Assembly: GCF_019884725.1 (NCBI RefSeq) | Contig: NZ_CP082322.1 | Coordinates: 1,798,001-1,862,000 of the forward strand | Direction: 5' to 3' | Length of the DNA stretch: 64,000 nucleotides | Source: Leucobacter tenebrionis | GTDB taxonomy: Bacteria; Actinomycetota; Actinomycetes; Actinomycetales; Microbacteriaceae | Shown here: positions 1 through 64,000 of the stretch, one piece after another | Layout of the letters: the number at the start of each line of letters is the position of its first letter | How positions within the stretch are numbered: position 1 is the stretch's first letter | The notes under the pieces: model-generated | Told to the model about the DNA's origin: nothing | Seen by the model: only the letters and a program-made list of their open reading frames with translations | Database searches by the model: none | Translations under genes and position numbers: made by a program

Positions 1-684
1 GGGCACTCCCGCCGCCTCGGCGAAGGCCGCGAGCTCCGCCCCGCAGCCTGAATGCCAGCCGTCGCCGCCGACCACGATCGCGGGGCGCTCAGCACGCGCG
101 ATCCGCTCCACCAGCGCTGAGATCTCGTCCGAGTTCAGCGCGAGCACCGGCGCAGCGGTGGGGCCCGTCACGCGAGCATCGGTGACCTCGACCAGGAGAT
201 CCTCGGGTAGCCCGACGACGACGGGGCCCGGCCGACCGGCGGCGGCGATCCGCATCGCCTCATCGGTCAGCTCGCCGGCACGAGCCGGGTCGTCGATCGT
301 GATGACCCGCTTCGCGGTCGATCCGAACCATCCCGCGAGGTCGAACTCCTGGAACGACTCGCGCTCGCGATCCGCCACGGGGATGAGCCCCACGAACAGC
401 ACGAGGGCCGTCGCATCCTGCCACGCAGTGTGGATCGAGATCATGGCGTTCGCCGCTCCGGGCCCGCGGGTGACCATCGCGATTCCCGGTCGGCCCGTGA
501 GCCGACCCTCTGCGAGCGCCATGAAACCGGCGCCGCCCTCGTGCCGGCATACGACGGTCTCGATGGAGGAGTCGTGCAGCCCGTCGAGCACGTCGAGGTA
601 GCTCTCGCCGGGCACGGCGTAGACGCGCTCCACGCCGTGCGCCTCGAGCGTGCGGACGATCAGGTGGCCGGCGGACTGTGACAT
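1..684 (-). CDS. Thiamine-diphosphate-dependent enzyme (acetolactate synthase-like), N-terminal part, cut by window edge
   Basis: The minus-strand frame is open from an ATG at 684 to the window edge (228 codons). It gives a typical N-terminal ThDP-enzyme Pyr domain: YAVPGESYLDVL near residues 22-33 and CRHEGGAGFMA with the activating Glu at about residue 49, then the GPGAANAM cofactor-domain signature near 75-82. These fit the acetolactate synthase/benzoylformate decarboxylase superfamily; the C-terminal ThDP-binding domain lies outside the window, so substrate cannot be inferred. It lies 73 bp downstream of an MHS symporter on the same strand and is probably cotranscribed with it, suggesting catabolism of an imported 2-keto or hydroxy acid (inference). 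Confidence 0.85.
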   Translation of the reverse strand, partial: MSQSAGHLIVRTLEAHGVERVYAVPGESYLDVLDGLHDSSIETVVCRHEGGAGFMALAEGRLTGRPGIAMVTRGPGAANAMISIHTAWQDATALVLFVGLIPVADRERESFQEFDLAGWFGSTAKRVITIDDPARAGELTDEAMRIAAAGRPGPVVVGLPEDLLVEVTDARVTGPTAAPVLALNSDEISALVERIARAERPAIVVGGDGWHSGCGAELAAFAEAAGVP

Positions 685-757
685 GGGTCGATCCTTTCGG
701 ATGGAGGCGGGGAGAAGGAGTGGAGGGACCGCGCCGGGAGCTTCGCGGCGCGACCCT

Positions 758-2089
758 CTAGTGCTTGAAACCGGGCAGGTTCACGCTCAGGCGCGGCGCG
801 AGAGCACCGGCGACGGCGGTGAACAACGACAGGAAGGCGAGCATCGCGGCGGCGGGCCACCAGTGATCGCCGGCCGAGGCGACGAAGCCGGTCGCGAGCA
901 GCGGGATGAAGCCCGAGAGCATGCCCGCGGCGTTCTGCGCGAGCCCCACGCCGGTGTAACGGGTCTTCGCGGGGAAGAGGCCCGTGAGCACCGTGCCCGA
1001 GGCGGCGTAGGGCAGCGAGAGCGCGGAGACGGCGAGCGTCATCGCGAGCACCACGAGCACGGCGTTGCCCGACGAGAGCATGAGGAAGGCGGGCATCGCG
1101 ACGACGGCGGAGAGGATGCCGCCCCACAGGATCACGCGGCTCGCACCGTACTTCGCCCCCAGGATGCCGCCCCAGAGCAGTACGAAGATCTCGACGGCTG
1201 CCGCGACCATGCTGCCGAGCAGCATGAGGGAGGAGTCATAGCCCAATACGTTCACGCCGTACCAGACGCAGAAGGCGGTCACGAGGTAGAAGCCGCCCAC
1301 GCCGAGCAGGGCCGCGGCCATACCCACGATGATCTGCTTCCAGCTGTCGCGGAAGGTGGTGAGCACCGGGCTCTTGACGACCTCCCCCGACTCCTCGAGC
1401 TGACGGAACACCGGAGACTCCTCCAGCTTCGACCGGATGTAGACCGCCACGAGCAGCAGCGGCAGCGCGATGAGGAACGGGATGCGCCAGCCCCAAGCGT
1501 CGAAGTTCTGCTGCGAGAAGAGCAGCGTCATGATGAAGAAGCCGCCCGACGACAGGATCGTGCCGATGGGCGAGCCGATCTGCGGGACCGCCGCGTAGCG
1601 GGCGCGGAGGTGCAGCGGCGCGTTCTCGACCACGATGGTCATGGCCCCCGACCACTCGCCGCCGACGAAGAGGCCCTGCAGCACACGCAGCAGCACAAGC
1701 AGCACCGGCGCGGCGATGCCGATCGCGGCGTAGGTCGGCAGCATGCCGATCAGGCCGGTCACGAGGCCGATGCCGACGATCGTGATCATGAGCACCTTGC
1801 GGCGGCCGATGCGGTCGCCCATGCGACCGAAGATGATGCCGCCGATGGGGCGGGCCGCGAGGCCGACGCCGAAAGTGGCGAAGGATGCGAGCGCGGCCGC
1901 CGTCGCATTCTCGCTCGTGAAGTACTGGACGTTGAAGACCAGCGCCGCCGCGGCGCTGAAGAGGAAGAAGTCGTACCACTCGAGTGCGGTGCCGATCAGC
2001 GCACCGAGGGCGACCTTGTTCGCGTCTTTGACGCTCAGTTCTTGGGTGGCGTCGTATTCGATCGCCGCTGTGTTCGTTGTCTGGCTCAT
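758..2089 (-). CDS. MFS metabolite:H+ symporter (MHS family)
   Basis: A 443-residue, 12-TM major facilitator. MHS hallmarks are visible: GTALEWYDFFLF near the start of TM1, GRMGDRIGRRKVL in the TM2-TM3 loop, and GGEWSGAM in TM5. Family members import organic acids or betaines with protons. The frame continues upstream to 2266, but the ATG at 2089 is preceded by a GGAGAGAGAG-type ribosome site and gives a normal MHS N-terminus, so I chose it. The gene is divergent from a PucR regulator and upstream of a ThDP-enzyme gene, so it probably imports that enzyme's substrate (inference). It is one of three MHS genes in the window. Confidence 0.9.
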   Translation of the reverse strand: MSQTTNTAAIEYDATQELSVKDANKVALGALIGTALEWYDFFLFSAAAALVFNVQYFTSENATAAALASFATFGVGLAARPIGGIIFGRMGDRIGRRKVLMITIVGIGLVTGLIGMLPTYAAIGIAAPVLLVLLRVLQGLFVGGEWSGAMTIVVENAPLHLRARYAAVPQIGSPIGTILSSGGFFIMTLLFSQQNFDAWGWRIPFLIALPLLLVAVYIRSKLEESPVFRQLEESGEVVKSPVLTTFRDSWKQIIVGMAAALLGVGGFYLVTAFCVWYGVNVLGYDSSLMLLGSMVAAAVEIFVLLWGGILGAKYGASRVILWGGILSAVVAMPAFLMLSSGNAVLVVLAMTLAVSALSLPYAASGTVLTGLFPAKTRYTGVGLAQNAAGMLSGFIPLLATGFVASAGDHWWPAAAMLAFLSLFTAVAGALAPRLSVNLPGFKH

Positions 2090-2223
2090 GCTCTCTCTCC
2101 GTCGAGGATGCGGATGCGGATGCGGGGCGTGCCATCGCGGCTGCAGTGACACCGTTTCCCAGAATCCCAGGTAATTCGCCCTGTTGTCGGCACGTATCGC
2201 CACTGAAATCACGTTACGAATTA

Positions 2224-2250
2224 TGCATATGCACATACCATACGTGTATG
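2224..2250. promoter_or_regulatory. Palindromes in the MHS/pucR divergent promoter region
   Basis: A perfect 10-bp palindrome, TGCATATGCA (2224-2233), is followed by a near-palindrome CATACGTGTATG (2239-2250) that runs into the regulator start codon. The stretch is AT-rich within a GC-rich background and sits between divergent genes, so it is a likely operator for the adjacent PucR-type regulator. Binding is inferred. Confidence 0.5.
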
Positions 2251-3414
2251 GCCCCGATCCATCCACTGAGCGACACCCCAGACCCCGGCGACCGAACGCG
2301 CTGGCTCGAACTGCTCGACCGGCTCGACCCGAAGGCGCTCACAGACACCTTCCTCTCGCTGGTCGCGGCCGTCCCGGGCTACGATCCAGCGCCGATCCCG
2401 GGCGCCGAGCTGCGACGCACCGCTCTCCTCTCCTTCCTCACCCTCATCGAGGGTCTGCGAGCGGGAGGCTTCGACGGCCCGATCGGCATCGCCACCGACG
2501 TCGGAGTCTCACGCGCACGGGCCGGGGTCCCCCTCCCCTCGCTCATGACCGCGATCCGGCACGACTTCACCGTGCTGTGGGAAGCGCTGACCCGCGTGGC
2601 CGAGACGGACGACGCCGAACTCATCGTGCGCCACACCGGCATCGTGCTGCGCACCGTGGACGAGTACGTGGGCCAGACCCAGCGGGCCTACGTCGCCGAG
2701 CGCGAGCGCATGCGCGAGGAGCAGGCCTCGGTGCGGCAGGGGCTCATCGCCTCGCTCTTCCAGGAGCCGCAGCCCGCGGAACGGCACATCCGCACCGTTG
2801 CGACGGAACTCGGCCTCCCCTACGGCGCCCCGCTCGTCGTCATCGCCGCGGCCACCGACGACATCGCGCCGATGCGGGTGGCGGTCTCAGAGCTGGAGCG
2901 CGCCGGCACACGGGTGCACACCCATCACCTGGGCGACGCGCTCATCGCGTTCACCCGCCAAGTCGAGCTCCCCGGCTCGCGCATCGAGACGCTGGTGGAG
3001 CGCCTGCTCGAACTGCGCATCGGCGTGGTGGTGGCGGTCTCGGGGATCGCCGAACTGCGCCGGTCGGCCGCCACGGCCAGGGAGCTGGCCCACCTCTTCG
3101 AGCCGGGCGAGGAGGGGGCGATGACCTGGGGGCGCGGCTGGGCCAGACTCGCAGCGCGGAGCCTGCACGCCGCCGGCCGCCCCGTGCTCGCCGACGTGCA
3201 GAGCGCGCTCGCGCAGAGCGGAGCGGCGGAGCGCACGCGTCTCGAGGAGGCCGCCCGCAGCTACCTGCGCACGGGCAGCATCGGCGCCTCCGCGGCCGAG
3301 CTGTTCTGCCACCGCAACACCCTCGCGAATCGGCTGCGTCGCTTCGCGGAGCTGACGGGCGTGGATCCCACGATCCCTGAGCAGGCCGCGCGCCTCGTCG
3401 TCGGGTGGGCGTGA
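2248..3414 (+). CDS. PucR/CdaR-type transcriptional regulator
   Basis: A 388-residue protein. The C-terminus (about residues 325-385) is a PucR-type helix-turn-helix: a leucine-rich segment, then SAAELFCHRNTLANRLRRF. The middle segment resembles the GGDEF-like regulatory domain of the family. I chose the ATG at 2248 because upstream in-frame sequence (from 2077) overlaps the divergent MHS gene and its promoter. With only a short leader and no clear Shine-Dalgarno, translation may be leaderless. It presumably controls the divergent MHS/ThDP-enzyme genes; PucR-family proteins often control catabolism of the compound they sense. Confidence 0.85.
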   Translation: MAPIHPLSDTPDPGDRTRWLELLDRLDPKALTDTFLSLVAAVPGYDPAPIPGAELRRTALLSFLTLIEGLRAGGFDGPIGIATDVGVSRARAGVPLPSLMTAIRHDFTVLWEALTRVAETDDAELIVRHTGIVLRTVDEYVGQTQRAYVAERERMREEQASVRQGLIASLFQEPQPAERHIRTVATELGLPYGAPLVVIAAATDDIAPMRVAVSELERAGTRVHTHHLGDALIAFTRQVELPGSRIETLVERLLELRIGVVVAVSGIAELRRSAATARELAHLFEPGEEGAMTWGRGWARLAARSLHAAGRPVLADVQSALAQSGAAERTRLEEAARSYLRTGSIGASAAELFCHRNTLANRLRRFAELTGVDPTIPEQAARLVVGWA

Positions 3415-3464
3415 GGACAGTCCGTGCGGAGCTGTGCGCAGTTGCGCGTGACACGGCCCGCCGT

Positions 3465-3536
3465 CAGGGAGGAGATCGTGTTTCAGGCGGGTGGTTCTCC
3501 GGGCCTGCACCCGCCTGAAACGTGATCTCCTCCCTG
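3465..3536. repeat. Intergenic palindromic element, family A copy 1
   Basis: Two 29-nt arms (3465-3493 and 3508-3536) are inverted repeats matching at 27 of 29 positions around a 14-nt loop. The outer part of each arm reads CAGGGAGGAGATC. A related element with the same outer motif (CAGGNAGGAGATCNCG) lies at 51872-51943. It sits between convergent genes and could terminate transcription both ways, although no U tract follows. Confidence 0.75.
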
Positions 3537-3625
3537 GGGGTGGGAGCAGGAATGGGGGCGGCAGCAGGAGTGAGGGCGGGCTCAGGAATAGGGGCGGGCT
3601 CAGGAATGAGGAATGAAGCGCAGCG
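3537..3625. repeat. G-rich imperfect short repeats
   Basis: After the palindrome, the plus strand holds degenerate units of the form GGGCGGGCTCAGGAAT with repeated G runs, adjoining the stop of the M20 peptidase gene. There is no coding signal. The G runs could form quadruplex structure, but this is not shown. Confidence 0.4.
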
Positions 3626-4966
3626 CTAGCGGATCCTGTCCGCCACGATGCTCCGCAGCGCCGCCATCGACAGCTCGATCGACTCGACGTCGATGCGCTC
3701 GTCGTTGCCGTGCACGCCCTCCCGGTAGCGCTCGTAGCTCCAGTCGGGGGCGAGCAGCCCGAAGCCGTAGGCGGGGATCCCGAGCTCGCGCAGCACCCGG
3801 GCATCCGATCCCCCCGCCGCCATGATCGGCACCGTCGGGGCGTCGGCGACCTCGGCGATCGCGCGCTTGATGGCCGCGAAGAGCGGGGTGTCGGATCGCG
3901 ATCCCGTCGCCGCCCATCCCCGCAGGTGCCGGATCTCAACCTCATCCACGAGCGGACCCAGCACGGCGGCGAGCAGCTCGTCGACCTCTTCATCGGTGGT
4001 GCCCGGCAGGGTGCGGATGTCGAGGTCGATCGAGGCCGACCCGGGAATGACGTTGTGCACGGCCCCGGCGCGCACCACCGTCGGGGAGATCGTGATCCGC
4101 GAGACCGCGTGCGCGTACCCCGCGATGCCCCCGAGGTGCGGCAGCGCGGAATCGAGGCGCACCGGATCGCGCAGCCGCTCGGCGAGAACCGGATCCGCGA
4201 TACGGGCGTCGACGAACGCGTTCCACAGCTCCCCGAGCTGCGCGGCGGGCATCACGTCCTGCAGCCGCTGCAGCACCTCCCCCATGCGGTAGGCGGCGCT
4301 CGTCGCACCATAGGGGATCGAGGCGTGCCCGGGTTTGCCCTGCACCACGAGGCGCCGACCGGCCGAGCCCTTCTCGGCCACCTCGATCGCGACGTGCTGC
4401 CCCATGCGCATGCCGCCCGACTCGGAGATCGCCTCGGTGACGCGCACGGCCTCGGGGTGCTCGCGCACGAGCCAGTGCATGCCCAGCTCGCTGCCGGCCT
4501 CCTCGTCCGCGACGGCCATCAGCACCAGATCGCCGCGCGGAGGCACCGGGGCGAGCGCGACCTCGCGCAGCACGCACGCGAACGCGGCGGTGAGGTAGAG
4601 CATGTCGACGGCGCCGCGCCCCCACACCTCGCCGTCGATGAGCTCGCCGCCGAACGGATTGCGGGTCCAGCCGTCGGGGTCCACCGGCACCACGTCGAGG
4701 TGGCCGAGCAGACCGAGCGCGGGAGCCTCGGGATCGGTGCCGTGCACGCGGGCCACGAGCGAGGCGCGACCGGGCGCGGACTCGAAGACGTGGGTCTCGA
4801 CGCGGCCCAGGGCGATCGCCTCGGCGAGGAAGCGCTGCAGCACCCGTACGCTGCGGATCTCCTGGCCGGAGGAGGGCGTGCCGTCGTTGACGCACCCCTC
4901 CCGGATCAGCTCGCGCAGCAGCTCGATGGCCTCATCGGCCCCGCCGTCGACCCGCTCCTCGGACAC
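3626..4966 (-). CDS. M20-family metallopeptidase / deacylase
   Basis: A 446-residue cytosolic M20 hydrolase (ArgE/DapE/CPG2 superfamily). Metal-site residues are in place: His89 in GHLDVVPVD, Asp121 in GRGAVDML, and the catalytic/ligand Glu pair 155-156 in ADEEAGSE. A dimerisation domain follows near 190-310 (LVVQGKPGHASIPYGATS), then a C-terminal catalytic segment. Family members cleave N-acyl amino acids or small peptides. It lies 48 bp downstream of the TetR gene on the same strand, near a peptide-type ABC importer operon, so it may act on the imported compound (inference). Confidence 0.88.
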   Translation of the reverse strand: MSEERVDGGADEAIELLRELIREGCVNDGTPSSGQEIRSVRVLQRFLAEAIALGRVETHVFESAPGRASLVARVHGTDPEAPALGLLGHLDVVPVDPDGWTRNPFGGELIDGEVWGRGAVDMLYLTAAFACVLREVALAPVPPRGDLVLMAVADEEAGSELGMHWLVREHPEAVRVTEAISESGGMRMGQHVAIEVAEKGSAGRRLVVQGKPGHASIPYGATSAAYRMGEVLQRLQDVMPAAQLGELWNAFVDARIADPVLAERLRDPVRLDSALPHLGGIAGYAHAVSRITISPTVVRAGAVHNVIPGSASIDLDIRTLPGTTDEEVDELLAAVLGPLVDEVEIRHLRGWAATGSRSDTPLFAAIKRAIAEVADAPTVPIMAAGGSDARVLRELGIPAYGFGLLAPDWSYERYREGVHGNDERIDVESIELSMAALRSIVADRIR

Positions 4967-5014
4967 CGTCGCACCTCCGCTCGCGTCGAGGGTCCGGCCT
5001 CGACCCCTCCTAGC

Positions 5015-5731
5015 CTAGCCCCGGGGTGCTGCGGGTTGATGCGGATCAGGGCTCCGGCCCGCCGCGAGCTCGACGGCGTCGAGGATCGCGGCGATGCCGG
5101 CACGGAAGACGGTCATGCCGTCCATCGCGAGCAGCGCATCGCGGTGCCGGTTCACGAGCGGGTACTCGGAGAGGTTGATGGATCCGAATGTGCTGATCCA
5201 GGGCTCCGATCCGTCGCGCGCCGCCTCGGGATTGCGCAGCACGTCGTGCGCGAGCGCGGCGCTCTGAGAGAGCGTGAAGCCCGAGACCGCCGCGTAGGCC
5301 TGCAGCAGAGCCTCGTCGCGCAGGCCGCTCTCCGCGAGCATCTCGAGCATGAACTCGACCGCGGAGGTGTCGCCCGGGCCGACGGGGTCGATCACCGCGC
5401 CCTCGGCGCCGATGGAGGGGTACTCGAGCGCGAGCTCGGCGGTGCGCATGAGGTGCGCCTCGAGCCGCTCGCGCCAGGTGCCCGAACTCTCCCGCCCGGT
5501 GTCGGTCGCCCAGCCGGTGATGCGGTCGAGCGCGGCGCGCGTGAGCTCGTCCTTGTTGCGGAAATGGCGGTACATCGCCGTCGCGTCGACGCCCAGTGCC
5601 TCTCCGAGGCGCTTGAAGGTGATCCTCGTGTGCGGCTCGTCTCGCGCGAGCTGCAGCATCGCATCGACGATCGTGCGCTGATCGAGCCGCACGCGTCGCG
5701 CACCGGCCTGCTCCGTCGCGGCCTCCACCAT
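5015..5731 (-). CDS. TetR-family transcriptional regulator
   Basis: A 238-residue regulator with an N-terminal TetR helix-turn-helix (LGEALGVDATAMYRHFRNKDEL, about residues 43-65) and a helical ligand-binding C-terminal region. It is divergent from the amidohydrolase/peptide-importer operon starting at 5887. The intergenic region carries an inverted repeat over a probable -35 box, as expected for repression by this protein. The M20 peptidase gene follows 48 bp downstream. Confidence 0.88.
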   Translation of the reverse strand: MVEAATEQAGARRVRLDQRTIVDAMLQLARDEPHTRITFKRLGEALGVDATAMYRHFRNKDELTRAALDRITGWATDTGRESSGTWRERLEAHLMRTAELALEYPSIGAEGAVIDPVGPGDTSAVEFMLEMLAESGLRDEALLQAYAAVSGFTLSQSAALAHDVLRNPEAARDGSEPWISTFGSINLSEYPLVNRHRDALLAMDGMTVFRAGIAAILDAVELAAGRSPDPHQPAAPRG

Positions 5732-5795
5732 CTGAACTCCCGTCGTTCCGACTTCCTCACCCCAGTGTAGGCGTCGGCGACACTCCGTTCACACT

Positions 5796-5849
5796 TTGTC
5801 AATTACATTGTCAATATAGTTGACATACCCATTGCGCACTGCCTAGTGT
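5796..5849 (+). promoter_or_regulatory. Predicted promoter with TetR-type operator
   Basis: TGTCAA-TATAG-TTGACA (5809-5825) is a perfect 6-bp-arm inverted repeat. Its right arm is itself an ideal -35 hexamer (TTGACA, 5820-5825), with a possible -10 TAGTGT at 5844-5849 (18-bp spacer). TTGTCAAT occurs twice 12 bp apart (5796-5803, 5808-5815). Location between the TetR gene and its divergent operon supports operator function. Confidence 0.65.
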
Positions 5850-5886
5850 TGCACCACGGATCGATGGCGATACCCAGGAGGCACCG

Positions 5887-7560
5887 GTGACCGACACCCC
5901 GCACGCAGACATCGTTTTTGAGAACGGCTGGCTCTACACCGGCACGGAGGCCGCGCCCCGACGCGGAGGCCTCGCCGTCGCCGCCGGCCGGATCCTCAGC
6001 ACCGACGCGGAGACGGTCGCCCAGCTCGCCGAGACCGCGACCGAGCGCGTCGATCTCGACGGCCGCCTGCTCATTCCCGGCTTCCAAGACGCCCACGTGC
6101 ACCCCATCCTGGCCGGCATGGAACTGCTGAGCTGCGACCTCTCGGCCTGCGAGACCGCCGAGGAGACGCTCGCCGCGATCGCGACCTACGCCGAGGCGCA
6201 CCCCGAGCTCGACTGGATCCTCGGCGCGGGCTGGTCGATGGACGCCTTCCCCGGCGGCACGCCCACCCGCCGGGCGCTCGACGCCGTCGTGCCCGATCGC
6301 CCCGTCTTCCTCGAGAACCGCGACCACCACGGCGCCTGGTTCAACACCCGCGCTGCCGAACTCGCCGGCATCGACGCCGGCACCGCCGATCCCGCAGACG
6401 GCCGCCTCGAGCGCGAGCCGGACGGCACCCCCGCGGGCACCGCGCACGAGGGCGCGATGGACCTGTTCGACACGGTGCGCCCGCGGGCCACTCAGGAACA
6501 GGCGTACGCCGGCCTCCTCGCCGCGCAGGATCACCTCGTCTCGTTCGGCATCACGGCCTGGCAGGACGCCGCCGTCGGGGAGTTCATGGGCAGTCCCGAC
6601 ACGGTGCAGACCTATCTGCGCGCCGCCCGGGAGGGCACTCTCAGAGTGCGCGTGCGCGGGGCGCAGTGGTGGAACCGCGAGGACGGCGACGCGCAGCTCG
6701 CACCGATCCTGGCCCACCGCGACTCCGTCGCCGCCGAGTGCGATGCGGATCGCCTCTCGCTCGCCTCGGTGAAGGTGATGGTCGACGGCGTGGCCGAGAA
6801 CTTCACCGCGGCCATGCACGACTGCTACCACGACCACCACGGCAACGCCACGGAGAACCGCGGCATCTCCTTCTTCGATCCCGCCGACATGGCACGCTTC
6901 GTCGCGGCCCTCGACCGCGAGGGCGTGCAGGTGCACTTCCACGCGCTCGGCGACCGCGCGGTCACGGACGCGCTCGACGCGCTCGAGCACGCGCTCACCG
7001 AGAACGGCCCCTCCGACAACCGCCACCACCTCGCCCACCTGCAGGTGGTGCGCGCGGAAGACGTGCCCCGCTTCGCGCAGCTGGGCGCGACGGCCAACAT
7101 CCAGGCGCTGTGGGCATGCCATGAGGATCAGCTCGACGAGCTCACGCTCCCCTTCATGCGGGAGGACGCCGAGCAGGATCACTACCCCTTCGGAGCCCTC
7201 GCCGCTGCGGGTGCGTCGCTCGCCGCGGGCAGCGACTGGTCGGTGTCGAGCCCCGATCCGATCCAGGCCATCCACGTCGCTGTGAACCGGGTCGCCCCGG
7301 GCGAGCAGCGACCGCCGCTCGGGCCCGAGCACCAGAAGCTCACGCTCCCCCAGGCGCTCGACGCCTACACGCAGGGCACGGCGCGCATCAACCACCTCGA
7401 CCATGCGACCGGGCGGCTGGTACCCGGCTACTACGCCGACCTCGCGATCCTCGATTGCAACCTCTTCGATCTGGAGCCCGAGGCGATCCACACCGCGGTC
7501 GTCGACGAGACGTGGATCGGCGGCGAGCGCGTCTACGCTCGCGCGGAGGGCGCGGCGTGA
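5887..7560 (+). CDS. YtcJ-like amidohydrolase
   Basis: A 557-residue metal-dependent hydrolase of the YtcJ/NfdA branch of the amidohydrolase superfamily. Signs are the N-terminal beta-sandwich edge, DAHVHP with His70 and His72, HFHALGDRAV and HHLAHLQVV in the middle, and the late Asp in GSDWSVSSPDP. The start is GTG with AGGAGG 5 nt upstream. It is the first gene of a five-gene operon; its stop overlaps the next start (GTGA). With the peptide-type ABC importer downstream, it probably hydrolyses an amide or N-formyl-type bond in the imported substrate (inference; the exact substrate is unknown). Confidence 0.88.
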   Translation: MTDTPHADIVFENGWLYTGTEAAPRRGGLAVAAGRILSTDAETVAQLAETATERVDLDGRLLIPGFQDAHVHPILAGMELLSCDLSACETAEETLAAIATYAEAHPELDWILGAGWSMDAFPGGTPTRRALDAVVPDRPVFLENRDHHGAWFNTRAAELAGIDAGTADPADGRLEREPDGTPAGTAHEGAMDLFDTVRPRATQEQAYAGLLAAQDHLVSFGITAWQDAAVGEFMGSPDTVQTYLRAAREGTLRVRVRGAQWWNREDGDAQLAPILAHRDSVAAECDADRLSLASVKVMVDGVAENFTAAMHDCYHDHHGNATENRGISFFDPADMARFVAALDREGVQVHFHALGDRAVTDALDALEHALTENGPSDNRHHLAHLQVVRAEDVPRFAQLGATANIQALWACHEDQLDELTLPFMREDAEQDHYPFGALAAAGASLAAGSDWSVSSPDPIQAIHVAVNRVAPGEQRPPLGPEHQKLTLPQALDAYTQGTARINHLDHATGRLVPGYYADLAILDCNLFDLEPEAIHTAVVDETWIGGERVYARAEGAA

Positions 7561-9194
7561 GCGCGCGACGGATCGCGGCTTCCGGCGCCGCGATCCTGCT
7601 CGTCGGCGCGCTCACGGGCTCCCTCACCGGTTGCGGACAGAGCGCGGTCGGCCGCGACGCCGGCACCTTCGAGTTGACCGCGCACACGCCGACACCCGCG
7701 GGAGATATCGACTCGTTCACCTGGGCGCTCTCGACCGAGCCGTACTCGCTCGACCCCGCCTACGCCTTCGACTACGCCGATAACACGGTGCTCTCGAACA
7801 TGTGCGAGTCGCTGCTGCGCTGGAACTCCGACCTGTCGCAGTCACCCGGACTCGCCACGGCCGTCGACCACCCCGACCCGTTGAGCTGGGTGTACACGAT
7901 CCGCGAGGGAGTGAAGTTCCACGACGGCACGACGATGACCCCGAACGACGTCGTGGTGTCGCTGAGCCGGCACCTCGATCCCGAGGTGGCCTCGTTCTGG
8001 TATGACACCTTCAAGAACGTCGATACGATCGAGCAGACCGGCGAGCACGAGGTGACGGTGCGCACGGTCGTGCCCGACTCGCAGTTCAACCAGCTCATGT
8101 CGGCGGCGCCCGGCGTGATCCAGTCGGCCGCTTCGACAGAGGCCGCCGGCTCCGACTACGGCAATCAGTCCGCCGGCGTCAACTGCACCGGCCCCTTCAG
8201 CTTCGGCGAGTGGCGCGCCGGCGAGTCGATCACGCTCGAGCGCTTCGACGACTACTGGGATCCCGAGCTGCGGGCCAGGGCCGAGCAGATGACCTTCGTG
8301 ATCCTGAACGATCCGAACGCCCGGGTGAACGCCCTGCAGACGGGTGAGATCGACGGGGCCTGGACGATCCCGAGCAACGCCATCGACGTGCTGCGCGCGA
8401 GCGACACAGGCTCCGTCTACTTCGGCACCAACGCGACCGTGCAGAGTCTCGTGGTCTCGAACATGGAGGGGCCGCTGGGCGACCCGCGCGTGCGACGGGC
8501 GCTCACGATGGCGCTGGACCGCGAGGCGCTCGTGCGGGCAGCGGTGCAGGGATACGGAAGCCCGACCGACGCCCTGACCTCGGAGTCGGTGTGGGTCAAC
8601 GGGGATCCCGAGGCCACCAGAGAGGCCTTCGAGGGTCTGCCCGACCACGACTACGACCTCGAGGAAGCGAAGCGGCTCGTCGAGGAGGCCGGTGCCGAGG
8701 GGGCGAAGATCACCTACGTGACCGCGCCGCTCGACTCGTCGTTCGACGTGATCTCGCAGGCGGTGGCGTCGGCGGGCCGCGAGATCGGTCTCGACATCGA
8801 GATCGAGACCCGCACGCCGAACGCCTATACGCTGCTCTTCTCGGATCCCTCGGCGATCGAGGGCGTCGACCTGTTCGCCACCACCTGGTACCTGTCGAGC
8901 ACCGATCCGCTCGAGCAGTACGCGGTGCTGCGCACCGGCGAGTTCTCCAACTACGGGCAGTGGTCGAACCCCGAGTTCGACGACGTGGTGAACCGCGCTC
9001 TGCAGACCGACGACGCGGGCGAGCGGTCCTTCCTGTCGGCCGAGGCGCAGCGGATCGCGAGCGAGGAGCTGCCCTGGATCCCGCTCATCGACCTCCCCGC
9101 GACGCTGTGGATGGGCGAGCGGATCACGGGCGTCGATCCCTCCATCTACTACATGTACTACCCCTGGGCCGCGACGATCGGGAGGGCCGAGTGA
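7557..9194 (+). CDS. ABC transporter substrate-binding lipoprotein (peptide/opine class)
   Basis: A 545-residue SBP_bac_5-family protein. The GTG start at 7557 overlaps the upstream stop and yields a lipoprotein signal: Arg-rich N-terminus, hydrophobic core, then LTGC lipobox with the Cys near residue 25. The mature protein shows the family signature SLDPAYAFDYADNTVLSNMCE and WVYTIREGVKFHDGT. It would be anchored to the outer face of the membrane and deliver the ligand to the two permeases that follow. Coding starts well downstream of the apparent frame opening at 7455. Confidence 0.9.
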   Translation: MSARRIAASGAAILLVGALTGSLTGCGQSAVGRDAGTFELTAHTPTPAGDIDSFTWALSTEPYSLDPAYAFDYADNTVLSNMCESLLRWNSDLSQSPGLATAVDHPDPLSWVYTIREGVKFHDGTTMTPNDVVVSLSRHLDPEVASFWYDTFKNVDTIEQTGEHEVTVRTVVPDSQFNQLMSAAPGVIQSAASTEAAGSDYGNQSAGVNCTGPFSFGEWRAGESITLERFDDYWDPELRARAEQMTFVILNDPNARVNALQTGEIDGAWTIPSNAIDVLRASDTGSVYFGTNATVQSLVVSNMEGPLGDPRVRRALTMALDREALVRAAVQGYGSPTDALTSESVWVNGDPEATREAFEGLPDHDYDLEEAKRLVEEAGAEGAKITYVTAPLDSSFDVISQAVASAGREIGLDIEIETRTPNAYTLLFSDPSAIEGVDLFATTWYLSSTDPLEQYAVLRTGEFSNYGQWSNPEFDDVVNRALQTDDAGERSFLSAEAQRIASEELPWIPLIDLPATLWMGERITGVDPSIYYMYYPWAATIGRAE

Positions 9195-10252
9195 TGAGCG
9201 ACACCGCAATGGGACCCGGTGCGGCGACGCAGACGCGCGCCGTGCGCCTGCGCGAGAGCGGGAGTTCCGGGAGCGGAGGCGGATCGCGCCGCGGCGCCCG
9301 CACCGCACGTTTCATCGCGGGGCGCCTCGCGGGGCTCGTGGCGACCCTGTTCGCCGCCTCGCTCGTGGTGTTCTTCTCGCGCTTCGTGGTGCCGGGGGAT
9401 CCGGCGCGCTTCCTGCTGCGCGGCCGCAGTCCGAGCCCCGAGGCGATCGCCGAGGTGACCAGGCAGTACGGCCTCGACCGGTCGCCGATCGAGCAGTACC
9501 TGAGCTGGATCGGCGGCGTGCTGCGCGGCGACTTCGGCCGCTCCCTGCAGTACCGCGACGACGTCTCGAACGTGCTCATGCAGCGCCTGCCCGTCACCCT
9601 CGAGCTCGTGGCGATGGCCGCGGTGCTCATCACCGTGCTCGGTCTCGCGGCCGGCATCTTCGCGAGCCTGCGCCGCGGAAGGTTCGCGGATCGCGCGATC
9701 CTCATCACCTCGACCGCCCTCGGCGCGATCCCGTCGTTCGTCATCGCGATCCTGCTCATCGCGGTGTTCTCGGTGCAGCTCGGCTGGTTCCCGTCGTTCG
9801 GCAGCGGTGACGAGGGGATCGACCGCTTCGTGCACCTCGTACTGCCGGCGCTCGCACTCGGGCTCGCCTTCGTCGCACTCGTGGCGCGCGTCACACGATC
9901 GTCGATGAACGAGCAGTTCGTGCGCGAGCACGTGGAGGTCGCGACCAGCCGAGGGCTCACGAAGTCGTCGGTGGTGCTGCGGCACGTGCTGCGCAACTCC
10001 ATCAGCCCGATCCTGCTGGTGAGCGGCGTGCTCGTCGCCGGACTGCTCGTCTCGAGCGCGATCGTCGAGCAGACCTTCGGCCTGGCGGGCATCGGCTCGC
10101 TGCTCGTGCAGTCGGTCGACCGCCTCGACTTCCCCGTCGTGCAGGCGATCGTGCTGGTCGTGGTGGTCGCCTTCGTCACCGTCAACACCGTCGTCGACCT
10201 CATCCAACCGCTGATCGATCCGCGCGTCGCCGCGGGAACGGAGACCCGATGA
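9194..10252 (+). CDS. ABC transporter permease, DppB type
   Basis: A 352-residue permease with an Arg/Gly/Ser-rich cytoplasmic N-terminus (about 45 residues) and then six membrane segments. Features are typical of DppB/OppB: IAEVTRQYGLDRSPIEQYLSW early, a periplasmic loop, and the EAA-type segment REHVEVATSRGLTKSSVVLR that contacts the ATPase. The ATG shares one base with the preceding stop (TGATG). It pairs with the DppC-type permease that follows. Confidence 0.92.
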   Translation: MSDTAMGPGAATQTRAVRLRESGSSGSGGGSRRGARTARFIAGRLAGLVATLFAASLVVFFSRFVVPGDPARFLLRGRSPSPEAIAEVTRQYGLDRSPIEQYLSWIGGVLRGDFGRSLQYRDDVSNVLMQRLPVTLELVAMAAVLITVLGLAAGIFASLRRGRFADRAILITSTALGAIPSFVIAILLIAVFSVQLGWFPSFGSGDEGIDRFVHLVLPALALGLAFVALVARVTRSSMNEQFVREHVEVATSRGLTKSSVVLRHVLRNSISPILLVSGVLVAGLLVSSAIVEQTFGLAGIGSLLVQSVDRLDFPVVQAIVLVVVVAFVTVNTVVDLIQPLIDPRVAAGTETR

Positions 10253-11151
10253 GCACCGCAGCCAGCCCCTCGCGCGCCGCGACGCCCGCTCCCCCCGAGG
10301 GCACCCGCGCCCTCACCGTACCCGTGAAGCCGAAGCGCCGCGGTCTCTTCACCGTCACCGGCCGGATCGCCGTCGTGTTCGTCGCGGCCGTCGTGCTCGC
10401 GGCCGCGTTCGCCCCCTTGATCGCGCCCTACGACCCCGACCACGTCGACCTGCAGAACGTGCTCGCCGGCCCCACGTGGGCGCACTGGCTCGGCACCGAC
10501 GCGCTCGGCCGCGACCTGCTCACGCGTCTCATGTTCGGGGCGCGCACCTCGCTCATCGGCCCGCTCATCGTGGTGCTCGGGTCGACCGCGCTCGGCCTCG
10601 TGCTGGGACTCGTCGCGGCGTGGCGCGGCGGCTGGCTCGACGCGGTGCTGTCGCGGGTGTTCGACTTCCTGTTCTCGTTCCCGGCGATGCTGCTCGCCAT
10701 GCTCGGCGTCGCGCTCTTCGGCAAGGGACTGTTCGCGCCCGTGCTCGCCATGACGATCGCGTACATCCCCTACGTCGCACGGCTCACCCGCGGACTCATC
10801 ATCGCCGAGCGCTCGCGCCCCTACGTGCAGGCCTACCGGGTGCTCGGCTTCCGCAGTTCGTGGATCGCGTTCAGCCGGGTGCTGCCGAACGTCGTGCCCA
10901 CCGTCGGCGCGCAGTCGACGCTCAACTTCGGCTACGTGCTCGCCGACCTCGCCGCGCTGTCGTTCATCGGCCTCGGCGTGCAGGCGCCCACCGCCGACTG
11001 GGGCTCGATGATCAACGAGAGCCGCGGCGCGCTCATGAGCGGCGCGCTGCTGCCCACCTTCGTGCCGGCGGCTGTGGTGGTGCTCGTGGTGGTCGCCATC
11101 AATGTGATCGGCGAAGAACTGTCCGACCGGATCGGAGGCAACTTCTCATGA
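10249..11151 (+). CDS. ABC transporter permease, DppC type
   Basis: A 300-residue permease. The N-terminal OppC-like segment (one TM, then PYDPDHVDLQNVLAGPT and HWLGTDALGRDLLTRLMFGAR) identifies the DppC/OppC branch. Five more TM helices and the EAA loop (YVQAYRVLGFRSSWIAFSRV) follow. It starts by ATGA overlap with the DppB-type gene and ends by ATGA overlap with the ATPase gene, indicating translational coupling. Confidence 0.92.
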   Translation: MSTAASPSRAATPAPPEGTRALTVPVKPKRRGLFTVTGRIAVVFVAAVVLAAAFAPLIAPYDPDHVDLQNVLAGPTWAHWLGTDALGRDLLTRLMFGARTSLIGPLIVVLGSTALGLVLGLVAAWRGGWLDAVLSRVFDFLFSFPAMLLAMLGVALFGKGLFAPVLAMTIAYIPYVARLTRGLIIAERSRPYVQAYRVLGFRSSWIAFSRVLPNVVPTVGAQSTLNFGYVLADLAALSFIGLGVQAPTADWGSMINESRGALMSGALLPTFVPAAVVVLVVVAINVIGEELSDRIGGNFS

Positions 11152-12836
11152 CCGAACTGCTGCAGATCGACGACCTCACCCTGCGCGTCCCCAGCCGCGG
11201 GCCGCTGCTCCACGGCGTCTCGCTCTCGGTCGCGGCCGGCGAATCAGTCGCGCTCGTGGGCGAATCGGGATCGGGCAAATCGCTCACCACCCGCGCCGCC
11301 CTCGGCCTGTTCCCCGAGCACGCATCGCTCACGGGCTCGGTGCGGGTCGCGGGCGTCGACACCGTCACCGCGACCCCCGTCGAGCTGCGTGCAATCCGCC
11401 GCACCCGCGCGTCGATGATCTTCCAGGATCCGCGATCCGGCATCAACCCCGTCCGCACCCTCGGCGACTTCCTCACCGAGACGCTCGTGCGCTGGCACGG
11501 CCTCAGCCGCGCCGATGCCGCCGCACGCGCCGTCGCCCAGCTCGAACAGGTCGGGCTGCCGCGCGCCGAGGCGCTGCTCGAGCAGTACCCGCACCAGCTC
11601 TCCGGGGGAATGCTGCAGCGCGTCATGATCGCGGCGGCCCTGCTCGACGAGCCCGAGCTGCTGCTCTGCGACGAGCCGACGACCGCGCTCGACGTCACCA
11701 CACAGGCCGGCATCGTCGAGCTGCTGCGCGAGCAGCAGCAGGCCCGCGGCATGGGCATGCTGTTCATCACGCACGACCTGGGGCTCGCGGCGTCGCTCTG
11801 CGAGCGGGTGGTGGTGCTGCGGGGCGGGCTCGTCGTGGAGGAGGGCGTCACCGCTGATGTGTTCCGCGCCCCGCGCGAGGAGTACACGCGCGAACTGCTG
11901 GCGGCGACGCCGAAGATCGAGCTGGGCCGATTCGGCGACGCTTCTGGCGCGGCGGCAGCGCAGACGGGAGCCGATCGGATCGAGTTCTCGACCTCCGCGT
12001 TGCCCACCGCCGCCGATTCCGTGCTCACCCCGTCGGCATCGTCGCCCGCGCCTGCGATCCGCGCCGAGGGCCTCTCGAAGCACTACCGCGTGCCGGGTCG
12101 TGAAGACGTGCACGCCCTGTCCGAGGTCGGCTTCGAACTGGCGCAGGGCGGCTCGCTCGGCATCGTGGGCGAATCGGGATCGGGCAAGTCGACGCTGGCC
12201 CGCATCATCGTCGGCCTCGAGGAGCCGAGCACGGGTGCGCTCGCTGTCGACGGCGTCGTGCGCCCGCAGCGGTCGCTGAACGCCTCGGAGCGGCGGGCGC
12301 TCGCGGCGCACACGCAGATGGTGTTCCAGGATCCCTATCTCTCGCTCGACCCCCGGATCCCTGTCGGACGCGCGGTCGCCGACGTCGTGCGGCTGCACCG
12401 CGGTGCCTCGCGAGCCGACGCCGAGCGCGAGGCCTGTGCGCTGCTCGAACGCGTCGGGATCCGGCCCGAGCACCTGGCCTCGCGCCCGCGGGCGCTGTCG
12501 GGCGGGCAGCGGCAGCGCGTGGCCCTGGCGAAGGCGCTCGCCGCGCAGCCGAGCATGCTCGTGCTCGACGAGGCGACGAGCGCCCTCGACGTGTCGGTGC
12601 AGGCGCAGGTGCTCGAGCTGGTCGAGGAGGTGCGCGAGCAGTTCGGCCTCACGATCGTGTTCGTGAGCCACGACCTCGCCGTGGTGTCGCGGATCTGCGA
12701 GGAGACCCTCGTCATGCAGCGCGGTCGCGTCGTGGAGCACGGGCGCACCGCGCAGATTCTCGGCGCGCCCCGTGAGGAGTACACGCGCCGTCTGCTCGCG
12801 TCCCGCCCCGAGCCGCTCTGGCAGCGAGCCGCGTAG
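11148..12836 (+). CDS. Fused ABC transporter ATPase (DppD-DppF type, two ATPase domains)
   Basis: A 562-residue protein with two complete nucleotide-binding domains. Each has Walker A GESGSGKS (about residues 38-45 and 341-348), a signature motif (LSGGM; LSGGQRQR) and Walker B with catalytic Glu (LLLCDEPTTALD; MLVLDEATSALD). A low-complexity Ala/Ser linker joins them near residues 255-300. In most bacteria these are two proteins; fused forms are common in actinobacteria. It energises the upstream permeases and closes the operon. The downstream gene has its own start after about 150 bp containing a poly-C tract. Confidence 0.92.
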   Translation: MTELLQIDDLTLRVPSRGPLLHGVSLSVAAGESVALVGESGSGKSLTTRAALGLFPEHASLTGSVRVAGVDTVTATPVELRAIRRTRASMIFQDPRSGINPVRTLGDFLTETLVRWHGLSRADAAARAVAQLEQVGLPRAEALLEQYPHQLSGGMLQRVMIAAALLDEPELLLCDEPTTALDVTTQAGIVELLREQQQARGMGMLFITHDLGLAASLCERVVVLRGGLVVEEGVTADVFRAPREEYTRELLAATPKIELGRFGDASGAAAAQTGADRIEFSTSALPTAADSVLTPSASSPAPAIRAEGLSKHYRVPGREDVHALSEVGFELAQGGSLGIVGESGSGKSTLARIIVGLEEPSTGALAVDGVVRPQRSLNASERRALAAHTQMVFQDPYLSLDPRIPVGRAVADVVRLHRGASRADAEREACALLERVGIRPEHLASRPRALSGGQRQRVALAKALAAQPSMLVLDEATSALDVSVQAQVLELVEEVREQFGLTIVFVSHDLAVVSRICEETLVMQRGRVVEHGRTAQILGAPREEYTRRLLASRPEPLWQRAA

Positions 12837-12848
12837 ACCCGGGGCAAT

Positions 12849-12895
12849 GCCTCTCCGGGGCGGGTATCCCCCCCCCCCCCCCCCCCCCAAGAGGC
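12849..12895. repeat. 21-base poly-C tract inside a terminator-like inverted repeat
   Basis: An uninterrupted run of 21 C (12868-12888) lies between GCCTCT (12849-12854) and AGAGGC (12890-12895), with CCGGGG just left of the run able to pair with its C residues. It follows the ABC operon by about 30 bp and may be its terminator. Runs this long are prone to slippage and sequencing error, so the exact length is uncertain. Confidence 0.7.
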
Positions 12896-12989
12896 TCAGC
12901 TCTCGAGGAGAGGACAGCCGGCGCTTCAGGGGGTAGCGTTGAGAGCCGACGTGGGCGGAGGCGTCGCTCGGGGCCGAGAGGGGGACGGC

Positions 12990-13475
12990 ATGATGCGGAT
13001 CACGGTCGCTGCGGCACTCGACTGCTCGGCGGAGGCCGCGTGGCGAGCCGCGCACTCTCCCGCTGCCGCCGCGCAGCTCTACCGTCCGCTGCTGCAGATG
13101 CGTCCCCGCGGTGGGGAACGATTCCCCGCCGCCCTCGAGGACGGCAGCCGCATCGACGTCGCCCTGCGCTTCTTCGGCGTATGCCCCGCCGGAACGCAGC
13201 GCATCGTGATCAGGGACCTCGTCAGGATCGAGGCCGGATCGCTGACGAGAACCATGCGTGACGCAGGACGACCGCTCTCGGGCCCCCTCGCCCCGGTGGG
13301 CTCATGGAATCACGAGATCACGGTCGTCCCCGCGGGACCGCGCACCGCGATGTGGCGCGACGAGCTCACGGTCGGCGGGTGGTTCTCCCCGGTGGCCGCC
13401 CTCGCACTCTGGCCGATGTGGCACTGGCGAGCAGCGAAGCTGCGGCGCCTCTCACGAGCCTGGGAAACCGCGTGA
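12990..13475 (+). CDS. SRPBCC/START-like protein of unknown function
   Basis: A 161-residue protein. The N-terminus (MMRITVAAALDCSAEAAWRA) resembles the first strand and helix of SRPBCC (Bet v1-like) proteins, and the pattern of strands ending in a long helix (WHWRAAKLRRLSRAWE) fits that fold. No catalytic residues are recognisable. I took the ATG at 12990, which has GAGAGGGGG about 5 nt upstream, over the frame opening at 12939. It is convergent with the ferrochelatase gene, leaving 18 bp between stops. Confidence 0.6.
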   Translation: MMRITVAAALDCSAEAAWRAAHSPAAAAQLYRPLLQMRPRGGERFPAALEDGSRIDVALRFFGVCPAGTQRIVIRDLVRIEAGSLTRTMRDAGRPLSGPLAPVGSWNHEITVVPAGPRTAMWRDELTVGGWFSPVAALALWPMWHWRAAKLRRLSRAWETA

Positions 13476-13493
13476 ACGGCTGAGCCGGAGCGG

Positions 13494-14675
13494 TCAGGGA
13501 GCGATTCCCGCAGCGGCGGGTTTGAACCCCGCCCTCACGTTCTCGCAGCACGCCGGACGGCAGACGTCGAACCACGGTCCGAGCGGGGTCGCAGCGGCTC
13601 GATCCGCGGGGTCGACGGCGGCGATCCGTTCCTGGACGAGATCGACGATCCCTGCGACGTAGACCGGATCGACCCCCGGAGTGGCGGTGCGGACGGCGCG
13701 CACTCCGACCTCCGCCGCGGCTTCGAGCGCCTCGGTGTCGAGGTCCCACAGCACCTCCATATGATCGCTCACGAAGCCGATGGGCGAGATCGCTATCGCC
13801 TCGACCGGCTCGGCCGGGAGCTGCGCGATGCGGTCGCAGATGTCGGGCTCGAGCCACGGCTGCGAGGCGGGGCCGGAACGGGACTGGTAGACGAGTTCCC
13901 ACGCGACGTCCTGCAGTGTCGGATCCTGCGCGCTGACACGCTCCATCACAGCGGCCGCGACTGCCAGATGCTGCGCTTCGTACGCGCCGCCGGGCCCGAA
14001 GTCGGTGTCGCGCGGCCCCGAGCGCTGAGCGTCGTCGACCGGAATCGAATGGGTCGAGAAGAGCACGCGCATCTGCGCGATCCCGACGCCCTCCTCCCGG
14101 AAGCGCTGGAGCGCCTCCCGGATGCTGTCCACGAACGAGTCCACGAACCCGGGGTGGTCGAAGAACTGCCGAATCTTGTCGATCGTCACGGTCTCGGAGA
14201 GACCGGTCTCCTCGAGCACCCGTGCGAAATCCTCTCGGTACTGGCGGCAGCTGGAGAAGGAGCTGTAGGCACTCGTGGCGAATGCGAGCAGCCGGTGATC
14301 ACCCGCGTCGGCGGCGTCACGCACCGCCTCGGAGAGGTAAGGCGCCCAGTTCCGGTTGCCCCAGTAGACCGGGAGGTCCAGGCCGCGACGCGCCAGCTCC
14401 TCCTCGATCGCGGCCTTCAGCGCACGGTTCTGAGCATTGATCGGGCTGACTCCTCCGAAATGCCGATAGTGGTGGGCGACCTCTTCGAGCCGTTCATCCG
14501 GGATCCCGCGCCCGCGGGTGACGTTCCTCAGGAAGGGGATGACGTCGTCCTGCCCCTCCGGGCCGCCGAAGCCGGCAAGGAGGAGGCCGTCGTACTTCTG
14601 GGGCCGCTCGGCGAACGGTGCTCCCTGCGCGCTGGCCGGCGAGGCATAGGGCACCGCGGTGGTGGGCTGGTCCAT
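13494..14675 (-). CDS. hemH: Coproporphyrin III ferrochelatase
   Basis: A 393-residue ferrochelatase that inserts Fe2+ into coproporphyrin III in the actinobacterial/firmicute heme pathway (the cpfC product). The catalytic His is in FSTHSIP (His209) and the acidic metal-route residue in SDHMEVLWDLD (Glu307). Four Cys match the actinobacterial [2Fe-2S] pattern: Cys143 in SSCRQYRED, and Cys372, Cys376 and Cys377 in VCRPACCENV. A roughly 25-residue variable N-terminus precedes the core. It is divergent from a MarR regulator with palindromes between them, suggesting heme- or iron-linked control (inference). Confidence 0.93.
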   Translation of the reverse strand: MDQPTTAVPYASPASAQGAPFAERPQKYDGLLLAGFGGPEGQDDVIPFLRNVTRGRGIPDERLEEVAHHYRHFGGVSPINAQNRALKAAIEEELARRGLDLPVYWGNRNWAPYLSEAVRDAADAGDHRLLAFATSAYSSFSSCRQYREDFARVLEETGLSETVTIDKIRQFFDHPGFVDSFVDSIREALQRFREEGVGIAQMRVLFSTHSIPVDDAQRSGPRDTDFGPGGAYEAQHLAVAAAVMERVSAQDPTLQDVAWELVYQSRSGPASQPWLEPDICDRIAQLPAEPVEAIAISPIGFVSDHMEVLWDLDTEALEAAAEVGVRAVRTATPGVDPVYVAGIVDLVQERIAAVDPADRAAATPLGPWFDVCRPACCENVRAGFKPAAAGIAP

Positions 14676-14744
14676 TTCGAACTCCGATCGTGACAGGTGA
14701 TCTACGGGCGCCCGGGTCGGAAGCGGCTTCCCGCCCGAACTTAT

Positions 14745-14798
14745 TTAACCAAGTTAACAATACTCCAATATAACTATAAATCAGATGTACGATGTACA
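14745..14798. promoter_or_regulatory. AT-rich divergent promoter region with two operator-like inverted repeats
   Basis: TTAAC-CAA-GTTAA (14745-14757) and TGTAC-GAT-GTACA (14786-14798) flank an AT-rich stretch with -10-like TATAAC (14769-14774) and TATAAA (14775-14780). This lies between ferrochelatase and the MarR gene. The second repeat abuts the MarR start at 14800. MarR proteins usually bind such short inverted repeats and autoregulate. Confidence 0.6.
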
Positions 14799-14799
14799 C

Positions 14800-15420
14800 A
14801 TGTCCGAGCAGCCTCGACCTCCCGCGAAGACGCTGCGGTCGCTCGTGGACCCGAGGGTGATGGATCCGCTCGGAGAAGTGGTCGGGCGCGAGGCCGTGCC
14901 AGACGAGACGGTCGCCGAAGTCGCTGCGGTGCTCGAGGCCATGCACGAATGGAGCGCAGCCGAACGGGCGGCGAGCAAGTCGGCCCGGGACTTCATGAAA
15001 CTCGGCCAAACGGACATGCAGGCACTCCGTTACCTCATCGCTGCCCAGAACCAGTGCCTGGAAGTCACCCCCGGGATGATCGCACAGCACGTGGAAGTGA
15101 CGCCCGCGGCCATGACCAAGATCCTCGACCGCCTCGAACGCGCCGGGCACGTGCGGCGCGTGCCGCACCGGACCGATCGTCGGCGGATGACCATCCAGGT
15201 GAGCGAGGCGAGCCGGCTCGACGCCCGCGAATCCATCGGGCGCAGGCACGCGCGCCGCTTCCACGCCATCGCCGGCCTCAGCACGGAGGACCGGGCCGCA
15301 GTGCTCCGCTTCTATCGCGCGCTGCTGCACGAATCGAGCGAGGCCGCAGCCCCCGGCCGCACCTCCGAGCCCGATCCAAGGGATTCGACACCCCGCACCG
15401 CGGCCGCGCCGGAGGTCTGA
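14800..15420 (+). CDS. MarR-family transcriptional regulator
   Basis: A 206-residue winged-helix regulator. Its core is MarR-like: TDMQALRYLIAAQNQ, then the recognition region VTPAAMTKILDRLERAGHVRRV, and the wing PHRTDRRRMTIQVSE. An acidic/Pro-rich tail of about 30 residues ends the protein. An in-frame ATG also occurs at 14785, but it lies within the inverted repeat, so 14800 is preferred. Neither has a strong Shine-Dalgarno, so the mRNA may be leaderless. Divergence from hemH suggests it controls ferrochelatase. Confidence 0.85.
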   Translation: MSEQPRPPAKTLRSLVDPRVMDPLGEVVGREAVPDETVAEVAAVLEAMHEWSAAERAASKSARDFMKLGQTDMQALRYLIAAQNQCLEVTPGMIAQHVEVTPAAMTKILDRLERAGHVRRVPHRTDRRRMTIQVSEASRLDARESIGRRHARRFHAIAGLSTEDRAAVLRFYRALLHESSEAAAPGRTSEPDPRDSTPRTAAAPEV

Positions 15421-15439
15421 CTCGCGCGGCGCTCAAACG

Positions 15440-15489
15440 ATCGGCCCGGCCTCATCCTGTGATGGTCAGCAGGACGAAGCCGGGCCGAT
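15440..15489. terminator. Bidirectional terminator-like hairpin
   Basis: Arms 15440-15459 and 15470-15489 pair at 18 of 20 positions (core ATCGGCCCGGC) with a 10-nt loop. It sits between the convergent marR and DUF3817 genes. No clear U tract follows, so termination efficiency is uncertain. Confidence 0.6.
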
Positions 15490-15549
15490 TGCGACGTTGC
15501 GGTCGGCTGCTGGGGCGGATAGCGGCGCGCTGATCCTCGATTCCGGCTG

Positions 15550-16005
15550 CTACCCCTTGGGAATCGGCGGGCCGAGCCACAGCAGCACCGAGAACACCGC
15601 GGTGACGCCGGCGAGGAGGATCACGACCGACCACCAGGGGTGACGCAGCACCCATGCCTGCACCTGCTCGACGAAGCCGCGCGGCTCATCCTCGCCGGGC
15701 GCGAGGCGCCAGCTGCGCCCCAGGCGGCCCCGCCGATCCATGACCAGCTCGAACGGCAGCGTCGCGAACGGGATCACCGCGGAGATCAAGCCGAGCGCAC
15801 CGGCCCCGAAGCGCCAACGGTCGTTGGCCCAGACGAATACGGTGATGACGCAGTACGCGAGGAACACGAAGCCGTGCACTCCGCCCGCCGGCGCCACCAT
15901 CGCATCGGTGACGCCCGTGCCGCGCAGGATGAGCGCGGTGATCAGCCCCGCCCAGGTGACGAGTTCGGCGAACGCGAAGGTGCGGAAGAGCAGGCGGGGC
16001 GACAT
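15550..16005 (-). CDS. DUF3817 family integral membrane protein
   Basis: A 151-residue membrane protein. Three helices in the first 85 residues match the DUF3817 pattern: LLFRTFAFAELVTWAGLI near the start, GGVHGFVFLAYCVITVFVW in the middle, and ALGLISAVIPFATLPFELV. A fourth helix near the C-terminus (SVVILLAGVTAVFSVLLWLG) follows a charged loop. The family's function is not known. Confidence 0.85.
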   Translation of the reverse strand: MSPRLLFRTFAFAELVTWAGLITALILRGTGVTDAMVAPAGGVHGFVFLAYCVITVFVWANDRWRFGAGALGLISAVIPFATLPFELVMDRRGRLGRSWRLAPGEDEPRGFVEQVQAWVLRHPWWSVVILLAGVTAVFSVLLWLGPPIPKG

Positions 16006-16071
16006 GGTTCAACCGTATCCGGTGCGACCTGACGATTCGCGGTTCGCCTCGGGGGCGGCCTCAGGGGTAGG

Positions 16072-17313
16072 TCATTGCGCGGACATTCGGCGAATCTCAA
16101 CGGCGTAGTCGTCGAGCACGCCGAGAATGCCGCGATGCTGCCAGATTCGTCCACGAGTTCGGCCCGTGGTCTCGGCGAGCACACCGCGCTCGGTGAGGGT
16201 ACCCAGCGCGCGAAGCGCAGCCATTTCACCGATACCGAGCTCGCTCATCAAGTACCTCGTATTCACTGCAGGCTGCCCCACGAGTACCGGGAGCACCTTC
16301 CACGCCGCAGCATCCGAACGAAGACCCCTCAACTTTGCCCGAGAGTCATCGAGCTGCGCAACGAGATCGTCGACGAGCCTGGTGCCCGTCGTGGCGGCAA
16401 TCCGGCTTGCCTTCGCAAACTCCCGAACGATCGGTGCGGCATCGCCGCTGCGAAACGAACCCAGCGCCCCAAAATAGCGGTCGACTTCAACGAGGAGCCC
16501 TGCCGACACCGGCACTGCGGTCGAGCCGACCAGTCCCTTATTGCGAAGGATCGACTGTGCAAGGGCCCGTCCCGTGCGGCCATTCCCATCGGGAAACGGA
16601 TGGATCGTCTCGAACTGCGCATGCGCAACGGCGACCTGAACGAGCACCGGGACATCCTCTCGTCTCGCGAAGCGCACAAGATCCGCGATCGCCTCTGGAA
16701 TACGCTCATGATGAGGCGCGACGAAGTCGGCGACTCTCGGGCCTGCTTCACCTGGCCCGATCCATACCTGCTCCTCGCGGAAGCGCCCGGCATCAGCCGG
16801 ATCGAAACCGCGCTGGTGAAGCATCAGTGCTCTGTGCATCGCGAGGATAGAGCCCTCGCTGATATCGCCCGCGAGCCGGAGTGCCGCTTCCATAGCACGT
16901 ACGTTGCCGATGACGGTGAGTGCGTTGGCCTTGTCGCCCTCGTGGATCTCAGCGAGGGCGAGCTGCTTCGCCGACGTCGTCAGTTGCTCGATCTGAGAGC
17001 TGGATGCCGATTCCGTGCGGAGCAGGATCGCCGTCATCGGCCCGAGCGCGGGGTTATCGGAACCAAGCCGGCGCTGCGCGTGACGGTCGAACTCGACTAG
17101 CCGCCGCGTCGCATCCTCAATGTCGGCCAAGTCCTCTGAGACGACACGAGGCGACCAGTCTGCGATCGCTGCCGCCACAGCTGCCCGGTACGGTCCGGTT
17201 TGGCGCTCCACCTCCGCCCGCGAGTGCATTTCAGGCGCGCGTGGCCTCCAATCGAAAGTCTCAAACGAAACCGGATCGATCGGAATTCGAGAGCGAACAG
17301 GAGGCGTGGGCAC
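16072..17313 (-). CDS. Fic-family protein (AMP transferase type)
   Basis: A 413-residue protein with an N-terminal Fic_N-like region, the central Fic core and a C-terminal winged-helix segment (RYLMSELGIGEMAALRALGTL). The active-site loop HPFPDGNGRTGR (residues 238-249) matches HPFx(D/E)GNGRxxR exactly, so AMPylation is likely. An N-terminal inhibitory-helix motif is visible: SSSQIEQ with Glu109, as in class II Fic proteins, though Gln replaces the usual Gly/Asn. The start is GTG. It stands alone without an obvious antitoxin gene, which fits a self-inhibited Fic. An inverted repeat lies just upstream. Confidence 0.88.
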   Translation of the reverse strand: MPTPPVRSRIPIDPVSFETFDWRPRAPEMHSRAEVERQTGPYRAAVAAAIADWSPRVVSEDLADIEDATRRLVEFDRHAQRRLGSDNPALGPMTAILLRTESASSSQIEQLTTSAKQLALAEIHEGDKANALTVIGNVRAMEAALRLAGDISEGSILAMHRALMLHQRGFDPADAGRFREEQVWIGPGEAGPRVADFVAPHHERIPEAIADLVRFARREDVPVLVQVAVAHAQFETIHPFPDGNGRTGRALAQSILRNKGLVGSTAVPVSAGLLVEVDRYFGALGSFRSGDAAPIVREFAKASRIAATTGTRLVDDLVAQLDDSRAKLRGLRSDAAAWKVLPVLVGQPAVNTRYLMSELGIGEMAALRALGTLTERGVLAETTGRTRGRIWQHRGILGVLDDYAVEIRRMSAQ

Positions 17314-17323
17314 ATCTTCATTC

Positions 17324-17353
17324 TACCAACACTTACGCAATTAAATGTTGGTA
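17324..17353. promoter_or_regulatory. 8-bp inverted repeat upstream of fic
   Basis: TACCAACA (17324-17331) and TGTTGGTA (17346-17353) form perfect arms 14 nt apart in AT-rich DNA, starting 11 bp upstream of the fic GTG codon. This is probably an operator. The protein's own C-terminal winged helix could be the binder, but that is speculation. Confidence 0.5.
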
Positions 17354-17354
17354 A

Positions 17355-17522
17355 TTGATCCGGCTCCTCGCAGATGCGGCCTACATTGGGTGTGTCACGA
17401 TCCCCGTGACCCTCGCGCCTACCGGACGTAACCTGATCCTGCACCTCAGCAATCTGCACTCCGAAGCGGGACTCATGCCCGACGCGGTCAACCGGCTGCT
17501 ACTGTTCCCCTCTCCGGCCTGA
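17355..17522 (+). CDS. Short ORF with coding-like composition, possible gene remnant
   Basis: A 55-codon frame from a TTG at 17355 to TGA at 17522 has strongly GC-biased third positions and a hydrophobic-to-mixed sequence (LADAAYIGCVTIPVTLAPTG near its start). It matches nothing I recognise. No convincing ribosome site is seen and its end overlaps the tail of the opposing remnant, so it may be the 3' fragment of a lost gene. Confidence 0.3.
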   Translation: MIRLLADAAYIGCVTIPVTLAPTGRNLILHLSNLHSEAGLMPDAVNRLLLFPSPA

Positions 17523-18123
17523 TGAAGTCCGCCCGCCGACACGATCTGAGGAACCCCTGACCCACCGAGAAAGGTCCGCCGACGTTAGCGCACCGCTCGA
17601 TCCGCTGACGGCTCCCTAAACGAGAGCTTCGGAAGCCCGTTGTTGGGGCAGCTGTCCCGGGGAATGCAAAGATATTCTCGTCGCTGAATCCGTGCGCCCA
17701 ATCAAAAAGCAGTACACCTAGAAGCGTCGACTTGAATGACACTCTCCACTCGTCGCCTTCGTCATCGGTAACTGCTACAGCGTGTATAAGCCCCTCTGCT
17801 TCGAGCGTGATAATCGCAGGCATGTAATCAGATTCCGGTGAGCCCTCAGGTTGGAGCAGGCGGAGATTAGCTCTGAGTTCTTCGACGCTGATCGATATGA
17901 ACTTGAAGTGCCCTTCGGGTGCCTGAGCGCCGAGCCAAGCTGCGGCGGAGTATAGAACGTGAAAGCACCTAAGCTGGGCGGCACTGAGTCCGTCCATGAC
18001 GGTGAGATAGTAGACGGGGCGGTCATCGCTACCGTCTGCGTTTCTGGAACCCGTAATCATGCCAGCCACATAGGTCTGCATGAGGTCATCATCGTACAGC
18101 GAGGCATCGTTGAGCACCTTTAC
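17488..18123 (-). pseudogene. Hypothetical protein, 5' end removed by IS256 element
   Basis: About 210 residues of natural-looking sequence (VKVLNDASLYDDDLMQTYVA onward) read on the minus strand away from the IS end at 18124. Frame extension to 18222 is encoded by IS DNA and is not native. The segment looks like a compact alpha/beta domain (SVEELRANLRLLQPEG and ITLEAEGLIHAV). I cannot assign a family. The true C-terminus is unclear because composition degrades after about 17640. Lower GC than neighbours suggests transferred DNA. Confidence 0.6.
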
Positions 18124-19537
18124 GTAGTGCCCCGTAAAGTGGTGTAGCGCACGGTGGCCAGCACGTCGTAGAACGTGGACGCGGTCACCGTGTGATCCTT
18201 CGAGGAATCTCCTACAACCCACTCGAAAGGCATCAACACGATGACCGCTCCTACTATTGTCGACCCTGCCGGCCTGCTCAGCGAAGCTCTCACCGACGCG
18301 TCCCCGGATCTGATGCGCAGTCTGTTGCAGACCATGATCAACGCGCTCTTGTCCGCGGACGCGGACGCCGTGGTCGGCGCTGAATGGGGCAAGCCCTCAT
18401 CCGACCGGATCACGCAGCGCAATGGCTACCGACACCGCGACCTCGACACCCGGGTCGGTACGATCGATGTCGCGATCCCGAAGCTTCGGCAGGGAACCTA
18501 TTTCCCCGAATGGCTGCTCGAGCGCCGCAAACGCGCCGAGACCGCGCTGATCACCGTCGTCGCCGACTGTTACCTTGCCGGCGTGTCCACACGCCGGATG
18601 GACAAGCTCGTCAAGACCCTCGGCATCCATTCCCTGTCGAAGTCGCAGGTGTCCCGGATGGCGGCGGAGCTCGATGCACACGTCGAGCAGTTCCGACACC
18701 GACCGCTCGACGACGCCGGTCCGTTTACCTTCGTTGCCGCCGACGCGCTCACCATGAAAGTTCGCGAGGGCGGCCGCGTCATAGGCGCAGTGGTGCTCGT
18801 CGCGACCGGCGTCAACGGCGACGGGCGCCGCGAGGTGCTCGGCCTGCGCGTGGCCACCAGCGAGACAGGGGCGGCCTGGAACTCGTTCTTCGCCGACCTC
18901 GTCGCCCGCGGTCTCGGAGGCGTCCGCCTCGTCACCAGCGACGCCCACCAAGGACTCGTCGAAGCAATCGCAGCGAACCTGCCCGGTGCTGTTTGGCAGC
19001 GCTGTCGCACGCACTACGCGGCGAACCTGATGAGTGTGACACCGAAGGCCATGTGGCCGGCGGTGAAGGCGATGCTGCACTCCGTCTACGACCAGCCCGA
19101 CGCCGCCGCGGTCCACGCTCAGTTCGACCGGCTCCTGGACTACGTCGACGGGAAACTGCCCGACGCTCACGAGCACCTCGACGCGGCCCGCGCCGATATT
19201 CTCGCCTTCGCGCAGTTCCCGGAAGGCCTGTGGCAGCAGATCTGGTCCAACAACCCCAACGAGCGTCTCAATCGGGAAATCCGCCGCCGCACCGACTCCG
19301 TCGGGATCTTCCCGAACCGGGACGCGATTATCCGCCTCGTCGGCGCGGTCCTCGCCGAGCAGACCGATGAATGGGCCGAAGGACGCCGCTACCTCGGCCT
19401 CGACGTTCTCGCGAAGAGCCGCCTCACCCTCGTCACAGACAACGACGTCGAGGAGGTGATCGATACCGTTCTCGAGCTCAGCGCCTGACCCCATCACCAC
19501 GAAGGACCAACCGTTACACCACCACCCGGGACTTGAC
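18124..19537 (+). mobile_element. IS256-family insertion sequence, copy 1
   Basis: A 1414-bp element. Ends are inferred by comparison with copy 2: the left begins GTAGTGCCCCGTAAAGTGGT, and the right end read inward begins GTCAAGTCCC followed by a shared GTGGTGTA block. The terminal repeats are therefore imperfect, about 25 bp. No 8-bp target duplication is present. The left end truncates a resident gene at 18123. Confidence 0.8.
18241..19488 (+). CDS. IS256-family transposase, intact
   Basis: A 415-residue Mutator-type (IS256) transposase. The acidic catalytic residues are visible: Asp168 in VAADALTMKV, Asp234 in TSDAHQGL, and a Glu in the conserved NPNERLNREIRRRT block (residues 338-351, Glu341 or Glu346). 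The frame is unbroken from ATG to stop. It is roughly 93 percent identical by eye to the transposase of copy 2 over the alignable region, so the copies are related but not recent duplicates. Confidence 0.93.
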   Translation: MTAPTIVDPAGLLSEALTDASPDLMRSLLQTMINALLSADADAVVGAEWGKPSSDRITQRNGYRHRDLDTRVGTIDVAIPKLRQGTYFPEWLLERRKRAETALITVVADCYLAGVSTRRMDKLVKTLGIHSLSKSQVSRMAAELDAHVEQFRHRPLDDAGPFTFVAADALTMKVREGGRVIGAVVLVATGVNGDGRREVLGLRVATSETGAAWNSFFADLVARGLGGVRLVTSDAHQGLVEAIAANLPGAVWQRCRTHYAANLMSVTPKAMWPAVKAMLHSVYDQPDAAAVHAQFDRLLDYVDGKLPDAHEHLDAARADILAFAQFPEGLWQQIWSNNPNERLNREIRRRTDSVGIFPNRDAIIRLVGAVLAEQTDEWAEGRRYLGLDVLAKSRLTLVTDNDVEEVIDTVLELSA

Positions 19538-19642
19538 CAGGAGTCATGTTGCTCTAGGAAGTAGTCGACGCAGAGAAACCGCACGTTGATCTCTGAATTG
19601 GCCTGGGTTGAGTTCCGATCTTTATACAAGGATGGAACTACG

Positions 19643-19957
19643 ATGCCAAGCAAATATGACCCTGAACTTCGCCAGCGCGCACTTCGGATGCTCGCCGAAG
19701 CCCGCCCCGAGCACGAGTCGCTGACCGCGGCCTGCCGTCACGTCGGTGGGCTCCTCGGAGTGAGCTCGGAGACGCTGCGCGTGTGGCAGCGCCGCTACGA
19801 CATCGATACCGGCGCGAAGCCTGGCACCTCGATCGATATGGCCCAGGAGAACCGGCGGTTACGCCGCGAGGTGAGCGAGCTCCGTAAGGCCAACGAGATA
19901 CTCAAAGCCGCGAGCGTGTTTTTCGCGAAGGAACTCGACCGGCCACGAACGAAATGA
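19643..19957 (+). CDS. IS3-family OrfA (helix-turn-helix subunit)
   Basis: A 104-residue protein with an HTH_Tnp_1-like domain (PELRQRALRMLAEARPEHES and LLGVSSETLRVWQRRYDI), then a leucine-zipper segment (ENRRLRREVSELRKANEILK) ending KAASVFFAKEL, all diagnostic of IS3 OrfA. It overlaps OrfB by four bases (ATGA). OrfB is in the -1 frame relative to OrfA, as expected for production of the OrfAB transposase by frameshifting; the slippery site is not obvious. Confidence 0.93.
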   Translation: MPSKYDPELRQRALRMLAEARPEHESLTAACRHVGGLLGVSSETLRVWQRRYDIDTGAKPGTSIDMAQENRRLRREVSELRKANEILKAASVFFAKELDRPRTK

Positions 19958-20865
19958 TCAGATTCATCGACGAGTACCGTGATCGTTTCGGGGTCGAGTT
20001 CCTCTGTCGTACGCTGCGTGCGCCAGTTCGTGGGTTCCTCACCTCCCGCGGATACCGGGCCGCGAAAGCCCGGTCGGCCTCAGCCAGGCAGCTGCGCGAC
20101 GAGTTGCTCCTCCCTGAGATCCGGCGGCTCCACGCGAAGCACTATGGCGTGTACGGGCGCCGGAAGATGCATGCCCTGCTGAAGCGTGAGGGGTGGAAGA
20201 TCGGCCGCGACCAGACCGAGCGTCTGATGCGGCTCGCCGGCGTGCGCGGGGTACGGAAATCAAAGCGCGTGTTCACCACACGCCCCAACAAAACGGCGGC
20301 ACTGCCTGCCGATCTCGTCAACCGGAGATTCGCCGCTGACGGGCCGCGCAAGCTCTGGGTGTGCGACGTGACCTACGTCGCCACCTGGTCTGGGTTCGCC
20401 TATGTCGCGTTCGTCACTGACGTGTACTCGCGCAGAATCGTGGGCTGGAATGTCGCTGCGACGCTGAAATCTGAGGTTCTGCCGATGCAGGCACTCGATA
20501 TGGCTGCGTGGCAATCGGGCGGCAGGCTCGATGGGCTGATCCATCACGCCGATCACGGGTCGAATTACACTGCCATGGTCTATACGGATCGCATTGCGGA
20601 ACTCGGAGCAGTGCCCTCGACCGGGACGGTCGGCGACAGTTTTGACAATGCCATGGCTGAGGCGGTCAACAACCTCTACAAGACCGAACTGATCCGACAG
20701 CAGGGCCCCTGGCGGACGGTTGAGCAGGTCGAACTCGCGACCCTCGAATACGTGTGGTGGTGGAACCATGAGCGCCTTCACGGGGAACTCGATATGCGCA
20801 CCCCGATCGAGGTCGAGCAGGCCTACTATGCTGAGGCCGAGGAACTTCTGTCACCGACAGGTTGA
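19954..20865 (+). CDS. IS3-family OrfB (DDE integrase domain)
   Basis: A 303-residue protein with the HTH_21 region (KHYGVYGRRKMHALLKREG) and an rve-type catalytic core. The DDE triad is intact: Asp138 in WVCDVTYV, Asp200 in HHADHGSNYT, and Glu236 in DNAMAEAVNNLYKTEL. With OrfA it forms the transposase of the surrounding IS. There is no disruption, so the element looks competent to transpose. Confidence 0.94.
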   Translation: MIRFIDEYRDRFGVEFLCRTLRAPVRGFLTSRGYRAAKARSASARQLRDELLLPEIRRLHAKHYGVYGRRKMHALLKREGWKIGRDQTERLMRLAGVRGVRKSKRVFTTRPNKTAALPADLVNRRFAADGPRKLWVCDVTYVATWSGFAYVAFVTDVYSRRIVGWNVAATLKSEVLPMQALDMAAWQSGGRLDGLIHHADHGSNYTAMVYTDRIAELGAVPSTGTVGDSFDNAMAEAVNNLYKTELIRQQGPWRTVEQVELATLEYVWWWNHERLHGELDMRTPIEVEQAYYAEAEELLSPTG

Positions 20866-21003
20866 CAGGAAAACCGGTCGGAACTCAAACCAGGCCAATT
20901 CACTCTGATTCTAGGTGCTACGGTCGCTGGCGATAGAACGCTGGAGGCATGATCCAGGAGCCTCGCCCTCTCACTCGAATCGGCGCTTAACGCTGGTTTA
21001 TGT

Positions 21004-22146
21004 TCATTCCGCTGCTGAAACCGTGCAATCGCTTGTGTCCGTTCGTTTCAGCTGACCCGCGCCCTCAAACTCCGTAAGCATGGACGCGTAGGTTCTGACA
21101 TCGATTCCTTGCGTGGTGAGCCAGTCATCGTTGTAGTAAGTGGAGACGTACCGGTCACCGGAATCGCAAATGAGTGTGACGAGGCTGGTAGCTTCTCCGG
21201 ATTGTTCGAGTTCTTGTGCGAGGAGTAGCGTTCCCCAAAGGTTCGTCCCAGTTGAGGCGCCAACGCGTCGCCCGAGGAGCCGGGAGAACCAGCGCATTGT
21301 CGCGATGGAAGCGGCATCCGGAACGTGGATCATGCGGTCGATGAGTTCGGGGTAGAAGGAAGGCTCGACCTGCGTGCGTCCGATTCCCTCGATGCGAGAC
21401 GGCGTAGTCGTTCGCACGGACCGGTCATTCTGTCGCCATCCTTCAAAGAAGGCTGAGCCATCCGGGTCGACCACAGCTACACGTGTGTCATACCCACGAT
21501 AGCGCGCGTGGCGCGCGAAGCAGGTGCTCGTACCGCCCGTGCCGGCACCCACGACGACCCAGCTGGGAACGGGGTTCTCCGAGAGCCGGAGCTGTTCATG
21601 CACTTCTTCGGCAATGTTGGCGGTGCGCCAGTCGGTTGCGGTGGCTGCATTCGTGAATTGATCTATGAAGTACCCGCCGCACTCTGTCGCGAGACGCTGT
21701 GCCTCCGTGGTAACGGCTGACGCCTCTTCCACGGTGTGGCAGCGGCCCCCGTAATGCTCGATCATTCGGAGCTTCTCTGCGCTTGTATGCGCTGGTACGA
21801 CAGCTATGAAGGGGAGGCCTATGAGCGCAGCGAAGTACGCTTCACTCACGGCGGTCGAGCCGCTCGACGCCTCGATGATGACCGTGTCGGGGCCGATCTC
21901 ACCGTTGCAGAGCGCCTGAACGAAGAGGGATCGAGCGAGGCGATGCTTCAGGCTTCCGGTGACGTGCACCGACTCGTCCTTGGCATAGACGGTGACGTTG
22001 CGAAACTGGGGGAGTGGCAGCTTTATCAGCGGCGTTCTTACGCTCTGCTGTGTCTCGGCTTCGATCCGTCGTAGGGCTTCACGCGTCCATGCTCGATGTG
22101 TGTTCGTTCGGGGAGCATCCATCTCGACAAGCTGCAGTGCCTTCAT
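21004..22146 (-). CDS. PLP-dependent lyase of the cysteine synthase superfamily, Cds1-like
   Basis: A 380-residue fold-type II PLP enzyme. PLP-binding Lys67 lies in VTGSLKHRLARS, the substrate loop is ASSGSTAVSEAYF, and the phosphate-binding GAGTGGTS spans residues 200-207. It closely resembles mycobacterial L-cysteine desulfhydrase Cds1 as I recall it (SLKHRLARSLF, ECGGYFIDQFT). Cds1 yields pyruvate, ammonia and sulfide via 2-aminoacrylate. In this cassette it may instead deaminate another amino acid intermediate. The start has GAAGGAA about 12 nt upstream. It lies downstream of LysR on the same strand. Confidence 0.82.
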   Translation of the reverse strand: MKALQLVEMDAPRTNTHRAWTREALRRIEAETQQSVRTPLIKLPLPQFRNVTVYAKDESVHVTGSLKHRLARSLFVQALCNGEIGPDTVIIEASSGSTAVSEAYFAALIGLPFIAVVPAHTSAEKLRMIEHYGGRCHTVEEASAVTTEAQRLATECGGYFIDQFTNAATATDWRTANIAEEVHEQLRLSENPVPSWVVVGAGTGGTSTCFARHARYRGYDTRVAVVDPDGSAFFEGWRQNDRSVRTTTPSRIEGIGRTQVEPSFYPELIDRMIHVPDAASIATMRWFSRLLGRRVGASTGTNLWGTLLLAQELEQSGEATSLVTLICDSGDRYVSTYYNDDWLTTQGIDVRTYASMLTEFEGAGQLKRTDTSDCTVSAAE

Positions 22147-22302
22147 AACTCAGATCAATTCCTTCGGGGTGGGGGCGCAGGCATCACCAGCCCGCAAATC
22201 GGTGGGCTGTGCAGCGAACCTCGCGGTCAGCCCTTGTTACCGATTCTGCCTACCTTTGGGCAAAGTGCAAGCAATGATTAATGCGTCAAATCAAAGAAAT
22301 GC

Positions 22303-23238
22303 TTATGTTTCTGCACCTTGAGAAAGACGCTCTGCAGCCCACTGCAGAGAGGAGATCAAGTGCTGGACGGCCGGTGATGAAGCATTCGATCGCAGAAAGG
22401 TGGCTGTAACGAGTCTGACCCGCTCGGGGGACACTTGGCGGGTTCTGAGTCGGGGGAGCTTCACCACTGACTGCACCATGCGTGGCATGAGGGCGAGTCC
22501 CAGCCCCGAAACGACATAGCTCTGGACGGCGAGGTTGTCGTCAGTGGCGATATCGACCTTCGGGTTGAACCCTTCTGCGGCGCAGGCGTCTATGAACGCC
22601 TGACGGCACCTCACGCATCCAGCGATCCATCTTTCGCTGCTGAGTTCGCTGAGGGAGATCTTCTGCCTGCGGGTGAGTGAGTGGGAGTCGTTCATGAAGA
22701 GCAGGAGCGGCTCCGAAAGAAGCGGCACGGTTATCGTGTCATGATCTTCGCTTTGGTGCTCTTCCGGTGTTGACCCGTCGGCGTAGTGGAACGAAATCAC
22801 TACGTCGTAGATACCCTGGCTGAGTCCGTTAAGAGATTCCGGAGGCTCCGCCTCGAAGAGCTCAATCTCGATCCCCAGCTGCGCGGAGCGCAAATGTGAG
22901 ATCGCCGGAGGCAAGAGCGCTGCGTTTGCGCTCGGAAACGCACATACGCGCACTGAGCCGCGACGTAGTCGGGTCACGGCGTTGACACGCTCCTGGGCAG
23001 ACTGCAGCGCGGCCAAAAGTACGGGGGCTTGTTCCGCGAGGGTTTCGCCTTCGTTGGTGAGTTGCAATGTGCGACCCGCCCGTACGAACAGTGCGGCTCC
23101 CAGCCGGTCCTCCAAGGCCCGGATCTGTTGGCTGATCCCCGGTTGCGTGTACCCGAGGGACCTGGCGGCAGCGGCGAAGGTGCCCTCGCGCACGACTGCG
23201 TCGAAAGTGATCAGTTGCTGCACGTCGAACATGTCCAT
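22303..23238 (-). CDS. LysR-family transcriptional regulator
   Basis: A 311-residue LTTR. The winged HTH is at residues 4-60 (LITFDAVVREGTFAAAARSL, then TQPGISQQIRALEDRLGAAL), followed by the periplasmic-binding-like effector domain. The frame reaches back to 23511, but the upstream part overlaps the divergent MHS gene; the ATG at 23238 (or 23232) gives the canonical N-terminus MDMFDVQQL. No Shine-Dalgarno is evident. It is divergent from the MHS-RidA-amidohydrolase operon and probably controls it. A Cys pair in GCVRCR is unusual. Confidence 0.9.
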   Translation of the reverse strand: MDMFDVQQLITFDAVVREGTFAAAARSLGYTQPGISQQIRALEDRLGAALFVRAGRTLQLTNEGETLAEQAPVLLAALQSAQERVNAVTRLRRGSVRVCAFPSANAALLPPAISHLRSAQLGIEIELFEAEPPESLNGLSQGIYDVVISFHYADGSTPEEHQSEDHDTITVPLLSEPLLLFMNDSHSLTRRQKISLSELSSERWIAGCVRCRQAFIDACAAEGFNPKVDIATDDNLAVQSYVVSGLGLALMPRMVQSVVKLPRLRTRQVSPERVRLVTATFLRSNASSPAVQHLISSLQWAAERLSQGAET

Positions 23239-23487
23239 AAGTATAAGAATTCTTTTGAGATAGGCAATATTTCCTCTCTTGCTGTTTGATATATGGGTCT
23301 GTGAAAGTTGAAGTGGTCGACCTTCAGGAACAAGCGACCTCCCGACGGTTCGCGCATGCTGATGCGTCGAGCGCGTGATGGGAGGAGCGGACTCAAAGGA
23401 GAGAAAGCGTATGTGTAATTTGGGATCGAGCGCGCGCCGCAGACTTGGGCCGCAGAACAAACCTCTAGCCGGAGGGCGAGACGCCTC
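23239..23487. promoter_or_regulatory. LysR/MHS divergent regulatory region
   Basis: This 249-bp AT-rich gap holds a perfect palindrome AAGAATTCTT (23245-23254) six bases before the lysR start. It also holds a dyad TGAAG-N8-CTTCA (23309-23326) around the palindromic core GGTCGACC (23315-23322), with the T-N11-A form expected of LTTR sites. GGAGGG sits about 10 nt before the MHS ATG. Site assignments are by pattern only. Confidence 0.5.
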
Positions 23488-24816
23488 ATGAGCGAACAGG
23501 ATATTCAGCAAAGCTCACGGTCTCAGCGCCTTCGCGCGGTCGGGGGTAGCGTGGTCGGCACAGCGCTGGAATGGTACGACTTCTTCCTCTACGGAACCGC
23601 TGCAGCACTGGTGTTCAACCAGCTCTTCTTCCCCTCGGTCGACCCGCTCACTGGCACCTTGCTCGCCTTCGGTAGCTTCGCCGTCGGGTTCATCGCAAGG
23701 CCCGTCGGCGCGGTGGTATTCGGCAACTACGGTGACCGGATTGGTCGCAAGAAGGTGCTGGTGATCACCTTGATCATCATGGGTATTGCCACCGTGCTGA
23801 TCGGCCTGGTGCCGACCTATGAGACTCTGGGTATTTTCGCCCCCATTCTGCTCACCGTCCTCCGATTCGCGCAGGGGTTCGGTCTTGGTGGCGAGTGGGG
23901 CGGAGCCGTCCTGATGTCGCTCGAACATGGCGACCCCAAACGTCGAGGTCTCTCCGCGAGCTGGCCGCAAATCGGAGTCCCACTCGGACTCTTGCTGGCA
24001 AATGGCGTGCTTGCGGTCATGACTGCGATCACCACGGATGAGCAGTTCATGGCGTGGGGATGGCGAGTGCCGTTCCTTCTTAGTATTTTGCTCGTCGGGA
24101 TCGGGATGTGGATCCGCCTGCACGTGACAGAGTCGCCCGAGTTCGAGAAGGTCGCTACGAGCGGTATCCGGGTGAAGCTCCCGATCGTGGAGGTACTTCG
24201 CACGCAGCGGCGTGAACTCCTGATCTCCACCGGCGCACGTATCGGCACCGATGTTGCGTTCTACATCTACGTCCTGTTTATCGTCACGTATTTGACGCAA
24301 ATGGTCAGCATGGATCAGTCCATCGCACTCCTCGCCGTCCTCGTTAGCGCGGCAGCCATGCTGCTTTTCATTCCAGCATTCGGAGCGTTGTCGGACCGTG
24401 TCGGACGTCGCCCTGTGTATCTGGCAGGTGCGGTGGGCGCGCTCGTCTGGGTGTTTGCATTCTTCCCGCTGCTTGATACCCAGAACGTGCCATTGATTCT
24501 GCTCGCAGACTTTATCGGAATGCTGTGCTGGGCAGCCATGTACGGTCCGCTCGCGGCATTTACCACCGAACTTTTCCCAGCCCAGGTGCGCTACTCGGGT
24601 GCATCGCTCGGATACCAGCTGGCGGGGATTCTCGGTGGTGCGTTTGCTCCCATCATCGCGGTCGCGCTGTACGGCAGGTTCCAGAGCTGGGTAGCAATCG
24701 CTATCTACGTGAGCGCGATGCTGCTGATCACTATCATTTCTGTCGCAGTCGCGCGGGAGTCGGCAGGAAAGAACCCCACTACCCCAACTTCGGCGATTAT
24801 GGAGGACCGACCTTGA
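23488..24816 (+). CDS. MFS metabolite:H+ symporter (MHS family), cassette transporter
   Basis: A 442-residue, 12-TM MHS protein: GTALEWYDFFLYG in TM1, [13 protein letters not shown] in loop 2-3, GLGGEWGGAV in TM5 and SDRVGRRPVY in loop 8-9. It is the first gene of a short operon with RidA and an enamidase-like hydrolase; its stop overlaps the RidA TTG start by four bases. The likely role is uptake of the cassette's substrate, probably a small organic acid or cyclic amide. Codon usage is less GC-biased than in the two other MHS genes here. Confidence 0.9.
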   Translation: MSEQDIQQSSRSQRLRAVGGSVVGTALEWYDFFLYGTAAALVFNQLFFPSVDPLTGTLLAFGSFAVGFIARPVGAVVFGNYGDRIGRKKVLVITLIIMGIATVLIGLVPTYETLGIFAPILLTVLRFAQGFGLGGEWGGAVLMSLEHGDPKRRGLSASWPQIGVPLGLLLANGVLAVMTAITTDEQFMAWGWRVPFLLSILLVGIGMWIRLHVTESPEFEKVATSGIRVKLPIVEVLRTQRRELLISTGARIGTDVAFYIYVLFIVTYLTQMVSMDQSIALLAVLVSAAAMLLFIPAFGALSDRVGRRPVYLAGAVGALVWVFAFFPLLDTQNVPLILLADFIGMLCWAAMYGPLAAFTTELFPAQVRYSGASLGYQLAGILGGAFAPIIAVALYGRFQSWVAIAIYVSAMLLITIISVAVARESAGKNPTTPTSAIMEDRP

Positions 24817-25301
24817 CCCAGCTCACTCACCTAGAGATTAGCCAGAAGCTCGAAACCTTCGGGTATCCGCTACCCGAAGTGCAGGCTCCTCTCGCAGCCT
24901 ATACACCTGCGCTTCAAGCGGGTAACTTCGTGTTCACCTCAGGCCAGCTGCCCCTCGTTGACGGCGTCCTCGAAGCGACTGGAAAGGTCGGGGCAGGGGG
25001 GATCGATCCCGAGCAGGCTGCGAGGCTTGCCGCGCGATGCGCTGTGAACGCTCTTGCGGCACTTGTCAGCGCCATCGGAGACCTGGGCCGTGTGAAGCGC
25101 GTAGCAAAACTTGTCGGCTTCGTGGCAAGTGACCCGTCGTTTACCGAGCAATCTCTGGTGATCGATGGAGCAAGTCGGCTCCTGCACGATGTGCTCGGCG
25201 AAGCAGGCGTGCACGCACGATCTGCGGTCGGCGTGGCAACCTTGCCGAAGGACAGTCCGGTCGAGGTAGAGCTGATCGTCGAACTGCACGACGAAATATA
25301 A
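24813..25301 (+). CDS. RidA-family (YjgF/YER057c/UK114) enamine/imine deaminase
   Basis: A 162-residue Rid protein. The start is TTG, set by GGAGGA six bases upstream and by overlap with the MHS stop (TTGA). The domain shows NFVFTSGQLPLV, the central CAVNALAALVSAIGDLGRVK helix, and HARSAVGVATLPKDSPVEVE with Arg136 at the position of the catalytic RidA arginine. RidA proteins hydrolyse reactive enamines and imines to ketone plus ammonia. It sits between a transporter and an enamidase-like hydrolase that would release such an enamine, giving it a direct metabolic place (inference). Confidence 0.88.
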   Translation: MTQLTHLEISQKLETFGYPLPEVQAPLAAYTPALQAGNFVFTSGQLPLVDGVLEATGKVGAGGIDPEQAARLAARCAVNALAALVSAIGDLGRVKRVAKLVGFVASDPSFTEQSLVIDGASRLLHDVLGEAGVHARSAVGVATLPKDSPVEVELIVELHDEI

Positions 25302-25349
25302 GAACCTGCTGGCAGCCACGACGAATACAAGAAAAAGGAGTATAGGAAT

Positions 25350-26552
25350 ATGTGGGATGAGAGCTATGAGGCGGGCCACTTCGGCCCGCAACACGGACGA
25401 CTGCTGATCCGAAACCTTCGCGGTGTCGTCACGGGGCGCCTTGGAGACCAGGTGCGCGAGGTCGAAACGGTGCTGATCGAAAACGGTCGCATTATCGAGT
25501 TCGGGGGAGCGGCGGACGCTGCCGACGTGGTGGTCGATGCGCAGGGAGCGGTAGCGATCCCAGGTCTCTTTGACACTCACACCCATTTCGCGATCGGGGA
25601 CTTCAATCCCAAGCAGAACGCAATCGGATTCATCGAGAGCTATATGCACGGTGGTGTGACCTCCATGATGTCGGCGGGTGAGGTGCATTTCCCCGGGCGG
25701 CCCATGGATCGGGACGGCGTGAAGGCGGTTGCGGTCGCCGCAGCACGATCGTTTGAACTGAACCGACCCGGCGGCGTCAGAATCCATGGTGGTTCCCTGA
25801 TGACGGGTCCGTACATGGAGGAATCTGACTACGCTGAGCTCGCGGCAATGGGTATTTGGCTGATGAAGGTCGGTTTCGGCGGCTTTGACAAGCCCAAAGA
25901 CGCTGTGCCGCATGTGCGGTGGGCGCAGGAAGCAGGCTTCCTCGTGATGTCACACTCGGGAGGGGCTTCGTCAGTGCCGGGCATCGCGCCGATCACCGTT
26001 GACGATCTGCTTGCCATGGACCCTGACATTGCAGGACACATCAACGGTGGCACGACAAGTCTCCCCGATGCGGACGTGGAGCGGCTCGTCAAGGAGTCCC
26101 GCGCAGCGCTGCAGCTCGTCCAGGCGGGGAACCTCTCAGCAAGTCTCAAGATCCGCGAGCTCGCCGCCGAGAATGACGGCCTTTCACGCATCATTCTCGG
26201 ATCGGATACCCCGTCAGGCACGGGAGTTATGCCCATGGCCATCATCAAGACGATCGCCGAGCTCTCCTCGATTGGCCGCATCGATCCGACCGAAGTGATC
26301 GCTTACGCCACCGGAAACGCCGGCCGCGTGCTCCGCCGAGAGGAGGGCATCCTCGAAGAGGGGCGTCCCGCAGACCTGGTGCTGCTGCAGGAGCCGACCG
26401 GAGGTTCGCAGGACCACCCGCTGAAGTCCATCGCTCGTGGCGACATCCCCGGTATCGCAGGAGTCATCATCGACGGGCAAATTCGCGCCCAGCGCAGCCG
26501 CAACTCGCCGGCGCCCTCCCGCCTGATCACGGTGCGCTCTTCGGCCGCATAG
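25350..26552 (+). CDS. Enamidase-like metal-dependent amidohydrolase
   Basis: A 400-residue amidohydrolase with AAGGAG before its ATG. It matches Eubacterium barkeri enamidase (6-oxo-1,4,5,6-tetrahydronicotinate hydrolase), as I recall that sequence, along most of its length: MSAGEVHFPGRPMDRDG, HINGGTTSLP, GSDTPSGTGVMP and SIARGDIPGIAGVIIDGQ. Metal ligands are His77 and His79 (THTH), His202 (SHSGG), His230 (HINGG) and Asp286 (SDTPSG). Lys173 occupies the bridging position where enamidase appears to have Glu, as in carboxylated-Lys amidohydrolases. It likely hydrolyses a cyclic enamide or related amide; the substrate is not known. Confidence 0.82.
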   Translation: MWDESYEAGHFGPQHGRLLIRNLRGVVTGRLGDQVREVETVLIENGRIIEFGGAADAADVVVDAQGAVAIPGLFDTHTHFAIGDFNPKQNAIGFIESYMHGGVTSMMSAGEVHFPGRPMDRDGVKAVAVAAARSFELNRPGGVRIHGGSLMTGPYMEESDYAELAAMGIWLMKVGFGGFDKPKDAVPHVRWAQEAGFLVMSHSGGASSVPGIAPITVDDLLAMDPDIAGHINGGTTSLPDADVERLVKESRAALQLVQAGNLSASLKIRELAAENDGLSRIILGSDTPSGTGVMPMAIIKTIAELSSIGRIDPTEVIAYATGNAGRVLRREEGILEEGRPADLVLLQEPTGGSQDHPLKSIARGDIPGIAGVIIDGQIRAQRSRNSPAPSRLITVRSSAA

Positions 26553-26596
26553 AGAAACCTCCAAGGATGCGCTGCGCCCAAGCGCCCTTGGTGGAC

Positions 26597-26632
26597 AATG
26601 GGGCGTACAGGCTAGAGCCTGTACGCCCCATT
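26597..26632 (+). terminator. Rho-independent terminator of the cassette operon
   Basis: A perfect 17-bp stem (26597-26613 with 26616-26632, GC-rich, core GGGGCGTACAGGCT) with a 2-nt loop, followed by TGTGTT. It lies 45 bp after the enamidase-like gene. Confidence 0.85.
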
Positions 26633-26702
26633 TGTGTTAGAGAAGGAGATAGATCGTGCTTCTTAAATCCTCCTCGCATAAGTACTCATGCGACATCGGA
26701 CG

Positions 26703-28123
26703 GTCAAGCCCCGTGAGGTGGTGTAGCGGTCGGTGATCCTTCTGCTGGTGATGTTGGTTAGGCGCTGAGTTCGAGGACGGGGTGGGTCACCTCCTCGATG
26801 CTGGTGTCGGCGACGAGGGTGAGTCGGGACTTCGCGAGGATGTCGAGTCCGAGGTAACGGCGTCCTTCGGCCCATTCGTCGGTCTGCTCGGCGAGGACGG
26901 CGCCGACGAGGCGGATGATCGCGTCCCGGTTGGGGAAGATCCCGACGGAGTCGGTGCGTCGGCGGATCTCGCGGTTGAGGCGCTCGTTGGGGTTGTTGGA
27001 CCAGATCTGCTGCCAGAGCCCCTCGGGGAACCCGGTGAACGCGAGGATGTCCGCCCGGGCGGTGTCGAGGTGCTCGAACGCCTCGGGCAGTTTCCCGTCG
27101 ACGTAGTCCAGCAGTCGGTCGAACTGGGCGTTGACGGCGTCGGCGTCGGGTTGATCGTAGACAGAGTGGAGCATCGCTTTCACTGCTGACCACATGGTTT
27201 TCGGCGTCACGCTCATGAGGTTCGCGGCGTAATGGGTTCTGCATCGTTGCCAGACCGCGCCGGGCAGGTTCGCCGCGATCGCCTCTACCAGGCCCTGGTG
27301 GGCGTCGGAGGTGACCAGGCGCACCCCGCCGAGGCCGCGGGCGACGAGGTCGGCGAAGAACGAGTTCCAGGCCGCTCCCGTCTCACTCGTCGCCACTCGC
27401 AGGCCCAGGACCTCGCGGCGGCCATCGGCGTTGACGCCGGTCGCGATCAGCACGACCGCATTGATGACCCGGCCGCCTTCGCGGACCTTCATCGTGAGCG
27501 CGTCGGCGGCGACGAACGTGAACGGCCCGGCGTCGTCGAGCGGGCGGTGCCGGAACTGATCGACGTGCTCGTCGAGATCCGCCGCCATCCGCGAGACCTG
27601 CGACTTCGACAGGGAGTGGATCCCGAGGGTCTTCACGAGCTTGTCCATCCGGCGAGTCGAGACGCCAGCGAGATAGCAATCCGCGACCACCGTGATCAGC
27701 GCCGTCTCCGCTCGTTTACGCCGCTCCAGCAGCCACTCCGGGAAGTACGTGCCCTGCCGCAGCTTCGGGATCGCGACATCGATCGTGCCGACACGGGTGT
27801 CCAGGTCGCGGTGCCGGTACCCGTTTCGCTGCGCGGTGCGGTCCGGTGAGGGCTTGCCCCATTCCGCGCCGACCACGGCGTCCGCATCCGCGGACAGCAG
27901 CGCGTTGATCATCGTCTGCAGCAGGTTTGCGCATCAGATCGGGCGACGCGTCGAGAAGGGCTTCAGCGAGCACGCTCGCAGGGTCGAGAATACGAGGAGC
28001 GGTCATCGTGATGATGCCTTTCGAGTGGGGTGTGAGAGTTTCCTCGAAGGATCACACGGTGACCGCGCCCACGTTCACGACGAGGCCGGCCACCGCGGGC
28101 TACACCACTTTATGGGGCACTAC
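26703..28123 (-). mobile_element. IS256-family insertion sequence, copy 2 (inverted)
   Basis: A 1421-bp element in opposite orientation to copy 1. The inner end reads GTCAAGCCCCGTGAGGTGGT; the outer end, read inward, is GTAGTGCCCCATAAAGTGGT. The untranslated 5' region is clearly more diverged from copy 1 than the transposase. No target duplication is seen (ATCGGACG on the left, TGCGAACG on the right). Its outer end cuts an integrase gene at 28124. Confidence 0.8.
26758..28006 (-). pseudogene. IS256-family transposase, frameshifted near the N-terminus
   Basis: The native start (MTAPRILDPASVLAEALLDA) at 28006 runs about 26 codons to SPDLMR, then shifts frame. The minus strand reads CGCAAACCTGCTGCAG where copy 1 has CGCAGTCTGTTGCAG; one extra A near 27927-27929 explains it. 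After the shift the sequence continues unbroken to 26758 with the catalytic Asp and Glu blocks intact. An internal ATG at 27912 could give a 384-residue protein lacking about 30 residues. Either inactivation or a sequencing error would explain the shift. Confidence 0.8.
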
Positions 28124-28499
28124 TGCGAACGGTTCCAGCAGCCCGCAGCTTGCCTCGCTTGTTCCGCCGAGTACGGATCATCTCCAGCCACTTGTTGGCG
28201 TACTCGGTGAAGCCGATCGAACGTGCTTCTTCCGCTGCCGCCTCGGCCCGGCGCCGGGCGGCGGTCACGGATGGTGGTTCCCACGATCCACGCGCGATTT
28301 GCGTGTGGACGCTGGCGAGCCACTCACGGGCGTCGGTCTTGGTGAGGAAGGTGAGCGGCTTGTCATCGTCGGTACGAGCCGTGTACATCTCTCCATCAGG
28401 TCCGGGATATCGCGCCTGCCAGCGCCCCGAGGGGAGCTTCCGCAGGCTCCCCCACCCTTCGCGTCTCGATGATCCGCCCCGCCAGTTCTTGTCGTTCAT
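28124..28499 (-). pseudogene. Tyrosine recombinase (phage-type integrase), 5' half only
   Basis: About 125 residues from the ATG at 28499 to the IS256 end. The N-terminus (REGWGSLRKLPSGRWQARY, then LTFLTKTDAREWLASV) is an AP2-like arm-binding domain. FTEYANKWLEMIRTRRNKRG begins the SAM-like core-binding domain. The catalytic domain is missing. The sequence at the other outer end of the IS pair (before 18124) is not integrase, so the lost half has been deleted. It marks an older integrative element at this locus. Confidence 0.85.
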
Positions 28500-28784
28500 G
28501 ATGCCCTCCAACTGCCTGGAGCGGACTCGAATCGCCGGTCATGCCATTGCGTGCCACAGAGCGCCAAAGCATCGTAGATACCCTTGTTGATCTGGGCTTT
28601 CTCCAAGTCAGCGCGTTGCGCCATGGCACGATCTGGCACGGCTCGGGTGGCGAGCCGAAGGCGCTTTCCCCTCGGCGGGCCACTCCGCTCTCGCTGACGA
28701 GGTGCCCTCGTGCCTCCCCCGTGCCATACCGAACGGGTACTGATGTTCATTTCCGACCTCCTGTGTCCATTGGGAGGTGGTACG
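28500..28784. other. Integrase upstream region with small ORF and tRNA-3'-end-like sequence
   Basis: On the minus strand an 84-codon frame (28750 to 28496) has an excellent AGGAGG site and overlaps the integrase ATG (ATGA), so it could be a small excisionase-position gene, though its sequence is basic and unfamiliar. It includes GGCGATTCGAGTCCGCT (within 28520-28545, minus strand), which resembles a tRNA T-arm. This may be a remnant attachment site. Both readings are weak. Confidence 0.3.
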
Positions 28785-28844
28785 AAAAAGGGCCCGGAAC
28801 TGCAGTTTCCTGCGATTCCGGGCCCTCATCAGCCCTTTCGGGCT
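28785..28844 (-). terminator. Terminator of the nrd operon
   Basis: On the minus strand an AGCCC/GGGCT hairpin (28831-28844) is followed by an 11-bp stem (28816-28826 with 28789-28799, core GGGCCCGGAA) and then a run of T (28785-28789). It lies 20-80 bp after the nrdF stop. Confidence 0.85.
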
Positions 28845-28863
28845 ACAGGCTCAAACTGAACTC

Positions 28864-29877
<1,014 letters not shown>

Positions 29878-29885
29878 TCAGAGTG

Positions 29886-32069
29886 TCACAGCATGCAGCT
29901 GACGCACTCGGACATGTCGGTGCCCTCGAGCGCGAGCTGACGCAGGCGGATGTAGTAGATCGTCTTGATGCCCTTGCGCCATGCGTAGATCTGCGCCTTG
30001 TTGATGTCGCGAGTCGTCGCGGTGTCCTTGAAGAACAGCGTCAGCGACAGCCCCTGGTCGACGTGCTGCGTCGCAGCGGCGTACGTGTCGATGATCTTCT
30101 CGGGGCCGATCTCGTAGGCGTCCTCGTAGTACTCGAGGTTGTCGTTCGTGAGGAACGGCGCCGGGTAGTACACGCGACCCAGCTTGCCCTCCTTGCGGAT
30201 CTCGATCTTCGAGGCGATCGGGTGGATCGACGAGGTCGAATTGTTGATGTACGAGATCGAGCCGGTGGGCGGCACAGCCTGGAGGTTCTGGTTGTACAGA
30301 CCGTGCTCCATGACCTTCGCCTTGAGCTCGCGCCAGTCCTGCTGCGTGGGGATCGCGATGTTCGCGTTCGCGAACAGCTCGCGCACCCGCTCGGTCGCGG
30401 GCTCCCACACCTGCTCGGTGTACTTGTCGAAGAACTCGCCCGAGGCGTACTTCGAGTCGGCGAAGCCGTCGAAGCTCGTGCCGCGCTCGCGCGCGATCGT
30501 GTTCGACGCTTGCAGGGCGTGGAAGAGGATCGTGTAGAAGTAGATGTTCGTGAAGTCGATGCCCTCTTCGCTGCCGTAGTGCACGCGCTCGCGCGCCAGG
30601 TAGCCGTGCAGGTTCATCTGGCCGAGGCCGATGGCGTGGGACTTCTCGTTGCCGTCCTCGACCGAGCGCACCGACGAGATGTGGCTCATATCGCTCACCG
30701 CGGTGAGCGCGCGGATCGACAGCTCGACGCTCTTGCCGAAGTGCTCGCCGTCCATCATCATGGCGATGTTCATCGAGCCCAGGTTGCAGCTGATGTCCTT
30801 GCCGATCGCGTCGTAGCTGAGATCTTCGTTGTAGGTGGTCGGGGTGTTGACCTGCAGGATCTCGGAGCAGAGGTTCGACATATTGATGCGGCCCTTGATC
30901 GGGTTGGCCCGGTTCACCGTGTCCTCGAACACGATGTAGGGGTACCCCGACTCGAACTGCAGCTCGGCGATGGTCTGGAAGAAGTGACGGGCACTGATCT
31001 TGGTCTTCTTGATGCGGGCATCGTCGACCATCTCGTAGTACTTCTCGGAGAGCGCGATGTCGCCGAAGGGCACGCCGTAGATGCGCTCGACGTCGTAGGG
31101 CGAGAACAGGTACATGTCCTCGTTCTTCTTGGCGAGCTCGAAGGTGATGTCGGGCACGACCACACCCAGCGAGAGCGTCTTGATGCGGATCTTCTCGTCG
31201 GCGTTCTCGCGCTTGGTGTCGAGGAACTTCATGATGTCGGGGTGGTGGGCCGACAGGTAGACGGCGCCGGCGCCCTGGCGCGCGCCGAGCTGATTCGCGT
31301 AGCTGAAGCTGTCTTCGAGCAGCTTCATCACGGGGATGATGCCCGAAGACTGGTTCTCGATCTTCTTGATCGGAGCACCGGCCTCGCGGATGTTCGACAG
31401 GGAGAGCGCGACGCCGCCGCCGCGCTTCGAGAGCTGCAGCGAGGAGTTGATGCCGCGGGAGATCGACTCCATGTTGTCTTCGATGCGCAGCAGGAAGCAC
31501 GACACCAGCTCGCCGCGCTGCGCCTTGCCCAGGTTCAGGAAGGTGGGCGTCGCCGGCTGGAAACGACCGGAGATGATCTCGCGCACGTACCCTCGGGCGA
31601 GCTCCTCGTCGCCCTGGGCGAGGCCGAGCGCGACCATCACCACACGGTCCTCGAAGCGCTCGAGGTAGCGCTTGCCGTCGAACGTCTTGAGGGCGTAGGA
31701 GGTGAAGAACTTGAAAGCGCCGAGGAACGTCGGGAAGCGGAACTTCATGGCGAACGCCTCGTCGCGCAGCTTCTCGATGAAGTCGAACGAGTACTGCTCG
31801 ATGAGCTCGCGCTCGTAGTAGTCGTTGTCGAGCAGGTAGCGCATGCGCTCTTCGAAGTTGTGGAAGAACACCATGTTCTGGTTGACGTGCTGCAGGAAGT
31901 ACTGGCGCGCGGCCTCGCGATCCTTGTCGAACTGGATCTTGCCGTCGGCGTCGTACAGGTTGAGCATCGCGTTCAGCGAGTGGTAATCCATGTCGCTGAT
32001 CTTCGACGACTCGTGGCCGGCCTCGATCACGGCGCTCGCTGCGTCAGCGGCTGTTACTGCAGAGCCCAA
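29886..32069 (-). CDS. nrdE: Class Ib ribonucleotide reductase, alpha subunit
   Basis: A catalytic subunit of about 727 residues reducing NDPs to dNDPs. Sequence hallmarks include [39 protein letters not shown] with an active-site Cys, [12 protein letters not shown], and the C-terminal redox pair in SECVSCML. The start is uncertain: TTG at 32069 has AAGGA upstream and overlaps the nrdI end by 16 nt; GTG at 32030 and ATG at 31991 are alternatives, and the open frame reaches 32153. There is no allosteric ATP-cone, as usual for class Ib. Confidence 0.93.
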
Positions 32070-32455
32070 AACTGTTCCAATCCTTCTTGGACGGCTGTGA
32101 CGTCGTCCGGGGTTCCAAAGAGTTCGAATCGATAGAGGAAGGGCACCTGGCACTTCCGGGCGATGATGTCGCCCGCGATCCCGTAGGCCTCACCGAAGTT
32201 GGTGTTGCCGGCCGCCATCACACCGCGCAGCAGCTTGCGATTGCGCTCGTCGTTCAGAAAGCGGATCACCTGCTTGGGCACGGCCCGCGTCTCGGGCCCG
32301 CCGCCGTAAGTGGGAACGAGCAGCACATACGGCTCGGAGACCACGAGCGGCTCCTCGCGCGGGTACAGGGGAATGCGCAGAGCCGGGCGATCGAGCTTCT
32401 GGACGAAACGATGCGTGTTGCCCGAGACGCTGGAGAAGTACACCAGGTCGGTCAT
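32054..32455 (-). CDS. nrdI: NrdI flavodoxin-like ribonucleotide reductase activator
   Basis: A 133-residue flavodoxin-like protein. The FMN-phosphate loop is [12 protein letters not shown] and the second FMN contact is [22 protein letters not shown] and the Cys nearby are also typical. NrdI supplies oxidant for Mn(III)2-tyrosyl radical assembly in NrdF. The ATG at 32455 is preferred over an in-frame GTG at 32464 because GGAGG lies 8 nt before it. It overlaps the nrdE start. Confidence 0.95.
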
Positions 32456-32503
32456 GTTCTCCACCTCCGAGCGATCCCCCGGGCCCCTCGGCCCCTCGCT
32501 GCT

Positions 32504-32553
32504 GAACCGCTGCGGCGGGCCGAGCCCCCGGGCTCCACCCGCCGCAGCGGTTC
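32504..32553. other. Long GC-rich hairpin between nrdH and nrdI
   Basis: Arms 32504-32519 and 32538-32553 are a perfect 16-bp inverted repeat (GAACCGCTGCGGCGGG) with an 18-nt GC-rich loop. It lies inside the nrd operon with no U tract, so an attenuator, processing site or mRNA stabiliser is more likely than a simple terminator. Confidence 0.7.
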
Positions 32554-32614
32554 GAAATGATGACAGTGCGTCGGGCGCACGATGAACGCATCACCAGGCC
32601 CGATCCCGAGTCGC

Positions 32615-32848
32615 TTACGCGAGGCGCCCGGCGAGCTCCGAGATCTTGTCGGGGCGGAAGCCCGACCAGTGCTCGTCGTCGGTCACCACCACGGGAGCCT
32701 GGAGGTAGCCGAGCTCCTTCACCGTTTCCAGCGCCGCCTCGTCCTGCGAGAGGTCGAGCACGTCGTACTCGATCCCCTTGCTGTCGAGCGCCCGATAGGT
32801 CGCCGTGCACTGCACGCACGACGGCTTGGTGTACACCGTGATGGCCAT
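32615..32848 (-). CDS. nrdH: NrdH glutaredoxin-like reductant
   Basis: A 77-residue redoxin with the active site CVQC (TKPSCVQCTATYRAL) and the class signature HWSGFRPDKISEL. NrdH passes electrons from thioredoxin reductase to NrdE. The ATG at 32848 follows GAGGGGCGTGAA, and the upstream in-frame extension to 32866 is short and less likely. It is the first gene of the operon, behind NrdR boxes. Confidence 0.95.
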   Translation of the reverse strand: MAITVYTKPSCVQCTATYRALDSKGIEYDVLDLSQDEAALETVKELGYLQAPVVVTDDEHWSGFRPDKISELAGRLA

Positions 32849-32888
32849 TTCACGCCCCTCTTTCAAAAGTCACGCGCCCCGCCCGGGG

Positions 32889-32934
32889 CACTACATATAG
32901 TGAACCACACCTGCACCGACCACAAGATGCAGTA
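32889..32934 (-). promoter_or_regulatory. Paired NrdR boxes upstream of nrdH
   Basis: CACTACATATAGTG (32889-32902) matches the known NrdR-box form (like CACTATATCTAGTG) at 12 of 14 positions. A weaker box, CACAAGATGCAGTA (32921-32934), begins exactly 32 bp away, about three helical turns, the usual spacing. The rest of 32849-33155 shows only AT-richer promoter-like sequence and no gene. Confidence 0.75.
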
Positions 32935-33155
32935 GTTACAACGCTGTAGTTTTCCACTTTATTTCCACCGCCGCCGGGCGCCGCTTGGGGAGAACTTTCG
33001 GCGGAGTTCCGCGTCTCTCACGGGGTTATCCACAGGTCGATCGGCCCGAAAAATTTTTCCCCCACACCCGCTCCCCGGCGTGTCGCCAGCACCACCCCGT
33101 CAGCACCTCCAAGGCGGCACGAAACACCCTCGATACTCGCCCGGCGGGCCCCGGT

Positions 33156-33542
33156 TCAGAGTGCGATCGGCCACAGCAGCTCCCTCCCGTCGGGCTGGAA
33201 CCAGCGCAGCACGAGCATCGCGTCGGACGCCTCCGAGGCCCGCGATCCGCCTCGCCCGCGCACCACCACCCGCAGTCGCTCCTCCGGATACACCGTGCGC
33301 GGCAGCGACAGCCCCAGCATGCCGTCGCCCGCGAGCGCGAATCGCACCGAGTGCAGCGGCCCTTCACCGCAGTGCTCGACCTCGATCACCCCCGCAGCCG
33401 ACCTGCCCACCACGCGCCAGGGCACCGGCACGGGGCCACCGCCCTCGTGCCTGGCCGGCTGTGTCTCCTCCGCACGCCGGCTCGGCAGGAGACGCCCGCG
33501 AGGGGGCGATTGCAGCCGGGTGGTGAGACGGAAGGGGTTCAT
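33156..33542 (-). CDS. Hypothetical protein
   Basis: A 128-residue soluble protein that I do not recognise. The first 40 residues are basic and Pro/Arg-rich; the rest looks beta-rich (VIEVEHCGEGPLHSVRFALA, then LRVVVRG and AMLVLRWFQPDGREL), consistent with a small immunoglobulin-like or beta-sandwich domain. No signal peptide or TM is seen. It stands alone between rlmH and the nrd promoter with a weak GTGAGGG ribosome site. Confidence 0.6.
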   Translation of the reverse strand: MNPFRLTTRLQSPPRGRLLPSRRAEETQPARHEGGGPVPVPWRVVGRSAAGVIEVEHCGEGPLHSVRFALAGDGMLGLSLPRTVYPEERLRVVVRGRGGSRASEASDAMLVLRWFQPDGRELLWPIAL

Positions 33543-33639
33543 GCCCTCACGCTAAACCGCACCACTGACATTGTGAGTGGTCTGACCGAGGGCCGCGTCC
33601 ACCCGCCCAGCACCACGCACCGACGCGCAACCGGCCCGT

Positions 33640-34098
33640 CTACACGTGGTGATACGGCCGTCCGGCCGAGATCTCCTGCGCCCGGTACAGCTGCTCGGCG
33701 AGGATCAGACGCACGAGCTGGTGCGGGAATACCAGCTTCGACAGGCTCCACACGAAGTCGGCGCGCTCGCGCACGCGATCCGCCACCCCGTACGCGCCCC
33801 CGATGACCACCGTCACCGCCCGACCCGCGTCGAATGCTCCCTGCAGCTTCGAGGCGAGCACCGGCGACTCCACATTGCGCCCGCGCTCGTCGAGCAGCAC
33901 CAGGTAGGCGTCGCGATCCACCTTCGCGAGAATGCGCTCGGATTCCTCCGCGCGAGCGGCATCCCCCTCGCGGGAGGAGTGCGGCAGCAGCTGCCATCTC
34001 GCGTCGAACGGCTTGCGCAGACGCTTCTCGTAGCGGTCGATACCCTCGGCGACCCACGACTCGTGGCGTTTTCCGACGGCGAGGATCCTGATCGTCAC
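33640..34098 (-). CDS. rlmH: 23S rRNA (pseudouridine1915-N3)-methyltransferase RlmH
   Basis: A 152-residue SPOUT methyltransferase. The SAM-binding trefoil-knot motifs are present: LLDERGRNVESPVLAS, VTVVIGGAYGVADRVR, and the C-terminal FPHQLVRLILAEQLYRAQEISAGRPYHHV, which is nearly invariant in RlmH. The GTG start overlaps the stop of the upstream aminotransferase gene (GTGA), so the two are translationally coupled. RlmH methylates helix 69 of 23S rRNA in assembled ribosomes. Confidence 0.95.
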   Translation of the reverse strand: MTIRILAVGKRHESWVAEGIDRYEKRLRKPFDARWQLLPHSSREGDAARAEESERILAKVDRDAYLVLLDERGRNVESPVLASKLQGAFDAGRAVTVVIGGAYGVADRVRERADFVWSLSKLVFPHQLVRLILAEQLYRAQEISAGRPYHHV

Positions 34099-35321
34099 CC
34101 CGCCCGCCTCGTCTCGAGATACTCCGCGATGCGCCCGATCGCCTCGGTCAGCACCGGCACCGACGGCAGCGTCACGAATCGCAGATGATCCGTCGTGGGC
34201 AGGTTGAAGCCTCGCCCGTTCGTCACGAGCACCCGAGTCGCGCGCAGCAGATCGATCACGAACGCCTGGTCGTCGTCGATCCGGTAGACCTCGGGATCGA
34301 GCCTCGGAAACAGGTACATCGCTCCCCCGGGCCGCTCGCAGGTCACCCCGGGGATCTCCGCGAGCAGCCGATGCGCCGTATCGCGCTGCTCCCGCAATCG
34401 CCCGCGGGGGGCGCACAGCTCCGTGATGCCCGACCAGTTCGACTCGGCCGCGAGCGCCACCGGGATCGCGTACTGCGCGGGCACGCTCGCGCACATCCGC
34501 ATGTTGGCGAGCAGGGTGAGACCCTCGAGGAAGTCCCGCGCGAGCGAGCGATCCCCCGACACGGCCATCCACCCCGAGCGGTAACCGGCCACCCGCTGCG
34601 CCTTCGACAGCCCGCTGAACGTGAGGCAGAGCGTCTCTCGCACGTGCAGCGCCGCATGCTCGTGCACCGCGCCGTCGTAGAGGATGCGCTCGTAGATCTC
34701 GTCGGCCATGAGCACGAGGCCGTGGCGCTCGGCGAGCTGCGCGAACCCCCGCACCAGCCCCGCCGAATAGACGGCGCCGGTCGGGTTGTTGGGATTGATG
34801 AGCACGATGCCCTTGGTGCGCGGCGTGATGAGCCGCTCGATCGCCTCGAGATCGGGCATCCACCCGTTCGACTCGTCACAGGGGTAGTGCACGGCGAGGC
34901 CGCCCGAGAGGGTGACCTGGGCTGTCCAGAGCGGGTAGTCCGGCGCGGGGACGAGCACCTCGTCACCGTCGTCGACCAGCGCCTGCAGCACGAGGGAGAT
35001 CATCTCGCTCACACCGTTGCCGATGAACACATCATCCGGCCCGACGCCGGCGACGCCCTCCTCGGTGTAGTAGCGGGCGACGGCCTCGCGGGCAGCCGGG
35101 ATGCCCCGCGAGTCGCTGTACCCCTGGGCGGAGGGCAGGATCCGGCGCAGCTCGTCGACGATCTCGGGGGGAGCCTCGAAACCGAACGGAGCGGGATTGC
35201 CGATGTTGAGCTTGAGGATCCGATGCCCCTCTCGCTCGAGGCGTTCCGCCTCCTGCAGGATCGGCCCGCGCACGTCGTAACGCACACCAGTGAGCTTGCT
35301 GGACTGGGTGATGAGGCGCAC
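34095..35321 (-). CDS. alaA: PLP-dependent aminotransferase, AlaA type
   Basis: A 408-residue fold-type I aminotransferase that closely follows E. coli AlaA: RYDVRGPILQEAERLE, LKLNIGNPAPFGFEAP, INPNNPTGAVYS, and PLP-lysine Lys240 in FSGLSKAQRVAGYRSGW. AlaA makes alanine from pyruvate and glutamate. The C-terminus is normal. It is coupled to rlmH downstream. The 180 bp between this gene and the divergent GNAT gene shows no motif I could assign. Confidence 0.88.
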   Translation of the reverse strand: MRLITQSSKLTGVRYDVRGPILQEAERLEREGHRILKLNIGNPAPFGFEAPPEIVDELRRILPSAQGYSDSRGIPAAREAVARYYTEEGVAGVGPDDVFIGNGVSEMISLVLQALVDDGDEVLVPAPDYPLWTAQVTLSGGLAVHYPCDESNGWMPDLEAIERLITPRTKGIVLINPNNPTGAVYSAGLVRGFAQLAERHGLVLMADEIYERILYDGAVHEHAALHVRETLCLTFSGLSKAQRVAGYRSGWMAVSGDRSLARDFLEGLTLLANMRMCASVPAQYAIPVALAAESNWSGITELCAPRGRLREQRDTAHRLLAEIPGVTCERPGGAMYLFPRLDPEVYRIDDDQAFVIDLLRATRVLVTNGRGFNLPTTDHLRFVTLPSVPVLTEAIGRIAEYLETRRAG

Positions 35322-35501
35322 CCGGCCATTATCCCACCCGAACAGTGTGCGATTTTACAGGTCCCCTAGCTCGCAAAACAGCAGAAAGCGACACGCCGTG
35401 CGCCGAGGTCCGCAGATTCTGCGATCCGAGAGCGCCCGGCCCCCGCGTGCGCTTCGCACCACCATGCCCTGCGGCCCCGTCGCTCCGGGGATACTGGAAG
35501 C

Positions 35502-35957
35502 ATGACGATAACAGCGAAGATCGAGACGGCTTCGCCGCAGGATGTGCCGCAGATCGTCGCACTCGTGCGGGCCGCTTACACGCCCTACATCTCACGCATA
35601 GGGCGGGAACCCGCCCCGATGACCGCGGACTACACCACCGCGGTCGACGAGGGCAGAGTGCTGGTGGCCCGGATCGACGGAGGGATCGCGGGGGTGCTCG
35701 TGACGGAGGCTCACTCCGACCACCTGCTCATCGAGAACGTCGCCGTCGCCCCGCAGGCTCAGGGGCTCGGGATCGGAGCCGCACTCCTGGATCGCGCCGA
35801 CGACGAGGCCCGCTCCCTGAAGCTCCCGGAGACCCGGCTCTACACGAACGCGAAGATGACGGAGAATCTCGAGTACTACCCGCGGCGCGGCTACCGCGAG
35901 ACCGGCAGACGCAGGGAGAACGGATTCGACCGGGTCTACTTCGTGCGCCCCGTGTAG
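35502..35957 (+). CDS. GNAT-family N-acetyltransferase
   Basis: A 151-residue acetyltransferase. The acetyl-CoA loop is VAPQAQGLGIGAALLDRADDEA (motif A, near residue 84), preceded by the beta4 strand GVLVTEAHSDHLLIENVAV. Motif B contains LYTNAKMTENLEYYPRRGY. GGGG-ATACTGGAAGC precedes the ATG, giving a weak ribosome site. The acceptor substrate is not known. Confidence 0.88.
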   Translation: MTITAKIETASPQDVPQIVALVRAAYTPYISRIGREPAPMTADYTTAVDEGRVLVARIDGGIAGVLVTEAHSDHLLIENVAVAPQAQGLGIGAALLDRADDEARSLKLPETRLYTNAKMTENLEYYPRRGYRETGRRRENGFDRVYFVRPV

Positions 35958-35979
35958 GGTCGGCGCCCCGGTGCTCGCC

Positions 35980-37851
35980 TCAGCTCTGCTGCGCGTAGAG
36001 CTCCGCGTAGGGCCCACCGCGCGCGAGCAGTTCACGGTGCGTGCCCTGCTCGAGAATGCGGCCGCCACCCACCACGTAGATGCGATCGGCGTCGACGACG
36101 GTCGAGAGGCGGTGCGCGATGGCGATGGTGGTGCGGCCGCTGCGCGCGCCCTCCAGGGCACGCTGCACGATGCGCTCGTTCACGGTGTCGAGCGCGCTCG
36201 TGGCCTCGTCGAGCACGAGCACGCGCGGGTTCTTGAGCAGCACGCGGGCGATCGCGATCCGCTGCTTCTCACCGCCCGACAGTCGATAGCCCCGCTCCCC
36301 CACCACCGTCTCGTAGCCGTCGGCAAAGGTCGTGATGGTGTCGTGGATGTTGGCGAGCCTCGCCGCGGCCTCCAGCTCCTGCTGCGAGGCGTCGGGCTTC
36401 GCGTAGCGGAGGTTCGCCGCGATCGACGCGTGGAACAGATACGGCTCCTGCGTCACCACGCCGATGCGGTCGACCAGCGCTTCGTGGCGCAGCTCTCTCA
36501 CGTCGTCTCCCGCGTAGCGCACGGTGCCGGAGGTCGCGTCGTAGAGGCGCGGGATCAACGAGCCGATCGTCGTCTTGCCCGATCCCGATGCCCCGACGAA
36601 CGCCACGAATTCACCGGGCCGCACCTCGAACGATACCCGGTCGAGCGTCGGGCGCTCCTGCCCGCCCGCGTCGGGGTAGCGGAACGAGACACTCTCGAAC
36701 TCCACCCGGCCCGCCATGCCGGGCGCCTCGGAGGGCTCCCGCGCGTCGGGAGCATCGGTGATCGCCGGCTCGAGATCGAGGTACTCGAAGATGCGGGCGA
36801 AGAGCGCACGCGAGGTCTGCAGATCGAGTGCGATGCGCAGCAGCGCCATGAGCGGGAAGAGCAGCCGCGACTGCACCGTGGTGAACGCGACGATGGTGCC
36901 CGCGGTGATACCGGGGTCGAAGCCCTCTCCCTGGCCCCTCGCGATGATCCACCCGGAGACCAGGTACACGATCGCGGGCACCGCCGAGAGGAACACCTGC
37001 ACGAGCGCGAAGAACACCTGCCCGCTCATCGTCTGCCGCACCTGCAGACCGATCTGCCTGCTGTTCTCGGCGGCGTAGCGCTCGGTCTCGGCTCGCTGCC
37101 GCGAGTAGGTCTTGGCGAGCAGCACGCCCGACACCGAGAGCGCCTCCTGTGTGATCGCCGTCATCTCGGACAGGGATTCCTGGGTGCGGCCCGCGATCCG
37201 TGCCCGCACCTGCCCCACCCGACGCTGCGCAATGACCAGGACCGGCATCAGCACGACCGCGATGAGGGTGAGCTGCCAGCTGAGCAGCAGCATGGCGACC
37301 GCGGCCGCGACTACGGTGACCGTGTTGCCGATGATGTTGCCCACCGTGTTGGTGAGCACGTTCGCCACGCCGCCGACGTCGTTCTGCAGGCGGGACTGGA
37401 TCACGCCGGTCTTGGTGCGGGTGAAGAAGCCGAGCTCCATCGATTGCAGGTGCGCGAACAGCCGCACCCGCAGGTCGCCCATCACCCGGTTGCCGACCCG
37501 CGCCGTGAAGAGGGTCTGCACGATGCCGAGGCCCGACGACAGCACGAACGCCGCCACCATACCCGCGACGAGCCACGAGAGCACCCCCAGGTTCGGCTCA
37601 CCGTTCGGCGGGAACAGTCCCTCGTCGAAGACGCGCTGCGTGAGGAGGGGCGGCAGGATCCCGAGCGCGGCCGAGATCAGCACGAGCGAGACGATCACCG
37701 ACAGCTGCCAGCGATACGGCCTGAAGAGTGCCGCGATGCGCGGGCCGAGGTTCGGGATCGCGGGGGCGGCCTCGTTGAGTTCGCGCTGGCGCGCGGCGTC
37801 GCCTGACGAGACGCGCGATCCGCGCGCTACCGGTCCACCGCTCATGCTCAT
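35980..37851 (-). CDS. ABC exporter half-transporter (permease-ATPase fusion)
   Basis: About 623 residues: six-TM exporter domain (roughly 45-335), then an ATPase with Walker A GASGSGKT, signature LSGGEKQR and Walker B VLVLDEATSALD. Its type is the BmrA/MsbA-like type IV multidrug exporters that act as dimers at the membrane. The frame opens at 37881; ATG at 37851 (MSMSGG) gives a more usual N-terminus, though the ribosome site is weak for both. The gene is monocistronic, 22 bp from the convergent GNAT stop. Confidence 0.9.
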   Translation of the reverse strand: MSMSGGPVARGSRVSSGDAARQRELNEAAPAIPNLGPRIAALFRPYRWQLSVIVSLVLISAALGILPPLLTQRVFDEGLFPPNGEPNLGVLSWLVAGMVAAFVLSSGLGIVQTLFTARVGNRVMGDLRVRLFAHLQSMELGFFTRTKTGVIQSRLQNDVGGVANVLTNTVGNIIGNTVTVVAAAVAMLLLSWQLTLIAVVLMPVLVIAQRRVGQVRARIAGRTQESLSEMTAITQEALSVSGVLLAKTYSRQRAETERYAAENSRQIGLQVRQTMSGQVFFALVQVFLSAVPAIVYLVSGWIIARGQGEGFDPGITAGTIVAFTTVQSRLLFPLMALLRIALDLQTSRALFARIFEYLDLEPAITDAPDAREPSEAPGMAGRVEFESVSFRYPDAGGQERPTLDRVSFEVRPGEFVAFVGASGSGKTTIGSLIPRLYDATSGTVRYAGDDVRELRHEALVDRIGVVTQEPYLFHASIAANLRYAKPDASQQELEAAARLANIHDTITTFADGYETVVGERGYRLSGGEKQRIAIARVLLKNPRVLVLDEATSALDTVNERIVQRALEGARSGRTTIAIAHRLSTVVDADRIYVVGGGRILEQGTHRELLARGGPYAELYAQQS

Positions 37852-38049
37852 GGTTCGGAGATTACCCGGAACCGCCGACATTCATGCGGCGCGTCCGCTC
37901 ACGGCGCAGTCCCCGAACGCCCGGCCGGCATGCGTGCGGTTCGCGCTCGAGCCGGCCCGTGCGCCGATCAAGAACTTTGCGCACTAGATGTTCTCACCCT
38001 GTGCGAGCAAGCTCTGGTGCACGATGCATGAGACGAGCACGCTGGATCG

Positions 38050-38367
38050 GTGCCAACTATCCACTCGGAAGCCGCTCTCAAGATCGGTCGCCGCATCCGC
38101 GAGATCCGCCAGCGTCTCGGCATCTCACTCGAGGATCTCGGCGAGCTCTCCGAGATCAGCTGGACCAGCATCGGCAAGATCGAACGCGGCGTCTCCAGCC
38201 CCACGGCCGAGACCCTCGTGCGCCTCGCCACCGCCCTCGAAGTCGACCCGGGCACCTTCCTCTCCGGCATCACCGCGGACGACTACGGCCGCCGCTCGCA
38301 CCAGCTCTCGGCCCGCGACCTCATCCGCGCGAGAACCGAGCAGGGGGCGCGCCGCCGCAAGGCCTGA
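38050..38367 (+). CDS. XRE-family HTH regulator
   Basis: A 105-residue protein with a Cro/C1-type helix-turn-helix covering most of it (IGRRIREIRQRLGISLEDLG, SWTSIGKIERGVSSPTAETL, ALEVDPGTFL). The C-terminal 30 residues are Arg-rich and may help bind DNA. The start is GTG (VPTIHSEA). There is no obvious partner gene. The stop codon lies at the edge of a 36-bp tandem repeat. Confidence 0.85.
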   Translation: MPTIHSEAALKIGRRIREIRQRLGISLEDLGELSEISWTSIGKIERGVSSPTAETLVRLATALEVDPGTFLSGITADDYGRRSHQLSARDLIRARTEQGARRRKA

Positions 38368-38435
38368 GCCTGCTGCAAGGCCTGACGCCGGCGCACGCCC
38401 TGAGCCTGCCGCAAGGCCTGACGTCGGCGCACGCC
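38364..38435. repeat. 36-bp tandem repeat, two units
   Basis: 38364-38399 and 38400-38435 are adjacent 36-bp units matching at 34 of 36 positions, beginning CTGAGCCTGC. The first unit begins at the XRE stop codon, and the preceding coding DNA (GCCGCCGCAAGGCCTGA) resembles part of the unit, so the repeat may have grown from the gene end. Confidence 0.85.
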
Positions 38436-38499
38436 GACACCGCCACATCAGTCCGACGCCGCGGGCTCCCGATACCGCGACAGGCTCACGCCCGTGCGA

Positions 38500-38805
38500 T
38501 CAGGCGCCCTCGATCGCGCGCTCCAGGCGCTCGAGCTTCCCGTCGAGCTCACCCTCGAAGCCGGGGCGGATGTCAGCCTTGATCACGAGCGAGACGCGCG
38601 AGCCGAAGGGCAGCACCGCCTCCGTGGCGCGTTTGACGACGTCGAAGACCTCGTCCCAATCTCCCTCGATCTCGGTGAACATGCTGCTCGTGCGGTGCGG
38701 GAGCCCCGACGCTCGCACCACCTTCACGGCCTCGGCTACGGCATCGGACACCGAGGCGTCGGCCTTGCCGGTGCCGCTCGGTGCGACGGAGAATGCGACG
38801 ATCAT
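38500..38805 (-). CDS. MTH1187/YkoF-type thiamine-binding protein
   Basis: A 101-residue ferredoxin-like protein: IVAFSVAPSGTGKADASVSD at the start, then HRTSSMFTEIEGDWDEVFDVVKRA and VSLVIKADIRPG. This is the thiamine-binding (former DUF77) family. Its ATG overlaps the DHA2 exporter stop (TCATG on the plus strand), so the pair is translationally coupled. Any thiamine-related role of the exporter is inference. No THI-box riboswitch was seen. Confidence 0.88.
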   Translation of the reverse strand: MIVAFSVAPSGTGKADASVSDAVAEAVKVVRASGLPHRTSSMFTEIEGDWDEVFDVVKRATEAVLPFGSRVSLVIKADIRPGFEGELDGKLERLERAIEGA

Positions 38806-40313
38806 GCGTGATCCTTCCTTTCTGATTCAACGGAGCGAGCCGGGCGCCGCGCGAACAGCAGGGCGATGAGCGCGCCGACCAGGATGACACCCATGGGCAT
38901 GAGGATCGACTCGGCCATCGCTGCGGAGAAGCCCTCGTGGAGCGCCTCCGGGAGCGCGCCCGATCCGCCGCCTTCGGCCCCGGCCCCGCCGGCGGCATCG
39001 GCGACCTCCGAGCCCAGCTGGGCCGCGATCCGCGACCCCATGAACGCGGCCATCGCCGCGGAGCCGAGCACCGCGCCTACCTGGCGGCTCGTGTTGTAGA
39101 CACCCGATCCCGCTCCTGCGAGATGGCGTGCGAGACCGAACGTGGTGATCGACGCGAGCGGCCCCCACATGAAGGCGTTGCCGAAGCCGAGCACGGCACT
39201 CGGGATCAGCAGCAGCCAGAGCGGCACGTCGGGCCGCGACATGAAGTAGTAGCACACGAGCCCCGCGGCCACGAGCAGCAGACCGAGCACCGGCAGACGG
39301 CGCGGATCGCGGTTGTCGATCAGCAGCCCGACCGGGCGCGCGAGCAGGATCGACAGCACGGCCATCGGCACCATCATGAGCGCCGACTGCGTGGGGGTGA
39401 GCCCGCGCACGAGCTGCAGATAGAACATGAGCGGGAGCGACATGCCGGTGACCGCGAAACCCACGGTCACGATCACGGCCGACCCGACCGAGAAGTTTCG
39501 GTCGCGGAAGATCTGCAGCGGAATCAGCGGCTCGCCCTTCTGCACCCGCTGCCACACCACGAACAGCGCCAGCACGACCGCGCCCGCGATGATGAGGCTC
39601 CAGACCGTGATCGGGCCCCAGATCGTGCCCCATTCGAAGCTCTCGCCCTCCTGGATACCGAACACCAGCAGGAACATGCCCACGGCGCTGAGCAGTACGC
39701 CCAGCCAGTCGAAGCGGTGCGCGTTCGTCGGCAGCACCGGCACGAAGCGCAGCGCGCACACGAAGGCGATCACGCCGACCGGCACGTTGATGAAGAAGAT
39801 CCACTCCCAACCCCAGGCGTCGACGAGGAAACCGCCGAGGATCGGACCCACCAGCGTGGCCACACCCGCGGTGACGCCCCAGACCGCCATCGCCGAGCCG
39901 CGTTCCCGCGGCGGGAAGATGCGCGTGATCACCGACATGGTCTGCGGAGTCATGAGCGACGCCCCGAGCCCCTGGAAGACCCGGGCCGCGATGAGGGTCT
40001 CGACTCCGGAGGCGAGGCCGCAGGCCAGCGACGAGAGCGTGAAGATCAAGAGGCCGACGAGGTAGACGCGGCGCGGGCCGAAGCGGTCGCCGAGGCGGCC
40101 GGTGATGAGCAGGGGCACCGCGTAGGCCAGCAGATAGGCGCTCGTCGCCCACAGCGTCGCCACCATCGTGGTGTCGAGACCGCGCATGATGGACGGGTTC
40201 GCGACCGACACGATCGTCGTGTCCACGAGGATCATGAAGAAGCCGATGACCATCGACCAGAGGGCGGGCCACGGCCTGATATCGGGTTGCCGCGAGGGCT
40301 GTTCGATGCTCAC
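38802..40313 (-). CDS. MFS drug:H+ antiporter-2 (DHA2, EmrB/QacA) exporter
   Basis: A 503-residue, 14-TM exporter. DHA2 marks: LVDTTIVSVANPSI in TM1 (motif D), GRLGDRFGPRRVYL in the loop 2-3 motif A, and GVTAGVATLVGPILGGFL, the motif C antiporter signature in TM5. A Gly/Ala-rich loop lies near residue 440. The start is GTG. It is coupled to the downstream thiamine-binding gene. Substrates cannot be read from the sequence. Confidence 0.9.
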   Translation of the reverse strand: MSIEQPSRQPDIRPWPALWSMVIGFFMILVDTTIVSVANPSIMRGLDTTMVATLWATSAYLLAYAVPLLITGRLGDRFGPRRVYLVGLLIFTLSSLACGLASGVETLIAARVFQGLGASLMTPQTMSVITRIFPPRERGSAMAVWGVTAGVATLVGPILGGFLVDAWGWEWIFFINVPVGVIAFVCALRFVPVLPTNAHRFDWLGVLLSAVGMFLLVFGIQEGESFEWGTIWGPITVWSLIIAGAVVLALFVVWQRVQKGEPLIPLQIFRDRNFSVGSAVIVTVGFAVTGMSLPLMFYLQLVRGLTPTQSALMMVPMAVLSILLARPVGLLIDNRDPRRLPVLGLLLVAAGLVCYYFMSRPDVPLWLLLIPSAVLGFGNAFMWGPLASITTFGLARHLAGAGSGVYNTSRQVGAVLGSAAMAAFMGSRIAAQLGSEVADAAGGAGAEGGGSGALPEALHEGFSAAMAESILMPMGVILVGALIALLFARRPARSVESERKDHA

Positions 40314-40384
40314 CAGGCAAGCCTACTCCGGGCCTCCGACACTCACCCCTGGGCACGGCGGCCGACCTTCGATAGCGTCGAGGC

Positions 40385-41236
40385 ATGACTGCTGCAGGCG
40401 CCCCCCTTCCCGCTTCACCGATCCCGATCGCTCCCGGCGTGGAGATGCCCCAGCTCGGCTACGGCCTCTACAAGGTGCCCGCCGAGGATGCCGAGCATCT
40501 CGTCGGGCTCGCTCTCGCAGCCGGCTACCGGCACCTCGACGGCGCAGCGTTCTACGGCAATGAGGCGGGGGTGGGGCGCGGGATCCGCACCGCACTCGAG
40601 TCCGGCCTCTCCCGCGAGGATCTGTTCGTCACCAGCAAGGTGTGGAACACCGAGCAGGGCTACGACCGGACGCTGCGCGCGTTCGATCGCACCCTCGACG
40701 ATCTCGGGCTCGAACAGCTCGATCTCTTCCTCATCCACTGGCCGTGCGCGGAGCGCGGACTGTTCATCGAGACCTATCGCGCGCTGGAGCGCCTGCACTC
40801 AGAGGGCCGGGTCCGGGCGATCGGCGTGAGCAACTTCCAGATCCCGCACCTGGAGCGACTACTCGACAGCACGGAGACCGTGCCGGCGGTCAACCAGGTC
40901 GAGCTGCACCCGTGGCTGCAGCAGAGAGACCTGCGCGAGTTCCACGCCGAGCACGGCATCACCACCGAAGCCTGGTCGCCGCTCGCCCGCGGGCGACTGC
41001 TCGACGATCCCGCGCTCCTCGGCCTCGCGCGGGATCGCGGCGTCTCGGTGGCGCAGCTCGTGATCCGCTGGCACCTCCAGATCGGCAACGCGGTGATCCC
41101 GAAGGCGAGCAGCGCGGCACGCATCGCCGAGAACGGGGACGTGTTCTCGTTCGAGCTCGACGCCGCGAGCATGGACACGCTTGCGGCCATGGATCGCGGC
41201 TTCCGCAGCGGCTCGCACCCCGACGAGGTGAACTGA
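40385..41236 (+). CDS. Aldo/keto reductase
   Basis: A 283-residue NADPH-dependent AKR barrel of the 2,5-diketo-gluconate reductase type (AKR5-like). The catalytic tetrad is visible: Asp52 and Tyr57 (HLDGAAFYGNE), Lys in LFVTSKVWN, and His in LFLIHWPC. The cofactor segment IPKASSAARIAEN is near the C-terminus. It is a single gene, convergent with the ABC-2 permease. Physiological substrate unknown. Confidence 0.92.
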   Translation: MTAAGAPLPASPIPIAPGVEMPQLGYGLYKVPAEDAEHLVGLALAAGYRHLDGAAFYGNEAGVGRGIRTALESGLSREDLFVTSKVWNTEQGYDRTLRAFDRTLDDLGLEQLDLFLIHWPCAERGLFIETYRALERLHSEGRVRAIGVSNFQIPHLERLLDSTETVPAVNQVELHPWLQQRDLREFHAEHGITTEAWSPLARGRLLDDPALLGLARDRGVSVAQLVIRWHLQIGNAVIPKASSAARIAENGDVFSFELDAASMDTLAAMDRGFRSGSHPDEVN

Positions 41237-41247
41237 GAGCCGGCGAC

Positions 41248-42375
41248 CTACCCCTTGATCGCCTCGCTCAGCTTCACCTTCGCCCCGGTGCGCAGGATCG
41301 AATTGCTGTAGATGCGGGCGCCGATCCAGAGCACGATCGCGATCGAGACGAGCAGCACGCCGACCGAGAGCAGCGGCTCCCACCACTCGGCGGTGCCGAG
41401 GTACAGGCGCATCGGCATGCCGATCGGAGCCGAGAACGGAACGTAGCTCATGATCGCGAGCGCCTGCGGGTTGTCGTTGAAGAAGATGATCGCGAAGTAG
41501 GGCAGCATCACCAGCCACATGACCGGGCTCACGGCCGAGGCCACGTCCTCCTGCCGCGACACGAGGGTGGCGAGCGCCGCATACATCGTCGCGAGCAGCA
41601 CGAAGCCGAACGCGAAGAGCACGCCGAACCAGATGAGGGAGGTGCCGAGCTCGCCGAGCAACAGGTCCTGCCCCGTCGCCAGCATGCCGACCGAGGCCAC
41701 CGCGACGATGGCGACCACCTGCGCGAGCGCGAGGATGCTGTTGCCGAGGATCTTGCCGGCGAGCATGGTGCGCGCCGAGACCGTGGCGAGCAGGATCTCC
41801 ACGATGCGGGTCTGCTTCTCCTCGACCACGCTCTGCGCGATCGTCGTGCCGAAGGTGATCGCGCTCATCATGAACACCACACCGAAGGCGACGGCGATGA
41901 TGTAGGCGAGCCCCGGATTGTCGGTCGTGGGGGCGAGCAGTTCGACCGAGGGCGCCGCCGAGAGGGCGGTGAGCACGTCGCTCGGCGCGCTGTCCTTCGC
42001 GAGTACCGTGAGGTCGACCGCGGTGTCCCCACCCGGCACCACGGCCGCGTCGACATCGCCGTCGAGCACCATCTGCTCGGCTGCGGCGCGGTCGGACGCC
42101 TGCGTCACCTCGAAGGACTCGCCGTCGAGCGGTTGCAGCACCGAGCTCGCCTCGCCGACGGCCGCGACCTTGGTCGGGCCGCCGAAACCGCCCGAGTTCG
42201 CCATGAAACCGCTGAACAGCACCCCGCCGAGCACGAAGAGCAGCAGCACGATGCTCGAGACGACGAATGCCTTGCTGCGCAGTTTGGTGGTGATCTCGCG
42301 CTCGGCGACGAGCCAGGCGCCCTGTGCACCGCTCACCCGACGCGCTTCGCTGCGGGACTGGATCTGCGTGGTCAT
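41248..42375 (-). CDS. ABC-2 type transporter permease (NatB-like)
   Basis: A 375-residue permease. An N-terminal TM (KAFVVSSIVLLLFVLGGVLF) is followed by an extracellular domain of about 120 residues and then five or six TM helices, including LGNSILALAQVVAIVAVASV. This is the YhaP/NatB pattern. Its ATG overlaps the stop of the ATPase gene upstream (ATGA). With the neighbouring two-component system, it resembles a stress-sensing export module. Confidence 0.88.
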   Translation of the reverse strand: MTTQIQSRSEARRVSGAQGAWLVAEREITTKLRSKAFVVSSIVLLLFVLGGVLFSGFMANSGGFGGPTKVAAVGEASSVLQPLDGESFEVTQASDRAAAEQMVLDGDVDAAVVPGGDTAVDLTVLAKDSAPSDVLTALSAAPSVELLAPTTDNPGLAYIIAVAFGVVFMMSAITFGTTIAQSVVEEKQTRIVEILLATVSARTMLAGKILGNSILALAQVVAIVAVASVGMLATGQDLLLGELGTSLIWFGVLFAFGFVLLATMYAALATLVSRQEDVASAVSPVMWLVMLPYFAIIFFNDNPQALAIMSYVPFSAPIGMPMRLYLGTAEWWEPLLSVGVLLVSIAIVLWIGARIYSNSILRTGAKVKLSEAIKG

Positions 42376-43277
42376 TGCACGACCTCCTTGAAGATCTGGG
42401 CCAGCGTCGGGGTGACGGGGCCGAAACGACGGACGACGGACGATGCCGGGTCTTGGCCGACGGCGCGCGTGAGGATCGCCTGGGCCGCGGCGTCGCTGTC
42501 GGCGTCGAAGCGGGCGAAGCCGCCGTCGAGGTGGGTGACGGAGACGCCCGGCTGATCCCGAACCCATCCGGCATCCGCCCCGGGGCCCGCGAGCTCGATC
42601 TCGAACTCTCGCCCCGAGTGCTCGGCCCGCAGAGACTCCCGTGATCCGGAGGCGAGGATCTTGCCGCCGCCGATCACGACCACGTCGTCGCATAGCCGCT
42701 CGACGATGTCGAGCTGATGAGACGAGAACAGCACGGGAGCCCCCTGCGCGGCGTAGTCGCGCAGCACGCCGAGCACCACCTCGACCGCGATCGGGTCGAG
42801 CCCGGAGAACGGCTCGTCGAGCACCAGCGCGATGGGCTCGTGCACGAGCGCGGCCGCGATCTGCGCCCGCTGCTGGTTGCCGAGCGAGAGGTTCTCGAGG
42901 GTGTCGTCGGCGCGCTCGCCCAGACCGAGCCGCTCGACGAGACCGCTCGCCGAGGCCTTGGCCGCGTGCGCGCTCATGCCGTGCAGCCGCCCGAGATACA
43001 CGAGCTGCTCGAGCACCTTCATCTTGGGGTATAGGCCCCGCTCCTCCGGCATGTAACCGAAGCGCGCCCGGTCCGCCGCGGTGACGAGCTCGCCGTCGAG
43101 CGCCACCGTGCCGCTGTCAGCGGACAGCACGCCCAGGATGATGCGCATCGTGGTGGTCTTGCCCGCGCCGTTACCGCCGACGAAACCGGTCATGCGGCCG
43201 CTCTCGACGCCGAAGCTCACGTCGCTGAGCACTCTGCGATCGCCGAAGCTGCGGGAGACGCCTGTGATCTCGATCAT
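42372..43277 (-). CDS. ABC transporter ATPase (NatA-like)
   Basis: A 301-residue ATPase with Walker A GGNGAGKT, Q-loop region GYMPEERGLYPKMKV, signature LSLGNQQRAQIAAAL (variant of LSGGQ) and Walker B ALVLDEPFSGLDP. A C-terminal extension of about 90 residues (EFEIELAGPGADAGWV onward) is typical of the NatA/DrrA branch. It is divergent from the sensor kinase gene across a 13-of-14 inverted repeat, so the two-component system may control it. Confidence 0.9.
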   Translation of the reverse strand: MIEITGVSRSFGDRRVLSDVSFGVESGRMTGFVGGNGAGKTTTMRIILGVLSADSGTVALDGELVTAADRARFGYMPEERGLYPKMKVLEQLVYLGRLHGMSAHAAKASASGLVERLGLGERADDTLENLSLGNQQRAQIAAALVHEPIALVLDEPFSGLDPIAVEVVLGVLRDYAAQGAPVLFSSHQLDIVERLCDDVVVIGGGKILASGSRESLRAEHSGREFEIELAGPGADAGWVRDQPGVSVTHLDGGFARFDADSDAAAQAILTRAVGQDPASSVVRRFGPVTPTLAQIFKEVVQ

Positions 43278-43324
43278 CTCGTCTCGCTCCTTTCCTCGTT
43301 GACTCCACGCTAGAGGCGACCTCT

Positions 43325-43384
43325 GACATCGCGCGTCCCCCGCGAGGCGGAAACCGCTCCTCCGGGAGGAGGACGCGCAATGTC
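43325..43384. promoter_or_regulatory. Inverted repeat in the ABC/two-component divergent region
   Basis: GACATCGCGCGTCC (43325-43338) and GGACGCGCAATGTC (43371-43384) pair at 13 of 14 positions, 32 nt apart, between the ABC operon and the kinase gene. It is a likely response-regulator binding site. The ATG at 43380 lies inside the right arm, which argues for the later kinase start at 43410. Confidence 0.6.
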
Positions 43385-43409
43385 GGAGGGTCCCCCTACG
43401 CTGGATGGC

Positions 43410-44756
43410 ATGACAGATCTCAGAGGCGCAGAGTGGGTGCGCCCGAAGCCGAGCCCCCGCAGCATGCGCGGCGACCTCGGCCTCGCGGTGCTGCTCGCCT
43501 TCGCGGCTCTCACCACCTCGCTGCTCTACCAGCGCACGGGTCTCATCGCCGAGCCGGCCGAGCCGTGGGTGTGGGGGCTCGGCCTCGGGCTCGCCACGCT
43601 GCCGCTCTCGCTGCGGCGCCGATATCCCGTCCCCGTCGCCGTGATCGTGTCGGTGGGCTTCTTCATCTGCGGCCAGTTCGCCGTGCCCGAGATCCTCATC
43701 GTGAACATCTGCCTCTTCATCGCGCTGTACACCGTCGGCGCTTGGGAGGAACGGCGGGCCCTCGCGGTGTGGGCGAGGATCGCGATCGGCGGGGCGCTCA
43801 TCCTCTGGCTCGTGCTGTCGCTGATCATCTCCTCCTCAGACACCGACGCCTTCCCGGGCCTGTCTCGCTCGGGCCTGTTCTCGGCCTACGCGACGTTCGC
43901 GGTGATCCAGCTCATCACCAACCTCATGTACTTCGGCGGCGCCTACTACTTCGGCGAGCGTTCATGGCGCGCGGCGCGTGCTCAGGCGCGTCTCGAGGCG
44001 CAGGGGCGCGAGCTCGAACTCGAGCGTCAGACGAGCGCCGCGCAGGCCGTCGCCCTCGATCGGATCGCGATCGCCCGCGAGTTGCACGACGTCGTGGCGC
44101 ATCACGTCTCGGTGATGGGCATTCAGGCGGCCGCCGCGAGGCGCAGCATCGAACGGGACCCCGTACGCTCGGCGGCCGCGCTCGAGGTGGTCGAGGAGAG
44201 CGCCCACACGGCGGTCGAGGAGCTGCGGCGCCTCGTGCACACGCTGCGCACCCCCGAAGCGGAGACCGGGTCGAGCACCGTGGGCATCGCGCAGCTGGCA
44301 ACGCTCATCGCCGAGTCGCAGAGCGCGGGCGTGCCCACCACGCTCATCGTCGCCGGGGATCCCCGTCCGCTGCCCATGCTGGTCGACGTCGCGCTGTACC
44401 GGGTGGTGCAGGAGGCGCTCACCAATGTGCGCAAGCACGCCGGCCGCGGAGCCACCGCCGACGTGCGGCTGCGTTTCACAGCCGGCACCGTCGAGGTGGA
44501 GGTGAGCGATGACGGCGTGCGGCAGCGCGCCGGTGAGCACTCGGAGGGCGCGGGCCTGGGCATCCGAGGCATGCGCGAACGCATCGGCGCCGTCGGCGGG
44601 ACGGTTCAGGCCGGGCGTCGAGAACCCGCGCTCGGAGCGGGTACGGGCGGCTTCCTCGTGCGGGCGTCGGTGCCCGCTCCCGCCCCAGCCCCCACCCCCG
44701 CATATGCGAACAGTGCGCACCCGGCAGAATCAGAAGCAGGAGCGATAGACGCATGA
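43410..44756 (+). CDS. Two-component sensor histidine kinase (NarX/DesK type, HisKA_3)
   Basis: A 448-residue kinase from the ATG at 43410. It has four or five N-terminal TM helices (about 20-190), a coiled coil, the HisKA_3 motif IARELHDVVAHHVSVM with phospho-acceptor His226, and an HATPase domain (VVQEALTNVRKHAG as N-box, EVSDDG, GLGIRGMRERI). The C-terminal 30 residues are Pro/Ala-rich. The frame opens at 43380, but that ATG lies in an inverted repeat. Its stop overlaps the response regulator start (ATGA). Confidence 0.9.
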   Translation: MTDLRGAEWVRPKPSPRSMRGDLGLAVLLAFAALTTSLLYQRTGLIAEPAEPWVWGLGLGLATLPLSLRRRYPVPVAVIVSVGFFICGQFAVPEILIVNICLFIALYTVGAWEERRALAVWARIAIGGALILWLVLSLIISSSDTDAFPGLSRSGLFSAYATFAVIQLITNLMYFGGAYYFGERSWRAARAQARLEAQGRELELERQTSAAQAVALDRIAIARELHDVVAHHVSVMGIQAAAARRSIERDPVRSAAALEVVEESAHTAVEELRRLVHTLRTPEAETGSSTVGIAQLATLIAESQSAGVPTTLIVAGDPRPLPMLVDVALYRVVQEALTNVRKHAGRGATADVRLRFTAGTVEVEVSDDGVRQRAGEHSEGAGLGIRGMRERIGAVGGTVQAGRREPALGAGTGGFLVRASVPAPAPAPTPAYANSAHPAESEAGAIDA

Positions 44757-45487
44757 TCCGCGTACTGCTCGTCGACGATCAGGCGCTCGTGCGATCAGGT
44801 TTTCGGATCATCCTCGAGACGGAGCCGGATATCGAGGTGGTCGGCGAAGCCTCGAACGGGCTCGAGGCGGTCGAGCTCTCGAGGTCGCTCACGCCCGACG
44901 TGATCTGCATGGACGTCGAGATGCCCGAGATGAACGGCATCGAGGCATCCCGGCGGATCCTCGGAGACCCGGGCGCCGTCGGCCCGGCCGTACTGATCCT
45001 CACCACCTTCGGCCACGAGACCTACCTCTTCGATGCCCTCGCGGCGGGAGTCAGCGGCTTCCTGCTCAAGACCTCGCGCGCCGAGCAGCTCATCGACGCC
45101 GTGCGCACGCTGGCTTCGGGTCAGGCACTGCTCGGACCGGACGTCACCCGAGCCGTGATCGAGCGGATCTCGCAGGGCGCGGCGCAGAGCGGCGAAAGCG
45201 CGGAGACGTCTGCGCGAAGCGAGGCGGCTGCCCCGGAGAACAGTCAGAGCGGCGGATCACCGTCGGCCCTCGACCGCGCGGGGCTCACCGAGCGGGAGCG
45301 CGAGGTGCTGGCGCTCATGGCGGAGGGACGTTCGAACGCGGAGATCGCCGCGGCGCTCTTCCTCGGCGAAGCCACGATCAAGACCCACGTCTCGAACGTG
45401 CTGCAGAAACTGGAGGTGCGCGACCGCATCCAGGCCGTCGTGTGGGCGCACACTCGCGGGGGCCCGCAGGCCCACCGGCCCCGGTAG
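44753..45487 (+). CDS. LuxR/NarL-type response regulator
   Basis: A 244-residue regulator. The receiver domain has acidic Asp8-Asp9, phospho-acceptor Asp54 in ICMDVEMPEM, and Lys in FLLKTSRAEQL. A Ser/Ala/Glu-rich linker, longer than usual (about residues 142-175), leads to the LuxR helix-turn-helix (LTEREREVLALMAEGRSNAE, IKTHVSNVLQKL). It is coupled to the kinase gene and probably acts on the adjacent ABC operon. Confidence 0.93.
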   Translation: MIRVLLVDDQALVRSGFRIILETEPDIEVVGEASNGLEAVELSRSLTPDVICMDVEMPEMNGIEASRRILGDPGAVGPAVLILTTFGHETYLFDALAAGVSGFLLKTSRAEQLIDAVRTLASGQALLGPDVTRAVIERISQGAAQSGESAETSARSEAAAPENSQSGGSPSALDRAGLTEREREVLALMAEGRSNAEIAAALFLGEATIKTHVSNVLQKLEVRDRIQAVVWAHTRGGPQAHRPR

Positions 45488-45642
45488 TCGGCGTCGGGTT
45501 CCGGTCTAGCCGGTGATTCGCAGGAGATCGGGCGTCGGAGGCCGATGGCTGCCGGTCTCGCGCAACTCACCGGAGTTCGCGCGCTCCGAGCCGGTCCAGC
45601 CAGAGACCGAGGCCGCACCGAATCGCGTTACTGCGATAATCG

Positions 45643-46329
45643 ATGACGATGAAAGCGCACGAGGTGGTCATGGAGTGGGTGACCGAGGAGCTGCGGAGCG
45701 GGCGGCTCCACATCGGCGACCATCTCCCCGGTGAACGGGCCCTCGCAGAGACGCTGCAGGTCTCACGCAGTTCGCTGCGCGAGGCCCTGCGCGTACTCGA
45801 GGCGCTGGGCACGATCCGCACGGCCACGGGCTCCGGCCCACGATCCGGCACCGTCATCACGGCCGTCCCCGAGCAGGCCCTCACGCTCGCCCTCAACCTC
45901 CAGCTCGCGACCAGTCAGGTCGAGCATCACCACGTCTACGAGATGCGCCTCCTGCTGGAGTGCTGGGCAGCCGAGCACTCCGATCCCGCCCGCGGCGACT
46001 GGGAGCGCGCGGACCGGCTGCTCGAACTGATGGACGATCCGGATCTGCCGGTCGAGGAGTTTCTGCCCCTCGACGCGGAGTTTCACGTGCTCCTGTCGCG
46101 CGCGGCCGACAACCCGCTCATCAGCACGCTGATGGACGCCCTGCGCATCTCGATCGCCGACCACACCCTGCAGCGCGCCCAGGCGCTGCCCGACTGGGCG
46201 CGCACCGCGGAACGCCTGCGCGCCGAGCACCGCGGCATCCTCGAGAGCCTGCGCGGGGGCGACCGCGACGCGGCCGTCGAGAGGATCCGCTCGCACATCC
46301 GCGGCTACTACTTCGAGACCGCCCGCTGA
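45643..46329 (+). CDS. FadR-subfamily GntR transcriptional regulator
   Basis: A 228-residue regulator with a GntR winged helix (PGERALAETLQVSRSSLREALRVLEALG, residues 29-56) and an FCD effector domain. FCD metal-site residues are visible: His in LDAEFHVLLS, His in RAEHRGIL, and His in RSHIRGYYF. ATGs at 45643 and 45649 are both possible; neither has a Shine-Dalgarno, so it may be leaderless. The TGGTNNNACCA operator 530 bp downstream is the class consensus, so it probably controls the MHS/hydroxy-acid operon. Confidence 0.9.
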   Translation: MTMKAHEVVMEWVTEELRSGRLHIGDHLPGERALAETLQVSRSSLREALRVLEALGTIRTATGSGPRSGTVITAVPEQALTLALNLQLATSQVEHHHVYEMRLLLECWAAEHSDPARGDWERADRLLELMDDPDLPVEEFLPLDAEFHVLLSRAADNPLISTLMDALRISIADHTLQRAQALPDWARTAERLRAEHRGILESLRGGDRDAAVERIRSHIRGYYFETAR

Positions 46330-46700
46330 GCCGAGCCCGCGGTCGGCCGCACCCCGCCCGCACCCGCACCCGCCCGCACCCGCACCGTGCCCCTGACCCC
46401 ATAACCGCCCGCTCACCCCCGTCGAGAGACGGAAAGTGCAGCCTCAGCTCGCGCAGAACACGCGAAATCCGTACCTCGGCGCCTCTGCCCACACCCGCGC
46501 CCTGCCCTGCCCCTCCCCGCTCCCCCCTGTCACGCCCGCACCATCCGAGAGGACGAAAACGGCTGCGATCCTGGGGATTCAGAGCCCTTCTCGACCTCTC
46601 GGGGGTAGGGGCCGGCCGTGACGACGGCCGACGCAGATCGACACGGATCCGACACGGGCTCCGGTCGTCGAGACCGCCTGTCGCCGTCAACGCAAGAGGT
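46330..46700. other. Non-coding stretch with palindromes
   Basis: No gene is seen. A GC-rich CCCGCACCC repeat (46350-46386) follows the gntR stop. Half-palindromes GTCGAGAGACGG (46421-46432) and CGCGAAATCCGTACCTCGGC (46461-46480) belong to the same family as 58742-58801. CCGAGAGG with CCTCTCGG (roughly 46544-46610) forms another weak dyad. Possibly a terminator region. Confidence 0.5.
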
Positions 46701-46814
46701 GGTCTCGGCGGCAGCAAGCAGCCTCACCCGCAACAGGCGGTCTCGGCGGCAAAAGGCAGTCTCAGCCGCAGCAGGCGGTCTCGGCGACAGCAAGCAGTCT
46801 CGACACCGAGATCC
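46701..46814. repeat. Three tandem 38-bp repeats
   Basis: Units start at 46701, 46739 and 46777, each beginning GGTCTCGGCG. Units 1 and 2 are similar throughout; unit 3 diverges after about 30 bp. The sequence just upstream (CGTCGAGACCGCCTGTCGCC, near 46660-46690) is complementary to part of the units and could fold back on them. The array ends 42 bp before the nested operator. Confidence 0.75.
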
Positions 46815-46855
46815 CCTCGCCGCGAATTGACGGATCGCGACACCCGACCTACACT

Positions 46856-46889
46856 ACTTGTGGTCATACCACATGGTCAGACCACAAGT
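46856..46889 (+). promoter_or_regulatory. Nested FadR/GntR-type operator
   Basis: TGTGGTCATACCACA (46859-46873) is a perfect 15-bp palindrome containing TGGTNNNACCA. It adjoins TGGTCAGACCA (46874-46884), a second perfect consensus site. Both are enclosed by a 10-bp inverted repeat ACTTGTGGTC/GACCACAAGT (46856-46865, 46880-46889). It lies about 50 bp before the MHS start. The consensus is that of LldR/PdhR-class regulators. Confidence 0.8.
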
Positions 46890-46939
46890 ATTTCGAGGAC
46901 GTGACATCCTCACGACAGAGATCTCAAGGGAGAGACGAC

Positions 46940-48280
46940 ATGACGAGCACCGCACTCCGGGCCGATACGGTGCCGGGGATCAACTACCGTGTACTCCTCG
47001 GCAGCCTCAGCGGCAGCGTGATCGAGTGGTTCGACTTCCTGGTCTACGGCACGGTCGCAGCGCTGGTCTTCAACAAGCTCTACTTCCCGAGCGACAACGA
47101 GTTCGTCTCCACGATGCTCGCCTTCGTGTCGTTCTCGCTGACCTTCTTCTTCCGCCCGCTCGGCGGCATCATCTTCTCCCACATCGGCGATCGCATCGGC
47201 CGCAAGAAGACCCTCTTCATCACCCTGACCCTGATGGGCGGCGGCACGGTCGCGATCGGCCTGCTGCCCGACTACGCCGCGATCGGGATCGCGGCCCCGA
47301 TCCTGCTCATCTGCTTCCGCATCCTGCAGGGCCTCGGCATCGGCGGCGAGTGGGGCGGCGCCCTGCTGCTCGCCTACGAGTACGCCCCCAAGAACCGCCG
47401 CGGCCTATACGGCGCGGTGCCCCAGATGGGCATCAGCCTCGGCATGCTGCTCGCCGCCGGCGTCGTCGCGCTGCTCACCCAGCTGCCCGACGGCCAGTTC
47501 ATGACCTGGGGCTGGCGCGTGCCGTTCGTCGCCAGCATCGTGCTCGTGTTCGTCGGCCTGTGGATCCGCAACGGCCTCGACGAGACCCCCGAGTTCAAGC
47601 GCGTGCAGGAAACCGGGGCGCGGCTCAAGCTGCCGATCAAGGAGGTCATCACGAAGCACTGGGGCGCCGTGCTCGTCTCGATCGGCGCCAAGGCCGCCGA
47701 GACCGGCCCGTTCTACATCTTCGGCACCTACGTCGTGGCCTACGCCACCGACATCCTCGGCGCACGCGACAACGTCGTGCTGCTCGCCGTCGCCGCGGCC
47801 GCCCTCGTCGCGACGATCTGGATGCCGATCTTCGGCAGCATCTCCGACCGCGTCTCCCGCGCGGCCCTCTACCGCTGGTCGGCCTGCACCACCATCGTGC
47901 TCGTGGTGCCCTACTACCTGATCCTCAACACTGGCGAGACCTGGGCGCTGTTCGTCGCGACGATCCTCGGCTTCGGCTTCCTATGGGGCAGCGTGAACGC
48001 GATCCTCGGCACCCTCATCGCCGAGAACTTCGCCCCCGAGGTGCGCTACACCGGCGCGTCCCTCGGCTACCAGCTCGGCGCGGCGATCTTCGGCGGCACG
48101 GCTCCCCTCATCGGCGCCTGGCTGCTCGAGATCAGCGGGGGCGAGTGGTGGCCGATCGCGATCTACGTCGCCGTCTGCGCCGGTATCTCGATCGTGGCCT
48201 CGTTCTTCATCAAGCGTGTCGCCCACGTCGAGGACGAGCAGGCGAAGGATCCGATCGCGCGCTCCGCGCAGATCGCGTAG
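46940..48280 (+). CDS. MFS metabolite:H+ symporter (MHS family)
   Basis: A 446-residue, 12-TM MHS transporter: [20 protein letters not shown], then [14 protein letters not shown] and [12 protein letters not shown]. The ATG at 46940 follows AAGGGAGAG; the frame opens earlier at 46901 but without a good start. It is cotranscribed with an FMN-dependent hydroxy-acid dehydrogenase gene 68 bp downstream, so it probably imports an alpha-hydroxy acid such as lactate, glycolate or mandelate (inference). Confidence 0.92.
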
Positions 48281-48348
48281 AGTCCCCGGAGCATCCCGGC
48301 TCCGACCGCCCCCAGCACCCCAGTCCCCGAGTCGAAAGGGTCACCCAG

Positions 48349-49611
48349 ATGAAGCGGCAGTTCCCCAACCCGGCCGAGCTCCTAGAACTCATGCAGTTCA
48401 AGAAGCCCGACCTCAACGGCAAGCGGCGGCGACTCGAGTCGGCACTCACCATCGCCGATCTGCAGCGCATCGCGAAGCGCCGCACCCCGAAGGCCGCCTT
48501 CGACTACACCGACGGGGCCGCCGAGGGCGAGCTGTCGCTGGCGCGAGCCCGGCAGGCGTTCGAGGACATCGAGTTCCACCCCGACATCCTCAAGCCCGCC
48601 GAGCACGTCGACACCTCGACCGAGATTCTCGGCGGCCGCTCGGCACTGCCCTTCGGCATCGCCCCGACCGGCTTCACCCGCCTCATGCAGACGGAGGGCG
48701 AGATCGCGGGCGCGGGCGCGGCGGGCGCGGCGGGCATCCCGTTCACGCTCTCGACCCTGGGCACCACCTCGATCGAGGACGTGCGGGCCGCGAATCCCCA
48801 CGGCCGCAACTGGTTCCAGCTCTACGTGATGCGCGACCGCGAGATCTCGTACGGCCTCGTCGAACGCGCCGCCGCGGCCGGTTTCGACACACTCATGTTC
48901 ACTGTCGACACCCCGATCGCGGGGGCCCGCCTGCGCGATAAGCGCAACGGGTTCTCCATCCCGCCGCAGCTCTCGCTGAGCACGGTCATCAACGCGATCC
49001 CACGGCCGTGGTGGTGGATCGACTTCCTCACCACACCCAAGCTCGAGTTCGCCTCGCTCTCGACGACGGGCGGCACGGTGGGCGACCTGCTCAACGCGGC
49101 GATGGATCCCACCATCTCCTACGAGGACCTCGCGGTGATCCGCGAGATGTGGCCGGGCAGGATCGTGATCAAGGGCGTGCAGAACGTGCCCGACGCGGTG
49201 AAGCTCATCGACCTCGGCGTCGACGGCATCGTGCTCTCGAATCACGGCGGGCGCCAGCTCGACCGCGCCCCCGTGCCGTTCCATCTGCTGCCGAAGGTGG
49301 TGCGTGAGGTCGGCCGCGACGCGACCGTGATGATCGACACCGGGATCATGAACGGCGCCGACATCGTCGCCTCGGTCGCGCTCGGCGCCAAGTTCACGCT
49401 CGTGGGCCGCGCCTACCTCTACGGCCTCATGGCCGGTGGCCGCGCGGGCGTCGACCGGATGATCGCCATCCTGCGCAGCGAGATCGAGCGCACCATGGCC
49501 CTGCTCGGGGTGTCGTCGCTCGAGGAGCTCGAACCCCGGCACGTAACGCAGCTCAGCCGGCTGACCCCAGTCCCGCAGGCCGCGAGCGAGGGGATCGAGC
49601 AGGCCGGGTAG
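48349..49611 (+). CDS. FMN-dependent alpha-hydroxy-acid dehydrogenase/oxidase (LldD family)
   Basis: A 420-residue TIM-barrel flavoenzyme. FMN-site and catalytic residues: [38 protein letters not shown] (Tyr), and the base His in [15 protein letters not shown] with substrate Arg. GSPs such as [19 protein letters not shown] complete the barrel. Lactate, glycolate or mandelate are possible substrates; there is no N-terminal cytochrome domain or clear membrane segment. Likely feeds electrons to the respiratory chain or to O2. It is controlled with the MHS gene by the GntR operator. Confidence 0.9.
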
Positions 49612-49640
49612 GGCCGGGAGGATCCGGGACGGTGCCGGCC

Positions 49641-50264
49641 TCAGCCGAGTCGCGGCGAGGCCGGATCCCCGGGGAGGTGCCCGGCGACCCGGTGCTCGAG
49701 CCCGAGGCGCACACCCGGCCACTCCGGCCGGGTGATCGAGAACACCACCGTGTCGCGCACGTAGCCGGCCTCGGGTTTGAGGTGGGCGCGCAGGATCCCG
49801 TCCTGCTTCGCCCCGAGCCGCGCGATCGCCGCGCGCGACTGGTGATTGTGGAAGTCGGTGCGGAACTCGACGGCCGTGCAGCCCCACGCGTCGAAGGCGT
49901 GGCCGAGCAGCAGCAGCTTCGATTCGGGGTTGGTGCCCGTGCCCTGAGAACTCGCGGCGTTCCACGTGGAACCGATCTCGACCCGCGGCGTCGCCGCATC
50001 GATGTTCATGAAGGTCGTCATGCCGATCGCGCGCCCGGTGTCGTTGCGGCGAGCGGTGAAGGGCAGCATGCTGCCCTGATCCTGCAGCGCGAGTCGGCGG
50101 CGGATCTCGGCATCCATGCGATCGGGCGCCGGGATCCGCGTGTACCACAGGCGCCACAGCTCCCCGTCGCGCACGGCGTCGGCCAGTTCGTCGCGGTGAT
50201 CGAGCGAGAGCGGTTCGAGGGTGACGAGGCGGCCGCGGAGGGTGCCCGGGTGTTCGAGTGCCAT
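49641..50264 (-). CDS. GNAT-family N-acetyltransferase (RimJ/RimL type)
   Basis: A 207-residue acetyltransferase of the Acetyltransf_3 class: LEPLSLDHRDELADAV, RVEIGSTWNAASSQGTGTNPESKLLLLGHAFD as acetyl-CoA motif, and VEFRTDFHNHQSRAAIARLGA. The ATG at 50264 is the natural N-terminus (MALEHPGTLRG). A longer upstream frame overlaps the YCII gene and is not used. Its acceptor is unknown; RimJ/L relatives acetylate ribosomal proteins or small amines. Confidence 0.88.
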   Translation of the reverse strand: MALEHPGTLRGRLVTLEPLSLDHRDELADAVRDGELWRLWYTRIPAPDRMDAEIRRRLALQDQGSMLPFTARRNDTGRAIGMTTFMNIDAATPRVEIGSTWNAASSQGTGTNPESKLLLLGHAFDAWGCTAVEFRTDFHNHQSRAAIARLGAKQDGILRAHLKPEAGYVRDTVVFSITRPEWPGVRLGLEHRVAGHLPGDPASPRLG

Positions 50265-50320
50265 ACGCCCATTCTGCACGCATCGAGGGCGGCGTCCCGG
50301 TCGGCCCGCGATGATTCCGC

Positions 50321-50671
50321 TCAGGGCCGCTGCGCCCCCGGCATGCACTCCCGCACCTCGACCCAGGTGTCGAGTTCGCCCGCCAGCTGCCCGGCGAGCT
50401 CGTGCGCGCGGGCGCGATCGGGCACCCGCACCACCCAGAGCCGCCGCAGCGGTTTGCCCGCCTCGTTGTACCAGCCGTCGCGACGCTCGCCGCCCGGCCC
50501 GACGACCTCGGCGTGCGCATCGCTGTCGAGCGTCTCGGTCCACTCGAGCTCCGAGCGGCTCAGCAGCTCGTCCTCGAACCGCGCGAGGTACTCGACGACC
50601 TCCTCGATCCACTCCGGAGCGCGCTGCAGCAGCTCGGATTCTCGGCGGTGCAGCAGAAGCATGAAACGCAT
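50321..50671 (-). CDS. YCII-related (DGPF-domain) protein
   Basis: A 116-residue ferredoxin-like protein starting MRFMLLLHRRESEL. YCII-type features are LDSDAHAEVVGPGGERRDGWY and the LWVVRVPDRARAHELAGQLA helix with an Asp. In many actinobacteria such genes neighbour ECF sigma factors; none is visible here, so its partner is not known. Function is not established for most of the family. Confidence 0.8.
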   Translation of the reverse strand: MRFMLLLHRRESELLQRAPEWIEEVVEYLARFEDELLSRSELEWTETLDSDAHAEVVGPGGERRDGWYNEAGKPLRRLWVVRVPDRARAHELAGQLAGELDTWVEVRECMPGAQRP

Positions 50672-50767
50672 GATGCCCTCCTCCCCCGGGGCTACCGCAG
50701 CAAGCGCGCGCCCGGTCCCCGGTGCTCACATCGTGACACGAACCAGGCGCCGCGTCGAGATCGGCGG

Positions 50768-51814
50768 CTACTCGCCGTTCGGAACGAGGATCAGCCGCAG
50801 CTCGGCGACGAAGCGGTCGATGCTCTGCTGCGCGTCGATCCGCGCCTGCGCCGACTCGTCCGGGCGGTTGAGGTATCCGTGCACCGTCGCCGGCTGCACC
50901 GCCTCGACGACGGGAACCCCCGCCGCGCGCAGCTGATCCGCGAACTGCTCGCTCGACGCCCGCAGATCGTCGGCATCCGCGTTCACGATGATCAACGGGG
51001 GCAGCACCGCCAGCCGCTCGGGCGGCTGCTCGCCCGCGATCACGGCGCCCGCCGCAGTCGCCTCACCCGGGTCGCCCAGGTAGAAGTCGTACATGCCCGC
51101 GATGCGCTCAGCGCCGAAGCGGCGCTGAGCGGGGAGGACGGCCGTTGCCGCGTCGAGCTCGGGGTCGAAGCGCTGCGTCCGGTGCAGGGTGGGGTATTCC
51201 AGCAGCAGCGCTGCGATCGGACGCCCGCCCGCGGCGTCGGCTCCGGAGAGTGCCGCGAGCACGGCCAGGTGCGCGCCCGCGCTCGCCCCGCCCACGACGA
51301 GGGGGTGCACGCCGTCCTCCGCCCCTGCCCAGCGCACCACTGCGGAGACGTCGGCGACGGGTGCCGGCGCCTTCACGGTGTCACTCGCGAGCGCATAGTC
51401 GACGGAGTGCACGCGGATCCCGGCCTCGGCGAAGCGGCGCGCTGCCCAGTCGGCCTCTGGCCAGTCGAGGTTGCCGCGCGAGAACGAGCCGCCGTGCGCC
51501 CACACGAGCGTCGCCCACGCCGCACCATCGGGTTCGTAGGTGCGCACCGGCACGGCGGAGGAGCCGACCCGGTTCGGCAGGCCCGGATCGCGCCCGGCAG
51601 CGGGGCCCTCGATCTCGGTGTCGGTGATCCGCATCTCCCCGCCCCTCTCGCCCGCCGCCTGCTCGACGACCAGCGGCTGCTCGACTACCGCCGCGTGCGG
51701 CGGCTCGACCGGCTCGCTGCGCGGCAGCCACACCGCACCCGCTGCGGCGAGCGCGCACGCAGCCACCAGCTGGAGGGCCCTGCCCTCTCGGACGGAGCCT
51801 CGACGCACAGGCAC
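50768..51814 (-). CDS. Alpha/beta hydrolase, HSL/esterase type
   Basis: A 348-residue hydrolase. An N-terminal hydrophobic segment (ALQLVAACALAAAGAVWL) suggests a signal or anchor. The oxyanion motif is AHGGSFSRGN, the nucleophile elbow GASAGAHL (Ser), and a C-terminal Asp and His in NADADDLRASS and TVHGYLNRP complete the triad. The start is GTG. It is likely an exported or membrane-tethered esterase. It has the longest intergenic space of its strand upstream (divergent amidohydrolase gene). Confidence 0.85.
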   Translation of the reverse strand: MPVRRGSVREGRALQLVAACALAAAGAVWLPRSEPVEPPHAAVVEQPLVVEQAAGERGGEMRITDTEIEGPAAGRDPGLPNRVGSSAVPVRTYEPDGAAWATLVWAHGGSFSRGNLDWPEADWAARRFAEAGIRVHSVDYALASDTVKAPAPVADVSAVVRWAGAEDGVHPLVVGGASAGAHLAVLAALSGADAAGGRPIAALLLEYPTLHRTQRFDPELDAATAVLPAQRRFGAERIAGMYDFYLGDPGEATAAGAVIAGEQPPERLAVLPPLIIVNADADDLRASSEQFADQLRAAGVPVVEAVQPATVHGYLNRPDESAQARIDAQQSIDRFVAELRLILVPNGE

Positions 51815-51871
51815 AGTCTAGGCCGCTCCGGGCCGGGGCGCATGCCCCGGGCCTGGTGCGGGCGCACGCGC

Positions 51872-51943
51872 CAGGCAGGAGATCGCGATCCGAGCGGGTG
51901 AAAACGCGGGATCCCGACCGCACAGGCCGCGATCTCCTACCTG
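51872..51943. repeat. Intergenic palindromic element, family A copy 2
   Basis: CAGGCAGGAGATCGCG (51872-51887) pairs with CGCGATCTCCTACCTG (51928-51943) at 15 of 16 positions around a 40-nt loop that can form its own pairings. The outer motif is shared with the element at 3465-3536. It lies in the 326-bp gap 51815-52140, which otherwise contains short CGCCCTG(C/A)-type repeats (51960-52020) and no gene. Confidence 0.7.
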
Positions 51944-52140
51944 GGGAGCGCACTCCGACGTGTGGAGCGCGCCCTGCCAGAAGCGCGCCCTGCCTGAAGA
52001 GCGCCCTGTCTAGAGCGCGCTCCAGAGTCCGCGCGACCTGCCTGAACTGCGGACACTGCGGAACCCGCCCGCCGGGGCTAGCATCGAATATGAACGGTCT
52101 TCATTTTGCGAGGCCTCGAGCGGCACGAAAGCGAGCACCC

Positions 52141-53784
52141 ATGAGCACGAACACCACGATCTACCGCAACGCCACGGTCTTCACCGGAGACGCCGCCGTC
52201 GCTCCCCGCGAGAGCTTCGCGGTGCGCGACGGCCGGATCCTCGCCGCAGGAGACCTCGATGCCGTGCGCCTCGCAGCGGGCGAGGCCGAGGAGGTCGACC
52301 TCGGCGGCGCGCTCGTCACCCCCGGCGTGATCGAGGGCCACTCCCACATGCTCATGCTCGGCGAGGCGCTGTCGAAGGTGCAGCTGCGCGACGCGAAGAC
52401 GGTCGCCGAGGTTCAGGAGCGCCTGGCCGCCGCCCGGGCGGCGAACCCGGAGGCGACCCGGATCCTCGGCGTCAGCTGGCTCTTCGACATCTTCGAGGAG
52501 GGCGAGCGCCCCACCGCCGCCATGCTCGATGCGGCCGTGCCCGACGTGCCCGTCATCCTCGACGCCAACGACCTGCACTCGGCCTGGGTGAACTCCGCCG
52601 CGCTCGAGGCGATGGGCATCACCCGCGACACCCCCGATCCGGTCGGCGGCGAGATCGTGCGCGACGAGCACGGCGACGCCACCGGCTTCCTCATCGAGAC
52701 CGCCGCCGTGAAGTACGCGTGGGGTTACCTCGACGAGGTGATGACCGACGCGGATCGCGATCGCTACCTCGCGGCCGCCTTCGACGCGTACCTCGAGACG
52801 GGCGTCACGGGCGCCACCGAGATGTCGTTCGGGCGCCCCGACCTCGAGGCCTACCGCCGCATCCTCGACCGCGACGGGCGGCTCCCCTTCCCGGTGAACG
52901 CGCACTGGATGCTCACTGCGACGGGCGACCTCGAGAGCGATCTGGCGCAGATCGACGAGGTGGTGCGCGTCCGCGACGAGGTCGCGGCGCAGTACGGCGA
53001 CGACTGGCTGCGGATCGCGGGCGTGAAGTTCATCCTCGACGGCGTGATCGATGCCTGCACCGCGGCGATGCGGGCGCCCTACGAGAACGGCGAGATGCCC
53101 GGCCCGATCTGGGAGCGCGAGTTCGCACTGCCCACCGCGGTCGCGGCCGACGCGGCCGGGCTGCAGCTCGCGCTGCACGCGATCGGCGACGAGGCGAGCA
53201 CGATCGCACTCGACATGGTGCAGGAGTGCATCAGGGTGAACGGTCCCCGCGCGGATCGCCGGCCCCGAGTCGAGCACCTCGAGTCGGTGGCCGACGACAC
53301 GATCGCGCGCATGGCGGCCCTCGGTGTGACGGCGTCGATGCAGCCCGTGCACTGCGACCCGGCGATCATCGACAACTGGATGGCGCAGCTCGGCGACGAG
53401 CGGGCGCACACGGGCTTCCCGTGGCACAAGTTCCGCGATGCGGGGGTGCCGCTCGCTCTCGGCACCGACGCGCCGACCGCGCCGCACGAGGCCCCGAACA
53501 ACCTCTTCATCGCCCTCACCGCGAAGTCGGTGCTCGACCGGGCCCGCGAGCCGTACCAGCCCGAGCGCATCTTCACACCCGCCGACGCGCTCGAGGCGCT
53601 CACCCTCGGCACCGCGTACGCGACGCGGCGCGACGATGAGGCGGGGCGGATCGCGGCCGGATACCGGGCCACCGTCGTGGTCTGGTCGGCCAACGCGCTG
53701 ACAGACTCGCCCGAGAAACTGCTCGACACGGAGGCCGCGATCACGATGGTCGACGGCGAGATCGTGCACCGTGGCGGGGAGTAG
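52141..53784 (+). CDS. YtcJ-like amidohydrolase (second)
   Basis: A 547-residue member of the same superfamily branch as the protein encoded at 5887-7560. Residues: His67 and His69 (EGHSHMLM), LALHAIGDEAST, RVEHLESV, and Asp in GTDAPTAPHEAP. The ATG at 52141 follows GAAAGCGAGCACCC, a weak ribosome site; the frame opens at 51856 but the extra residues are not conserved-looking. It ends 47 bp before an alpha/beta hydrolase on the same strand, so the two may form a catabolic pair. Confidence 0.88.
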   Translation: MSTNTTIYRNATVFTGDAAVAPRESFAVRDGRILAAGDLDAVRLAAGEAEEVDLGGALVTPGVIEGHSHMLMLGEALSKVQLRDAKTVAEVQERLAAARAANPEATRILGVSWLFDIFEEGERPTAAMLDAAVPDVPVILDANDLHSAWVNSAALEAMGITRDTPDPVGGEIVRDEHGDATGFLIETAAVKYAWGYLDEVMTDADRDRYLAAAFDAYLETGVTGATEMSFGRPDLEAYRRILDRDGRLPFPVNAHWMLTATGDLESDLAQIDEVVRVRDEVAAQYGDDWLRIAGVKFILDGVIDACTAAMRAPYENGEMPGPIWEREFALPTAVAADAAGLQLALHAIGDEASTIALDMVQECIRVNGPRADRRPRVEHLESVADDTIARMAALGVTASMQPVHCDPAIIDNWMAQLGDERAHTGFPWHKFRDAGVPLALGTDAPTAPHEAPNNLFIALTAKSVLDRAREPYQPERIFTPADALEALTLGTAYATRRDDEAGRIAAGYRATVVVWSANALTDSPEKLLDTEAAITMVDGEIVHRGGE

Positions 53785-53831
53785 TCGGACGCACCCTGGC
53801 GCTGTTCAGCCCCGCACACCAGAATGAGGGG

Positions 53832-54698
53832 ATGACCGAAGCGAACGGGTACACCGAGTTCAGCTACACCGATGAGTACGGCGTGGAGATCGCGGCGTAC
53901 GAGTGGGCCGCCGCCGAGCCGGTGGGGATCGTGCAGATCTCGCACGGCGTCGGCGATCACGCGAAGCGCTACGACGCGTTCGCCCGCGCGCTGACCGGCG
54001 CCGGCTTCACCGTCTACGCCGACGACCACCGCGGTCACGGTGAGACGGGGCGGGCGCAGCACGAGGGCGACCTGTCGAAGCTCGGTCGCCTCGGCCCCGG
54101 CGGGCTGCGCGCTGCGGAGGCGGCGATCCTGCAGCTCACCGGGATCGCCCGCGAGCGGCACCCGGGCCTGCCCGTCGTCATGTTCGCCCATTCGTGGGGC
54201 TCGCTCATGGCGCAGCGCATCCTCGGCGAGCACCCGCGGGCCTGGGACGCCCTGGTGCTCTCGGGAACGGCCTTCCGCACCTTCAAGCACATGGAGAGCG
54301 GCGACCTCAACGCGAAGTGGAAGAGCGACGACGCCAACGGATTCGAGTGGCTGAGCCGCGACCCGAAGACCGCCGAGGCCTTCATCGCCGACGAGCTCTG
54401 CTTCGCGGCCGATATCGCGAAGCTCTTCGGCGTGGCCGATTCGCTGAGGCTGTTCGGCAAGCCGGGGCCGGGGATCCCGAGCGACCTGCCGATCCTCATC
54501 GTCTCCGGCGGCGACGATCCGCTCACCCGCGGCGACGGCCTGCGGCAGCTCGCCGACGCCTACCGCAAGCGCGGCGTGCGCGACGTCACGGTGAAGATCT
54601 ATCCGGGGGCACGGCACGAGACGCTGAACGAGACCAATCGCGACGAGGTGTTCGCCGATCTCATCACGTGGATCGTGGATCGCGTCGGCGCCGAGTAA
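53832..54698 (+). CDS. Alpha/beta hydrolase (monoacylglycerol lipase-like)
   Basis: A 288-residue hydrolase of the Hydrolase_4 (serine aminopeptidase S33/lysophospholipase) type: QISHGVGDHAKRY oxyanion region, DDHRGHGETG, nucleophile elbow AHSWGS (Ser), Asp in VSGGDDPLT, and His in PGARHETLNE. The acyl substrate cannot be assigned. It follows the YtcJ-like gene by 47 bp and precedes lplA by 74 bp. Confidence 0.9.
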   Translation: MTEANGYTEFSYTDEYGVEIAAYEWAAAEPVGIVQISHGVGDHAKRYDAFARALTGAGFTVYADDHRGHGETGRAQHEGDLSKLGRLGPGGLRAAEAAILQLTGIARERHPGLPVVMFAHSWGSLMAQRILGEHPRAWDALVLSGTAFRTFKHMESGDLNAKWKSDDANGFEWLSRDPKTAEAFIADELCFAADIAKLFGVADSLRLFGKPGPGIPSDLPILIVSGGDDPLTRGDGLRQLADAYRKRGVRDVTVKIYPGARHETLNETNRDEVFADLITWIVDRVGAE

Positions 54699-54772
54699 CC
54701 CGCGATACCGGTTCGCACGGCTTGAGCCGTCGCCTGCTCCCCTCCCGGGCCCGAGAGGCGTACGCTGAGATC

Positions 54773-55828
54773 ATGAGCATGCACGGTGAGTACAAGGTCC
54801 CCGGCGGCAAGCTGGTGGTCGTCGACTTCGACGTGGTCGACGGGCGCATCAGCGGATTCAATCTCTCGGGCGATTTCTTCCTTGAACCCGACGACGCGCT
54901 CGCCACGATCAACGGCGCCGTCGAGGGGTTGAATCCGTCGAGCACCATCGAGGAGGTGGGCAACGCGATCCGCAAGGCCCTCCCCGCCGAGGTGCACCTG
55001 CTCGGATTCACGCCCGATTCGGTGGGCGTCGCGATCCGCCGCGCCGTGACCGGTGCCGCGCACTGGCGCGACTACGACTGGCAGATCCTCCACGAACCGC
55101 CGGTCGCCCCCGTGCTGAACGCCGCGCTCGACGAGGTGCTCACGGCCGCGGTAGGCGAGGGCCTACGCGGCCCGACGCTGCGCATCTGGGAGTGGAACGC
55201 GCCCGCCGTGTTCATCGGCAGCTTCCAGTCCGTGAAGAACGAGGTCGACGAGGAGCAGGCCGCGGCGCACGGAGCTCAGATCGTGCGGCGCATCTCCGGC
55301 GGCGGCGCGATGTACATGGCGCCCGAGGCGTGCATCACCTACGCGCTGTACGTTCCGGGCGAGCTGGTGCGCGGCATGAGCTTCGCCGATTCGTACGCGT
55401 ACCTCGACGAGTGGGTACTCGAGGCGCTGCAGGCGCTCGGCATCGACGCCCACTACAAGCCGCTCAACGACATCACGAGCCCGCAGGGCAAGATCGGCGG
55501 CGCGGCTCAGAAGCGGCTCGGATCGGGCGCTGTGCTGCATCACGTCACGATGGCCTACGACATGGACCCCGCGGCGATGACCCAGGTGCTGCGCATCGGA
55601 CGCGAGAAGCTCTCGGACAAGGGCACCACGAGCGCGCAGAAGCGGGTCGATCCCCTGCGCAGCCAGACCGGCCTCACACGCGAGGCGATCATCGAGAAGA
55701 TGATCGCGGTGTTCAAGCAGCGGCACGGCGGCACCGACGGCGAGGTCACCGAGGGCGAGTGGGACGCGGCTGAGCGGCTGGTCGAGAAGAAGTTCCTCAC
55801 GGAGGCGTGGATCCGCCGCGTGCCGTAG
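54773..55828 (+). CDS. lplA: Lipoate-protein ligase A family, with N-terminal accessory domain
   Basis: A 351-residue ligase. The N-terminal 85 residues resemble the small LplA accessory domain (GGKLVVVDFDVVDGRISGFN), which in E. coli is at the C-terminus; this inverted order occurs in some bacteria. The catalytic domain has RRISGGGAMYM (from residue 172) and the lysine loop DITSPQGKIGGAAQKR with Lys240. ATG at 54773 and 54779 are both possible. It ligates lipoate (or octanoate) to the E2/GcvH lysine. Confidence 0.88.
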   Translation: MSMHGEYKVPGGKLVVVDFDVVDGRISGFNLSGDFFLEPDDALATINGAVEGLNPSSTIEEVGNAIRKALPAEVHLLGFTPDSVGVAIRRAVTGAAHWRDYDWQILHEPPVAPVLNAALDEVLTAAVGEGLRGPTLRIWEWNAPAVFIGSFQSVKNEVDEEQAAAHGAQIVRRISGGGAMYMAPEACITYALYVPGELVRGMSFADSYAYLDEWVLEALQALGIDAHYKPLNDITSPQGKIGGAAQKRLGSGAVLHHVTMAYDMDPAAMTQVLRIGREKLSDKGTTSAQKRVDPLRSQTGLTREAIIEKMIAVFKQRHGGTDGEVTEGEWDAAERLVEKKFLTEAWIRRVP

Positions 55829-55909
55829 ACGGTTCGGCAGACCCGCATTCGACCTGGTGGCCGGCAGCACGCGGCTCGATCGGGTCCCCGTCATTCCGGA
55901 GGGAGCGCA

Positions 55910-57601
55910 ATGAACACCTTTCCCCAGCACCCCGAGGACCTCGACCTCGTGCGGGGCCTGCGACAGGCCATGGAGGCGTCCGCGCCGCTCGCTTTCCTCG
56001 ACGCGGCGAGCATGCTGCTCGCGGCCACCCAGCCCCGATCCGGCCCGCCGGCACCGTGGGCGGGAGAGCCCGGAGTCTCGTCGACCGACCTCATCGCCTC
56101 CGTCCTCGACGTGGGGCTGCCCGAGACCGATGCCCTCCTGCGGGTCTGGTCGCGGATGCTCGACGACGAGTCGGCCCGGCGGCGGATCAGCGGCACGGTC
56201 GAGCAGCGAGATCTCGCCGTACCGACGTGGTTGCGCAACCTCGACGAGATCCACCCGGTACGCGCCGTGTCGGTCGGCGACGCATTCGGCGAGAACGAGA
56301 CGATCTTCATCGAGGTCGCCACCCCCGTCGACTCGTTCACCCTCGCGGTCGCCATCTTCCATAACGGCCCCATGCTCGAGGACGCGTACGCCATCCCGCT
56401 GAGCTTCGCCGGCGCCCTCGCAGAGCTGGGGCACCACGATCCGCTCGGCCTGGTGCGCAGCGAGATCCCGCTCGCGAACACCCGCGCCCGCGTCGAGGGA
56501 GCCCTGGCGCTGACGCGCATCACGGTGCCCCCGGTCGAGACCGAGAGCTGGCCCGGCACCAGCCCGCTGCTGGAGTGGATGCTGCGTCTCATGCCCGAGG
56601 GCGGCACCGGGTACGAGCCGCGCACGTTCTCCGAGGAGGATCTCGCGGGCCTCGTCGACGAGCTCTCCGCCTCCCCGCACGGCGCGGAGTTGTCGGAGGA
56701 CGGGCTCGAACACGCGGCACGGCTCTTCGAACTGCAGTGCAGTTACGGCACCGGCGATCCGCTGCGATGGGGCGCCCTCTTCGTGGAGCGTCTGCTGTGC
56801 GACCTGTACCCCCGCAAGGTGATCGCCGAGGCGGAGTACATGGCCTCGATGCCCGGGGCTCTGCGCGCGATCGCGCAGTTCACCAACGAGCGCTCGGGCA
56901 TTCCTCAGGAGCTCGTCGACGACGTGCTCGAAACCGTCGACGCCTACGAGCCGAACTACTTGCTCGAGATCGATGGCGAGCCGTTCTCAGGCGACCCGTT
57001 CTCCGGCGACCCGTTCTCCGGCGATTCCGACCCGCGACTCCGCGGCACGCTTCGGGAGCTCTACCGGCTGCAGCTCGACGATCTCGCCGAGGTCGCAGGC
57101 AGCCCGGAGGCGCTCGACGACCTCGACACGCGCCCGCTGCCGAGCGAGACCTTGGACGAGACCGGCGTCCCCACTGACATCCTCCCCCGGGTGCGTCGTA
57201 CCGCCGAACTCGCAACCGCCTCGGCCGAGGATTACTTCGACGACCCCGAGATCGGCACGGTAGCGCTGCGGGTGCTCACTCGAGTAGCCGCTGCGGACCC
57301 GGCGATCTTTCGCCGCCGCTCGCGAGACGAGACCGGCGCCGCCGCGATCTGCTGGATCGCCGCGAAGAACAACGGCTGGTTCTCGGAGAGCGGAGACACG
57401 GTGCAGGCGTTCATGCAGAGCATGGGCCTCAACGGCTCCCCGCGGCAGCGCGCCGAGCCCATGCTCCGCGCGCTCGAGGTCGATCCCGACCCCTACTTCG
57501 ATGTCGCGCTCGGCGACCCCGAGCTCATGACCTCCGCCCGACGGACCGTGATCATCGAGGCGCGGGATCACCTGCGCTCGGAGCTCGAGCGCCTGGACTG
57601 A
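55910..57601 (+). CDS. Uncharacterised 563-residue protein
   Basis: I do not recognise this protein. It is soluble and acidic, with no signal or TM helix. The N-terminal 80 residues are helical (EDLDLVRGLRQAMEASAPLA); a middle domain has strands (ETIFIEVATPVDSFTLAVAIFH); the next segment (WGALFVERLLCDLYPRKVIAEAEY) and the C-terminus are helical. Near residues 355-370 a coding tandem repeat encodes GDPFSGDPFSGDPFSGD. The ribosome site GGAGGGAGCGC precedes the ATG. Gene neighbours give no clear clue. Confidence 0.8.
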   Translation: MNTFPQHPEDLDLVRGLRQAMEASAPLAFLDAASMLLAATQPRSGPPAPWAGEPGVSSTDLIASVLDVGLPETDALLRVWSRMLDDESARRRISGTVEQRDLAVPTWLRNLDEIHPVRAVSVGDAFGENETIFIEVATPVDSFTLAVAIFHNGPMLEDAYAIPLSFAGALAELGHHDPLGLVRSEIPLANTRARVEGALALTRITVPPVETESWPGTSPLLEWMLRLMPEGGTGYEPRTFSEEDLAGLVDELSASPHGAELSEDGLEHAARLFELQCSYGTGDPLRWGALFVERLLCDLYPRKVIAEAEYMASMPGALRAIAQFTNERSGIPQELVDDVLETVDAYEPNYLLEIDGEPFSGDPFSGDPFSGDSDPRLRGTLRELYRLQLDDLAEVAGSPEALDDLDTRPLPSETLDETGVPTDILPRVRRTAELATASAEDYFDDPEIGTVALRVLTRVAAADPAIFRRRSRDETGAAAICWIAAKNNGWFSESGDTVQAFMQSMGLNGSPRQRAEPMLRALEVDPDPYFDVALGDPELMTSARRTVIIEARDHLRSELERLD

Positions 57602-57683
57602 ACCGGCGCCGGGCGGCCGGGGCCGGATCGCTGAAGCGGCGTGTCGCGTGCGACACGGGCCGCCCCGAGGCGGCCGGCCTCGC

Positions 57684-58652
57684 TCACGGCTCGAGGATCA
57701 CCTTGCCGGTCGTGGCGCGCGACTCGAGCGCCGTGTGCGCATCGGCCGCCTCCGCGAGCGGGAAGCGGGCGCCGATGCGCACGTCGAGCTGGCCAGCCGC
57801 GATCGCATCGAAGAGTTCGCCGTAGCGCCACGCACGCTCCTCGGGGGTCCGCAGGAAGTGGCCGAGCGAGGGGCGGGTGACCGAGAGGGATCCGCCGGAG
57901 TTGAGCCGTTGCAGATCGAACGGCGGCACCGGGCCGCTCGCCGCGCCGAACAGCACGAGCTCGCCTCGCACGCGCAGTGCGCGCAGCGAGTCGTCGAACG
58001 TGCTCTTGCCCACCCCGTCGTACACGACGGCGACGCCCTCGTCGTCGGTGAGCTCGCGTGCCCGGTCGGCGAAGCCCTCGTAGTCGAGCACGGTGCTCGC
58101 CCCCGCGGCGTGGCTGAGGTCGCGCTTCTCGGGGGTGGAGGCCGTGGTGATCACGCGCACCCCGCGAGCCGTGAGCAGCTGGGTGAGCAGCAGGCCGACG
58201 CCGCCGGCCCCCGCGTGCACGAGCACGGTCTCGCCTTCCCGCGGATTCGCGGCGGAGGTCGCGAGGTAGTGCGCGGTGAGGCCCTGCAGCGGGAGAGCCG
58301 CGGCGGTCTCAGCCGAGACCGAGTCGGGTACGCCGACAGCAGCGTCCGCCGAGACCACGAAGCGCTCGGCGTAGGTCGCCCGAGCCTCGGCCGTGGTGAT
58401 CAGGTCGCCGGGGGCGAACCCCTCGACGCCCTCGCCCACCTCGAGCACCCTGCCGCTGGCCTCCGCGCCCGGCGTGAACGGAAACTCCACCCGGTACAGG
58501 CCGGAGCGCTGGTAGGTCTCGATGAAGTTAACGCCCGTGGCCGCGGTCTCGACGAGCAGCTCACCGGCCGCCGGCCGGGGATCCGGCTCCTCCGTGATCC
58601 TCAGCACCTCGGGCCCGCCGCTCTGCTCCGCAGTGATCGCTCGCATAGTCAT
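57684..58652 (-). CDS. NADPH:quinone oxidoreductase (zinc-less MDR family)
   Basis: A 322-residue medium-chain reductase. The catalytic-domain hallmark GVNFIETYQRSGLY and the nucleotide-binding GAGGVGLLLTQL (AxxGxxG type) are present, with no zinc-ligand Cys pattern. Closely resembles QorA/zeta-crystallin. The start could be 58652 or the internal ATG at 58646. It is expected to reduce quinones or activated alkenes. It is separated from YhgE by a palindromic gap. Confidence 0.9.
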   Translation of the reverse strand: MTMRAITAEQSGGPEVLRITEEPDPRPAAGELLVETAATGVNFIETYQRSGLYRVEFPFTPGAEASGRVLEVGEGVEGFAPGDLITTAEARATYAERFVVSADAAVGVPDSVSAETAAALPLQGLTAHYLATSAANPREGETVLVHAGAGGVGLLLTQLLTARGVRVITTASTPEKRDLSHAAGASTVLDYEGFADRARELTDDEGVAVVYDGVGKSTFDDSLRALRVRGELVLFGAASGPVPPFDLQRLNSGGSLSVTRPSLGHFLRTPEERAWRYGELFDAIAAGQLDVRIGARFPLAEAADAHTALESRATTGKVILEP

Positions 58653-58741
58653 ACCCCAACCCTACGCCCGCCCGCTGACATGCGCACCCGGAGCTCGGAC
58701 CCACCTGAAGTCGTGTCCCGCCTCACCCAGCTTCCATCCCC

Positions 58742-58801
58742 CTCGAGGTACGGATTTCGCAGCGCCACCCGCGGGCAGGCATGCGAGATCCGTATCTCGA
58801 G
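58742..58801. repeat. Intergenic palindromic element, family B
   Basis: CTCGAGGTACGGATTTCGCA (58742-58761) pairs with TGCGAGATCCGTATCTCGAG (58782-58801) at 18 of 20 positions, with a nested GCGCCACC/GGTGGCGC pair (58762-58769, 58803-58810). The same half-motif, CGCGAAATCCGTACCTCGGC, occurs at 46461-46480. It lies between qor and the YhgE gene on the minus strand, in the 247-bp gap 58653-58899. Confidence 0.65.
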
Positions 58802-58899
58802 CGGTGGCGCCCAGGCGCGGGGCCGTTTAGAACACGAAGCGGGCCGTGGGCCGCAATCGCCACTGGAACCGCGGGCCGCAGCCCGGGGCCCTCGCCCGC

Positions 58900-61086
58900 T
58901 CAGGCGCGACGCCGATCCCGCGCGACCGCGAGCACGGTGAGCACCAGCCCGCCCAGCGCCCACAGCGCGAGCACCACCGCCGCGATCCCTGCCCCCGAGG
59001 CGCCCGTCGCGATCGCCTGGAAGCCCTCGAGCGCCGCCCCGATCGGACTCGCGTCGCCGGCCGCGGCGAGCGGGCCGGGCACGGTCGACACGATGCCCAC
59101 CGCGAACGCCACCACGAGCAGCACGAACGCCACGAACCGGCCGAAGCCGCCCAGCAGCGCGGATAGCCCCTGCACCACGAGCGCGAACGCGACCCCCGCC
59201 AGCAGCGCGAGCCCGAAGAAGGCCGTGCCGCGCCCCAGCTCGTAGCCGAGCGCGAGCGGCAGCACGATCCCCGCGATGGCACCCTGCACCGCGCCGAGCG
59301 CGACGGCGGGCGCGGCGCTGCGCAGCGTGATCCACCCGACTCCGCGGGCTGCCTCGCGCGTGCGGTGCCACAGCGGCGCGAGCACGAGGAACGCGGCGAG
59401 CGCCCCGGCCCACAGCGCGATCCCCGCGAACAGCGGCACGCCCGAGGCGTTGAACAGCTCGTCACTGACGCCGCGCGCCTCCACCGGCGCGACCGCGGTC
59501 TCGGCGAGACGGTCGCGCTGGGCCTCGGTGTAGTTCGGGATCCCGTTCACGGCCTCGTCAAGACCGCTGGCGAGGTCGCCCGCGCCGCTGGCCGACTGCT
59601 CGGTCCCCTCGGCGAGCTGCGATGCCCCCTCCGCGAGCTGGGGGGCGTTGGCCGCGAGCTCGGAGGTGCCCGAGGCGAGCTGCGAGGCCCCCGAGGCGAG
59701 GCCCGAGGCTCCCTCCGAGAGCTGCGCGGTGCCCGATGAGAGCTCGGCGGAGCCGTCCGCCAGCTGCGACGCGCCCGCCGAGAGGTCGGCCCCCTGCGCG
59801 GCGAAGGACTCGAGGCCGCGGCCGAACTCGCCGGTGCCGGCGATGAGCTGGTCGAGTTGCGCGGTCGGATCGCTGCCGGGCTGCCCGCCGCCGACGGAGC
59901 CCTGCAGCGTCGTCATGGCGCTTCCGAGGCCCTCGGCCCCTGTCTGGGCGGTGGAGAGCCCGGCTCCGATCTCGCCGGCGCGCGTCTGCAGCGTCGCGAG
60001 CATGCTGTCGCAGAACTCCTGCGTCGCACCCGACGCGAGGCACTGCGGATAGAGGGTGCCGAGATCCTCGCCCAGCCCCGCAGCGGCCGCACCCGCCGCC
60101 GTCATCCCGACCTCGAGCTGGGACTGAGGCTCCGCGGCGTCGACCTGCAGCCGGCCGAGTGCCGAGACGAGGGTCTTCAGCTGCGTCGCCGCGGCGACCG
60201 TACCCTGCTCGAGGGGGGCGTAGGACTGCGCGAGCGTCGAGGCTCCGTCGACGTACCGGCCGACCCCGTCGGCGAGGCCCGCGGCTCCGGTCGCGAGTTC
60301 GCCGGCGCCGCCCGACAGCGCTCCCACGCCGGCCGACAGCTGGCCGGCGCCCGATGCCAGCTCGCCGGCGCCCGCGGAGAGCTGCTGCGTGCCCTCGGAG
60401 AGCTGGGAGGCGCCCTCTGCGAGCGATCCCGCGCCATCGGCGAGCTGCGCACCGCCGTCCGCGAGTTGCGCCGCCCCGTCGGCCGCTTCGCCGATGCCGC
60501 CGTGCAGCTCGTTCATGCCGACGAACACGCCGCCCACGAACTGCGAGCCGAGCTGCTGGTTGAGCACGCTCGTCGCGGTCTGCGTGACGATGCCGCTCAG
60601 GGCGGTGTCGATGAGCCGCCCGCGGTCGCTCTCCGCGATGTCGATGTGCGCCTGCTCGGCGTCGCCGGGCCCGCTCGAGAGCGAGGTCGCGGCGGCCGAG
60701 AAGTTCTCGGGGATCGTGACGACGGTCGAGTACCGGCCGTCGTCGAGCCCCTGCCGGGCGTCGTCCTCGTCGGTCAGCACCCAGGTGAAGTTCGCGGGTT
60801 CGTCGGTGTCGGAACCCGAGCCGCTCTCTCCGGGAGGATCGGAGGGCGAGGCGGATCCGATCAGCTCGCCCGCCAACACGCGCCCGAGCGGCACGAGCTG
60901 CCCGTCGACCTCGACCGGCTCGTCGTGGTTGACGAGGGCGGCGGTGACCGTGTCCAGGCGCTCCGTGGGGTTCCACAGGCCCCACAGCAGCAGGCCAGCG
61001 ACGGTGAGCGGTACGAGCAGCAGCCCGAGCACGGTGGTCCAGTGAACGGGCTTGCGGCCCCGGAGGGGCGTGAGCGGCAGGCTCAT
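58900..61086 (-). CDS. YhgE/Pip family membrane protein with long heptad-like repeats
   Basis: A 728-residue ABC-2-like membrane protein: TM1 near 17-37, a large extracellular region, then five TM helices in the last 190 residues. Two long repeat blocks of heptad form xLxxGxx (such as QLADGAGSLAEGASQL) occupy about residues 191-285 and 425-515, likely coiled coils. The ATG at 61086 overlaps the upstream MMPL stop (ATGA). YhgE/Pip proteins act in secretion or phage adsorption in other bacteria; here it pairs with MMPL, perhaps for export of a surface molecule. Confidence 0.88.
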   Translation of the reverse strand: MSLPLTPLRGRKPVHWTTVLGLLLVPLTVAGLLLWGLWNPTERLDTVTAALVNHDEPVEVDGQLVPLGRVLAGELIGSASPSDPPGESGSGSDTDEPANFTWVLTDEDDARQGLDDGRYSTVVTIPENFSAAATSLSSGPGDAEQAHIDIAESDRGRLIDTALSGIVTQTATSVLNQQLGSQFVGGVFVGMNELHGGIGEAADGAAQLADGGAQLADGAGSLAEGASQLSEGTQQLSAGAGELASGAGQLSAGVGALSGGAGELATGAAGLADGVGRYVDGASTLAQSYAPLEQGTVAAATQLKTLVSALGRLQVDAAEPQSQLEVGMTAAGAAAAGLGEDLGTLYPQCLASGATQEFCDSMLATLQTRAGEIGAGLSTAQTGAEGLGSAMTTLQGSVGGGQPGSDPTAQLDQLIAGTGEFGRGLESFAAQGADLSAGASQLADGSAELSSGTAQLSEGASGLASGASQLASGTSELAANAPQLAEGASQLAEGTEQSASGAGDLASGLDEAVNGIPNYTEAQRDRLAETAVAPVEARGVSDELFNASGVPLFAGIALWAGALAAFLVLAPLWHRTREAARGVGWITLRSAAPAVALGAVQGAIAGIVLPLALGYELGRGTAFFGLALLAGVAFALVVQGLSALLGGFGRFVAFVLLVVAFAVGIVSTVPGPLAAAGDASPIGAALEGFQAIATGASGAGIAAVVLALWALGGLVLTVLAVARDRRRA

Positions 61087-63923
61087 CGTGCGGTTCCTTC
61101 CAGAGTCGTGGTGTCGGCGGCGGGCCGGGTCAGGTTCGGCGAGGCAGGATCGTCGCCCGCGGCCTGGCCCGCGGCTCCAGCGGCGGCGGTCTCGAGTGCA
61201 CCCGCCGCGACCGGCTCGACGAGCACCGTGCCTGCGGGCAGCAGCCGCTCGGCGAGCTCGCGCGGGCCGAGCACGATGACCGTGGGAGGCGGCGCCGATC
61301 CGCGACTCCCCTCGATATGCGCCGCCGCGAGCGCGGAGCGCGCGCTCTCGACGAGCGGGAGCGGCATCGGGCGCGCAGCCGCCGCACGCAGATCGAGCAG
61401 CAGTACCGTGGGCCGATCCCGCAGCGCCTCGCGCAGCGACTCGGGATCCGCCCAGGCCGAGCGGGCGCGCAACGACGCGGCGCGTTCGGGCAGCAGCAGC
61501 CCGTCGACCTTCACGGTGCCGGTCACGATGGGTCCGCGCCCCGTGAGCGTCTCGGCGAGCGGCAGCGACAGCGGATCGCGCGGCGAGAGCAGCAGCGCCT
61601 CGCCGGGAGCCACCCGCAGCGTCGGCAGCGCCGGCGCGCCGCGCAGTCCCAGCCGCTCGGCCGCGATGACGGCGTGCGGCATATCGGCCGGCCACTCCCG
61701 GTGCTCGATCTCGCGCGCGAGGCCCTCGCCCTCGACGTCGAACGCCGGCAGCACCCGTGACAGCCCGCGCGGCATCCACCAGGCGCGGTCGCCCAACAGC
61801 GCCATGACCGCCGGCACGAGCGTCATGCGCACGATGAACGCGTCGACGAACACGCCCACTGCGAGCCCGAGCGCGATGACCTTGATCGACGGGTCGCCCT
61901 CGGGCACGAACGCGGCGAACACCGCGAACATGATGAGCGCCGCCGCGGTGACCACCTTGGCGCTCCCCACGAAGCCCCGGCTGATCGCCTCGCGGGCGGA
62001 AGCGCCGTGCACGTACTCCTCGCGGATGCGCGAGACCAGGAAGACCTCGTAGTCCATCGCCAGGCCGAAGAGCACGCCCATGAGGATGATCGGCATGAAG
62101 CTCAGCACGGGGCCGGTGGAGCTCACGTGCAGCAGATCCGCGAACCACCCCCACTGGAACACCGCGACCACCGCGCCGAACGCCGCCCCCACCGAGAGCA
62201 GATAACCGAGCGTGGCCTTGATGGGCACCCAGACCGAGCGGAAGACCATGGCGAGCAGGATCAGCGAGAGCCCGACCACGAGCACGCCGAACGGCAGCAG
62301 CGCGTGCATCAGCATCTCGGAGACGTCGATGCCGACCGCGGTGAACCCGGTGACGGAGAGGCTGACGCCGTACTCGTGCAGCCACTCGTCGTGGTGCTCG
62401 CGCAGGGTGTGCACCAGATCGGCGGTGCTCTCGGAGTGCGGCCCCGCCTCGGGCACCACCTGGATGATGGCGGTGTCGGCCCCTTGATTCGGGGTCGCGA
62501 GCGGCACATCGGCTACGCCCGGCACTCGCTCGACCTCGCGCTTGAGGTCGTCCATGAGGCCGAGCGGATCCTCGCTCGTGATGATCGAACCCGTCAGCAG
62601 CAGCGGGCCGTTGTGGCCCTCGCCGAAGTGCTCCCCCGTCAGCTCGTAGGTGACGCGGGCGGGATCGTCGGCGGGCAGCGAGGTCGCGTTGGGCAGGGCC
62701 AGCCGCAGGTCGAGCGCGGGCACGGCCGCGAGGCCGAGCGCGGCGAGCACCGCGACGATCGTGAGGATCGGCCGCCGCGTCACCGCGCGCACCCAGCCGG
62801 CGAAGAACCGGTCGGCGCGGGAGGGGGTGTGGGAGATCGCGTCATCCTGCGCGAGCTCGCGGGCCTGCTCGGCAGCGGAGGCGAGCGCGCGCCGTTGCTT
62901 CTTCGGCAGGATCCGCATGCCCGCCATCGCCATGATCGCGGGCGTCAGCGTCACCGAGATGAGCACCGCCACCGCGACCGCCGCGGCCGCGGCGACGCCG
63001 AGGGCGGTGAGGAACGGGATCCCCGCGACCGCGAGGCCCACGAGGGCGATGATGACGGTGAGGCCGGCGAACACCACGGCCGATCCGCTGGTCGCGGTGG
63101 CGCGGGCGATCGACTCCTCGACCTCGGCGCCGGCCCGCAGCTGCTCCTGGTGCCGGCTCACGATGAAGAGCGTGTAGTCGATGCCCACGGCGAGGCCGAG
63201 CATGAGGGCGAGCATCGGGGTGGTCGAGGTGAGGTCGGCGAACGCGGTGACCAGGAAGAGGCCCGCAATCGAGACCCCGACGCCGATGATCGCGATGAGC
63301 AGCGGCATACCGGCAGCGATGAGCGAGCCGAGGGTGAGGATCAGCACCACGAACGCGATCACCACGCCGACGGCCTCGGTCGGGCTGATGCCCGGCACGG
63401 CCGCGGAGAACATCTCGCCGCCGTAGGAGGTCTCAGCGCCGGAGGGCAGACGATCCCGAAGTTCGTCGGTGGCCCGCTCGATCCCCTCCACGGTCGCGTC
63501 GGGCACGGTGGACATATCTCCCTCGACCTGCACCGTGATCAGCGCGGCGCTGCCGTCGTCCGCGAGGCCGCCGCTCGCCTGGTCGCTGAAGGGCGTCTGC
63601 ACGGCGGTCACGCTCGGCACGTCCTCGAGTGCCGAGGCGGCGTCGTCGATGATGCGCTCGTAGACCGAATCGTCGACCCGCTCCCCGTCTGCCGCGACCA
63701 CGATGATCGTGGCGCTCGTGCCGCTCACCTCGGGGAAGGTGCGGCCGAGTTCGTCGAGCGCCTGCTGCGACTCCGTGCCGGGGATCGTGATCGGTGCGTT
63801 CGCGCCCTGGCCGAAGAGCGCGGCGCCCGTGCCGAGCAACGCGAGCAGGGCGATCCAGAGCACGAGCACGAGCATTCGGGCACGGGCCGCCCAGCGTCCG
63901 AGGGCGTAGAGCAGTGTGGACAT
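61083..63923 (-). CDS. MMPL-family RND transporter with a degenerate ABC-like C-terminus
   Basis: A 946-residue protein. Two MMPL halves are visible, each with a TM1 and a porter domain, and Asp-Tyr pairs in TM4 (LAVGIDYTLFIVSRH) and TM10 (FGLAMDYEVFLVSRI). After the last TM (about residue 710), some 220 residues look like an ABC ATPase remnant: LLLSPRDPLSLPLAETLTGR occupies the Walker A place without G-K-S/T, and TVLLLDLRAAA the Walker B place without Glu. GGAAGGCCCGC precedes ATG 63923. Likely exports a lipid or drug with YhgE/Pip. Confidence 0.9.
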   Translation of the reverse strand: MSTLLYALGRWAARARMLVLVLWIALLALLGTGAALFGQGANAPITIPGTESQQALDELGRTFPEVSGTSATIIVVAADGERVDDSVYERIIDDAASALEDVPSVTAVQTPFSDQASGGLADDGSAALITVQVEGDMSTVPDATVEGIERATDELRDRLPSGAETSYGGEMFSAAVPGISPTEAVGVVIAFVVLILTLGSLIAAGMPLLIAIIGVGVSIAGLFLVTAFADLTSTTPMLALMLGLAVGIDYTLFIVSRHQEQLRAGAEVEESIARATATSGSAVVFAGLTVIIALVGLAVAGIPFLTALGVAAAAAVAVAVLISVTLTPAIMAMAGMRILPKKQRRALASAAEQARELAQDDAISHTPSRADRFFAGWVRAVTRRPILTIVAVLAALGLAAVPALDLRLALPNATSLPADDPARVTYELTGEHFGEGHNGPLLLTGSIITSEDPLGLMDDLKREVERVPGVADVPLATPNQGADTAIIQVVPEAGPHSESTADLVHTLREHHDEWLHEYGVSLSVTGFTAVGIDVSEMLMHALLPFGVLVVGLSLILLAMVFRSVWVPIKATLGYLLSVGAAFGAVVAVFQWGWFADLLHVSSTGPVLSFMPIILMGVLFGLAMDYEVFLVSRIREEYVHGASAREAISRGFVGSAKVVTAAALIMFAVFAAFVPEGDPSIKVIALGLAVGVFVDAFIVRMTLVPAVMALLGDRAWWMPRGLSRVLPAFDVEGEGLAREIEHREWPADMPHAVIAAERLGLRGAPALPTLRVAPGEALLLSPRDPLSLPLAETLTGRGPIVTGTVKVDGLLLPERAASLRARSAWADPESLREALRDRPTVLLLDLRAAAARPMPLPLVESARSALAAAHIEGSRGSAPPPTVIVLGPRELAERLLPAGTVLVEPVAAGALETAAAGAAGQAAGDDPASPNLTRPAADTTTLEGTAR

Positions 63924-63960
63924 GCGGGCCTTCCGGTGGCGCGAGCGAGCTGACGCGTTT

Positions 63961-63998
63961 CGATGCACGGATGCATCGAATCGATACACCAGTGTATC
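63961..63998. promoter_or_regulatory. Two operator-like palindromes upstream of the MMPL operon
   Basis: CGATGCA-CGGA-TGCATCG (63961-63978) and GATACAC-CA-GTGTATC (63983-63998), each with perfect 7-bp arms, adjoin in the last 40 bases of the window. The style is that of TetR operators, and a divergent regulator is likely just outside the window (inference). Confidence 0.6.
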
Positions 63999-64000
63999 CG

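Follow-up and report, generated by a model that had tools for sequence, protein, structure and literature searches.

The gene at positions 25350–26552 (plus strand) of the 64-kb window, by which we mean the whole stretch of DNA that was analysed, encodes a member of a Lys-type branch of the enamidase family, as judged from its sequence. Its Lys173 aligns with the residue that we take to bridge the two metals in the enamidase of E. barkeri (2vun), Glu164, and by the same comparisons this Lys is a hallmark of a large branch of the family and not an oddity of the window gene. The open reading frame is intact (400 amino acids), and an AAGGAG resembling a ribosome-binding site lies ~9 nt 5' of its start. 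A phmmer search of solved structures returned 2vun as the top match (E = 9.5e-95, residues 17–391, 38–39% identity over the full length), which confirms the resemblance to enamidase that a first-pass annotation of the window had noted. Other solved relatives align over short stretches only (E ≥ 1e-5), the next match spanning ~70 residues at E 1e-5. The protein also matches PF01979 (40.9 bits, cut-off 25). An AlphaFold2 model, built from a 56-row alignment of the window protein with genome-contig proteins (mean pLDDT 91.1, pTM 0.92), can be fitted to 2vun with 379 residues aligned at 1.8 Å; its Z-score of 56.9 compares with 31.1 for the entry ranked second.

The same gaps largely refute a reading of the protein as a hydantoinase/dihydropyrimidinase-type enzyme whose likeness to enamidase is superficial. 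Enzymes of that group typically have a carboxylated Lys, and they also have the superfamily fold in common with the window protein, but the best hydantoinase match lies far behind 2vun (E 5.6e-5) and we consider this identity scarcely credible. It was rejected also on profile scores: NCBIfam gave 40 matching models, and for none of the 25 that were listed did the score come up to the curated cut-off, the best being 45.6 bits for a metal-dependent hydrolase model with a cut-off of 567.

The first-pass annotation had further placed a Lys at the bridging-Glu position of enamidase, and this assignment holds in each of the comparisons made. In phmmer/HMMER, MAFFT and profile alignments, Lys173 (codon AAG, 25866–25868, plus strand) faces Glu164, which reportedly bridges the two metals in the enamidase structure of Kress and colleagues from 2008. 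A one-residue gap immediately precedes the Lys (KVGFG in the window protein vs GEVGLG in enamidase). The model places Lys173 in strand β4 (residues 171–174); because the alignments and this placement agree, Lys173 belongs to the metal site to the extent that sequence and fold can show it. The remainder of the residue set of a subtype I amidohydrolase (HxH, Lys on β4, His, His, Asp) is complete, and all of its codons lie on the plus strand. His77 and His79 of the HxH motif (25578–25586; His77 in β1, residues 73–78) are predicted Mα ligands, His202 after β5 (25953–25955; β5, 198–201) and His230 (26037–26039) are predicted Mβ ligands, and Asp286 after β8 (26205–26207; β8, 281–284) is the predicted catalytic Asp. 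The window protein thus has in common with 2vun the fold, all His and Asp metal ligands and the long barrel motifs, whereas 2vun has a Gly-Glu164 pair with one extra residue in place of Lys173, Glu245 in place of Gln255 (26112–26114, plus strand; β7, 253–257), and no Glu111.

Conservation was assessed in a 93-protein alignment comprising the window protein, plasmid records, same-genus genomes, 2vun and one genome-contig scan (best 80 of 550 relatives); the scan query was led by the window protein, so that this set and the 108-row set derived from it are biased, and both contain near-copies (for example L019/L103 and L026/L097). His79, His202, His230 and Asp286 are invariant in the 93 rows and His77 is found in 76. 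At position 173, 75 rows have Lys and 18 have Glu. A compensating Glu elsewhere in the protein was not found. Glu111 was considered for this role and rejected because 17 of the 18 Glu-type members also have it, 2vun being the only one without. A sequencing error or chance substitution at codon 173 was likewise rejected: an 87%-identical homologue in a same-genus genome carries the same Lys, the pair is under purifying selection (dN/dS 0.07, dS 1.17), and Lys at this position is found throughout the main Lys clade (84 of 108 family members).

Subtype I amidohydrolases bridge their metals with a carboxylated Lys and subtype II enzymes with a Glu, the other ligands being the same (PMC11342369). 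Enamidase proper, with its Gly-Glu on β4, is of subtype II, and the window protein departs from it by Lys173, by the one-residue deletion and by its position in the Lys clade. Both bridges are known among isoaspartyl dipeptidases, where E. coli IadA (type II) has a carbamylated Lys162 (KCX162) and FiBAP (type I) has Glu156, turned toward the metals by a cis peptide between Gly155 and Glu156 (PMC7774594). In our own alignment, E. coli IadA (K) and the type I isoaspartyl dipeptidase 8dqn (GE) differ by the same one-residue gap. That the enamidase family repeats this pattern is the strongest argument for carboxylation of Lys173. The isoaspartyl dipeptidases act on a different substrate and share 15–18% identity with the window protein in fold matches. 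Ochratoxinase and ADH3 have the kind of subtype I carboxylated-Lys centre predicted here (PMC11342369); ADH3 is among the fold matches, but identity is ~20% and the substrate class is different. By analogy with the dipeptidases, Lys173 is likely to be a carbamate that bridges two metals, and removal of one residue before the Lys would allow the longer Lys-carbamate to reach the spot occupied by the Gly-Glu pair.

The counterpoint is provided by molinate hydrolase (MolA), a family relation with a Lys at the corresponding place; this Lys is uncarboxylated, the site has a single metal, and one Mα His is replaced by Asn (PMC4407906). A site of this kind in the window protein would be mononuclear, with the Mβ metal and an uncarboxylated Lys173 at the bridge position. 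Such single-metal members probably exist in the family, as Gln replaces the first His of HxH in 17 of the 108 rows, all of them Lys-type. The window protein, in contrast to MolA, keeps His77, His79 and Asp286, and we regard the mononuclear alternative as unlikely and retain the carbamate-bridged, two-metal site as the preferred reading.

To the 93 rows were added 15 further loci from a sample of Actinomycetota, in which 14 of 296 genomes matched. In the resulting 108 rows (again including the best 80 of 550 relatives), Lys173 is paired with Gln255 in 84 (67 with HxH and 17 with QxH), Glu is paired with Glu in 22, and Lys with Glu in 2; besides the window, the 15 Actinomycetota loci divide into 9 Lys/Gln, 4 Glu/Glu and 2 Lys/Glu. 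Of the 86 Lys-type rows, 84 accordingly have Gln at position 255; the other two, which are deep Lys rows, have Glu there, as do all 22 Glu-type rows. The Glu class has one extra residue, mostly Val, and a Gly before the Glu in 94% of 18 rows, and the extra residue is absent from all 75 Lys-class rows of the 93-row set. Glu and Lys were mapped onto trees computed without these discriminating columns. On the 93-row tree the exchange is a single change, and on a thinned 48-row tree, which leaves out the long-branch rows L006, L110 and L112, a single split separates the Glu rows (support 100/99), the window protein being in the Lys clade. L110 and L112 are long-branch relatives ~5.5 kb apart in one Actinomycetota genome, both with Lys173 and Glu255. 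With these as root, the Glu/Lys exchange requires two changes and position 255 one; the exchange may therefore have run in either direction, and the root is unsure because the two attach to each other as long branches. The pairing of Lys173 with Gln255 counts as one event and not as independent covariation, since both change on the same branch. L112 has a Thr aligned at the His202 position, perhaps through misalignment. The 17 QxH rows (L036, L042, L043, L046, L049, L053, L054, L060, L062, L063, L068, L070, L073, L082, L085, L086 and L090) occupy at least two separate places in the tree, and by analogy with molinate hydrolase they may hold one metal only.

These distributions bear on the proposal of the first-pass annotation that a carboxylated-Lys centre with an enamidase-like pocket would be an intermediate type in the superfamily. 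That label is not borne out because Lys-types dominate the sampled family (84 of 108 rows Lys/Gln), the exchange is the known difference between subtypes I and II, and isoaspartyl dipeptidases offer a precedent; membership in the Lys-type branch of the enamidase family replaces it. Within the databases searched, the solved structure and known reaction are limited to the Glu-type side and none was found for the Lys-type branch, yet most sampled members are of the Lys type. With matched Glu and Lys enzymes that share a scaffold and are distinguished by a one-residue indel and a fixed Glu/Gln partner, it becomes directly testable why amidohydrolases bridge their metals by a carbamate in some cases and by a Glu in others.

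Among the 15 Glu-type rows from the scan (best 80 of 550 relatives), 12 carry the names of Clostridia, Sporomusaceae, Peptococcaceae, Thermacetogenium, Syntrophaceae, Desulfobacteraceae, Thermodesulfobacteriota, a deltaproteobacterium and a Hecatellales archaeon, lineages that we take to be mostly anaerobic. Lys-type rows come chiefly from Actinomycetota, Proteobacteria, Chloroflexi and Rokubacteria. Association of Glu with anaerobes is not a strict rule, as there are Glu-type rows from Rhodococcus (L012) and from the genus of the window itself (L006). A wider reading, possible but rather doubtful as a whole, is that a Lys-carbamate enamidase branch opens N-heterocycles mostly in aerobes and the Glu branch is used mostly by anaerobes; that the Gly-Glu/Lys indel switch is recurrent, with separate origins in the family of enamidase and in that of the isoaspartyl dipeptidases; and that the deamination half of the reaction has moved to a Rid protein in the window operon.

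This Rid-family protein (24813–25301, plus strand; PF14588) is encoded between the hydrolase and an MFS metabolite/H+ symporter (23488–24816, plus strand; TIGR00883, 452 bits, cut-off 443). A divergent gene encodes a LysR-type regulator (22303–23238, minus strand), and the hydrolase gene is the last of this cluster. The TTG start of the Rid gene overlaps the MFS stop codon (TTGA, 24813–24816) with GGAGGA just 5', and the hydrolase start lies 48 bp 3' of the Rid gene behind its own AAGGAG. Assignment of the Rid protein as a deaminase follows from its PF14588/PF01042 domain and from Arg136, which aligns with Arg105 of E. coli RidA, an arginine needed for deaminase activity (PMC8113886); a PHROGs scan of the protein gave no match.

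From what was observed, namely which residues are present and on which strands, how the family splits, how the operon is arranged and that the Rid protein has its arginine, we consider it probable that the hydrolase is a Lys-type enamidase-family enzyme in which a carboxylated Lys173 bridges two metals, and that it hydrolyses a cyclic amide or enamide whose product then undergoes Rid deamination. In this mechanism, the metals would be held in the (β/α)8 barrel by His77, His79 and Asp286 and by His202 and His230, and Lys173, carboxylated by CO2, would bridge both in place of the E. barkeri Glu, giving subtype I chemistry on the same scaffold. The substrate hydrolysed by the bridging hydroxide together with Asp286 would be a small cyclic amide or enamide, and probably one of the carboxylated N-heterocycles, imported by the MFS symporter. 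Because the deaminase arginine is retained in the Rid protein, we propose that the released enamine or imine would be deaminated by this co-translated partner. Such a partner is chemically sensible, as enamidase itself is bifunctional and carries out both ring hydrolysis and deamination (PMC9304392); hydrolase and Rid protein would then constitute a split version of this one-enzyme double reaction, as suggested by one operon. The locus of the 87%-identical homologue retains the LysR, MFS and hydrolase genes, with no Rid match found between the latter two, and a window-like Rid gene is present in 1 of 106 family loci; the Rid handover is thus no general feature of the family.

The protein might instead be a plain enamidase, with the Lys a neutral structural alternative. 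Enamidase proper (EC 3.5.2.18) hydrolyses 6-oxo-1,4,5,6-tetrahydronicotinate to 2-formylglutarate, and the long common motifs and full-length identity to 2vun are what would be expected of an enzyme acting on the same substrate. We give this alternative a low probability, as the window cluster contains MFS and Rid genes, inspection of a part of the window ORFs brought up no recognisable gene of a nicotinate pathway, and the closest Lys-type relatives adjoin genes for dihydropyrimidinase-like (17 of 106 loci), isochorismatase-like (15), DUF1989 (15) and class II aldolase (13) proteins. Other family loci adjoin FAD monooxygenases (10 of 106) or LigB dioxygenases (5 of 106). The neighbours indicate N-heterocycle catabolism, in pathways without assignment, and from this context a substrate other than that of enamidase is plausible for the two-metal, Lys-bridged enzyme that we favour.

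L015 (3024–9503) and similar loci encode dihydropyrimidinase-like, isochorismatase-like, AA_synth, Lys-type enamidase, DUF1989, class II aldolase and NMT1-like binding proteins, and this conserved cluster looks like an N-heterocycle pathway without assignment. Literature on degradation of pyrrole-2-carboxylate, and on pyridine breakdown with formamide and succinate semialdehyde, yielded nothing usable for the pathway, and among the papers followed on pairs of Rid proteins and amidohydrolases there were general Rid papers and RutC only. A PF06684 (AA_synth) gene lies near the hydrolase in 81 of 106 family loci of both types (48 of 66 HxH Lys-type, 15 of 17 QxH, 18 of 21 Glu-type and 0 of 2 Lys/Glu). 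None is present in the window cluster or in the locus or genome of the 87%-identical homologue. PF06684 proteins have a chorismate-mutase-like fold and an unsettled function, and the available part of the paper describing their structure makes no mention of an enamidase-family neighbourhood (PMC2954203). The window's own genome has two neighbouring AA_synth genes (G000:C1:2243574-2244685, L119), far from the island that contains the hydrolase.

This island also encodes a PLP enzyme resembling the L-cysteine desulfhydrase Cds1 (21004–22146, minus strand; 508 bits, below the cut-off of 600). Third-position GC is 0.68–0.74 for the PLP-enzyme, LysR, MFS and hydrolase genes, compared with ~0.9 for most neighbours outside. 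The flanks carry IS256-family transposase genes in opposed orientation (left, 18241–19488, plus strand; right, 26758–27912, minus strand, 85% alike to the left copy). Low third-position GC and the two opposed transposases suggest that the island was probably acquired. Only 6 of 100 related genomes, among them the window's own, have hydrolase homologues with E ≤ 1e-20, and a DNA search for the island among plasmids gave no match. The inverted IS256-family elements, with arms 85–86% alike, lie on either side of the low-GC3 island within 18171–28076, and the two copies differ too much for a fresh composite transposon. An IS3-like ORF pair lies at 19643–20865.
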